Shown: positions 1 to 36,993 of the stretch, one piece after another
How positions within the stretch are numbered: the first letter of the stretch is position 1
Layout of the letters: each line of letters begins with the position of its first letter
Virus record (IMG/VR): IMGVR_UViG_3300044627_000601
Span: 1 to 36,993 of that record
Reading direction: 5' to 3' (one strand)
DNA length: 36,993 nucleotides
DNA from: a virus
Notes under the pieces: model-generated
Databases searched by the model: none
Seen by the model: the letters and a program-made list of their open reading frames with translations, nothing else
Told to the model about the DNA's origin: nothing
Translations under genes and position numbers: made by a program

Positions 1-1218
1 TACTTTGTAGTAAATTCAACTGGGGGTACATTTAATGTATCCACAAGTATTAATGGCGCTGCAATTACAACGTCTGGCGGTCAGTCAGGGCTACAATTTA
101 TTTCTCAGCGCGGGATAAATTTAGCTGATGCTGGGGATGATGATACTCCGTTGTTCCAGAACTATATTCTTGTATCGGATGCTTCGAGGATATTGCTAGT
201 TTTTGGCACAAATGATTATGGTTCTACTACGATAGACCCGATGTTAATTCGTTGGTCAGATCAAGAAAATCCTTACGTATGGTCCCCCGCGATAACAAAC
301 CAAGCAGGTAGTTTGAAGTTATCCCACGGCTCTAAAATTATTACCGCCATACAATCGCGCCAAGAGATTGTGATATTTACAGATTCGTCTTTGTATTCGT
401 TCCAGTATGTAGGCCCCCCGTTTGTTTGGACGGCGCAGTTATTAGCGGATAACGTATCTATTATTGGTCCTAACGCGGCTGTGATTGCTTCCGGCGCGGT
501 GTACTGGATGGGCGTTGATAAGTTTTACAAATATGATGGTCGGGTACAAACGCTTAATTGCGACTTGCGCCGATATGTATTTAGTGATTTTAATACGCTA
601 CAGACAGAACAAGTCTACGCAGGTACGAACGAAGGGTTTAACGAAATCTGGTGGTTCTATTGTTCTAACGATAGTTTAGTTAGTGATCGCTATGTGGTGT
701 ACAACTACATGGAGAATGTTTGGTATTACGGCAACATAGGGCGCACGGCTTGGTTAGACTCAGGCTTACTGCCGTTACCTGTTGGGGCAACGTATAACCA
801 CGAACTTGTACAACATGAAGACGGAGTAGATGCCAATGACCTTGGTACTTCAACCGCTCTTGCGGCTTACATCTCATCATCAGAGTTTGATATTGGTGAT
901 GGGCACAACTTTGGGTACGTGTGGCGCATACTGCCTGACCTGACGTTTGAAAACTCTGTTTCGACTTCAACCGGTACTTCGCCTACCGTTGCTATGACGC
1001 TATACCCGATGCAAAACTCTGGTTCTGGTACGGGGAACGCCGCAGCGGCTAATGTGGTTAAAGGTTCGACCTATAACATTACTGAAGAATACACAGGGAT
1101 TATTTATACTCGCGCCCGTGGGCGGCAAATGATATTTAAGATTGCCTCGGATCAGATTGGGACAACATGGCAGTTAGGTGCGCCGCGTATAGATATTAAG
1201 CCTGACGGGAGAAGGTAA
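1..1218 (+). CDS. Phage tail/head-completion structural protein, 5' partial
   Basis: The reading frame is open from the first base of the window, so the gene starts upstream; the TTG at 151 is only the first start-like codon inside it. The visible 405 residues are rich in beta-strand-like stretches with Trp-Ser and aromatic motifs (for example IRWSDQENPYVWSP, then FTDSSLYSFQYVG, then YWMGVDKFYKYDG). This pattern suggests a beta-propeller-like virion protein of the kind found in podovirus tail hubs and head-completion proteins (P22 gp10-like). The family assignment is inference from pattern and from position, immediately upstream of the internal virion protein block. The stop is followed three bases later by the next start, so the two genes are probably co-translated. 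Alternative: any other tail accessory protein. Confidence 0.6.
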   Translation, partial: YFVVNSTGGTFNVSTSINGAAITTSGGQSGLQFISQRGINLADAGDDDTPLFQNYILVSDASRILLVFGTNDYGSTTIDPMLIRWSDQENPYVWSPAITNQAGSLKLSHGSKIITAIQSRQEIVIFTDSSLYSFQYVGPPFVWTAQLLADNVSIIGPNAAVIASGAVYWMGVDKFYKYDGRVQTLNCDLRRYVFSDFNTLQTEQVYAGTNEGFNEIWWFYCSNDSLVSDRYVVYNYMENVWYYGNIGRTAWLDSGLLPLPVGATYNHELVQHEDGVDANDLGTSTALAAYISSSEFDIGDGHNFGYVWRILPDLTFENSVSTSTGTSPTVAMTLYPMQNSGSGTGNAAAANVVKGSTYNITEEYTGIIYTRARGRQMIFKIASDQIGTTWQLGAPRIDIKPDGRR

Positions 1219-1221
1219 TTT

Positions 1222-1662
1222 ATGCCAATGCTCCAGAATCGGACTCCTCCGAATATCCCACAAGCTCCGACGCAGTACGACTTAACGTACATGAATGCTT
1301 TGAGCAACGTAATTCGGTTGTTCTTTAATGAGATTAACGCTGTTCAGCAATTAAATTTAGCCAGTTTAAATCTTGATTTACGTACGCTACCAACTGATGC
1401 GGACTTTAACAGACTGCGTTTAGGGGATGTATACCGGGATACGCAAGATGGGGTTCAAGCAGGGAGTGAGATGCTTAGAATTAAAACCTCATCGAACGTA
1501 GTTTTTCTTACTGGGGTAGGCGCAGTTGGCTCGGTTGGAGCAGTAGGTGCCCCTGCTGGTGGCGTAGCGGGTTCAGGATCGGTTGGATCAGTTGGCGGAA
1601 CAATAACGCAAAGTTTAATTGGCGTAGGCAGTGCTGGCGCAGTCGGTACTGTTACCCCGTAA
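1222..1662 (+). CDS. Small Gly/Val-rich virion-associated protein
   Basis: 146 aa; ATG start with a GGGAGAAGG ribosome site overlapping the end of the previous gene. Residues 1-95 look globular (PNIPQAPTQYDLTYMNAL, then LRLGDVYRDTQDG), and the last 45 residues are a low-complexity Gly/Ala/Val/Ser stretch built from GAVGSVGAVG-like steps. No enzymatic motif is seen. Being between a tail-type protein and the internal virion block points to a minor structural role. Function is not recognised; Gly-rich tails like this occur in phage attachment or assembly proteins, but that is inference. Confidence 0.7.
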   Translation: MPMLQNRTPPNIPQAPTQYDLTYMNALSNVIRLFFNEINAVQQLNLASLNLDLRTLPTDADFNRLRLGDVYRDTQDGVQAGSEMLRIKTSSNVVFLTGVGAVGSVGAVGAPAGGVAGSGSVGSVGGTITQSLIGVGSAGAVGTVTP

Positions 1663-1665
1663 GCC

Positions 1666-2043
1666 GTGACGCCAAAAGAACAGGCCGTAGTTATGGTCTA
1701 CGCGTCGATCAAAGACCGGGTGCCTTACGAACAAGATGTGTTTATTGCGGCGGTAAAAGATTGGGATGTAACCCCGCTAGTTGAGCAGGGGGAAGTAATC
1801 GGCGGGGTAATAGCTAAGGGTAACGAATTACATGTGGGGTATGGGCGCAAGCCTCGGGCTTCAATTAAATCCCATATCAAAAAGACGCTAAACGAACTAA
1901 TTGCTAAGTATGGCTGCGCAGTAACTCTAATCAATGCGGATAACAAGGCAGGGGTAAAGTTTTGCGAACGCTTAGGGTTTGTTAAAGTAAATGAAAAAGA
2001 CGGTAAAATCTGGCTTAAATGCAACAGGAGTAACTACTTATGA
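1666..2043 (+). CDS. GNAT-fold acyltransferase-like protein, first copy
   Basis: 125 aa; GTG start three bases after the previous stop. No clear ribosome site is visible, and an ATG at 1693 is the alternative start. The C-terminal half carries a GNAT-like signature: strand EVIGGVIAKGNELHVGYG, helix KSHIKKTLNELIAKYG, strand VTLINADN, helix KAGVKFCERLGF. The typical acetyl-CoA pyrophosphate loop (R/QxxGxG/A) is not obvious, so catalysis is doubtful. T7 gp13, also a small protein with a similar NxxxxxFxxxxGF-like C-terminal pattern, is encoded directly before the internal core protein genes, and this gene holds the equivalent place. It overlaps the next gene by ATGA. A structural or packaging-accessory role is inferred. 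Confidence 0.65.
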   Translation: MTPKEQAVVMVYASIKDRVPYEQDVFIAAVKDWDVTPLVEQGEVIGGVIAKGNELHVGYGRKPRASIKSHIKKTLNELIAKYGCAVTLINADNKAGVKFCERLGFVKVNEKDGKIWLKCNRSNYL

Positions 2044-4169
2044 TGATTCCAAATAAATTCAACGGTTACTCCCGCGACGGAGTTCGGCTCTATTTTGACC
2101 CTGCGACTATAGCATCCCTTGCAACAATGATGGAGGGAGCGGGTGCTGCGTCTAGTGCCGCCGCCGCTGTTACTGCTGCCGAAGCCGCTGCTGCCGCTGC
2201 CGCTGCCACTGCCGCTGCCCAAACCGCTGCTACTACTGCGCCTACGATGCTTGAAACAATTAGTGGGGCGATGCAAGCTGGGCAATTTCCCGGGGCTACA
2301 GCAGCACCTGTTGCCGAAACCGCTGCGAATACGATACCTATGATTACGGCTGGTGTTCCTTCTTCCACTGGGACTATCTCCGGTTCGGAAGGCATTAAGC
2401 AAGCAATGCAAGCTGGGCCTCCACCGGGTGCTGAATCACCAGTACTCATGCCGCCTGCGGGGGAAGTAGTACCAAATGTAATGCCACCAGACGGGATGAA
2501 CCAAGGTATTTTCTCTGACCCAACAATGCCTTCTGCCCCTGTTGAGGCAAATCAGGCGGGGATGTCTGCATCAGATACGTTACAGGCAAATGCGTTGTCC
2601 AGAGGTACAGGTATTGATTACGCAGTTCCCCAAGGCGGTACGCTAGACGCCGGTGCCGGTGCGGGTGGGCTTGACTCGTTAGGTGCGGGCATTGAAAAAG
2701 CCATGAAGTTCATGACAAAAAATGCTCCGGCATTGTCAATGGGTATGCAGGCAATCTCGTATATGCAAGGGCAACAAGGCCCAAAACGCAGCACATTTAA
2801 ACCCGGTTATCGCTTATCGCCTAACTTCCAGCCGACCCTTGCGCCTTCCGCGCCTAGCGGTGTGTACGGTCGCGGGTTTGCAGAGGGTGGTATTGCGGTG
2901 CCTAATGAAATGGACTCTGCTTATTTTAATGGCGGTATTGCCCAATACGCTAAAGGTGGAGTAACAAGATTTATGGGTGGTGGATACAACGGTATGCAGG
3001 GGCAATATGGCCCAACTGAAGAAGAAACAGCAGCAGCCGCCAAAGCCGCTACACCTGAGTACGACATCAATGCGTTGTATCAGAAGTATTTTGGTCGTGA
3101 TGCAGATGAAAGCGGTAGGAAGACCTACGATCCTAAAAAATTTACGCAACAACAATTAGCTGGTATTTTGCAGGGCTCTGAAGAGTACAAAGGGCAAACG
3201 CTTGACGCTACGGAAATCCAAAATGCTTATAAAAACGTATTAAAACGCGACGTTGATCCTACTGGTGCAACGGATTATTTAGGTCAGAACTATTCCCCCG
3301 GTGCGTTTGAAGACGCGCTTAAGCAGTCAAAAGAGTACAAAGAAGTAGTACCGTTCCGCACAATGGAGCGTACAGTTTATAAACCTGAGTACGAGGACTA
3401 CACAAAAAATCCAATTACGTCAGTGCCGGGTATGGCTATACCGGATAAATTATCCTACGCTGCTATTCAAGAACAACTTGGGGGCACTCCTACATACGAT
3501 GATGTAGTTAGAGCCAGTGCCGCGTTCGAAGCTAATAAACCAACTTCTGCCGATCAGTATCTGGCAATGGCAAAAAAAAGTGAAACAACTCTGGCAACAG
3601 GCGGAAGCGCGGAAGATAAAGACTCTGCTTTGCAAGCCAAGTACGCCAAATTGCAAGGGGTTAAAACGGAAGAACAGACTCAAGCAGACGTAGACGATTT
3701 GGTTGCTTACCAAAGGCGCATGAACGAGATGGGTATTAATACCGACGATGATGTGGATACGCGTTTGCTTGACCCGTACTCGGCTGCGCAGGTGCGTCTG
3801 GCTAAGGTAGGCAAGAAGTATAAAGTGCCCGTTACTGAGATGCCTAAAACTAGCACCAACCTTGCTAACATGGCAATGGGCGGTATCACGCAGAATTTAG
3901 GCGGTTATTCTGATGGTGGGCATTTACTTAAAGGTCCGGGCGATGGCATGAGCGATCATATTCCTGCGACTATCGGCAAAAATCAACCTGCGCGGTTGGC
4001 TGACGGCGAGTTTGTTATCCCTGCGGACGTGGTGTCGCACTTGGGTAATGGCTCTACAGAAGCCGGTGCTAAGCAACTTTACGCTATGATGAGCCGTATC
4101 CGCAAGGCACGTACTGGCAACCCAAAACAAGGTAAACAAGTTAACCCACGCAAACTTATGCCTAAATGA
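2040..4169 (+). CDS. Internal virion / structural protein with DUF4214-like repeats (709 aa)
   Basis: Begins at the ATGA overlap with the previous gene. Residues 3-15 contain KFNGYSRDGVRLY, a motif shared with the 1117-aa virion protein downstream. Residues 30-75 are nearly pure Ala/Thr/Glu. Around residues 340-440 there are two repeats resembling DUF4214 (INALYQKYFGRDADESG, then NAYKNVLKRDVDPTGATDY). Short Gly-rich phrases (FAEGGIA, YAKGGVT) are scattered through the middle. The C-terminus has GPGDGMSDHIPATI followed by ARLADGEFVIPADVV and a basic tail, a segment familiar in phage virion proteins of unknown function. Placement suggests an ejection or inner-core protein like T7 gp14 or gp15, but the sequence itself does not prove this. 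Confidence 0.7.
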   Translation: MMIPNKFNGYSRDGVRLYFDPATIASLATMMEGAGAASSAAAAVTAAEAAAAAAAATAAAQTAATTAPTMLETISGAMQAGQFPGATAAPVAETAANTIPMITAGVPSSTGTISGSEGIKQAMQAGPPPGAESPVLMPPAGEVVPNVMPPDGMNQGIFSDPTMPSAPVEANQAGMSASDTLQANALSRGTGIDYAVPQGGTLDAGAGAGGLDSLGAGIEKAMKFMTKNAPALSMGMQAISYMQGQQGPKRSTFKPGYRLSPNFQPTLAPSAPSGVYGRGFAEGGIAVPNEMDSAYFNGGIAQYAKGGVTRFMGGGYNGMQGQYGPTEEETAAAAKAATPEYDINALYQKYFGRDADESGRKTYDPKKFTQQQLAGILQGSEEYKGQTLDATEIQNAYKNVLKRDVDPTGATDYLGQNYSPGAFEDALKQSKEYKEVVPFRTMERTVYKPEYEDYTKNPITSVPGMAIPDKLSYAAIQEQLGGTPTYDDVVRASAAFEANKPTSADQYLAMAKKSETTLATGGSAEDKDSALQAKYAKLQGVKTEEQTQADVDDLVAYQRRMNEMGINTDDDVDTRLLDPYSAAQVRLAKVGKKYKVPVTEMPKTSTNLANMAMGGITQNLGGYSDGGHLLKGPGDGMSDHIPATIGKNQPARLADGEFVIPADVVSHLGNGSTEAGAKQLYAMMSRIRKARTGNPKQGKQVNPRKLMPK

Positions 4170-4570
4170 AAATCCAGCATGTAACTACAGAGTTTGTTAA
4201 TCAGACATGGCCCTTAGTGGAAGCGCATTTGCAGAGCGCCTTGGGTTACCAAACTGATTACACACTAGACCAAGTTAAGGTTTACGTAGCTACAGGGCAG
4301 TGGATGCTGGTAGTTGCAACAGATGAAGATGGTGTACAGGGTGCGGCGGTGATTAACTTTTTTAACCGCCCTTCAGACCGTGTAGCGTTTGTTGTTGCGA
4401 TGGGCGGCAAGCTAATATCGAGTAAAGAAACATTTGCACAGTTTAAACAGTTGCTTAACAATTTCGGGGCGACGTACTTAGAAGGCGCAGCACGTGAAGC
4501 TATTGCGCGGTTGTGGACTAGGTACGGCCTTGAAGAAAAATATCGAATCGTAGGGGTAAAAATATGCTGA
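4166..4570 (+). CDS. GNAT-fold acyltransferase-like protein, second copy
   Basis: 134 aa, starting in an ATGA overlap with the 709-aa gene and overlapping the next gene by 7 bp. It has the pattern of a compact GNAT domain: N-terminal helix (FVNQTWPLVEAHLQSAL), strand WMLVVATDEDGVQGAAVINF, strand RVAFVVAMGGKL, helix FAQFKQLLNNFG, then REAIARLWTRYGLEEKYR, which matches the usual position of the final GNAT helix and turn. It is not a close copy of the 125-aa gene upstream but has the same size, presumed fold and genomic relation: each lies just before a protein beginning with the NKFNGYSRDG motif. The role is probably virion assembly; enzymatic activity is unproven. Confidence 0.65.
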   Translation: MKIQHVTTEFVNQTWPLVEAHLQSALGYQTDYTLDQVKVYVATGQWMLVVATDEDGVQGAAVINFFNRPSDRVAFVVAMGGKLISSKETFAQFKQLLNNFGATYLEGAAREAIARLWTRYGLEEKYRIVGVKIC

Positions 4571-7500
4571 TACGCAATAAGTTCAATGGCTATAGTCGTG
4601 ATGGTTCACGCGTTTATCCCGGCGGTGGCGGTGGTACTAATACTAGCTACACGTCTAACATCCCTGAGTATCTGCAACCCTACGCAGAAACGATGTTGGG
4701 CGCAACCCAAAAGCAGTTGTTCAACATCGACGATAAAGGGGAGGTAACTGGTTTCCGTCCTTTCGCTCCTTATGGCGCAGCGGTAGACGACCAAGGTAAC
4801 ATTCTTAATACTGCACAAGATCAGGCTAAAGCTGCGGTAGCTGGGTTCTCGCCGTTACAACAACAAGCGCAAAGCGGTATCGCTAATATGACAATGCCGG
4901 GGCAAACGGGTGCAGCTAGTCAAATGACTGCCGACCTTGCAGGGCGGGCACTAAAAGCAGGGCAGTACGATGCAACTACCTTCGGTAATCAGTTTACTGC
5001 ACCGGATAAATATTCTGGCGAAACCTTTACTAACCAGTTTACTGCGCCGGATAAGTACGCTAATACACAGTTTACTTACGATAAGGTAAATCCATTTACT
5101 CAGCTAGGCGGAACCATGACCGCCTCGCAGATGACTGCGCCGAGTAACGTAACTGGGTTTGGTGGCAGCACTAAAGCAGCCTCTACGCAATCATTTACCG
5201 ATGCAGGCACTGCTGCTAAGTACATGTCGCCATATACGCAAGCGGTTACTAACATTCAAACCCGCGAGGCGGATCGTTTAGCTGGCATTGAAGCTACCAA
5301 GCGTGGCGCGCAAGCTGCTAGTGCTGGCGCTTTTGGCGGATCTAGGCAAGCAATTATGGATGCAGAGGCGGCGCGTAATCTTGCTCAACAAAAAGGCGAT
5401 ATTACTGCCAGAGGGCAGCAAGAAGCCTATCAACAAGCCGCGCAACAGTTCAACGCTGAGCAAGGCTACGGACTTACCGCGCAGCAAGCTAATTTGCAAG
5501 CTGGCTTACAGTCCGCACTGGCTAATCAACAAGCCGGGCTCACTACCGGCACACAGAATTTAAGTGCAAGTCAACAAGCCAGTGTGCAGAACTTGGCGGC
5601 TAAGTTACAGACACAAGGGTTAAACGCGCAACAGGCAATGCAAGCCGCGTTGGCTAATCAACAAGCTGGTATTACTACGCAACAAGCAACGGAACAATCT
5701 AAGCAATATGGTTACGGTCAAGAGATGACTGCTGCCCAACAGAGAGCACAGTACGGGTTAGCCGCGCAGCAAGCGCAGGAGCAGTCTAACCAGTTTGGCT
5801 ATGGTCAGCAAATGACTGCCGCACAACAAAAGGCGCAGTACGGTCTGGCTGGGCAACAGGCTGGCGAACAGTCTAAACAGTTTGGCGCTGGCCTTGGTAT
5901 GCAAGGCGTTGGTATGTCGGGGCAAATGGCTAGCCAGTTGGGGGGCTTAGGCCAACAAGAGTACGGGCAAAAGATGGGCATCCTTGGTGCTCAAGGACAA
6001 GCCGGTGCTCAGCAACAACAACTGGAACAAGCTCGTATCAACCAAGCGATGCAAAACTATGCGACACAGCAACAGTACCCACTGATGCAGTTGGGTGTGA
6101 TGTCGAACATGTTGCGCGGTCTGCCTATGCAAGCTAGTACAACTAACGCCTACGCTGCGCAGCCTTCAGCGGCTTCGCAATTCGCTGGCGCTGCGGGTAC
6201 GGGGATGCAGATAGCTAATCAAGCCAAACAGTATGGCTTCATGAAGGGTGGTGCTGTTAAGTCGATGGCGGCTGGTGGTATTGCCACAGGGGTTAATCCT
6301 GACGAGATGCCGTACATCGCTAAGAAGATGGGTGACCAGCAGATTGGTCAGAAGCTTAGCGACCCTGCTACCGACAACGAGACTAAGAGTTACCTGAAAG
6401 CAGAAGCAGACTTTAGAAAGCAAGCCCGTAATAGTGCTATGGCTGCGGGCGGCATCATTGCGTTCCAAGCAGGTAAGACAGTACACGATAAAGAAGTAGA
6501 GCGACTTAAAGACGAAGCGGAAAAAGATACGGCTAAAGCAGAAGAACTCGGAACCGGGGAAAGCCAGATGGCGGGCATTCTTGCTGGGCTTAAAGAAAAA
6601 CTAAGTGATGGCGCTCCTGTTGTTGCCGAAGCTCCTGCTGCTCCTGCCGCTGCTCCTGCTGCTCCTGCCGCTGCTCCTGCTGCGGTTGATGAATTTTCCG
6701 ATCTGAGGGCTCCTCCTGCTCCTCCTGTTGTTACGCAGGGTGGTATTGCACAAGGAATGCCGAAGTTGGAAGCTAGCACGGGGGCATTAGAGTTAGAAAA
6801 ATTAAAAGCTACTCGCCAAACAGAAGCTGACAAGCCTCTAGAGCAACGTCTGCAAGAACAAAATGAGCTAAAGAAAAAGTTTGGCATTGACCCACAGTTC
6901 CTGCAAGACGCAATCGACAAACAAGAGAAGCGGAAGACTGACCTCCAAGGGGAAGCTAAAGAAGAAGCAATGAACCGCTTTACTGAGTTTCTGATGACGT
7001 GGGGTTCAACTCCCGGCCCTACGATGGTTGCCGCTGCTAAGGCTGGTAGGGAATACATCGCTAATACAAACTTGGACAAGAAAGAACGCAAACGCTTGCT
7101 TGCTGAAGCAGATGGCGTCATCACTGATCTGAACAAGTCAATCTACCTTGAGAAGAGTGGTAGCTTTAAAGACGCGCAAGCCGAGCAAATTAGGGCTGGC
7201 GAGAATCTGTTTAACATAAGCAAAACCGTAACAGAGATGCAAGAAGCACGCGGAGCAACTGAATTCGGTCAGAAAGCTGCGGCGGTACGTGAAGGCGCTC
7301 AAGCAGATGCTAACTACCGTAAGATGATGCAAGAAGCTGTAAACGCTAAAACAGCCGCAGCAATCAAAGCTAATGTGGATATGGCAATAAAAATGATAGA
7401 GGTTAACAAACCTACGGATCAAGCTGCGGGTGTTGAAATCATGCGTAAAGCTATGGTTCAAGGGGGCGCAACGGACAACGATATAACTAAACGCGCCGCC

Positions 7501-7917
7501 CTAGAGAAGTATCTAGAGGCTAAAACTCTTGCAGAGGCCCGTTTCGCACAAGCAGGTGCGGCTACAACTACGGCAGAAGCAGGTAAACAGGCTAAGATTG
7601 ACGCTGCCGTTGCAACGGAAATGGATACAAGACCCAATCGTGACGCGCTTAAAGCCGCTAGGGCTGCGGATAAAAACGCAGGGAAAAACCCCGGCGATGA
7701 AGGTAGCGCGACTAGGGCCGCAGAGAAAAAGATTAGGGACGCAGTAACAACACGGTTTGATGCTAATAAATCTACCGATGCTAAACCTGCTGCTCCTGCT
7801 GCCCCTGCTGCCCCTGCTGCTGTTAGCGCTCAAGATGAGGAAGCGTTAAAATGGGCAAGGAATAACCCAAAGGACCCACGGTCAGCGCAAATCTTAAAAA
7901 GATTAGGGAAAGAATAA
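4564..7917 (+). CDS. Gln/Ala-rich internal virion protein (1117 aa)
   Basis: ATG preceded by AGGGGTAAAAAT. The N-terminus (NKFNGYSRDGSRVYPGGGGG) repeats the motif seen in the 709-aa protein. Residues 215-265 contain KYMSPYTQAVTNIQ and AGAFGGSRQAIMDAE, phrases typical of a widespread phage internal-protein family. Residues about 265-500 are a long Gln/Ala-rich helical stretch with a 29-residue tandem repeat. Residues about 680-720 are an Ala-Pro linker (PAAPAAAPAAPAAAP), and the C-terminal third is Lys/Glu/Ala-rich and likely coiled coil. No catalytic motif is seen. Together with the next gene it probably forms the ejected inner core, as T7 gp15 and gp16 do; that role is inferred from order and size. 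Confidence 0.75.
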   Translation: MLIRNKFNGYSRDGSRVYPGGGGGTNTSYTSNIPEYLQPYAETMLGATQKQLFNIDDKGEVTGFRPFAPYGAAVDDQGNILNTAQDQAKAAVAGFSPLQQQAQSGIANMTMPGQTGAASQMTADLAGRALKAGQYDATTFGNQFTAPDKYSGETFTNQFTAPDKYANTQFTYDKVNPFTQLGGTMTASQMTAPSNVTGFGGSTKAASTQSFTDAGTAAKYMSPYTQAVTNIQTREADRLAGIEATKRGAQAASAGAFGGSRQAIMDAEAARNLAQQKGDITARGQQEAYQQAAQQFNAEQGYGLTAQQANLQAGLQSALANQQAGLTTGTQNLSASQQASVQNLAAKLQTQGLNAQQAMQAALANQQAGITTQQATEQSKQYGYGQEMTAAQQRAQYGLAAQQAQEQSNQFGYGQQMTAAQQKAQYGLAGQQAGEQSKQFGAGLGMQGVGMSGQMASQLGGLGQQEYGQKMGILGAQGQAGAQQQQLEQARINQAMQNYATQQQYPLMQLGVMSNMLRGLPMQASTTNAYAAQPSAASQFAGAAGTGMQIANQAKQYGFMKGGAVKSMAAGGIATGVNPDEMPYIAKKMGDQQIGQKLSDPATDNETKSYLKAEADFRKQARNSAMAAGGIIAFQAGKTVHDKEVERLKDEAEKDTAKAEELGTGESQMAGILAGLKEKLSDGAPVVAEAPAAPAAAPAAPAAAPAAVDEFSDLRAPPAPPVVTQGGIAQGMPKLEASTGALELEKLKATRQTEADKPLEQRLQEQNELKKKFGIDPQFLQDAIDKQEKRKTDLQGEAKEEAMNRFTEFLMTWGSTPGPTMVAAAKAGREYIANTNLDKKERKRLLAEADGVITDLNKSIYLEKSGSFKDAQAEQIRAGENLFNISKTVTEMQEARGATEFGQKAAAVREGAQADANYRKMMQEAVNAKTAAAIKANVDMAIKMIEVNKPTDQAAGVEIMRKAMVQGGATDNDITKRAALEKYLEAKTLAEARFAQAGAATTTAEAGKQAKIDAAVATEMDTRPNRDALKAARAADKNAGKNPGDEGSATRAAEKKIRDAVTTRFDANKSTDAKPAAPAAPAAPAAVSAQDEEALKWARNNPKDPRSAQILKRLGKE
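5680..5892 (+). repeat. In-frame 29-residue tandem repeat (87-bp unit)
   Basis: Two full units (5680-5766 and 5767-5853) and a partial third (5854-5892) lie within the 1117-aa gene. Each begins QQAxEQS(K/N)Q(Y/F)G and ends AQYGLA(A/G). The protein repeat is clearer than the DNA repeat, so third positions have drifted while the residues are kept. The period is consistent with a long helical rod. Confidence 0.85.
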
Positions 7918-7918
7918 T

Positions 7919-10900
7919 ATGCCATTTGATCCGGATGCTTACCTACAAACGCCCGTAGCAGAGGCATCTAGCGCGTTTGATCCGGATGCTTATTTAAAAG
8001 CAACTACTCCTGCTGCACCTGCCGCTGTTGTTAAGCCTGCACCTGTTGCTCCTCCTGCCGTTCCTGCCGCTGTTGTTAAGCCCGCACCTGCCGTTCCTGT
8101 TGCCGCCGCTCCTGTTGCTGCTAAGCCTGTGGTTGCTAAAGCAGAGCCAAAAGCAGAGTCAAAAGTTGCGGTTGGGGAAGAAGCTGGTAAAGGCGCACGG
8201 TCTGGGTTCATCGGCCTAAAATCTACATGGGAAGGGCTAAGTGCTTCTAAAGATGTAGCGCAAGTTGCCAATAACCTGCGTATGTTGGACATGTACGACA
8301 AGGTGGACAAGGGCGAGCTAAACAAAATCAAAGTCGCACCCGACGACTTTCTTACGAGTCGTGCACTTAACCGTTATCTATCCGACCCAAAAGGACGTAT
8401 GGCACTGCGGGATCGTGCCGTCAAAGAAGTACAAGATCGTAAAGAATTCCTTAACACTACAATAAAAACGCTCCAGCGCTACCAAGAAGAAAACAAAAAG
8501 AATAAAGGCCGCACAGAAGACATAACCGACGTTGAAGGCGCAAAAGACTTTGCAAATTGGCTGTCGTTTAACTTAGGTTCTGCGTCTGTACAGCTTGTAC
8601 CTATTATTGCCGCAGCGGTTACAACTGGCGGAGCGGGTGTGTTTGCGGTAGGAACTGGTATGGAACTAGGTGGGGGTGTTAATACTCGCATCAATTACAT
8701 ACTTGACCAGACGAAGGGGGAAACCGACCCGCAGAAACGCGCTGATGCTGTAACTAAGTATGTACAAGAATCTGGCGACGTTACCCTAACTGCTGCGTTG
8801 TTATCAGGTGCAGTGGACATGGTATTAGGCCCCGCCGCTGCGTTGCTTAAGCGCCCTTTAACTGCGGTTGTTAGAGAGCAGACCCGGGCGCAGATTGCCA
8901 AACAAGTAGTTAAAGAAACAGGTAAGCAAACACTAGAAGAAGGAATTGCGGGCGGCATTCAAGAAGGTACTCAAATTGGGGCGGCACAAATACTCAAAGA
9001 AGATACGGGTCCCATACTCAGTACCAAAAATGCTAAACGAATTGTAAATGCCGCAGCAGCAGAAGCCGCAGGGGGTTTTGGGTATGGCGCGGGTACAGGT
9101 GCTTATCGTGTTGCCAAAGGGCCGGAAAAAGCCCGCGCTGTACCACCAGCTAAAGTTGAGCCTACGCTGGAACCAAAACCTGCCGCTGCCGCCGCTCCTG
9201 TTACTCCTGTTACTCCTATTACTCCTGTTACACCCGCCGCTCCTATTACTCCTGTTACACCCGCCGCTGCTGTTACGCCTACGCGTGTAGAGCCCACAAT
9301 AGAAGGCGAAATTCCTACCCCTGTTACGCCTACGCGTGTAGAGCCTACGGCGTTTGATCCTGATGCTTATCTAGCAGAAACTGCTACACCTACGCGTGTA
9401 GAACCTACGTTTGATCCTGATGCTTATTTAGCTGAAGCCCCACCAGAAGCAATCGTGCCGTCTGGTCCTTTGGCCGCGATGGAAGCTGCACGTAATGTAG
9501 ACCTTGAAACAACGGCACCACCTGCTGTGCCTTTATCGGCGTTGGAAGCTGCACGTGCACCGGAACTTGAAGCGGAACCTCCTGCACCGGCAGACCCTTT
9601 AGCCGCGATGATAGCTGCACGGACGCCAGAGATTGAAGTAGAACCTCCTGTGCCCGAAGCAGTTGCGTTACCACCAGCCGTACCAGAAGACGTACGTTTT
9701 AGACAGCTTGCCGATGCGTTTGAAGCTCAGGGCGAAATGGCTGACGATGCGGAGATGTTAGCTGCACAGACCATTGCTGATGAGCGTCGTGCGACTATGC
9801 AACAAGTAGCCGCTGCCGATACCACAGGCGCAGCAGAACGCGCACAACTACAAGCGGAGGCATCCGATGTTATTCCCGAGCCACCATCTTACGTCACTGA
9901 GCCTATCGCAGATCAGTACGGCTATGAAGTGCCTAGCGGAACAGAAGGAGCCCCCGGAGGAGTTTCATCAGCTATTGATCGAGGATTGGCTTCTGCTGAG
10001 TCACTGGCTGGACGTTTTGATGTACGAGAAGAGCCTAAGCCTGCTGCAATAACAGCAGTTGATCAAGTAGCTGGGCAGATTCAAACTGCGCTTAACCGTG
10101 ATCCTTATGCCGATGTGGGCTGGGCTGTGGGTGAGCAGTGGATGCAGAACAAACTTGCTGAAGGCTTGCCGCCTGATGAGCATACCGAATCTGTGTTCGA
10201 ACGATTTAATGACCTTGCTGAACGCGGGCATCCGTTCGGTGCTAAACCTGTGCAGCCTAGAGCCGCTGCCCCCACTACCCGCGCAGAGTATATTACCGAA
10301 GTTCGCCGTCAACTGGGAGACTTACAACCCGGCGACGTTCTTGAAAACGACGTGGGGGATATGTGGACGGTTGATGATGTCATCCGAAATAAAACTGGTG
10401 AAATAATTGGCTTTTTACCGCAAGAAGGTAATCCAGAAACCGGTAAAAGAGAAGTACTTGATTTAGATGCTACTGGCTCGATTCTCTTGCCTTCGCCTTA
10501 CACAGATGCGAGTGGCAACCGCAAAATGAGTCAACCCGGCAAGGTCAATCGCGCTAAACAACAGGAGAAACCTAGTGTCGCTAAAACCCCTCAAGCCGTC
10601 GAAACAAAAGAAGAAAGACAAGAAGCACCCGCACCCGCAGTAACTGAACCCGCTCCGCTTGAACTAGAAGCTGCACGGCGTGAAGAACTTGAAGTAGAGC
10701 CACCAGCGATTGCGCAAGTCAAAGCATCAGAAGCTGCAATGACTAAAGCGGGAACGGCACGGCAACGTGCACCCGGTGCTGGACGACCTAAGTCTGAAAC
10801 TGCCAAGACCCCAGAAGATCGTAAAGCTCAGACCGGTGCAATTAATAAGTTTAATCGCGATGTGACGGCGCTTGTTACTGCGGCTGAAAAATATACTCCA

Positions 10901-13900
10901 ATACCGGAAGCTGAACAAGACGGGTCGCAGGAACAAAAACAAAAAGGGCGTACAGGGGCGTACCCAACAGAACAGGAATACGACTACGCTGAAGCAGTAC
11001 GGATACAGAATCTTGAGAAGCTACGCAAAGAGTTATACAAGCTGTCGTTAGTGAAGAGCCCACAGGCGGGCTACATTGCGGCTAAGGCTTATATTCGTGG
11101 GTTAAAACCTGCTGAAGTCGCACGCGCTAAAGCTTTACACGAAGGTGCAGAACTATCTAAGCTCCCAACAAAGCCTCCTGCTACGCTGACTCCACGCCAG
11201 CTAGAACGGTTCCGCAAAGGTGAAACGGCTCCGGCAAGAGGCAGACCTAAAACTGGGGTAGCAGAAAGAGAACTTCCCGCTGGTATATATTGGGCCCCTA
11301 CTGCCGATCTTCGCGCAGCTACTTCGATGACCGAAGAAGAATACGAAGAGTTTTTAAATCCTCCGGTAGAAAAAGAAATCCCTACCGTTACTGTTCGGGA
11401 TACGCTCAAAGCTGAGGGGCTGACTGATAAGCAAATTGACGCTGCTATAAAAGCGACAGAAGAACCACCTGCTGAAGAGAGTGAATCTCGTAACACATTA
11501 AGCGGTGTTGCAGACCCAGCCTATGATAAGTTTGACAACCTGCAAGATGCCTTAGCTCATATTATTCGGACAGGTAGCGACCTAGAGCAACAGCTTGCAG
11601 CGCACTTGCTAGACAAGTCCAACATCGGTGGAATTAAAGATGTTGACTTCGAAGTTGTGCAGAAGAAAGACCGCGCCTCACAAGCCAAGAAGATTTTGGA
11701 TAAGGATGCACGGGGGCTGTACACACTGCACTCTGACGGTTCTGGTAGCGTGCATGTAAGAGGGGACAGCTATGGCGAAGGGCAACGCGGAAACAATGCA
11801 AGAGTTGTACTGCATGAAAGTTTTCATGCTGCAGCCAATCAGAAAATCAATTACGCATTACTTGCAGAAAAGTATGGGGAGAAGGTTGACCCTAACTTAG
11901 CAGATGCAGTTGCGCAGTTGAACGACTTGATGGGACGTGCCAAGGAAGTATACGACGCTAGAGAGGCAGCAGGAGAACTTACGCCTGAGCTAAAAAGCCT
12001 AGACTTCGGCGGCGCGTTTACGAACGTCAAAGAGTTTTATGCCTACGGCATGACTTCGCCCGCAATGCAGTCGTTCTTAATTAACGATGTGCCGGGCACC
12101 AACGCTAAGTCTTCTGGCTTCACGTTGTTTGTTGACATCATAATGAAGCTGTTGCGGATTGACCCTAGCCTACGTTCAGGCATGAAGGATTTGATCCTCA
12201 TCTCGCAGGATATCAGTGCCGCACCTACCCCTAGTTCCGCTGCCGTTGCGCAGATGCTTATCAAGGAGAACCAATCCTTAGTCAGCGCCGCGAAGAACCA
12301 AGAGAAGGAGACGTATCGCGCTCTGGATAAGTTGGCAAAAACCAAGACAGCTTCGGAAACTGTAGAGCAGTTAAGCTCATTGGCAAATGTTGCACGTGAC
12401 CCTAAGCTGTGGGGCGACTACCTCAAGCTGAACTACCGCAACATGGCTACCCCTGCGTATAAAGCCTATCTAGCTACGATGCCAACGGATGTCTTAATAT
12501 CTACCGGCACCGACATGGGCATCGGCGGGCTAAAAGATGTAAATGCTGGCGTGCAAAAAATTGCACAGTTCCGCACCAAGAAGTTAAACGTAGTGCAAGA
12601 AACAGCTACGCCTTGGATTAAGTTGGGGGCAAAAGAAAGTAGTAAGTTAGCCGATGTCATGCACATGGCAACAGACATCCAAGTAGACCCTGCAACTAAC
12701 AAGTCCAACGACAAACTCAATGCGATGTGGAAAGCGTTGACGCCGGAGGCTAAAAAAGTCTACACGTCTGTCCGTGACTTCTACAAGAACAACTACGACT
12801 TGTATCGTGGGCTGCTGAACAAGCGGGTTGAGATGTCCTCTGCTGAGGGTAGCGTTGATGATCCTACTTCGGACAAAGGTAAGCTCGCCGCTGCTGTTCG
12901 TGCAACCTATGAGGCAGGGGCTAAAGTTTCTCCGTACTTCCCGCTGATGCGTTACGGTGACTACTATGTAAGCTTTGGTAAGGGTAAGAACGCCGAGTTC
13001 CAGATGTTTGAAACCGCTGGCTTACGTGATGCTTACGTAGAAGCACGGGTTAAAGAACTTAATGCGTCAGGCGACAAGCGTACGTTTGAGCAGATGATTA
13101 CGGATATGGATGCCGATGTTGGCAACAGTCTGGACAAGCTACGCGATAAAGCGATGGCGTCTAGCCCGATCCTGAAGAACTTGTTCTCGCTCGTTGACAG
13201 CACCACTAACCTTACCGATGAAACTCGTGGAGATATCAAAAATGAGATATTCCAGCTACACCTAGCAACATTGCCAGAAGCTAGCTTCCGCAAACAGTTC
13301 ATTACACGTAAGGGTACTGCGGGTTTTAGCGGCGATGCGTTGCGTAACTTTATTAATTCCGGTACACGGTTTGCAAACCAACTTGCGCGTATCAAGTACG
13401 GCCCTGACATTATGAATGGGGTAGACGCCGCAGACGAGTCGCTTAAGGGTAACCCCGACAAAGCTAAGCTTGGAATGTTAGTTGATGAGGTTCGTATACG
13501 CGCTAAAGCAGAAGTAAGCCCAGACATTACCGATACCTTCGGGGATAAGTTTGCGCGGTTTTCTAACAAGTTTGCATTTACTTGGCTACTTACTTCTGCT
13601 AAGTCCGCTGCCAACCAGATGTTCAGCTTGGCTAACTTTACTGCGCCTACGCTAGCTAAGTACTATGGTTGGGGTGCAGTCGGTGCAGAGATGACGCGGT
13701 TTATGACTGCTGCCCATCAGCAAATTGGCGTGACTAAAGTAGATCGTCAAGGAAATACAAAATTAACTTTACCATCTCTTGCGGCATCTGCGGAAGTACG
13801 TAAAGACCCCGTGTTACGCCGTGCTGCACAAGAAATGATTGACCGTGGGATTAGCACTAACACTCAGACTAACGATCTGTTTATGCGTAAAGGTCAGCCT

Positions 13901-15703
13901 TCGGCAGATTACAACCCGTACACGGCAAACGCTGTACAGGCGATGGGGTTTTTGTTCCACAACGCTGAACGGCTGTCCAGAGAAGTTGCGTTTATGACGG
14001 CGTTCCGTTTAGCCTATAACGCAAATAAAGCTGAGGGTAAGTTAACCGAGGAACAACAGATTAGCGAAGCAATCAACTCCGCAGTAAATATAGCAAATGA
14101 ATCGCTGTTCGATTACTCCACATGGAATACACCACGCACAATGCGCTCAGCGCCAGCGCGAGTAGTTACGCAGTTTTTGAAGTTTCCTTTATTTGCCACT
14201 ATCTACTTAGCGCGTAACTTTGCGCAAATGATTAAGCCTATGGATGGTATGACCCGTCGTGCTTCGGCACGTGCGTTTTTTGGTACGCTGGGTATAACCG
14301 GGTTGATGGCGGGCGTAACAGGGTTGCCGTTCTATAGTGTGATTATGGGTGTGGCGCAGGGTATTAAAAACCTGATGAAAGACGACGACGAAGAAGAAGT
14401 CTTGGAAGAAATGAGTGTTAAGAAGTGGTTTGAAAACATATACCTACCTGACTTCTTTGGGGAAGCTAAGTTTGCAGGGATGAAACTTAGTGAGATTGCT
14501 GCGTCTGGCGTACTCAATGCAGCGTCCGGCTATGACTTTGCTACTGGTATCTCAATGGATTTTTGGCTGAAAGGTGGGAAAGAATCCGCTGGGTGGAAGA
14601 ACGCTTACCAAGACTTTATATTGTCGCATCTTGGCCCCGCAGTGGGTGCGTGGAGTGTTGCCGCTTCGGGCATTGATGACATCGTAAAAGGTGATTACAA
14701 GAAGGGCGCGGAGAAACTTTCCCCTGCTTTCTTCCGTGGGGCTATAACTGCCAGCCGGTATGCAGAAGAAGGTGCGCGTACACCTAGCGGTGACGTTATA
14801 AAAGAAGCGGATGAGTTTACTGAATCGCAGTTAATGATGCAACGCCTTGGGTTTAAAACCACAGGACTTGCACAAGAAGCGTCGGATCGGTTCTACATCA
14901 ACCAGCAGCTTACGAAGATTAAAGATATGCGTAAGAATCTTATCAACCAGCTAGACCATGCTGCGGTGTACGACAACGACGAACAATTCGACAAGGTGCG
15001 GGATAAGATTGATAACTTTAACGACAGGTTCCCTCATTCCGAATCGAAGATTACTTCGGAAGATATTCAGCGTGCCTTAGAAGCAAGAGAGAAACGTCGT
15101 CGTCAGTCTGAACGTGGGTTGTATGTTGAGCGGCCATATCGGGATATTGAGGATGTGCGGGAACGTGGTTTGCGTTTGTTGGATGAGGAAGCAACTAAAC
15201 CTAAGCCGGAACCTAAGCCGGAACCTAAAATGGAGTTTAAGCCTATAGACCCCGCAGTAGACTCGCCGCCACCTGCGAAGGTGTCAGAGTTTAGGCTTAA
15301 CAACGCTATTGAAGAGGAAGGCGCTGCGCATCTAACTCCTGTTATTACTGCGATCTTTAATCAAGAGTCGTCAGGCGGTAAGGATACGCGGACTAGTGTT
15401 GATAACGCACGTGGCCCTATGCAGATTATCCCAAGCACATTCAAGATGTATGCGAAGGAAGGCGAGCGCATTAACGACCCTGCGGACAACATGCGTGTAG
15501 GTGTGCGTTACATTAAAGACATAGCTAGTAAGTATGGGGATGATCCGGCGCGTATTGCTACTGCTTACTTCTCCGGTGAAGGTAATGTCAACAAGGGTAA
15601 GGGCAATGCGTGGAAGCAAGACTATGCGGACGGTAATGGTAAGCGGACATCTGCTTATGCGAGGGATGTTGTAAACCGTATAGAGAAGATGAAGAAGGAG
15701 TAA
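7919..15703 (+). CDS. Giant polyvalent internal virion / ejection protein with HExxH site and C-terminal lytic transglycosylase (2594 aa)
   Basis: Residues 1-30 hold two FDPDAYL motifs, followed by Ala/Pro/Val low complexity to about 80. Hydrophobic stretches lie near 226-250, 291-312 and 2120-2150. Residues 400-520 are Pro/Thr-rich with three TPTRVEPT copies and two more FDPDAYL motifs. A zincin-like HESFH occurs at 1299-1303 (VVLHESFHAA). The long 1500-2150 part resembles the conserved region of large polyvalent phage proteins. Residues 2470-2594 form an SLT-type transglycosylase: catalytic Glu is probably E2483 (NQESSGG), followed by GPMQIIPSTF near 2499-2508 and AYFSGEGN. T7 gp16 is the functional parallel (peptidoglycan opening and DNA passage), but there the transglycosylase is N-terminal. 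The start is ATG after AGGGAAAGAATAAT. The gene ends at a strong hairpin. Confidence 0.85.
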   Translation: MPFDPDAYLQTPVAEASSAFDPDAYLKATTPAAPAAVVKPAPVAPPAVPAAVVKPAPAVPVAAAPVAAKPVVAKAEPKAESKVAVGEEAGKGARSGFIGLKSTWEGLSASKDVAQVANNLRMLDMYDKVDKGELNKIKVAPDDFLTSRALNRYLSDPKGRMALRDRAVKEVQDRKEFLNTTIKTLQRYQEENKKNKGRTEDITDVEGAKDFANWLSFNLGSASVQLVPIIAAAVTTGGAGVFAVGTGMELGGGVNTRINYILDQTKGETDPQKRADAVTKYVQESGDVTLTAALLSGAVDMVLGPAAALLKRPLTAVVREQTRAQIAKQVVKETGKQTLEEGIAGGIQEGTQIGAAQILKEDTGPILSTKNAKRIVNAAAAEAAGGFGYGAGTGAYRVAKGPEKARAVPPAKVEPTLEPKPAAAAAPVTPVTPITPVTPAAPITPVTPAAAVTPTRVEPTIEGEIPTPVTPTRVEPTAFDPDAYLAETATPTRVEPTFDPDAYLAEAPPEAIVPSGPLAAMEAARNVDLETTAPPAVPLSALEAARAPELEAEPPAPADPLAAMIAARTPEIEVEPPVPEAVALPPAVPEDVRFRQLADAFEAQGEMADDAEMLAAQTIADERRATMQQVAAADTTGAAERAQLQAEASDVIPEPPSYVTEPIADQYGYEVPSGTEGAPGGVSSAIDRGLASAESLAGRFDVREEPKPAAITAVDQVAGQIQTALNRDPYADVGWAVGEQWMQNKLAEGLPPDEHTESVFERFNDLAERGHPFGAKPVQPRAAAPTTRAEYITEVRRQLGDLQPGDVLENDVGDMWTVDDVIRNKTGEIIGFLPQEGNPETGKREVLDLDATGSILLPSPYTDASGNRKMSQPGKVNRAKQQEKPSVAKTPQAVETKEERQEAPAPAVTEPAPLELEAARREELEVEPPAIAQVKASEAAMTKAGTARQRAPGAGRPKSETAKTPEDRKAQTGAINKFNRDVTALVTAAEKYTPIPEAEQDGSQEQKQKGRTGAYPTEQEYDYAEAVRIQNLEKLRKELYKLSLVKSPQAGYIAAKAYIRGLKPAEVARAKALHEGAELSKLPTKPPATLTPRQLERFRKGETAPARGRPKTGVAERELPAGIYWAPTADLRAATSMTEEEYEEFLNPPVEKEIPTVTVRDTLKAEGLTDKQIDAAIKATEEPPAEESESRNTLSGVADPAYDKFDNLQDALAHIIRTGSDLEQQLAAHLLDKSNIGGIKDVDFEVVQKKDRASQAKKILDKDARGLYTLHSDGSGSVHVRGDSYGEGQRGNNARVVLHESFHAAANQKINYALLAEKYGEKVDPNLADAVAQLNDLMGRAKEVYDAREAAGELTPELKSLDFGGAFTNVKEFYAYGMTSPAMQSFLINDVPGTNAKSSGFTLFVDIIMKLLRIDPSLRSGMKDLILISQDISAAPTPSSAAVAQMLIKENQSLVSAAKNQEKETYRALDKLAKTKTASETVEQLSSLANVARDPKLWGDYLKLNYRNMATPAYKAYLATMPTDVLISTGTDMGIGGLKDVNAGVQKIAQFRTKKLNVVQETATPWIKLGAKESSKLADVMHMATDIQVDPATNKSNDKLNAMWKALTPEAKKVYTSVRDFYKNNYDLYRGLLNKRVEMSSAEGSVDDPTSDKGKLAAAVRATYEAGAKVSPYFPLMRYGDYYVSFGKGKNAEFQMFETAGLRDAYVEARVKELNASGDKRTFEQMITDMDADVGNSLDKLRDKAMASSPILKNLFSLVDSTTNLTDETRGDIKNEIFQLHLATLPEASFRKQFITRKGTAGFSGDALRNFINSGTRFANQLARIKYGPDIMNGVDAADESLKGNPDKAKLGMLVDEVRIRAKAEVSPDITDTFGDKFARFSNKFAFTWLLTSAKSAANQMFSLANFTAPTLAKYYGWGAVGAEMTRFMTAAHQQIGVTKVDRQGNTKLTLPSLAASAEVRKDPVLRRAAQEMIDRGISTNTQTNDLFMRKGQPSADYNPYTANAVQAMGFLFHNAERLSREVAFMTAFRLAYNANKAEGKLTEEQQISEAINSAVNIANESLFDYSTWNTPRTMRSAPARVVTQFLKFPLFATIYLARNFAQMIKPMDGMTRRASARAFFGTLGITGLMAGVTGLPFYSVIMGVAQGIKNLMKDDDEEEVLEEMSVKKWFENIYLPDFFGEAKFAGMKLSEIAASGVLNAASGYDFATGISMDFWLKGGKESAGWKNAYQDFILSHLGPAVGAWSVAASGIDDIVKGDYKKGAEKLSPAFFRGAITASRYAEEGARTPSGDVIKEADEFTESQLMMQRLGFKTTGLAQEASDRFYINQQLTKIKDMRKNLINQLDHAAVYDNDEQFDKVRDKIDNFNDRFPHSESKITSEDIQRALEAREKRRRQSERGLYVERPYRDIEDVRERGLRLLDEEATKPKPEPKPEPKMEFKPIDPAVDSPPPAKVSEFRLNNAIEEEGAAHLTPVITAIFNQESSGGKDTRTSVDNARGPMQIIPSTFKMYAKEGERINDPADNMRVGVRYIKDIASKYGDDPARIATAYFSGEGNVNKGKGNAWKQDYADGNGKRTSAYARDVVNRIEKMKKE
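9275..9433 (+). repeat. TPTRVEPT / FDPDAYL internal repeat block
   Basis: Within the 2594-aa gene, TPTRVEPT occurs three times. The last two copies are followed by (A)FDPDAYLAE, and the DNA of the two FDPDAYL units is almost the same (TTTGATCCTGATGCTTAT in both). The same motif occurs twice at the protein N-terminus (from 7922 and 7976), so the protein has four FDPDAYL copies, which suggests recurrent binding or assembly motifs. Confidence 0.85.
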
Positions 15704-15708
15704 AAAAA

Positions 15709-15726
15709 CCCCCGGGCGACCGGGGG
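15709..15726 (-). terminator. Intrinsic terminator at the convergence of the two arms
   Basis: A perfect 7-bp stem (CCCCCGG / CCGGGGG on the plus strand). Read on the minus strand it is followed by seven U residues (complement of the A run at 15702-15708), so it is orientated to stop leftward transcription from the primase-helicase side. The plus strand has only TAAAT after the stem, yet the GC-rich hairpin may also slow rightward transcripts leaving the 2594-aa gene. Confidence 0.85.
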
Positions 15727-15781
15727 TAAATACAGCGAAGGAGAATGACGGAGCAAAGAATCCCGTCGAGATAAGTATATA

Positions 15782-15976
15782 TCACAGTCTCCACACGCGT
15801 ACACCCCTAATGCTATCTTCGATTACAACTTTGGTAACAACTTCAAACTTGTGCCGCCGTGTAATGCGCTGTATTGCATCAACGGCAACGATGTGATTAA
15901 GGCACGGGACAAAAAATGATGTGCCCCGTTTGAACCCTCGCCAATTAACCCTGTACGCTACTCCCTCGATCCGCAT
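15782..15976 (-). CDS. Small basic protein of unknown function
   Basis: 64 aa starting at the ATG at 15976, chosen because GGAGAAAG lies seven bases upstream; an in-frame ATG at 15994 has poorer support. The start lies inside the last codons of the primase-helicase, so the two are translationally coupled. The sequence (MRIEGVAYRVNWRGFKRGTS, then SIRGVRVWRL at the end) is basic and looks like a compact beta-rich domain. It is the last gene of the leftward arm, about 55 bp before the terminator. No family recognised. Confidence 0.6.
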   Translation of the reverse strand: MRIEGVAYRVNWRGFKRGTSFFVPCLNHIVAVDAIQRITRRHKFEVVTKVVIEDSIRGVRVWRL

Positions 15977-18818
15977 CTGCTTTCTCCGGTGCAATGTAAT
16001 CGTCTAAGCTAATAAACTCAGGCGTATTGCAGTTAAACTCCAGCACCTGAACTGGAGGCCCTTTGATCTTGGTGCCGGTCGTAATACGCTTAGCCCCACT
16101 ACCCACGAAGACCCCCTTATCGGACAACTGCTTCATTACGTCTTTGTAATTGACCTGCCGTTCCACGCAGTCGGTACGGAAACGCTTAGCCACGATAAAC
16201 ATCTTCTTGGTATCAGGCTCGTAACGGATAACTAAATCTCCGTACGGCTCTTGCTGTGGTGCCGCTGGCAGCTTGGTGCGCATGTCTACGTCACCGTTAA
16301 TAACCAGAATGTTGCGCATGTTCCGGTTGATAAAGTCACCGACGATGTTCGATGCGTCGTCAATTGGTGCGGCGCTATCCTCACGGACTTCACGAATCAT
16401 CTTCGTTGCCCATTTATAAACAGCAGCCATGTCGTAGTCGATCAGCCCCAAGTCCTTAGCAATCAATCCACCTAGTAGGTTACACGCAACGATAGCAGAC
16501 CAGAATCGCTCCCGCTGGGTAAGCCGTAACTCTTTATCAATCTTTGCCTGTAGTGACAACAATGTGTGTACAACCTCATCCCGATTACAGACAAGATACT
16601 CTGCATAAATATCCCCAGCGTGCCCGTAGTTTTCGCGTAGCTGATGGTCGAACATTCGCTTGCCTTCAGCCGTGGAGATCGCATCCGAGTAACCAATCTC
16701 GTACTCGATAAAGCGCATACGCTCACCGTCCGGTGTGTCCTTCAGCGAACCCAGCTTCTCGTAGAAGCTAGCGTTGGAACTAGCAAGTGACAAGTTCTGC
16801 CATGAGGTCAGGTTAAGCCGTAGCTCATTGGCCTGTGACTTCTGCCGATCTTTACCACGTCCCTGCGACATTGCGTAGGCCATGTCCGAGAAGTCCTCGG
16901 GTTTCATGTTGGTAATCTCGTCCATCGTAAACGGCAAATTGTTCATCACGCCAAGTCTGTGCATACGTGCGTTCATAGTATCTTTCGGAATAGCAACCAA
17001 TCGCTCAGGGTGACCCCAGACACTGTTCGCCACGTACAACGTCGTAGACTTACCACTGCCTGACTTCTTAAAAATCACATTTATAATCGCTCCGTTCAAA
17101 CCCATAAATTTTAACAATGGGGCACCAAAGCCTGTCAGCGCAGCAAATGCGTTTGGCTCTAGTCCGGGGCGGTTGTACATATTGAATACTTCTTTCCACT
17201 TCTCTATTGTACCTACTGCTGTCATGTGCTGAGCAATGCTCTTTGTATGGTTCGATGGGGGGCTGTAGAACACACCATCTGCCGTAATCTCCCTATCCCC
17301 AACAATGAACTTGCTGTCGTTATCTGTCCAACCAAATTGAGTTCTCATAAGCTCCGCCTTTCTTGTGTATTGCATCTCTTTAATACTTGCTAGTACAAAG
17401 CCAGCAAGGTTCTCCATTTGTTTCGGGTACGCAGCAACACCCCTTCGCGCCAGAATCTTACGTAGCTCTTCCTTAACGATGATCTGATCTAGCTGCGCCG
17501 AAAACTCTTTAACCCCATCACGCGGCATGTGCAAACGCATCAGCGCAATTTCACCTAGCTCGGGGTCTTCCATACGCTTAACTACATACAAGTCGTGCTC
17601 GTAGATAAGCAAGTCTTCATCTTCGTCGTCCTTAGCTTGCCGGTAGATGCCACCTGTCTTGCCCCGAAAGTACGGAAATGGGAAAGGCGGAATCACTAGG
17701 GCAACTGGCGGCTCTTCCTCGTCTACGGATTCAACTTCAACAAGGTAGCCCGCTTCGGTCGGTACATCACGCGCAACCTCTTGGCCTAAAGTAATAGGCG
17801 TAGTGCCTTTACCCTTGAGTGCACAGCCATCGCAGCCGCCGGGGTTCAGCTTCTCAAACGTCGTGCAGTAATGCGGCCCACCGTTACGCTGTAGGTCATG
17901 CACCTTTGCTTCGACTTCGTACGGGTCGTAGCCGGGGTACTTCGCAGATATCTTATGTGCTGCTACCGCACCCTCTTCGCAAAACGCCGCGATGGATAAG
18001 GCTGAACGCCATAGGTCGTAACTTACTGTTTCTTGATTTTGGAACACGTGGACAAGCTGATTGCAGCCGTTACCTTCGGCGCTCTTTAGCATGATCGTCT
18101 TAAACTTAGCGACCTTGTTCTTCATTAGCGACATTGTGAGTGCGCTACGCGGTGCAACACGGCGGGGGGTAAACTGCTTCGCCTCGGATGCACCAATAGT
18201 TTGCTTCAACTCAGCGTAGTCGATAAACCCGCTGGATGCTACAACCTCAACTGGATTAGCTGGGTCGTCTTTAAAATTTAATGTACCCGGCACGCGCAGT
18301 ACTCGCGCAGCCTCGAACACACTAGGGTCTACGATAAGCCCGTGGATATCGCATAGCTCTTTAAGCCGCTGCGACAAAGGGTTCCACTGCTCACGATTAA
18401 TTACTTCTGTTAAGTGCCAATATACGTGCCATCCACGCCCTGAGTTAACAATCGTAGGTTTGGGCAGTCCTACGGTCTTGCAAAACCGTTGCAGTTCTTG
18501 CAGTCCTGTTGCTTGATCGATGTAACCGTCAATCTTGCCGGTCTTGGGGTTAGGCACTGCTTTAGTAGGCCCGCAGTCAATGTCGATCCATACCGCCTTA
18601 AAGTAAGCAGCATTATCTTGTTGTCTGTTCTCTCCAGTTGCAAACTTAGCGCAACCAAAATAAACATCGCGTCCTTCCGCTAACAGCGCGGCAACCTCAG
18701 TATCGAATTCTTCTCTAGTCTCTACAAGCTTTTGCTTCGGGCTCTTATTCTTGATGCCAATAACTGCGTACCAACCCTGTGAGGGCAGCACCGTATCGAT
18801 CAGATCAAAGTTAGCCAT
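15945..18818 (-). CDS. Primase-helicase (AEP-type primase plus P-loop ATPase, 957 aa)
   Basis: The N-terminal 230 residues match the archaeo-eukaryotic primase/prim-pol pattern of phage and plasmid RepB-like primases: WIDIDCG at 77-83 (metal-binding D79 and D81), then VNSGRGWHVYWHL, then ARVLRVPGTLNFK. A Cys cluster near 318-333 (HYC, then GGCDGC) resembles a zinc-binding linker. The C-terminal part carries Walker A SGSGKST at 586-592 and a probable Walker B (LPFTMDEI), as in DUF927-type and related phage replicative helicases. It should unwind and prime the fork for the family A polymerase encoded nearby. A terminator lies directly upstream, so expression depends on read-through or an unseen promoter. 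The start is ATG 18818 with no strong ribosome site; a further ATG was not preferred. Confidence 0.85.
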   Translation of the reverse strand: MANFDLIDTVLPSQGWYAVIGIKNKSPKQKLVETREEFDTEVAALLAEGRDVYFGCAKFATGENRQQDNAAYFKAVWIDIDCGPTKAVPNPKTGKIDGYIDQATGLQELQRFCKTVGLPKPTIVNSGRGWHVYWHLTEVINREQWNPLSQRLKELCDIHGLIVDPSVFEAARVLRVPGTLNFKDDPANPVEVVASSGFIDYAELKQTIGASEAKQFTPRRVAPRSALTMSLMKNKVAKFKTIMLKSAEGNGCNQLVHVFQNQETVSYDLWRSALSIAAFCEEGAVAAHKISAKYPGYDPYEVEAKVHDLQRNGGPHYCTTFEKLNPGGCDGCALKGKGTTPITLGQEVARDVPTEAGYLVEVESVDEEEPPVALVIPPFPFPYFRGKTGGIYRQAKDDEDEDLLIYEHDLYVVKRMEDPELGEIALMRLHMPRDGVKEFSAQLDQIIVKEELRKILARRGVAAYPKQMENLAGFVLASIKEMQYTRKAELMRTQFGWTDNDSKFIVGDREITADGVFYSPPSNHTKSIAQHMTAVGTIEKWKEVFNMYNRPGLEPNAFAALTGFGAPLLKFMGLNGAIINVIFKKSGSGKSTTLYVANSVWGHPERLVAIPKDTMNARMHRLGVMNNLPFTMDEITNMKPEDFSDMAYAMSQGRGKDRQKSQANELRLNLTSWQNLSLASSNASFYEKLGSLKDTPDGERMRFIEYEIGYSDAISTAEGKRMFDHQLRENYGHAGDIYAEYLVCNRDEVVHTLLSLQAKIDKELRLTQRERFWSAIVACNLLGGLIAKDLGLIDYDMAAVYKWATKMIREVREDSAAPIDDASNIVGDFINRNMRNILVINGDVDMRTKLPAAPQQEPYGDLVIRYEPDTKKMFIVAKRFRTDCVERQVNYKDVMKQLSDKGVFVGSGAKRITTGTKIKGPPVQVLEFNCNTPEFISLDDYIAPEKADADRGSSVQG

Positions 18819-18846
18819 GTGTTTGTATAGTTATAGGGGTAAAAAA

Positions 18847-18864
18847 GGGGGGATTGCTCCCCCC
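18847..18864 (-). terminator. Intrinsic terminator upstream of the primase-helicase gene
   Basis: On the minus strand the stem GGGGGGA / TCCCCCC closes a GCAA tetraloop (GNRA type) and is followed by six U residues (complement of the A run at 18841-18846). It sits between the HTH gene (stop at 18887) and the primase-helicase start (18818), closing the unit that begins at the 20577-20604 promoter. Confidence 0.85.
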
Positions 18865-18886
18865 AACCTGCCATCCACGGTAAAAC

Positions 18887-19132
18887 TTATCGGTGCTTTT
18901 TCAGTCGTGACATGTAGTCAATAATGCCACGGAGATAACGCTCCTTCGGTAAGGACGTGCCAACGAACCAGTTGTAGAGCGTCGTCCGACTAACCCCAAG
19001 CTGGTCCGCCACTGTGATGACCGGGATGTTTGCCTTAATGCACACACGCCCCAATGCTACGCCCAGTGACCGTACGGTTTTATCGGCACGTCGATTAGCT
19101 TCAACTAATTGCTGGCTATACCCTAAGCTCAT
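18887..19132 (-). CDS. Small helix-turn-helix DNA-binding protein
   Basis: 81 aa. Residues about 36-62 (ITVADQLGVSRTTLYNWFVG) are a clear Cro/XRE-like helix-turn-helix, followed by a short basic tail (YMSRLKKHR). It starts two bases after the stop of the ssDNA-binding-like gene, so it shares that transcript and ends just before a strong terminator. Position and size suggest a phage transcription regulator, possibly acting on the palindromic promoter at the head of the same unit or on the CTTACAA sites near 35.3 kb; both targets are guesses. Alternative: a replication accessory protein with a DNA-binding helix. Confidence 0.75.
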   Translation of the reverse strand: MSLGYSQQLVEANRRADKTVRSLGVALGRVCIKANIPVITVADQLGVSRTTLYNWFVGTSLPKERYLRGIIDYMSRLKKHR

Positions 19133-19134
19133 AA

Positions 19135-20067
19135 TTACTCCGAGTCATCGCTCCATGCACTGACTACGTCAGCGAGGCTTTTCTTCGGTGCGCTAGACAC
19201 TTCAGGCTTCTTGCTAGCACGCTTAACTGGCTCGGACACAACTTCTTCCTCGTCCGGTTCGTCAGCAACATGTACTATGGCTTTCGGCGCAACTGCTTTC
19301 GGTGCTGGTGCAAACTCTTCTGCTTCGCCCTTATCCACAGCGCCTACGCTTAGCGTAATAGCTCTGGTAATATCAGGAGAGTTAACTGCTGTAGCTACAA
19401 CGTCTTGCAACTCAGGATGCGCAGCCACAAAATCCACAGCGCGGAACAACACGGACTGATTGTTGTTGTCTTCGTTAAAGCTAATCTCAGTAATAACGCC
19501 GTCAACATTCTCACCATTAGCGATGATGTAGTCGATGTAGGCATTGAGTGGGAACACTTGGCCTGAACCCTTACCGAAGATAGACTTCGACGCAACTTCG
19601 ATCTGATAGATGTGACCGTGGTTATTGGTATCAACTTCATCAGGCAGCACAACAGCAACACGACGCTTGAACGCACATGCTCGGGTGCCACCTTGACCTG
19701 AGCCCTTGATGTTCTGCGGGCACAACTCGCATGACTTTGATTGCGGTGCCTTAACATTCGCATCAGGCTTGATGCCGTCATTGGACGAGCAGTCAGGCGG
19801 CGTAGGCTTCGCGCTTGGATCGTATGCTTCCATGTAGAACGTACGCTGTGTTCTAGCAGGTGCAACACCAACCAGCACGACACGCAATGGTGCTTTCAGC
19901 TTACCCGCAATATCACCCTTCGCAATACGGAAGAAGATGCCGTTACGTGGGGATATACGGCTTAGCGATGACGAGCTACCTGCACCCATCAAAGACTTAG
20001 TCAGTTCGCTAGGGCCACTCTTAACTACGGATACTTCACGGTTCTTAAAAATTGAGACTTCGCTCAT
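19135..20067 (-). CDS. Probable single-stranded DNA-binding protein with Cys4 site
   Basis: 310 aa; AAGGAG ribosome site seven bases before ATG 20067. The first 140 residues are beta-rich (LRVVLVGVAPARTQRTFYM) with cysteines at 93, 113, 116 and 131 (CELCPQN, then RACAFKRR) that could hold zinc, a pattern seen in a broad phage family often placed beside replication genes. Residues about 230-300 are an acidic, Ala/Pro-rich disordered linker, and the protein ends in an acidic tail (VVSAWSDDSE) like those of phage ssDNA-binding proteins that recruit polymerase and helicase. It lies in a compact promoter-to-terminator unit, fitting a protein needed in quantity. The assignment is inference from architecture. 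Confidence 0.6.
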   Translation of the reverse strand: MSEVSIFKNREVSVVKSGPSELTKSLMGAGSSSSLSRISPRNGIFFRIAKGDIAGKLKAPLRVVLVGVAPARTQRTFYMEAYDPSAKPTPPDCSSNDGIKPDANVKAPQSKSCELCPQNIKGSGQGGTRACAFKRRVAVVLPDEVDTNNHGHIYQIEVASKSIFGKGSGQVFPLNAYIDYIIANGENVDGVITEISFNEDNNNQSVLFRAVDFVAAHPELQDVVATAVNSPDITRAITLSVGAVDKGEAEEFAPAPKAVAPKAIVHVADEPDEEEVVSEPVKRASKKPEVSSAPKKSLADVVSAWSDDSE

Positions 20068-20459
20068 TTGCTTCTCCTTACGGTTATTTTATATTTACTG
20101 TCTACTAGCATACCCGGCGGGAACTTATCTGGGTACTCATCTAAAAACTGTTTCATGTTCGATTGGTGCAGTGATTGTTTAAGCAGACCCAAAGCATCAT
20201 TGTCTTTTATAAACTTGTACATAGAGTCCCAATCGCTCGTCATGTACTGTGTTGATACACCACGCATAACTAATCCTGCTGCTGTGTTGATGCTCTTCGC
20301 ATCGTTCTCGTTACAAGCCTCAAGCAACTGCTTTTCAACTAAGTCCATCTGTTCTACTAACAACGCATCTTCTGCTTTAAACTTCTTACTCAACTCCGTT
20401 CGTGCATCTCGTATCTTTAAATAAATCTTAACTAGCTTATTCGCCGACAGATCATCCAT
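20064..20459 (-). CDS. Conserved small replication-region protein
   Basis: 131 aa with the start at ATG 20459, decided by AAGGAGATAAT directly upstream; an extension to a TTG at 20492 is not supported. The N-terminal 50 residues are a charged helix (KIYLKIRDARTELSKKFKAE), probably coiled coil, followed by RGVSTQYMTSDWDSMYKFI and a beta C-terminus (SKYKITVRRSK). Proteins of this size and pattern are common beside phage polymerase/SSB genes and have no known function. It is the first gene behind the 20577-20604 promoter and overlaps the ssDNA-binding-like gene by ATGA, so the two are coupled. Confidence 0.75.
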   Translation of the reverse strand: MDDLSANKLVKIYLKIRDARTELSKKFKAEDALLVEQMDLVEKQLLEACNENDAKSINTAAGLVMRGVSTQYMTSDWDSMYKFIKDNDALGLLKQSLHQSNMKQFLDEYPDKFPPGMLVDSKYKITVRRSK

Positions 20460-20576
20460 ATTATCTCCTTCAAATAAAAAGTGTGGGGTCAACGCGGCTG
20501 AAAATCATTACTAAAGGACCACGCCCCCCACTGCCGGTGTTATATGCGCCACCTCCGGCTGGGCTGTTCAGTACTC

Positions 20577-20604
20577 AATATACTCCGTCTCTTGACAATG
20601 TCAA
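20577..20604 (-). promoter_or_regulatory. Sigma70-like promoter with overlapping palindrome
   Basis: On the minus strand TTGACA (20599-20604) and TATATT (20577-20582) are 16 bp apart, a near-consensus promoter pointing at the 131-aa gene. The -35 box is half of the 13-bp palindrome TTGACAATGTCAA (20592-20604), a plausible operator. About 115 bp separate the -10 box from the ATG at 20459, leaving a long 5' leader. Confidence 0.7.
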
Positions 20605-22167
20605 CTACTTTGTTGAGATTTCTTGTTTGTATAATTCAATGATGCGATTGTGGTTAGCAATATTGCCACGCAGCATCTTGTACAGCCTACGTTCTACTTC
20701 ACTACCGCTGATGTGTACGATGGTCATGACGTTCTTCTGCCCCGGCCTGTCAATACGTGCGTTAGCTTGCAGATAAGTCTCAACACTAGTCACAGGTGCG
20801 TACCATATGATTGTGTCTGCTGCGGTAAGCGTAAGTCCATGCGATGCTGCTTGTGGTTGAATGATAAGTACCTTTGGGTCAACCTGACTTTGAAAGCGTT
20901 GGATAATATCGTTACGCCGATTAACTGGAACCTGCCCGCTGATAACGTCAGTCTTGATACCTGCCTTCTCCAAGTGTTTCTGTAGCAGCGAGATAGTGTG
21001 CGTAAACGGCACGAACACCAGCACCTTGTGGCTTGACTCCTCGATGACTTCTTGCACTACGTTCAAGCGATTGCTGACATCGAACTCCACAACTTCTTTA
21101 GAGTCTGAGTACACAGCGCCGCCAGAGATTTGCAATAGCTTGTTAAGCTTAACGGCTGCGTTAACAGACGTAACCTCCTCGCCACCTGCTTGCATAATCA
21201 TCATCTGCTTTAAGATGTTGTAGTACTTGATCTGCTGCGAGGTCAACGGTACTTCACGTTCGATGTGCGTCACTGCTGGCAGGTCAAGGCACTGCGCCTT
21301 CTCAAAGCGTATCGCTGGCTGTAGTGCGTTATGCACCGTAGTCTCAGCGTTGATTCTAGGTATCCAACGGAACTGCCCAACCTTCTCCATTACCTTGTCG
21401 CGGAACTGCCCAAAGAACTTTGGTATGCCGTCAGGGTTAATGAGTTTAGCTAAGCCGTACGCATCAACGGGGGACTGCGCAGCGGGTGTACCTGTTAACA
21501 TCCACAACCAAGTTTGTGGGGTCATCACATCACGCAATGCTTTCCACCGATCTGTTTGCATATTCTTATACGCTGACGCTTCGTCGGCAACAATCAAGTC
21601 GAACTCGCCGTTTTCTTTTATTGCATCACGTACGATGCCAAGCCCGTCGAAGTTAATGATAACGAACTCAGCGTCGCCCTCTATGATTGCCTTGCGTACT
21701 TCACGCTTACCATAAGCAATGTCGCAGCTACGGTGTACTGCGAAACGGAACAGGTCGTTCTGCCATGCGGACTTCATGATCGACAGTGGGCAGATGATAA
21801 GCACACGACGAATAAGACCTAGCTTCATGAGGTAGTCTGCTGCCCAGATAACTGCCGCTGTCTTACCTGTGCCTTGCTCGTTGAAACAGAACGCACGCTT
21901 CCGCAACGTCAGAAACGACGCCGTGTCTCGCTGATGTGCGAACGGCTTGAACAGCCCCGGCCAGTCATAGTCCCGCGTGATCGTAGACGGTACGTTCTTG
22001 ATGCGTAGCTTAGCTAACTCTTGTGCCTCGTCTAGCCCCCAGAACACCGCAACGTCATGCAGTCCATCACCTAACTCCTTCACAACCTTGCTCTTCTTAA
22101 TCTTGTCGGTAACAAGATGTGGCCGTCGTGTGCGAACCACTAGAATCTTATTGTCTACGATTTGCAT
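20605..22167 (-). CDS. SNF2-family helicase / DNA translocase
   Basis: 520 aa, a full superfamily 2 core. Motif I NEQGTGKT lies at 96-103, motif II DEAS at 195-198, motif III TGTPA at 225-229, then the second RecA-like lobe with VLVFVPFT, a motif V-like region (LIIQPQAASHGLTLT) and motif VI QANARIDRPGQ near the C-terminus. The DEAS variant with RPGQ fits SNF2-type translocases, which move on dsDNA rather than separating long duplexes. Phages often pair such proteins with nucleases, and here HNH and Cas4-like genes lie directly upstream. It starts in a TAATG overlap with the HNH gene. A role in replication restart, recombination or host DNA degradation is inferred. Confidence 0.88.
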   Translation of the reverse strand: MQIVDNKILVVRTRRPHLVTDKIKKSKVVKELGDGLHDVAVFWGLDEAQELAKLRIKNVPSTITRDYDWPGLFKPFAHQRDTASFLTLRKRAFCFNEQGTGKTAAVIWAADYLMKLGLIRRVLIICPLSIMKSAWQNDLFRFAVHRSCDIAYGKREVRKAIIEGDAEFVIINFDGLGIVRDAIKENGEFDLIVADEASAYKNMQTDRWKALRDVMTPQTWLWMLTGTPAAQSPVDAYGLAKLINPDGIPKFFGQFRDKVMEKVGQFRWIPRINAETTVHNALQPAIRFEKAQCLDLPAVTHIEREVPLTSQQIKYYNILKQMMIMQAGGEEVTSVNAAVKLNKLLQISGGAVYSDSKEVVEFDVSNRLNVVQEVIEESSHKVLVFVPFTHTISLLQKHLEKAGIKTDVISGQVPVNRRNDIIQRFQSQVDPKVLIIQPQAASHGLTLTAADTIIWYAPVTSVETYLQANARIDRPGQKNVMTIVHISGSEVERRLYKMLRGNIANHNRIIELYKQEISTK

Positions 22168-22445
22168 TACTTAGCCTTTGGCTTGTTCTTCTTCACCGTG
22201 TGGTCTGCGTTGCGGCTGAACGAACGGTTCTCGCTAGGCTTCTTCAGTTTCAGGTTACTAGGTGCATTGGTGCCGCCCTTGCTAAGAGGCACGACGTGGT
22301 CGATGTCTTTGCCCTTGCGGTCAATACCTTTCTTGTCCATCTCGTTACGGGCACGCTGCCTATCCATACGTGTTGGCAGTTCACCGCGTTCTTGCTGCTG
22401 CTCGTACTCTTTCTTGTACGGCCTTGGTTTGTTTACGTAGGGCAT
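22167..22445 (-). CDS. HNH endonuclease
   Basis: 92 aa, a short but complete HNH nuclease of the kind common in small phages. The core is DIDHVVPLSKGGTNAPSNLKL: the first His follows DID, then the Asn of PSNL, followed by a basic C-terminal segment (ENRSFSRNADHTVKKNK). The N-terminus is strongly basic and may bind DNA. No Cys pairs frame the site, so it lacks the extra zinc finger of larger relatives. It is coupled on both sides by TAATG overlaps with the Cas4-like nuclease and the SNF2 helicase, so it belongs to the DNA-processing cluster rather than being an inserted homing endonuclease. Confidence 0.85.
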   Translation of the reverse strand: MPYVNKPRPYKKEYEQQQERGELPTRMDRQRARNEMDKKGIDRKGKDIDHVVPLSKGGTNAPSNLKLKKPSENRSFSRNADHTVKKNKPKAK

Positions 22446-23113
22446 TAGCCTCTCCTATTGTGTGCACACTCGGTAACAGGGCAGAACTTGCACAACGGTC
22501 CTGACACTGGGTTCCATACATTATTTTTCATTGCTGCTTCAAGTCTAATTAACTCAGGGTGCATCGTGCTCATGTACGCCATCTTGAACAGTACTTCGTG
22601 TTCTTTCTTTATCATTTCATTGCTAACCACAAAGAGCAGCGCCGATTTGATATACACCACCTCGGGGAACTTTAGGAACAACGCCCCCGCTAATAAGTCT
22701 AGCTGCTTGGTGTCTGCGTACTTAGCATTTTTGCTTGTTTTGTAATCCACAAGGTATGCCGTATCTCCGTTAACAATAACCAAGTCGGCAATGCCGCGCC
22801 ACCACACGTCTCTCGCAAAGAAATCGCACGGACTGTACTTCCCCTCGCGTTTCGCCACTCCCAGTTTGAGTTCACAATACTTTTCGCCATCAATACGATT
22901 GAGAGCTTCAAGTGTGGGCGCGATAAAACTAAACTTTGGCGGTATGGGAGTGCCGTCCCTGATATAGTTTTCAGCCGCCGTATGTAACTCCTTGCCGTAA
23001 ACCGTTGCGGTAGTATCTCCATCCTGCACATCCTTTGCGATTTTTAAATGGTAGTACTTCTTCGGGCATTGATCGAAGGTTTTGATGCTGCTATAAGACC
23101 AAGCTATTGTCAT
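22445..23113 (-). CDS. Cas4/RecB-like PD-(D/E)XK nuclease with probable Fe-S cluster
   Basis: 222 aa from ATG 23113, which forms an ATGA overlap with the upstream stop; the longer TTG start at 23143 is less likely. Motifs are in the expected order: SSIKTFDQCPKKYY (Cys16), KELH (His44), GIADLV (Asp110), LVDYKTSK (Asp123 and Lys125), then QLDLLAGAL. Three C-terminal cysteines (208, 211, 216; LCKFCPVTEC) with Cys16 form the four-cysteine arrangement that binds 4Fe-4S in Cas4 and AddB proteins. Family members act as 5'-3' or end-processing exonucleases. It probably works with the SNF2 and HNH proteins in recombination or replication. Confidence 0.85.
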   Translation of the reverse strand: MTIAWSYSSIKTFDQCPKKYYHLKIAKDVQDGDTTATVYGKELHTAAENYIRDGTPIPPKFSFIAPTLEALNRIDGEKYCELKLGVAKREGKYSPCDFFARDVWWRGIADLVIVNGDTAYLVDYKTSKNAKYADTKQLDLLAGALFLKFPEVVYIKSALLFVVSNEMIKKEHEVLFKMAYMSTMHPELIRLEAAMKNNVWNPVSGPLCKFCPVTECAHNRRG

Positions 23114-23517
23114 ACTTTGTGCCCAAATTGGTTTACGTGCCAATCATCTAACGCCTCATCCTGCTCGTTAGGAAAAATGCCATGCCATCGTTCTATCTTC
23201 AGCCCATACTCGCGCCCATTCTTGCACCCCTCAAACAAGTCTGCCATCTCGTAGTACGACATTGGGGTGCGATGCTTTGTATTCACCATCTCAACCTGTT
23301 TCCGCCCTTGTTTCTGCCCATTCATTATTCCACTAGGGTAAGCACTGCTCCATGCAGCCTTCCATGCGGCATACAGCGGGTCGTCTTTGTATAAGCTAGG
23401 GTTAACAGCGTAGTTCCCCGGTAGCTCAAGGTTATTTTCAACCATCCACTGCACAAATTTGTTGTCGCATCTGTTTAAGGGTTTAGGCGGTTTAGGTTTC
23501 TTCTTAACATTCGCCAT
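23110..23517 (-). CDS. Unknown protein between polymerase and Cas4-like nuclease
   Basis: 135 aa from ATG 23517, selected by the strong GGGAGGAGCT ribosome site; the open frame extends to 23619 but the extra 34 residues lie inside the polymerase gene and look non-coding. The first 15 residues are a Lys/Pro tail (KKKPKPPKPLNR), followed by a mixed helical domain with many Trp/Tyr (DPLYAAWKAAWSSAYPSG, then IERWHGIFPNEQDEA). The ends overlap DNA polymerase by 14 bp and the nuclease by ATGA. The basic tail suggests DNA or protein binding. No family recognised. Confidence 0.7.
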   Translation of the reverse strand: MANVKKKPKPPKPLNRCDNKFVQWMVENNLELPGNYAVNPSLYKDDPLYAAWKAAWSSAYPSGIMNGQKQGRKQVEMVNTKHRTPMSYYEMADLFEGCKNGREYGLKIERWHGIFPNEQDEALDDWHVNQFGHKV

Positions 23518-25327
23518 AGCTCCTCCCATGTCCTGATTCACAGTTAAGTGGCAACTCCATACCCCAATCGGGGCGTGTACGCATACACATCTCGACGTAC
23601 TCCTGCGCGGTATGTACATCTGCCTCTGGTACTACGCAAGCAACCGCATCGTGCACCGTCATAACAACCTTGTACTTCCTAGCAATCTGCAACATCTGCT
23701 TGCCTATGATGATCCGTGCAAGGGCTTGACATACGTTCTCCACAACCTTCCCGCCGTATATCCTATTGGGTACAGTCGTTTTGCCCCTCTTTGTATCGTA
23801 CACCATCTCTACCTTTCCGTCATCATTTGCTACCATGCGCAGGTTCGGATAGCGTATATACATCCCGTTCGGCAACCGGATACCCTTCTTACCCTCGACG
23901 TGCAGCACGCCGTCCCTACCTAGCGGTGCCGTCTGGTCTTGCATGATGGCGTCCAATGCCGCGTGAGCTTGCCGCCAGAGCTTCGTAATCTGTGGATACT
24001 TGTCTCGGTACACGGCAATGATGCGCTGTGTCTCCTCCAGTGGCATCTCCACCTTAAACGTCTTAAGCTGAGCTTGGAACTTAGCCGCACCCATGCCGTA
24101 CCCTGCACCTAAGATGGTAGTCTTACCGACGAACCGTTCATCTTTGGTAATGTCTTCCTCTTCCTTACCGTAGATCGCCGAGGCCATCTTCTTGTACACA
24201 TCCTCGCCGTTCTCGAACGCAGTCACCAAGTCATCCTGCTCTGCCAGCCACGCTAGCGTCCGCGCTTCGATCTGCGATGAGTCTGAGTCGATCATCATCT
24301 GTCCATCGGGGGCAAGGATAGCTGCCTTGATGGCGCTACCCCGAGGAAGGTTTTGAAGGTTTACCTTGTCGTCACCACCCCACCGTCCGGTGTGAGCAGC
24401 GTAATAGCGTAGGGGAACTGGCATTGTTCCTCGGGCGGCGATCCCGATGAAGCGAGTAGTACGGGTTTCGTCGAGCGTAGACTTAACACCTAACCGCGCA
24501 GCCACAATAGCTTGCACGATGACATCTGGGTGTTCGAGCAGGGCTTTGAACTCCTCGTCGTTCTTGGCAAAGGCGTACGTTTCCTTACCCGTAGTAAGGC
24601 TGATCTTGCGTGGGGGTGTTACACCTAGACTCTCCAAGACTCCGGCAAGCTTGGGGTTACTCATCAGGTCGTCCTTCTCGATCAGCATCTTGGTCATCAG
24701 ATGCTCCTTAGTTTCCTTGACCGCCTTCAGGTGTACCTCTAACACAAGCCTATTCAACTCCAGCACCGGCTCGCTGAACATCCGTATGGTCAAGTCGATC
24801 AGCTTCAACTCGGACTTGTCGAAGTCCTGCGAGAATATCTGGAACAGCTTAAGCGTCAACTCTGCATCGTTCTTGCAGTACTCGCCATACTGCGTCATGT
24901 CAGCGGCGGTAAAGTCAGTGCGCTTCTTGCCCAACGCAGCTACCACTTCGCTTCCTTTTTCTCCGATGTTGTAGTACGTAGCGAGCGCAGCCAAGCCGCC
25001 TCCCACTTCAATAGTGTGTAAGGCACGTGCCATACTAAGAGTATCAAGCCAGCCAGCAGGACGCACATCAAAGTGCCAATTAAGAATAGCGGCATCAAAG
25101 ATAGCGTTATGAGCCAGTACCAGATGCTTGTGTAGCTCCAACGAATCAAGAAAAGCCTTTGTTTGTTTATGCGTCCCAGAGAACCACCTAGCATCTTGCC
25201 CTTCCTCCTTGATACCAACACCAATCGTCTCGAAACGCTCGTCACGTATGTATTCCTCCGTGGTCATCTTGGACAAGCTAAAGTCCTTGTCGTAGTAAGT
25301 TTCAAAGTCCAATGCGATTATTTTCAT
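23504..25327 (-). CDS. Family A DNA polymerase with 3'-5' exonuclease
   Basis: 607 aa, shorter than T7 gp5 (704). The N-terminal DEDDy exonuclease has D7 and E9 (ALDFETYY), N74 and D78 (LAHNAIFD), then Y150 and D154. The polymerase domain has motif A DSSQIEAR (catalytic D349), motif B R398, K402, Y410 and G411 (KTTILGAGYGMG), and motif C H559-D560 (TVHDAV). All catalytic residues are present. At the position equivalent to E. coli Pol I Phe762 there is Leu406. No 5'-3' nuclease domain is present. The start ATG forms an ATGA overlap with the 128-aa gene. It is the replicative polymerase, working with the primase-helicase and ssDNA-binding-like protein. Confidence 0.93.
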   Translation of the reverse strand: MKIIALDFETYYDKDFSLSKMTTEEYIRDERFETIGVGIKEEGQDARWFSGTHKQTKAFLDSLELHKHLVLAHNAIFDAAILNWHFDVRPAGWLDTLSMARALHTIEVGGGLAALATYYNIGEKGSEVVAALGKKRTDFTAADMTQYGEYCKNDAELTLKLFQIFSQDFDKSELKLIDLTIRMFSEPVLELNRLVLEVHLKAVKETKEHLMTKMLIEKDDLMSNPKLAGVLESLGVTPPRKISLTTGKETYAFAKNDEEFKALLEHPDVIVQAIVAARLGVKSTLDETRTTRFIGIAARGTMPVPLRYYAAHTGRWGGDDKVNLQNLPRGSAIKAAILAPDGQMMIDSDSSQIEARTLAWLAEQDDLVTAFENGEDVYKKMASAIYGKEEEDITKDERFVGKTTILGAGYGMGAAKFQAQLKTFKVEMPLEETQRIIAVYRDKYPQITKLWRQAHAALDAIMQDQTAPLGRDGVLHVEGKKGIRLPNGMYIRYPNLRMVANDDGKVEMVYDTKRGKTTVPNRIYGGKVVENVCQALARIIIGKQMLQIARKYKVVMTVHDAVACVVPEADVHTAQEYVEMCMRTRPDWGMELPLNCESGHGRSYGEC

Positions 25328-25710
25328 TTCAGTCCTAGCGCGGCTTTGAGTTTATCTTTGATGCTGTACTCAGGTTTGGGTGTAGCACAGTGAACAGCAA
25401 GTTCGGGGCGTGTCATGAAGTAGCTTAGGTCTGGAATAGCTATACCCATCGACTCCTCTACCAGTAGCTTACGCATTACCCCCTCGTGGAATTCTTTCTG
25501 CTTCACCCTACAGTACGTCTCCCATAGTATCTGCACCTCGTAGTCTGACATCCACGACTGTGCTTGATGCCCGTTAATTCTTGCCTCTATCGCGTTTACT
25601 ATATACGACCATTTACCCCCTCTAAGCGGCGACTCGGAGAACTCCTCGGGGTTAGTCTCCATACGACGCAGCAACAGCGCAACGCCTTCACTTACCTTTT
25701 CGTCACTCAT
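25324..25710 (-). CDS. Small protein, paralogue 1 of a tandem pair
   Basis: 128 aa from ATG 25710, chosen for the AAGGAGATAAAA ribosome site; the open frame continues to 25809 without support. Residues 6-85 are clearly related to the next gene upstream: both have LLxRMETNPEEF, a Lys-Trp pair, a DYE motif and VMRK. The C-terminal 40 residues (from about MGIAIPDL) are unique to this copy. It lies directly before DNA polymerase with an ATGA overlap. RMETNPEEF-type proteins recur in phage genomes without known function. Confidence 0.75.
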   Translation of the reverse strand: MSDEKVSEGVALLLRRMETNPEEFSESPLRGGKWSYIVNAIEARINGHQAQSWMSDYEVQILWETYCRVKQKEFHEGVMRKLLVEESMGIAIPDLSYFMTRPELAVHCATPKPEYSIKDKLKAALGLK

Positions 25711-25993
25711 TTTTATCTCCTTGTAGTATCTTCCGCATGACGAAGCTATGTAGAGACTTTCTCCCCGCTGCTTTAAACTGCTTCCATAGCGCGTCCGTTT
25801 CGTAGTCATCTAGGATGATAAGCATATCCTTGTCACCATCAACTGCCCTACGCTTCAGCACATTGAGGAAGTCGTGCCATTTACTTGAACTGTTGAGCGC
25901 GAACTCCTCGGGGTTAGTCTCCATGCGTTGTATCAATAGCGTCACCGCTTCGCACGGGTCGTGGTGCCGCCTAAAAAGTTTCTTTGCCGTCAT
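25703..25993 (-). CDS. Small protein, paralogue 2 of a tandem pair
   Basis: 96 aa, starting MTAKKLFRRHHDPCEAVTLL and overlapping the VRR-NUC gene by 23 bp upstream and the other paralogue by 8 bp downstream. Shared with that paralogue are LIQRMETNPEEF, KW, DDYETDALW and SFVMRKIL, giving the same predicted helix order. It has an extra basic His-rich N-terminus (FRRHHD). The pair probably arose by gene duplication; DNA identity remains high only over the METNPEEF codons. Function unknown. Confidence 0.75.
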   Translation of the reverse strand: MTAKKLFRRHHDPCEAVTLLIQRMETNPEEFALNSSSKWHDFLNVLKRRAVDGDKDMLIILDDYETDALWKQFKAAGRKSLHSFVMRKILQGDKNE

Positions 25994-26288
25994 GTCTTAT
26001 TAGCTCCTGTATTAGTAACTCCACCATGTCTAGGTTTGTTTCTCTAGCTACGATAGCGTGCCCTTTAGCGGATTGAATCTTCTCGATCTCTCTGTCCTGT
26101 AGTGCTGTTGTCTTACCTGTACCTGCCTTGCACTCGATAGCTAGAAACTTACCGTCCGCACAGCAAACAATGTCGGGCACACCTGCACGACCGTAGCCGT
26201 TAGCAGGAACAAAGAAGTAGTAAACGTCATACTTAGCTAACAGCTTTACTACTTTGGATTTAACTTTTGATTCAGGTGTGCCCGCCAT
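25971..26288 (-). CDS. VRR-NUC domain nuclease
   Basis: 105 aa with the complete compact VRR-NUC pattern of the PD-(D/E)XK superfamily: GRAGVPDIVC (D39), LAIECKAG (E52 and K54) and TALQ (Q64), plus an N-terminal Glu-Lys helix (PESKVKSKVVKLL). Phage VRR-NUC proteins of this length are stand-alone, probably structure-specific nucleases able to act on branched DNA, and are often encoded near SNF2 helicases as here. The start ATG 26288 follows two bases after the DUF3310 stop. Catalytic residues look intact. Confidence 0.85.
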   Translation of the reverse strand: MAGTPESKVKSKVVKLLAKYDVYYFFVPANGYGRAGVPDIVCCADGKFLAIECKAGTGKTTALQDREIEKIQSAKGHAIVARETNLDMVELLIQELIRHDGKETF

Positions 26289-26290
26289 AA

Positions 26291-26854
26291 TTACCTCGTC
26301 GCCTTAAGTGGTTCGTTCTGCTCAATGGCACGGTTCAGATACCACTGGGCTTTCAGCAGGTCCTCTCTGCCTTTGTCCGTACCCTTAAGCCCCGCACGAC
26401 TGATGTACTTCACGACGTTACCAAGGTGATAGCCCAAGGACTTAGCCTCGATGAAGTCGATGACCTCGATACCGCCATGCGTGTAGTGTGTAGGCTGATT
26501 GATTGGGTCAGCAGGTTTGAATATAGGCATACGCGGGTCAAACGCTTCCTTGATGCTTGTGTTCGATGTAGCGGTGTAGGCTAACTTCATGTCCTTCTTA
26601 GGCACCTTGACCTCATCCATCTTTACTAAAGCTTCAGCATATTGCAGCGGGGTTATCCCCATCTTGGCCCCAAGCTTTACCTGCGATGCGGTTAACTGAA
26701 CTACCCTCGGCTTCTCTTGCTTCTTTAACGCCGCCCGCTGTACGTACACACTCCCTATCGTTGTATTCAGTTTTGCTGCTACAGCGGCTGTGGTAGCCAT
26801 AGGGTGTGCGGTCAAATACCTACGAATCTTTTCTGCTTTACTTAGTCTCTTCAT
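26291..26854 (-). CDS. DUF3310 protein with N-terminal winged-HTH-like domain
   Basis: 187 aa. Residues about 115-180 are a DUF3310 domain (PTHYTHGGIEVIDFI, then LGNVVKYISRAG, then DLLKAQWYL), the family of T7 gp1.7, which is known to be a nucleotide kinase. Residues about 4-42 look like a small HTH (KIRRYLTAHPMATTAAVAAK, then LNTTIGSVYVQ) joined by a Lys-rich linker. The combination suggests either a DNA-tethered nucleotide enzyme or a regulatory add-on. The ribosome site lies in a 19-bp leader shared with the DUF3150-type gene. It starts a block that continues with nuclease and polymerase genes. Confidence 0.85.
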   Translation of the reverse strand: MKRLSKAEKIRRYLTAHPMATTAAVAAKLNTTIGSVYVQRAALKKQEKPRVVQLTASQVKLGAKMGITPLQYAEALVKMDEVKVPKKDMKLAYTATSNTSIKEAFDPRMPIFKPADPINQPTHYTHGGIEVIDFIEAKSLGYHLGNVVKYISRAGLKGTDKGREDLLKAQWYLNRAIEQNEPLKATR

Positions 26855-26886
26855 TGCTATTCTCCTTGTGGTTGTTGGTACTGCGG

Positions 26887-27048
26887 TTATATCTTCTCAA
26901 CTACTTCGTTGTACTTAATTTCCAAATCAAACAGCGCATCTTTCAGTATGTCCGCTTGTAATACTATGTGGGCATCAACAAACGACGCGGTGTACTCAAT
27001 AGTAGTTAAGTCACGTTCAGGGTTCCATTTCACTGTAAATGCTTTCAT
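26887..27048 (-). CDS. 53-aa acidic small protein
   Basis: ATG 27048 preceded by AAGGAGAAGAACAA; the ATG overlaps the stop of the next gene upstream (ATGA). The product starts MKAFTVKWNPERDLTTIEYT and ends YNEVVEKI, a beta-then-helix pattern with balanced composition that looks like a real protein. There is a 32-bp gap to the DUF3310 start. No family recognised. The ATGA coupling and strong ribosome site are the main evidence. Confidence 0.65.
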   Translation of the reverse strand: MKAFTVKWNPERDLTTIEYTASFVDAHIVLQADILKDALFDLEIKYNEVVEKI

Positions 27049-27287
27049 TTGTTCTTCTCCTTTAGCTTGGCTTCTGCTTTTTTAATGTTGACTAAATCAG
27101 GTCTGCCGCAGTCCAATATGTCTTTTACCTCCTCATCCGTCAGCCCCTGCCATTCGCGTGGTGCCTTGTTTACCATGCAATACGCATCTAACATGTGTAT
27201 TATCAATACCCGTTCACCATCGCTGTCGTAGATTGTTTCGTACACACACTTTTCTCGTACAAACTTTTCAAAGTCTTCGTATTTCAT
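27045..27287 (-). CDS. 80-aa small phage protein
   Basis: Starts MKYEDFEKFV; contains PREWQGLTDEEVKDIL, a phrase that recurs in small phage proteins of unknown role, and ends in a Lys-rich helix (KKAEAKLKEKNK). It is coupled by ATGA on both sides (27284-27287 and 27045-27048). No enzymatic motif; two Cys (CVYE, AYCM) are isolated. Function unknown. Confidence 0.7.
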   Translation of the reverse strand: MKYEDFEKFVREKCVYETIYDSDGERVLIIHMLDAYCMVNKAPREWQGLTDEEVKDILDCGRPDLVNIKKAEAKLKEKNK

Positions 27288-27526
27288 ACCTGCCCCCTTG
27301 CGCGGATAGCCGCAATGATTCTTTCTTTAACAAAGTCAACGCCTTTTGCATCAACGCCGAACCCTTCATAAGTATCATGGGCAATCTGAGCACACGCCTC
27401 GCGCTCTTCGTTGATTGCGTGGTTTACCAGCGCCACTAAATGCGGCGTTGATACTGTCCATGTAGTGTAATTTTGATTCTCTGCTATTACTTTACGTAGC
27501 ATTTGAATAATCTGATCTTGTGTCAT
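27284..27526 (-). CDS. 80-aa small phage protein
   Basis: Contains HLVALVNHAINEEREACAQI, a helix seen in many small phage proteins, followed by VDFVKERIIAAIRARG. It begins with an amphipathic helix (QIIQMLRKVIAEN). ATGA overlaps occur on both sides. A GGAG ribosome site lies eight bases before ATG 27526. The helical, polar composition suggests a small adaptor. Function unknown. Confidence 0.7.
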   Translation of the reverse strand: MTQDQIIQMLRKVIAENQNYTTWTVSTPHLVALVNHAINEEREACAQIAHDTYEGFGVDAKGVDFVKERIIAAIRARGQV

Positions 27527-27756
27527 CGTGCCATCTCCTCGATCTTCTCAACCGGCATCTTGGTCTGCTTATGCACAGCGAGTATCATCTTAGGTGTAAT
27601 GAGCATAACGCGGTTGCGAACCCTACTAAGTATGGGTGTGCTTATGCCTAGTACGTGCGCTAGCTGTGCGTCGGTCTTCAGGTTGTACATCTCTCGGATG
27701 TGATCAAACAATACGTGTGGTTTCTGCACCATCCACCGACCTTGCGCGTCTTTCAT
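27523..27756 (-). CDS. Cro/XRE-like helix-turn-helix regulator
   Basis: 77 aa from ATG 27756 (ATGA overlap with the upstream gene); a TTG seven codons earlier is less likely. Residues about 28-65 fit an HTH of the XRE class: TDAQLAHVLGISTPILSRVR, then ITPKMILAVHKQTKMP. A short N-terminal arm (GRWMVQKPHVLFDHI) precedes it. It lies in the small-gene block behind the 29218-29246 promoter, so it could control early genes. The operator is unknown; the CTTACAA palindrome at 35291-35305 is one candidate. Confidence 0.8.
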   Translation of the reverse strand: MKDAQGRWMVQKPHVLFDHIREMYNLKTDAQLAHVLGISTPILSRVRNRVMLITPKMILAVHKQTKMPVEKIEEMAR

Positions 27757-28031
27757 GGCGTACCTTTCTTCGTCCAATTTTTCATGTCGTAAACCATACG
27801 ATCTCCATCGTCATAGCGCACGTGCACTCTATCGTTAAGCAGTGCCCAACACCCGTAGGCAACGCGTCGATCTATCGTCACTACGTACATCGAAAGTAAA
27901 GTATCTCCGCATGTGTCTGTCTTAATACCAGTCAGTACGATCTCGCCGCCCTGCTGTGTTGGTGTTGTCCAGTACTCCTCTGCGTTAGCTACTCCGCACG
28001 CTAGCAGTAAGCTAAGGATTAACTTGTTCAC
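27753..28031 (-). CDS. Secreted/periplasmic small protein with signal peptide
   Basis: 92 aa from a GTG at 28031 with a strong GGAGGGTTATAA ribosome site. Residues 1-18 form a classical signal peptide: basic NK, hydrophobic LILSLLLACGV, and an ANA-EE type I cleavage site. The mature part has two Cys (DTCGD and YGCWALL) that could form a disulfide, in a beta-rich domain ending VRYDDGDRMVYDMKNW. This pattern occurs in a family of phage exported proteins of unknown function. Periplasmic location suggests superinfection exclusion or envelope modification, which is inference. Confidence 0.75.
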   Translation of the reverse strand: MNKLILSLLLACGVANAEEYWTTPTQQGGEIVLTGIKTDTCGDTLLSMYVVTIDRRVAYGCWALLNDRVHVRYDDGDRMVYDMKNWTKKGTP

Positions 28032-28440
28032 TTATAACCCTCCGTTCTTTTTTAAGTGCTGCCCTCTTTGCCGTAGTTGCGGCCCTCGCCGCTGCGTCTG
28101 CTGCCTTCTTCGCTTCCCTCACTTCCTTTTCTGCTGCTTCCTTCGCTTCACGTTCGGCTTTCTTAATCTCCATAGCCACACGCCTAGCTTCTCGTTTCGC
28201 TCTCTCCTCCTCGGTTATCCATTCAGTTACTTCACTGCCATGTACCCACGCTGCGAACATCCATGCAGTCACGGGGTTAGTCCACTCAACTACGGGGCTT
28301 ACTGTTTCTACGTACCACTTAGTAAACTCATCACGCGATACATTGAACTCAGTCATCAAGTTAACGCGCTTCTTTGCTAAGTCCTTATCCATAATCTTTT
28401 CAGGATCATTCATGTTCAGCATTTCTTTTTTGCTTGGCAT
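28012..28440 (-). CDS. Helical protein with Lys/Ala/Glu-rich coiled-coil C-terminus
   Basis: 142 aa. The start ATG 28440 is preceded by GAGGAGTAAGT. The first 75 residues are folded-looking (NVSRDEFTKWYVETVSPVVE, then VTAWMFAAWVHGS), and residues 78-135 are an almost continuous charged helix of Glu/Lys/Arg/Ala, likely coiled coil. It overlaps the secreted protein gene by 20 bp. No motif recognised. It could be a scaffold or membrane-associated protein, but nothing in the sequence decides. Confidence 0.65.
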   Translation of the reverse strand: MPSKKEMLNMNDPEKIMDKDLAKKRVNLMTEFNVSRDEFTKWYVETVSPVVEWTNPVTAWMFAAWVHGSEVTEWITEEERAKREARRVAMEIKKAEREAKEAAEKEVREAKKAADAAARAATTAKRAALKKERRVISEQVNP

Positions 28441-28442
28441 AC

Positions 28443-28622
28443 TTACTCCTCTCCCGTTCTTGCCTTCAACATAGCGTCAGCAAAGTTATATGCTTCCTTC
28501 GAGTAGTCCGCAGTCATCTCCTCTACTGTCTTCCACTTGCGCCCTGTCAACCAGCTACCACTTGCAATCATTCCGTTCAGTGCTTGGATTGCAAACACAT
28601 CCCGTAGTTCTTCACCATTCAT
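28443..28622 (-). CDS. 59-aa small phage protein
   Basis: Begins MNGEELRDVFAIQALNGMIA and ends AMLKARTGEE. The central ALNGMIASGSW pattern and the final YNFADAMLKAR helix are characteristic of many small phage proteins of unknown function. The start at 28622 forms an ATGA overlap with the membrane protein gene, and the stop lies two bases before the next start. Its end overlaps the ribosome site of the 142-aa gene, which fits translational coupling. Confidence 0.75.
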   Translation of the reverse strand: MNGEELRDVFAIQALNGMIASGSWLTGRKWKTVEEMTADYSKEAYNFADAMLKARTGEE

Positions 28623-28813
28623 CGCTTACTCCCGCACATATGTTTTTTAGCTGCTTTTAAGTCAGCGTTAAAGAACCACGCTACACATTGATTCTCAAGA
28701 TTAACTGCTACCGGCGCAGGGGTAGGGATAGACTTCATCCCTTCTGCTTCACCTACTTTAAACGCCAACACTACGCCGATAACTATTCCTATGATGTACA
28801 CCGCGTCCCTCAC
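28619..28813 (-). CDS. Small single-span membrane protein
   Basis: 64 aa from a GTG at 28813 (GTGA overlap with the gene upstream; AAGGTAGG upstream). Residues 4-19 (AVYIIGIVIGVVLAFK) are a transmembrane helix at the N-terminus, so the rest (NQCVAWFFNADLKAAKK) is probably on one side of the inner membrane. Two Cys and a basic C-terminus are present. Function unknown; one of three small membrane proteins in the leftward arm. Confidence 0.7.
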   Translation of the reverse strand: MRDAVYIIGIVIGVVLAFKVGEAEGMKSIPTPAPVAVNLENQCVAWFFNADLKAAKKHMCGSKR

Positions 28814-29004
28814 GCGCCTACCTTAGCTTTTGATATTGGTGCAGGATATTGGCGTATGTTCCGCATCAGCTTGTCGCTACGTTTCTTGAACATCATGAAC
28901 CGTGTGTTCGAATTACATGGCACTACGAAACTGTTGTACTCACTGGGGAGTAAACTTCTTGGCTCGTCAAAAAACTTACGCGCTTTCAATTCTTTTTCAG
29001 TCAT
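28810..29004 (-). CDS. 64-aa basic small protein
   Basis: Starts MTEKELKARKFFDEPRSL with an AAGGTGG ribosome site and ends with a basic tail (MRNIRQYPAPISKAKVGA). It is coupled by ATGA upstream and GTGA downstream. The middle (FVVPCNSNTRFMMFKKRSD) could be a short beta hairpin. No family recognised. Confidence 0.6.
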   Translation of the reverse strand: MTEKELKARKFFDEPRSLLPSEYNSFVVPCNSNTRFMMFKKRSDKLMRNIRQYPAPISKAKVGA

Positions 29005-29189
29005 GATTGCACCACCTTAGCTTTATATTTAGGGAACGATTCGATACCTGCAACGAGACTGCGACGGAAGTCCGCCCATGTCTTCTGATACTTCGGGTCT
29101 TGCGATGGCGGAATCCAACCGTACAACGTCCTCCAACGTATTGTGATGTCGGTTGTCGATGGGGTATATACATACATGTCATTCATCAT
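29001..29189 (-). CDS. 62-aa small phage protein with PSTTDITIRWR motif
   Basis: ATG 29189 lies five bases after GGAGG; a second in-frame ATG follows directly. The sequence (YTPSTTDITIRWRTLYGWIP, then DPKYQKTWADFRRS) has the composition of a real protein and matches a recurrent small phage protein type; the overlapping frame starting at 29182 does not. It is the first gene after the 29218-29246 promoter candidate. Function unknown. Confidence 0.7.
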   Translation of the reverse strand: MMNDMYVYTPSTTDITIRWRTLYGWIPPSQDPKYQKTWADFRRSLVAGIESFPKYKAKVVQS

Positions 29190-29217
29190 TACCTCCTCCT
29201 AAAAGTCGTACACTACA

Positions 29218-29246
29218 AAGTTATCACGCGAAGTTAACACAGTCAA
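29218..29246 (-). promoter_or_regulatory. Candidate sigma70-like promoter for the small-gene block
   Basis: On the minus strand TTGACT (29241-29246) and TAACTT (29218-29223) are exactly 17 bp apart. The -35 box fits well (5 of 6), the -10 poorly (3 of 6). It lies in the 53-bp gap, the largest in this part of the operon, just before the 29189 start, and its -35 overlaps the end of the 301-aa gene. Confidence 0.45.
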
Positions 29247-30148
29247 GTGTTCAACTTAAAATTATTTGCGTGTTGTATAAACGGTATGAACTCACGATAC
29301 CGATCTACTAATAATGTTCCTGCGGGAACTTCTACCTTATCAAGTACATGTGGGTGCGCAGCTATGAGTAGCTCATCAAAGAAATGTAGCGTAGAAGGTT
29401 TAATCTTAACTAAACGCTCACTTTCGTTGTAGTATCTTTCGGTCGGGCCGGAAAAGGCGAGCCACAAAGCGGGCAAATACCAGTTCCCCTTGTTCTCCCC
29501 TTTAATCATTTCCATAAACGTATCTAACCTATCCCGCCTTGTCTCTACTTTTTCAATCCATGAGTATACGGTTAAGGTGTGATACTTATTCAGAATATGT
29601 TCTCTGTTCTCCTCATCACTTAACATATTCTCGCGTATCAGTAGCATATCCGTGTAGAACTTCTTGAACTCCGCTACCTCTTTACGTACTGCGTTCATTG
29701 CCTTGCGGTTAATCCTATGCACGTGGGTACTCTTAACATTGACGGGTACAAGCCTACCCTCGGGTGTATGGCGTAACTGAAGCGGCCTCTCTAATGAATA
29801 CTGTGCGTGCCCTATGTCCATGATGAGTCGCCTACCTTCTTTACGGCATCGCTCATGCAACACATGGGAGATAAACGTCGCAGTACTAACCGTATGATAC
29901 CCACGTACATCAACGATGATTGACCCATCAGGATAAAATATAATCACATCGGTGCGATACAGGCGGCACTTGATCTCGTCGTGTTCCCCCTTGACAAGCT
30001 GCATCGTTGGCTTGTTCCGATCCCCAAGCGGGCGGATACCTGCGTTGACCCCGCTGCCCTTGATTGGCGGCGTATCGTTGTACCACTCCAATGCTTGCTC
30101 ATAGTTGCGTAGCCTTGTAATACCTCTCCCACTAAGTCCGTAACCCAT
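29243..30148 (-). CDS. Conserved phage protein of unknown function (301 aa)
   Basis: AAGGAGGATGT precedes ATG 30148. The N-terminal half reads as beta strands (CRLYRTDVIIFYPDGSIIVD, then VRGYHTVSTATFISHVL), followed by HRINRKAMNAVRKEVAEF and a long helical part. The YHT-(S/T)xxFI and HRINRKA phrases recur in a phage family that lies near DUF3150/MoxR/VWA genes, so it may act in the same process. No catalytic motif is obvious. Function unknown. Confidence 0.75.
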   Translation of the reverse strand: MGYGLSGRGITRLRNYEQALEWYNDTPPIKGSGVNAGIRPLGDRNKPTMQLVKGEHDEIKCRLYRTDVIIFYPDGSIIVDVRGYHTVSTATFISHVLHERCRKEGRRLIMDIGHAQYSLERPLQLRHTPEGRLVPVNVKSTHVHRINRKAMNAVRKEVAEFKKFYTDMLLIRENMLSDEENREHILNKYHTLTVYSWIEKVETRRDRLDTFMEMIKGENKGNWYLPALWLAFSGPTERYYNESERLVKIKPSTLHFFDELLIAAHPHVLDKVEVPAGTLLVDRYREFIPFIQHANNFKLNT

Positions 30149-30157
30149 ACATCCTCC

Positions 30158-30415
30158 TTAGAATAGTCTGCGTTGTTTCTTCGTTATACCTTCTAGCCTC
30201 TCCACACTAAAGCCCTTCTGCTCTAACTTAACCTGCATCTCAAGCAGAGCAGCGGCGGTGCGTATCAGGCACTGTCTCCCAATCTCCACAGCCTCCGCGT
30301 CAGCCTCGGGGTGCGTCATTAGCTGCAAGACTAGACGCTGCATCGCTTGATACTTCTTGTTGATTGCTGCTATCTGCTCTGGCAAAGTTTCTTTGATTGC
30401 TACTGTTGCGGTCAT
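30158..30415 (-). CDS. 85-aa helical small protein
   Basis: Starts at ATG 30415 (MTATVAIKETLPEQIAAINK), placed there because it forms an ATGA overlap with the 33-aa membrane protein gene; the longer open frame to 30496 covers that gene in another frame and is not real. The product is almost all helix (QAMQRLVLQLMTHPEA, then AALLEMQVKLEQKG) and ends KKQRRLF. Function unknown. Confidence 0.65.
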   Translation of the reverse strand: MTATVAIKETLPEQIAAINKKYQAMQRLVLQLMTHPEADAEAVEIGRQCLIRTAAALLEMQVKLEQKGFSVERLEGITKKQRRLF

Positions 30416-30513
30416 ATTACCCCCGAGAAAACTACGAAAAGAAAGAACAGCGAAGCCAGACATACGCCAAGCAATGCTGCTACTACGAACTTCCATATCT
30501 CTAGCTCGTCCAT
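30412..30513 (-). CDS. 33-aa single-span membrane peptide
   Basis: ATG 30513 with AGAGGTGTGAC upstream. The product starts MDELEIWK, followed by a hydrophobic run of about 22 residues (FVVAALLGVCLASLFFLFVV), and ends FSGVI. Its stop overlaps the ATG of the 85-aa gene (ATGA). Both ends fit the tight spacing of neighbouring genes. Could be a holin-like, regulatory or membrane-anchoring peptide. Confidence 0.6.
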   Translation of the reverse strand: MDELEIWKFVVAALLGVCLASLFFLFVVFSGVI

Positions 30514-30514
30514 G

Positions 30515-30883
30515 TCACACCTCTATTCTTAGGGTACGGTCAACTTCAATCAGATACTCGTGCTCCCCATCGCGTACTACTTCGATGTCCTCATACTCCT
30601 CACCCATACGCACGTACTCATACGCCCCGATAGGTACGCCTTCCTTACCCATACAGAATAAGTCTTGAAACTCCTCAGATGCTTCATCGAACGCTTGAAC
30701 ATCAGGGTCGCCGTCATACCACTTCACGTTGTCGGCTTGAAACGCCATGCCCTTGTTGAACCATCGAACATTCTCCCCCCACTCCTCCATCGGGAAGTTC
30801 TCGTCAAGCCACAGCTTGATAGCGGCAAAGTCTTTTACATCTGCTGCGTAGAACACCGCAGCTACCTCACTTCTGTATCCCAT
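30515..30883 (-). CDS. MGYRSEV-family small phage protein
   Basis: 122 aa from ATG 30883 (AAAGGGGAACGAC upstream); the ATG is preferred over 30901 because MGYRSEVA is the conserved N-terminus of a widespread phage protein family. The protein is acidic and Trp/Tyr-rich (FPMEEWGENVRWF, then DNVKWYDGDPDVQAF) with beta strands at the C-terminus (EYLIEVDRTLRIEV). The ribosome site overlaps the stop of the DUF3150-type gene. Function unknown. Confidence 0.75.
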   Translation of the reverse strand: MGYRSEVAAVFYAADVKDFAAIKLWLDENFPMEEWGENVRWFNKGMAFQADNVKWYDGDPDVQAFDEASEEFQDLFCMGKEGVPIGAYEYVRMGEEYEDIEVVRDGEHEYLIEVDRTLRIEV

Positions 30884-30894
30884 GTCGTTCCCCT

Positions 30895-31752
30895 TTACCA
30901 ATCAAACTTCTCAAGGATTGCATCTACCTTCGTCTTCACCTCGCTACGCACTTGCTCGTACTCCTTGATGTCATCGATGTCTACACCTATCAAGGCACGC
31001 TCAAGTGAACGTCGTGCTTCTTCTAACTTCGGGTCATTCGTTACGTTCAGCTTAGTAAGCAGAGCGCATAAGTTCTGTGGGTTATCGATCAGGCTGTCGT
31101 GGTAGCGTTTCTTCTTCTCGTCATCCCCTTCACGCTCCGTCAGCTTCTCGCTTAGTCCTGTCAACTCCTCATACAGCCGGTCCCACGGTTCACGCACAGC
31201 CTTAGCTAAGCGGCTATTGAAGTCAGACTCATAGCTCTCTGCAAGTTCCCGCAAGTCCTCGTTCGCTACGTCTAAGCGAAAGTCACCAGCCTCGGGCAGC
31301 GGACTGAACACCACATGCACTGAGTACTTAGTCATTACATCATCGAGCGATGGGTAGTCGCTGTACTTGTACATACCCTTGAGATTGTTCTGCGCTTGCT
31401 GCACCACGTTGGCATACTCGGCGTAGAACTTATTGCACATACTCTCGTAGGTTGTACGCATCGTGTTGATCTGTGTCTTGTACTCCAGCATCATCGATGT
31501 CGGTAACAGGCGTGCACCCTTACTAGCCCACGGTAGCGTCGCCGTGTTGTGATACAGCCTGATGCGTGCTGCGTACTTGGACAAGTCACTGACTAGCGAC
31601 GTACCTGCAACGAGATTCTTATAGACCTTGCTTGCGTCTGCCGATGCGTTGTTGTTAGCGTTGACTGCGTCGGTCACGCCACGATCTAACTTGCTAGCCC
31701 CCCAAGCAGATACGTTTAACTCTACCAATACTGCGCTACTAGATATACCCAT
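30895..31752 (-). CDS. DUF3150-type protein, partner of MoxR/VWA genes
   Basis: 285 aa. It begins GISSSAVLVELNVSAWGASK, continues with LPWASKGARLLPTSMM, YPSLDDVMTKYSVHVVFSPL, and ends in SLIDNPQNLCALLTKLNV plus a charged helix, the pattern of DUF3150 proteins in phages and mobile elements. It is mostly helical and probably coiled coil, with no catalytic motif. It is encoded just downstream of the MoxR ATPase, zincin-VWA and 84-aa genes, and such proteins repeatedly sit with MoxR/VWA pairs, so it may be their substrate-binding partner or a structural component. The leader shares a 19-bp sequence with that of the DUF3310 gene. Confidence 0.8.
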   Translation of the reverse strand: MGISSSAVLVELNVSAWGASKLDRGVTDAVNANNNASADASKVYKNLVAGTSLVSDLSKYAARIRLYHNTATLPWASKGARLLPTSMMLEYKTQINTMRTTYESMCNKFYAEYANVVQQAQNNLKGMYKYSDYPSLDDVMTKYSVHVVFSPLPEAGDFRLDVANEDLRELAESYESDFNSRLAKAVREPWDRLYEELTGLSEKLTEREGDDEKKKRYHDSLIDNPQNLCALLTKLNVTNDPKLEEARRSLERALIGVDIDDIKEYEQVRSEVKTKVDAILEKFDW

Positions 31753-31777
31753 GTCATTCTCCTTGTGGTTGTTGTGA

Positions 31778-32032
31778 TTACTCTGGCTTGCCTGCTAACT
31801 TGTACATGTTGTACATGTCGTCGCTGAGATACTTGAGCCCGATACTTGAGTCACCTTGCGATTGCGGGTAGATGTGATACGTCGTGTAGCTCTCCCGTCC
31901 TGTTAACTCATCCTTACTATTCCACTTATCCTCGTACTGCTCTGCCTTAGCTAGTATGTCTAGCACCTTCATTGCGTCACCACCATCGAGCACATAGTTT
32001 CTATACCCTACTGATACGATTACCTTTGCCAT
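31778..32032 (-). CDS. 84-aa protein inside the MoxR/VWA cluster
   Basis: ATG 32032, chosen for AGGAGATAAGAAC upstream; the open frame to 32329 is antisense-type sequence within the VWA gene and is rejected. It reads MAKVIVSVGYRNYVLDGGDA, then KVLDILAKAEQYEDKW, then YHIYPQSQGDSSIGLKYLSD: strand-loop-helix-strand, a small alpha/beta fold. It sits five bases after the VWA gene stop, so it is probably co-made with that complex. No family recognised. Confidence 0.7.
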   Translation of the reverse strand: MAKVIVSVGYRNYVLDGGDAMKVLDILAKAEQYEDKWNSKDELTGRESYTTYHIYPQSQGDSSIGLKYLSDDMYNMYKLAGKPE

Positions 32033-32036
32033 GTTC

Positions 32037-33227
32037 TTATCTCCTAATGTGAATAGTTTTTCCATTCGGTGCAATTGCTGTATTACCACCGCATACGACC
32101 CAAAGTACCGGCACCTCCCAATCCGTACCCCAATCGGAACCCACGTATCCGTCCGTAAGTACCACCACACACTCCGGCTTAAGGCTGTGCTCCTTGAGAT
32201 AAGCAGTGATACAGCTTGGACTTGTACCCCCACCACCTTTCGGCTTAGTCGAACTAACGATGTCTGCCACGTTGCCGCTGTCGTATGTCTCATGCCCTGC
32301 CACCTCGCTGTCCCAGTAGAGCAGGTCAACCTTCTCGGGCGTCACCTCCTCTGCTATGCCTTTAACTTCAGTAAGGAACTCGTTTAACTCCTTGCCCGCG
32401 ATGGACCCAGATGTATCTACTGCGACTACTAGGTGTCCAACCCGCTCGCTGACTAGCGTAGGCATATAGATGTCGTTGCCGATGAACCGTCGATTGACTC
32501 GCCGCCATGATGATGCGTCCTTCCCCGAACAGATTGATTTCACATACTCGCGTAGCTGCTCACGCCAGTTAACTTGTGGTGCAAGCATCTCGCCAAGCTC
32601 ACGCCCTAGCCCACCCGCCCCGTTGCCCTTGACCTTGCGCTGTGTCATGTCTCCCTGCCGCAGTGCTTGCTCTACCTCTTTGCTTAGCTCCTTCTGCTCC
32701 TCCTCACTAAGCTCACCCGCACCACCCCAATCATGCTCGTCGAACCCTTCTTCGCCTCCCCCACCGTCCTCGCCATGCTCCTCAAGCAATGCGTCGTACA
32801 CCTCCTTGGTAGTCATACCGCGATACTTCTCATCGATAAGCCCGATGACCTTGCCGTCACGTCTAGGCATAACCATCACGCGACCGTGTGGGTCTAGGTC
32901 TTTGAGTTGCAGGTTAATTACGTAGTCACAAGCCGCGTTGGCTAGCTGCGGTGTCGCGTCGTATAGCTTGCGCCATGTCGTAAGATGCCGATATGCTTTG
33001 TGCATGGCTTCGTGCAAAACAACGAATGCCAGTTCTTTCTCCGACAACTCGGCTACGAACTTGCGACCATACCGCTCGTCGCGCCCGTTGGTACATGCAG
33101 TTGCCACGTTGTCATCGATGTAGGTCTTGCCCACCATCATGATGCCCGACCACAATGCGAAGTCAGGGTCACGCATGATGTTGATCTTGACCTTCTTAAG
33201 CTTACGTTCTTCCTTGTCTATATCCAT
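32037..33227 (-). CDS. Zincin-like metallopeptidase / VWA domain protein (DUF2201 type)
   Basis: 396 aa. The N-terminal zincin-like domain has HEAMH at 72-76 (FVVLHEAMHKA) and ANAACDYVIN at 96-105, whose Asp101 fits the third metal ligand of this family. An acidic Gly/Glu linker covers 145-190. The C-terminal VWA domain carries a full metal-ion-dependent site: DTSGS at 271-275, the Thr of GGGGTSPS near 335, and TDG at 358-360. This is the DUF2201-like architecture that pairs with MoxR ATPases, as CobT does with CobS. It lies eight bases after the MoxR gene stop. Its role is probably protein remodelling or activation; the protease activity is predicted only. Confidence 0.88.
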   Translation of the reverse strand: MDIDKEERKLKKVKINIMRDPDFALWSGIMMVGKTYIDDNVATACTNGRDERYGRKFVAELSEKELAFVVLHEAMHKAYRHLTTWRKLYDATPQLANAACDYVINLQLKDLDPHGRVMVMPRRDGKVIGLIDEKYRGMTTKEVYDALLEEHGEDGGGGEEGFDEHDWGGAGELSEEEQKELSKEVEQALRQGDMTQRKVKGNGAGGLGRELGEMLAPQVNWREQLREYVKSICSGKDASSWRRVNRRFIGNDIYMPTLVSERVGHLVVAVDTSGSIAGKELNEFLTEVKGIAEEVTPEKVDLLYWDSEVAGHETYDSGNVADIVSSTKPKGGGGTSPSCITAYLKEHSLKPECVVVLTDGYVGSDWGTDWEVPVLWVVCGGNTAIAPNGKTIHIRR

Positions 33228-33235
33228 ACTGCCTC

Positions 33236-34306
33236 CTATAAAAGATCATTGTTTTTAGCTACCCATGCACTGAACTTCCTGCACCCGAACGCCACCACCT
33301 GCTTGCTCTTACTCTTGGCGATGTTGATGCAGAACGCCGCTTGCCACTCGGGCTCGAACCGCTCAAGGTACGTCATGAACGCATCGATAGTGTCCTTCTC
33401 TACGCGCTGTATCGCACCGAACACGACGATTGCACAAGCACCTGCACTGGTAGGTACAAGCGCACCGAGCGGGTTGGCGATGGTCTGTTGCCACGTCGGT
33501 AACTGATTGGAATAGTCGAGATACGCTGAGAAGTCCTTAGCTGCTGCCTCACCGATAGCACCTGTCAGTGATGCAATCAGGCTCTCTTGGTCGAACATGT
33601 GACGCATACGCACTACATTGCTGGCACGCTCAAGACTTCTCGGCGTCACGCATGGCATTGTTGCTCGATGGGGCTGATAGATATACGGGTTCTCTTTCTG
33701 GCTCGGGTCGGTGTAGCTAGCGAATATCTGTGGGAACTGCCGAGCGAACGCAAGTATCTCAGGCACGATGCCGTTATCCATCGCCCACTCAGCCCACTCG
33801 TCGAACGTCGGCTTACGCACAGTCAGCGGGATGATGCGGTTCAGGGTGTGCCCCTTCATGCTGTCGCCTACGCCGTCTGTGGACAGGTTGCCTGTCATAA
33901 AGATATAGCTGTCCTTGTGTACCGGCACGTCGCCGAGTCTGGGATTGTGTGCCTCAAGCAGCGGATGCAACATGTTCTTTACAGGGTCGGGGCCCTTGCT
34001 AAACTCGTCAAGCATTACGATGACCGGCTCGCCTGTGTGGAACATGAACCTAGCGTTGGGGTAGTACCGCGTGACTTTGTGCTCATGGTCAATCGCAGGC
34101 ATACAAATGTCGCCTAAGTCCATGCTAGGTACGTCCATGTATGCCATGTGGTGCTTGGGTAGCGCTGCTTTGAGCAGTCGCATGATGCTTGACTTACCGA
34201 TACCGGGCTCGCCGCGTAGCCCGTACCGATTCTCTGGGTTTGCAAGGATTAGCTGCATCGCTTGCTTTAACGACACGCTTATGTCGAAGTTCAATTCATT
34301 TGCCAT
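33236..34306 (-). CDS. MoxR-type AAA+ ATPase
   Basis: 356 aa; AAGGAG upstream of ATG 34306. Walker A GEPGIGKS at 32-39, Walker B VIVMLDEF at 95-102, sensor 1 FMTGN at 136-140 and an Asn-Arg pair (TLNRI) at 154-158 fit the arginine-finger region, so ATP hydrolysis is likely intact. The conserved segment MDVPSMDLGDICMPA and the pore-like FMFHTGEP fit the MoxR/CobS clade. These ATPases act as ring chaperones that deliver work to a VWA partner, here the next gene. It is the first protein of the DUF3150 cluster and follows a 26-aa membrane peptide gene. Confidence 0.88.
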   Translation of the reverse strand: MANELNFDISVSLKQAMQLILANPENRYGLRGEPGIGKSSIMRLLKAALPKHHMAYMDVPSMDLGDICMPAIDHEHKVTRYYPNARFMFHTGEPVIVMLDEFSKGPDPVKNMLHPLLEAHNPRLGDVPVHKDSYIFMTGNLSTDGVGDSMKGHTLNRIIPLTVRKPTFDEWAEWAMDNGIVPEILAFARQFPQIFASYTDPSQKENPYIYQPHRATMPCVTPRSLERASNVVRMRHMFDQESLIASLTGAIGEAAAKDFSAYLDYSNQLPTWQQTIANPLGALVPTSAGACAIVVFGAIQRVEKDTIDAFMTYLERFEPEWQAAFCINIAKSKSKQVVAFGCRKFSAWVAKNNDLL

Positions 34307-34321
34307 GTGTTACTCCTTTAG

Positions 34322-34402
34322 TTAGATAAACCCAAGCCCTGCTGCTATCAATGCACCTAGCGTTACTGCTACGCACACCGCCATTACTACTCTGTCGATC
34401 AT
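34322..34402 (-). CDS. 26-aa single-span membrane peptide
   Basis: ATG 34402 overlaps the stop of the NinX-like gene (ATGA) and follows a very strong GGAGGAGTTGAA ribosome site. The product MIDRVVMAVCVAVTLGALIA plus AGLGFI is nearly all hydrophobic with a short polar N-terminus, a single membrane helix. It ends 15 bases before the MoxR ATPase start, so it may anchor or regulate that system, or be an unrelated membrane peptide. Confidence 0.6.
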   Translation of the reverse strand: MIDRVVMAVCVAVTLGALIAAGLGFI

Positions 34403-34737
34403 TTCAACTCCTCCGGTAGTTGTACTTCGTTACCCAAACAGCTTGCTACATAGCAGCGCATGGCTGCTTCGAGTGGTGTCGCCCCGCCTTCTACGTACAG
34501 GCAATTGGGGTGATTCGCTTCCCACCTACCCGCATCCACACCCCACGTACCGTCACCGTAGTGCAATCCCATCTTCTCGCGCTCAATGATTGCACCTGCC
34601 AATGCCCAATCGTCGTGATACATAAGCGGGTTGCTAAACTCGTCAACGACCACGCCTTGCCATATTGCACACGTTACCCCTTCGGCTTCCGCAACTGCCC
34701 AATCAAGGGCAGCGCCGCTTAACTCTTTTGTTTTCAT
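34399..34737 (-). CDS. DUF2591 protein, NinX-like
   Basis: 112 aa matching the DUF2591/NinX pattern: KTKELSGAALDWAVAEAEG at the start, then WALAGAIIEREKMGL, GRWEA, and TPLEAAMRCYVASCLGNEV near the C-terminus. The family occurs in lambdoid and other phages and has no established function. The start ATG 34737 is in an ATGA overlap with the first gene of the arm, with GGGAGGAATTGCA upstream. Length is typical and no part appears missing. Confidence 0.9.
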   Translation of the reverse strand: MKTKELSGAALDWAVAEAEGVTCAIWQGVVVDEFSNPLMYHDDWALAGAIIEREKMGLHYGDGTWGVDAGRWEANHPNCLYVEGGATPLEAAMRCYVASCLGNEVQLPEELK

Positions 34738-34961
34738 TGCAATTCCTCCCGCGCCCGAATACTGAGCACTGCCTTGTGCATGGCTTCGTGCTCTTTTGAT
34801 ATCAGGTTAGTATGAGTCCAGTAGTCGAAGCTTTCCAAGTCCTCTGCGTGGTCGAGCATTACGCATTGGTATTCGTAGTCAGCAATCATTGCTTCTTCCT
34901 CCTCTGTTAGTACGCCGTACAGGAAAGCATTATTAAGCAGGGTTTCTATGTGGATGTTCAT
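34734..34961 (-). CDS. 75-aa acidic small protein, first gene of the leftward arm
   Basis: Starts MNIHIETLLNNAFLYGVLTE with AAAGGCAAC upstream and contains EEEEAMIADYEYQCVMLDHA, then HEAMHKAVLSIRAREELQ. The HEAMH phrase resembles a zincin helix, but the protein is too short and has no other metal ligand, so it is not called a peptidase. It is the leftmost leader-proximal gene of the leftward transcript; the AT-rich CTTACAA region lies directly upstream. Function unknown. Confidence 0.7.
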   Translation of the reverse strand: MNIHIETLLNNAFLYGVLTEEEEAMIADYEYQCVMLDHAEDLESFDYWTHTNLISKEHEAMHKAVLSIRAREELQ

Positions 34962-35166
34962 GATGTTGCCTTTCTGAGTATTGTAAGGATTTTAGGGTAA
35001 TGTAAGGAAATATAGTGTAGTGTAACGAAGCAATAATTACAAAAGAAACCCAATAGAATCAAGGGGTTACAGCGTATTTTCTCTGTAATGTAATAATGTT
35101 TTGAAGAAAAATAAGTATAATCACGTGTGCGATTTTTTCGGACGTTATGCACCTGCTGAAGTGCTC

Positions 35167-35193
35167 TTGACAGTGCTGAAAGGCATTTATACT
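35167..35193 (+). promoter_or_regulatory. Candidate plus-strand promoter
   Basis: TTGACA (35167-35172) and TATACT (35188-35193) are 15 bp apart on the plus strand. Both boxes match well, but spacing is short and no rightward gene follows for over 1.6 kb, so it may make a noncoding transcript, an RNA primer, or be accidental. Confidence 0.35.
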
Positions 35194-35255
35194 TGAAAAG
35201 TGAGCTTACATTATTACAAAGCACACTTTATCCTTTAGAATCAAGGACTTAGCAC

Positions 35256-35305
35256 CTTACAAAGCAGCCTTACAATCACTTACAATACCTTTGTAAGCCT
35301 TACAA
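35256..35305. repeat. CTTACAA array with 15-bp perfect palindrome
   Basis: Direct CTTACAA copies begin at 35256, 35269, 35279 and 35299, with an inverted copy at 35291. The last two form TTGTAAGCCTTACAA (35291-35305), a perfect palindrome around a central C, and 35279-35297 makes a second inverted pair with a 5-bp gap. Steps of 10 and 20 bp place sites on one DNA face, typical of protein-binding arrays. Confidence 0.75.
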
Positions 35306-35312
35306 TACCAAT

Positions 35313-35504
35313 TTAGTCTGCCCAAACCGCATGTTCAGGTGCTTTTGCCCACCGATTTGCCCACGCCCACGTCGTTGTGCGTGTTCTGTAAGGCACTGGC
35401 GCGTGTCCGCCTTGCACTCTAAGATTGTATTGCCCTTCTTTTAACTTTGGCATTGCGATGCCCAAAGGTTTTGTTACAATTATCACTTTCGAAACTTTTC
35501 GCAT
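35313..35504 (-). CDS. Possible small basic Trp-rich protein
   Basis: 63 aa. GGAG lies ten bases before ATG 35504; a second start (MPKLKEGQYN) is possible at codon 18. The C-terminal half (RTRTTTWAWANRWAKAPEHA) is basic and Trp-rich, as in some small DNA-binding phage proteins. It ends next to the CTTACAA palindrome, and a strong hairpin lies just upstream. Support is only moderate because neighbouring sequence is mostly non-coding. Confidence 0.4.
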   Translation of the reverse strand: MRKVSKVIIVTKPLGIAMPKLKEGQYNLRVQGGHAPVPYRTRTTTWAWANRWAKAPEHAVWAD

Positions 35505-35525
35505 TTTCTTTTGGCTCCAATAGAA

Positions 35526-35556
35526 AAAGGGCTAACCGATACTGCGTTAGCCCTTT
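35526..35556 (-). terminator. Hairpin with 11-bp stem, probable terminator
   Basis: AAAGGGCTAAC (35526-35536) pairs exactly with GTTAGCCCTTT (35546-35556) around a 9-base loop. On the minus strand the stem runs into a short U tract (complement of 35524-35528), so leftward transcripts from the 156-aa gene would stop here. The plus strand has a T-rich follow-on (GGTTTGTTTTG), so it may be bidirectional. Confidence 0.7.
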
Positions 35557-35799
35557 GGTTTGTTTTGCTGCGCCCTAATCCTAATTCGCCGGATTCGCAT
35601 GGCGTGTTTACGCAGTTTTGCTTTTCTGCGTCCACGAATTTATTGGCTCACACTCCCGTCTTAAGTACTGACCTTCGTTGCAGTGTTTAATATTTGCTAA
35701 TTGCCCTCCAAGTCTTCGCATCTAACCTGACTTGCAAAGAGTGAACCGCTTGCAATTTGCTAGCATTGTTATTCACAGTTTCCGGCTTGCCGAGTGTTT
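35557..35799. other. Non-coding stretch between hairpin and inverted repeat
   Basis: No open frame with a ribosome site is seen on either strand. A small hairpin ACGCAG / CTGCGT (35610-35615 and 35626-35631) has a T-rich loop. Two TTGCAA hexamers flank a short spacer near 35735-35760. Nothing further can be assigned. Confidence 0.4.
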
Positions 35800-35827
35800 T
35801 GTGTATGTTCTATTGAGCGCATTAGTA
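35800..35827. repeat. Left arm of a 28-bp perfect inverted repeat
   Basis: This segment (beginning TGTGTATGTTC, ending GCATTAGTA) is the exact reverse complement of 36328-36355. It starts 5 bp beyond the stop codon of the enclosed 156-aa gene. Confidence 0.95.
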
Positions 35828-35832
35828 AAAGT

Positions 35833-36303
35833 TTAGATTGATGAAACTGATTGAACTGCATTGATAAGAGCAAGACATTGCTCGATGATGCGAAGCTTTG
35901 CCGATGGCTTTTCGACGCCATCTTTAAAGGTATATCCGCCATTTTTCAGATCAAGCTTGGCATCTTCGAATCGGTCAGGCAAAGCCATAAACGCAGCTTT
36001 GTTGCGAATCGATATTGATGCACCTGTTAGTGCTGCGATAGCATCGGCAAGCGGTTTGAAATTACCATTTTGCGCTTGACGTGCGATGCCCTCTAAACCC
36101 TCTTTTGATTTATTGGCACGCGCCATCTGACCGACTTTGCCAGTAGCATTGACCATAAAATCAAGGGCTTGTGAAGACGCTTGACTAATAACACTAAGAC
36201 GTTTCTCTGTTGCCGTTTCACCATGTACGGTAACGCAGACGGGGGAAAATTCCACGATAGCATTATTGTAATCAGTAGCGTTAAATTGAGCGATATTGTT
36301 CAT
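35833..36303 (-). CDS. Unknown 156-aa protein inside an inverted-repeat-bounded cassette
   Basis: ATG 36303, chosen for AAAGGATACTAAA upstream; the open frame to 36423 would read through the inverted repeat and adds an unlikely hydrophobic leader. The product starts MNNIAQFNATDYNNAIVEFS, then VCVTVHGETATEKRL, a helical middle (SVISQASSQALDFMVNATGK, then EGLEGIARQAQNG), and ends with AKLRIIEQCLALINAVQSV. It has normal coding composition and no recognised domain. It stands alone on its own transcript, ending at the 35526-35556 hairpin, and is tightly framed by the 28-bp repeats. It may be a cargo or regulatory gene. Confidence 0.65.
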   Translation of the reverse strand: MNNIAQFNATDYNNAIVEFSPVCVTVHGETATEKRLSVISQASSQALDFMVNATGKVGQMARANKSKEGLEGIARQAQNGNFKPLADAIAALTGASISIRNKAAFMALPDRFEDAKLDLKNGGYTFKDGVEKPSAKLRIIEQCLALINAVQSVSSI

Positions 36304-36327
36304 TTTAGTATCCTTTAGATAATAGAA

Positions 36328-36355
36328 TACTAATGCGCTCAATAGAACATACACA
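36328..36355. repeat. Right arm of the 28-bp perfect inverted repeat
   Basis: Exact reverse complement of 35800-35827; it lies 24 bp upstream of the 156-aa gene start, between any promoter and its ribosome site. No target-site duplication is obvious outside the two arms. Confidence 0.95.
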
Positions 36356-36892
36356 TATGACGGGCCGCTTAAGTAGATCGCCCTTGTTAAAGATAACCGC
36401 CAATACGCTACAATCGCAAACACAATGTACTCTCACCATCTAAAGCGCGAACGGGAAAACCGTGGGCTAAAGTAGCAAGCATCATGCAAGCTAAAGAAAA
36501 CTAGCAGAGAGAAATCGTTTTGTTCCCCTCTGCCCTGAAGTTTACAGAAAACCGCACTAAATCCATTGCGGATACGAAAGCAATAATAACGCTCTGCGAG
36601 GCAACGTCAACGGCAACGGCAACGTCAACGGCAACGGCGCGGACATCGCGGGCGTCAGTGGTAAAACAAAATGCGAGGGCGTCGGTGGCATAACGGAACC
36701 CCACCCCCCTAAATAGGCAAGTAGGAGTCCCAGCTTCTACCTACACCATGATTTGCACAGTCGATGTTCACTTTTGTATTGCCCCACCCCCCTATGTCTT
36801 TTTTGGCAACACTAAGCTAAGTCGATCCTGCGAAACCCCCCCGTCAAGGGTACCTTTACCTCCCCGCCGTAATGTGATATATACTCCGCCAT
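36356..36892. other. Gene-poor stretch with GC-rich and C-rich segments
   Basis: No convincing gene. Contents seen: a small ACGG / CCGT hairpin near 36450, a direct GCAAGC pair near 36475-36491, the hexamer tandem repeat at 36601-36636, and C-runs around 36700-36709, 36782-36791 and 36836-36842. A TATACT box (36880-36885) precedes the rightward ATG at 36893. The low-complexity open frames here look accidental. Confidence 0.5.
36601..36636 (+). repeat. Hexamer tandem repeat (GCAACG/TCAACG)
   Basis: Six 6-bp units in the order GCAACG, TCAACG, GCAACG, GCAACG, TCAACG, GCAACG, so an 18-bp period is also present (two copies). It is not in a supported gene. Tandem hexamers of this kind can be slippage-prone or protein-binding. 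Confidence 0.85.
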
Positions 36893-36993
36893 ATGGTAAA
36901 TATCGAACCCTCCAGCGAGCACCCGATGCCCTACGACACGCACAGAGAGAAGACCGAGTCTTTTCACGACAGTGTTGTGGTTGCTGTTAATAC
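36893..36993 (+). CDS. Start of a rightward gene, 3' partial
   Basis: ATG 36893 opens a frame that continues to the end of the window (33 codons): MVNIEPSSEHPMPYDTHREK, then TESFHDSVVVAVNT. The composition is protein-like, unlike the competing frame from 36748, which is rich in Cys, Arg and Pro. No ribosome site is present, but TATACT at 36880-36885 would place the transcript start at or next to the ATG, so a leaderless message is possible. It would be the first gene of a rightward arm diverging from the leftward operon. Function cannot be told. Confidence 0.5.
   Translation, partial: MVNIEPSSEHPMPYDTHREKTESFHDSVVVAVN

Follow-up and report, generated by a model that had tools for sequence, protein, structure and literature searches.

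Pairs of genes encoding an AAA+ ATPase and a VWA protein with a zincin domain are already known in phages. The gp24 and gp25 genes of phage N4 are middle genes and belong to the core genes of N4-like phages, and some virion genes of roseophages are located near their homologs (PMC4193335). A MoxR/metallopeptidase-vWA pair of group 2.2 jumbo phages was described in 2021, and, taking p618/p892 of Acidianus two-tailed virus as the analogue, a virion role was proposed for it (PMC7824862). Plasmid pCAR1 carries, as the consecutive genes ORF101, ORF102 and ORF103, a MoxR AAA+ protein, a DUF3150 protein and a VWA protein with an N-terminal HExxH, and related sets are carried by plasmids of the IncC, IncT and IncH groups and by SXT/R391 elements, R478, Rts1, SXT and R391 being named (PMC2642839). 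NorQ/NorD, RavA/ViaA and midasin also combine a MoxR-clade ring with a VWA domain bearing a MIDAS, and NorQD is the mechanistic analogue, with the closest mechanism that has been studied (PMC13036017, PMC9976466). Finally, the MoxR-vWA ternary conflict systems include a MoxR protein, a vWA protein and a third component, which is a VMAP, iSTAND (inactive STAND), FtsH or beta-propeller protein (PMC7159879).

The locus analysed here is located in the viral record IMGVR_UViG_3300044627_000601, whose 36,993 bases constitute the whole stretch under analysis (the window). N4 gp24 and gp25 are homologous to its AAA+ protein (phrog_1297) and its zincin-VWA protein (phrog_1314), and in both cases the two genes are neighbours and lie near replication genes. 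The group 2.2 jumbo phages share both domain architectures with the window, the pair being adjacent in GAP32, and the domain types of NorQ/NorD, RavA/ViaA and midasin are also those of the window pair. What goes beyond the known pair is a third partner, a DUF3150-like protein. Unlike in the window, no DUF3150 homolog was detected beside the N4 gp24-like and gp25-like proteins of LIT1, and no DUF3150 partner was found in the group 2.2 jumbo phages; the published descriptions of NorQ/NorD, RavA/ViaA and midasin include no such partner either, and the window encodes none of the clients of these systems. The pCAR1 set has all three components, but its VWA protein is larger (604 aa) and of the CobT/NorD kind, its AAA+ protein has a CbbQ_C domain, and its proteins are only remotely similar to those of the phage. 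The set of the window resembles the ternary conflict systems in having a third protein and differs from them in its nature, which is DUF3150-like and has no match in PADLOC.

Operon layout and active sites

The operon consists of four genes, all on the minus strand, in the order AAA+, zincin-VWA, 84-aa ORF and DUF3150-like. Sequence inspection gave gaps of 8 (between the AAA+ gene and its VWA partner), 4 and 25 nt along the operon, and an AGGAG-type ribosome-binding site precedes each of the four starts. This succession of genes, with intact motifs, was that of the original prediction, whose coordinates and strands were verified. The trio shares its strand with genes for a DNA polymerase, a primase/helicase, an exonuclease and a resolvase, the structural genes being on the other strand. 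Since the longest related contigs reach about 60-67 kb, the window is probably a fragment.

The AAA+ ATPase (356 aa; 33236..34306, minus strand) is of the MoxR/midasin-like clade, with a score of 31.1 bits against PF07728 (AAA_5; curated cut-off, 22), a match to phrog_1297 at 1.2e-43, and midasin as its best profile match in the PDB (2.9e-38). Its Walker A motif, GEPGIGKS, spans residues 32-39 (34190..34213, minus strand), G32, G35, G37 and K38 being invariant in 66 AAA+ sequences. Walker B D100/E101, sensor-1 N140, R157 and R223 are likewise intact and invariant in the same set, and K38, D100, N140, R157 and R223 are kept in other phages and in plasmids too. A candidate Arg finger and sensor 2 are among these intact features.

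The zincin-VWA protein (396 aa; 32037..33227, minus strand) bears an N-terminal DUF2201_N metallopeptidase domain (PF13203; 96.6 bits, 2.6e-27, cut-off 23.2) and a C-terminal VWA-like domain (PF09967; 71.6 bits, 8e-20, cut-off 26.4), and it matches phrog_1314 at 1e-91. The label of this PHROG family, HNH endonuclease, could be ruled out, because Pfam shows no such domain. A predicted zinc-binding motif, HEAMH, occupies residues 72-76 (33000..33014, minus strand), and the MIDAS motif DTSGS residues 271-275 (32403..32417, minus strand). In 73 close relatives H72, E73 and H76 are invariant, as are the MIDAS residues D271, S273, S275, T335 and D359. In a wider set of 26 sequences, which includes proteins of Schitoviridae, jumbo phages, Vequintavirus and cyanophages, these MIDAS residues are again invariant, together with H72, E73, H76, H81, N97, D101 and N105. 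Both HExxH and the MIDAS are complete, and the peptidase signature is intact. In the fold search, the model of the VWA protein had the MIDAS domains of MDN1 and Rea1 among its best matches.

The DUF3150-like helical protein (285 aa; 30895..31752, minus strand) was recognised as the third core partner by co-occurrence and by hhalign. It had been labelled DUF3150-type in the original prediction, a label that stands for the family and not for the window protein taken alone: neither the latter (at E <= 0.1) nor the DNA of the window gave a Pfam match to PF11348. On the other hand, 13 of 24 aligned homologs match PF11348 (best, 5.3e-6), and the profile of the phage family aligns by hhalign with canonical members of DUF3150 (97%, E 7.6e-11) and with its plasmid homologs (E 8.6e-60). 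The assignment to a divergent branch of DUF3150 therefore holds by family, and the protein is named here DUF3150-like. Among viral models its model matched only other DUF3150-like or unnamed phage proteins; the fold search against the PDB rendered no match at E <= 0.001, and hence no hint of function, and the term DUF3150 was absent from the literature searched by text.

The three genes in phages and on plasmids

Co-occurrence of these genes elsewhere, the absence of which was to count against the original prediction, was clearly found. In a scan seeded with the VWA protein, the AAA+ gene was present in 76 of 80 loci and the DUF3150 gene in 73, several of the misses falling on cut contigs, while a scan seeded with DUF3150, limited to loci with at least 5 kb upstream, rendered both the AAA+ and the VWA genes on the same strand in all phage loci (35/35). 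The trio stays together in spite of a different order between lineages: AAA+/VWA/DUF3150 in the clade of the window, and AAA+/DUF3150/VWA in cyanophage MinM2 and plasmids. This co-occurrence upholds the view of the trio as a single conserved unit of the MoxR-VWA remodelling type. The tree distances of the three proteins correlate within phages (0.87-0.95), to which we give little weight, because shared genome ancestry alone would produce it. The pair is present with no detectable DUF3150 in many phages (N4-like, Vequintavirus, jumbo and S-TIM66) and on plasmid pSYSA, so that DUF3150 is not required by every pair. One locus of our scan (L081) has the pair and ample flank with no DUF3150, and comparison of neighbour profiles in LIT1, FV3, GAP32 and RHph_TM29 rendered no equivalent of DUF3150 near the pair.

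The original prediction had posed the locus as a puzzle of phage biology, a framing that proved too narrow, since conjugative plasmids, elements that form no virions, carry the trio as well. The full trio was present on 10 of 11 sampled plasmids bearing DUF3150 of the phage-like type, several of them conjugative, and it often adjoins VirB-type T4SS (type IV secretion) genes; one plasmid (L104) has a VWA protein with no HExxH, and another, with DUF3150 (L105), lacks the AAA+/VWA pair. Canonical DUF3150 was found on 1118 plasmids, 969 of them conjugative. Three of these plasmids were inspected, namely pCAR1, one from Citrobacter and one of IncC. On all three, the DUF3150 gene has MoxR and VWA genes in its vicinity, and the VWA proteins bear an N-terminal HExxH; ssb, recT/bet and lambda-type exonuclease genes are also close by on the Citrobacter and IncC plasmids, an association not observed on the Burkholderiales plasmids. 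Similarity between the phage zincin domain and the N-terminus of the pCAR1 and IncC VWA proteins is weak at the profile level (31%, E 5e-4). MinM2 groups with a Rhodovastum plasmid in the trees of AAA+ (0.97), VWA (0.76) and DUF3150 (0.98), as would be expected if the trio were exchanged as a unit.

Possible function of the gene set

The trio probably encodes an energy-driven machine that takes hold of a target protein, pulls on it and cuts it. By analogy with the MoxR-VWA systems that have been studied, the AAA+ protein would form a MoxR-type ring burning ATP, on which the VWA protein would dock, the metal of its MIDAS gripping an acidic patch of the client. During the strain the zincin domain, a putative peptidase judging from its motif, could cut the client or the DUF3150 protein; contacts among the three proteins are also putative. 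Our guess is that the DUF3150 protein acts as a dedicated adaptor, or as the primary client, and thereby confers specificity. With regard to the time of action and the class of client, we infer from the gene neighbourhood only that the machine would act early, inside the infected or recipient cell, on a complex of incoming or replicating DNA, which could be a host nucleoprotein, a defence complex or a recombination complex of the element itself, and not specifically on the virion. We give even credence to a remodelling machine of mobile elements, made of MoxR, zincin-VWA and DUF3150 proteins, that serves DNA establishment or early DNA metabolism and is not dedicated to virion maturation. In its favour were counted the operon layout, the co-occurrence in both scans, the plasmid sets with nearby T4SS or recombination genes, the grouping of MinM2 with a plasmid, the position among replication genes and the middle and core status of N4 gp24/gp25; what is shown is the gene composition, the conserved active sites, the tight linkage and the occurrence in phages and on conjugative plasmids. 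The pairs with no DUF3150, L081, L104, L105, the Burkholderiales plasmids, the virion genes of roseophages and the weak zincin similarity were counted against the machine.

A chaperone of tail or capsid assembly, whose zincin domain would process structural proteins, appears unlikely. That role has been proposed for the homologous jumbo-phage pair from the analogy with ATV p618/p892 (PMC7824862), the VWA gene is present in hundreds of phage records, and the gp24/gp25 homologs of roseophages have conserved virion genes close by; but the same trio occurs on plasmids, is located in the window among replication genes and opposite to the structural ones, and N4 gp24/gp25 are middle genes (PMC4193335). 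The joint presence of the three gene families on conjugative plasmids makes it unlikely that the machine serves virus-particle assembly alone. The need to dismantle or cleave a defence or nucleoid complex of the host would be common to phages and conjugative elements, so that the sharing of the trio between them, as well as its predicted peptidase signature and the existence of MoxR-VWA-peptidase conflict systems (PMC7159879, PMC12839542), would suit a function in counter-defence or host takeover. This, too, appears unlikely, since wide core conservation, as in N4-like phages, is easier to reconcile with a housekeeping role for the element than with a patchily distributed anti-defence gene, and no trio protein matched PADLOC, which covers defence and not counter-defence. 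Like NorQD, CoxDE or CobST, the trio could also serve to load an enzyme, of the phage or of the host, with a metal. NorQD has the closest mechanism studied, and the pCAR1 partner is annotated as NorD and accompanied by an AAA+ protein with CbbQ_C; neither a chelatase large subunit (CobN/ChlH) nor a metalloenzyme client was recognised among the window proteins scanned. Machines of this kind are not known to need an intact HExxH peptidase site, which also counts against metal-centre activation, and this explanation is very improbable.

The remodelling machine acting on DNA complexes can be extended to a transferable establishment machine of tailed phages and conjugative elements, common conjugative plasmid families included. 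This ATP-driven protease-remodeller would ready the DNA-handling or defence proteins of the entered cell for a genome that comes in, DUF3150 being the subunit dedicated to its specificity. Such an extension is possible and rather doubtful. Core genes of N4-like phages (gp24/gp25) and a family found on over a thousand plasmids, mostly conjugative (DUF3150), are joined here as one gene set, which tells both the phage and the plasmid fields where to look and argues against virion maturation alone. Each field has a tractable laboratory model: phage N4, with E. coli K-12 as its host, and plasmid pCAR1, carried by P. putida KT2440.

Neighbouring genes

The 2594-aa protein of the window, with LPD39 and transglycosylase domains, had been put forward as a client. 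This is not supported, since it is encoded with the structural genes on the strand opposite to the trio, which belongs to the replication unit and is also carried by conjugative plasmids devoid of virions. The 84-aa ORF (31778..32032, minus strand) has its own ribosome-binding site and is accessory: of the 80 related loci, 39 have a homolog, always within the nearer clade and solely between the VWA and DUF3150 genes. A 301-aa protein (29243..30148, minus strand) is a possible, uncertain fourth member of the set. As a neighbour of N4-like type it was discarded, because its profile found no counterpart in either LIT1 or MinM2, and it gave the sole match to PADLOC, a negligible one to DndE. An HMM match to it was found in 66 of 80 loci; its gene is often near the trio and, in distant clades, immediately precedes the AAA+ gene.

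Gene cluster and active sites

The 36,993-base window, apparently a fragment of a virus genome, carries on its minus strand, in transcription order, genes for an AAA+ ATPase (33236-34306; Pfam AAA_5 above the cut-off; phrog_1297), a zincin-VWA protein (32037-33227; Pfam putative metallopeptidase and VWA-like DUF2201 domains; phrog_1314), an 84-aa protein (31778-32032) and a DUF3150-like protein (30895-31752), separated by 8, 4 and 25 nt and each preceded by a ribosome-binding site. Residues K38, D100, E101, N140, R157 and R223 of the ATPase are invariant in 66 homologs, as are H72, E73, H76, D271, S273, S275, T335 and D359 of the VWA protein in 73. The original prediction of such a cluster with intact motifs is borne out in its coordinates, gene order and active-site residues. 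The HExxH motif, H81, N97-x-A99-x-D101 and N105 are retained once proteins from Schitoviridae, Vequintavirus, jumbo phages, Rhizobium and cyanophages join the alignment, and HExxHxxxxH plus NxAxDxxxN are present in 10 of 11 plasmid DUF2201 proteins. Because of this conservation in phage and plasmid homologs, H81 or D101 is probably the third zinc ligand of the zincin.

In a fold search, the VWA protein's AlphaFold model (mean pLDDT 79, pTM 0.54) matched VWA domains such as the MDN1 and Rea1 MIDAS domains; no zincin was among the matches listed, so that Pfam and the motifs are the evidence for a zincin fold. The HNH endonuclease label of phrog_1314 was discarded, since Pfam detects a metallopeptidase and VWA and no HNH; repeated on the VWA gene across many phage records, it is a propagated misannotation. 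The DUF3150-like protein is mostly helical (mean pLDDT 79), and a comparison of its AlphaFold model with the PDB found no relative. A NinX-like protein (PF10765, 59 bits) is encoded at 34399-34737, just upstream of the AAA+ gene. Of 80 loci, 66 have near the trio a 301-aa protein of unassigned function (29243-30148 in the window); in distant clades its gene immediately precedes that of the AAA+ protein.

Linkage of the three genes in phages

The trio is a system of the MoxR-VWA kind, whose AAA+/zincin-VWA pair is already known from N4-like and group 2.2 jumbo phages. N4-like gp24 and gp25, the latter with a vWFA domain, are core genes and also middle genes (PMC4193335), and the N4-like phage LIT1 has the pair annotated as gp24-like and gp25-like; the pair of group 2.2 jumbo phages has been proposed to act in the assembly and processing of virions (PMC7824862). 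A tblastn search rendered the VWA protein in 639 phage records and the AAA+ protein in 207. The DUF3150-like partner appeared in this collection only in MinM2, Pag-Yong1 and Pra-JY27, in identical or nearly identical copies. Escherichia phage FV3 has a 329-aa gene before its VWA gene (5040-6029), labelled both HNH endonuclease and anti-sigma factor and with no Pfam match for its product; its AAA+ homolog is encoded separately, on the opposite strand.

Among 80 IMG/VR loci found with the VWA protein as seed, 76 had the AAA+ gene and 73 the DUF3150-like gene. A separate scan seeded with the DUF3150-like protein rendered at least 585 relatives, and both partners were present in 35/35 of its new loci that extend 5 kb or more upstream, although the two scans, which share some contigs, are not fully independent samples. 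All genes lay on one strand in each of the 53 three-gene loci. No description of a phage-plasmid trio with DUF3150 as such was found in the literature searched, within which DUF3150 as third partner on phages and plasmids is what goes beyond the known pair.

The trio on plasmids

With the DUF3150 protein of cyanophage MinM2 as query, 42 plasmid records were matched. The three genes were present in 10 of 11 plasmids inspected, nearly always consecutive in the order AAA+, DUF3150, zincin-VWA. Several trio-bearing plasmids are typed as conjugative, and VirB-type secretion genes adjoin the trio in five. The exception, a Manganitrophus plasmid, has DUF3150 alongside a different AAA ATPase, DUF1257 and DUF2997, with no MoxR/VWA; DUF3150 may have a separate use there. 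Phage and plasmid DUF3150 proteins aligned over their full length with hhalign (E 8.6e-60; phage profile against one single plasmid protein, E 1.5e-33). MinM2 clusters with a Rhodovastum plasmid in the trees of all three proteins, as would fit transfer of the three genes between phages and plasmids.

Plasmids with canonical DUF3150 number 1118, of which 969 are conjugative. The canonical gene is flanked by the MoxR ATPase and VWA genes in pCAR1 and in a Citrobacter plasmid; on an IncC plasmid, AAA+ and DUF3150 are separated by a 302-aa gene together with ssb, bet and exonuclease genes. The MoxR and VWA genes of pCAR1 had been noted as conserved in R478, Rts1, SXT and R391, with a suggested role in conjugative transfer and no mention by number of the gene between them (PMC2642839). 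In the Synechocystis PCC 6803 plasmid pSYSA_M the MoxR and zincin-VWA genes share a few overlapping bases, with no DUF3150 nearby.

Proposed mechanism and place of action

In NorQD and related systems, a finger of the VWA partner enters the pore of a MoxR hexamer, the MIDAS attaches to an acidic patch on the client, and the client is strained as ATP is hydrolysed (PMC9976466, PMC13036017). By analogy, the AAA+ protein of the window would probably form a hexamer and take the zincin-VWA protein as partner, its VWA finger in the pore; the MIDAS would probably grip an acidic patch on a client, which ATP hydrolysis by the ring would then probably put under strain. The trio has a zincin with an intact motif fused to the VWA, so that the predicted zincin may cut the strained client. 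The DUF3150-like protein, given its strict linkage to AAA+ and VWA, is the leading candidate, either as adaptor or as client.

Gene neighbourhood suggests that the trio acts in DNA establishment or processing, since its strand in the window carries the genes for DNA polymerase A, a DUF927 primase/helicase, an SNF2 helicase, an exonuclease and a Holliday-junction resolvase, with the structural genes on the opposite strand, and single-strand-annealing recombination genes abut the trio on some plasmids; this recombination-gene link was not seen on Burkholderiales plasmids. The 2594-aa protein of the window (7919-15703), with an LPD39 domain, a C-terminal transglycosylase domain and a DarB-like PHROG resemblance, is a large polyvalent protein, likely injected or virion-borne.
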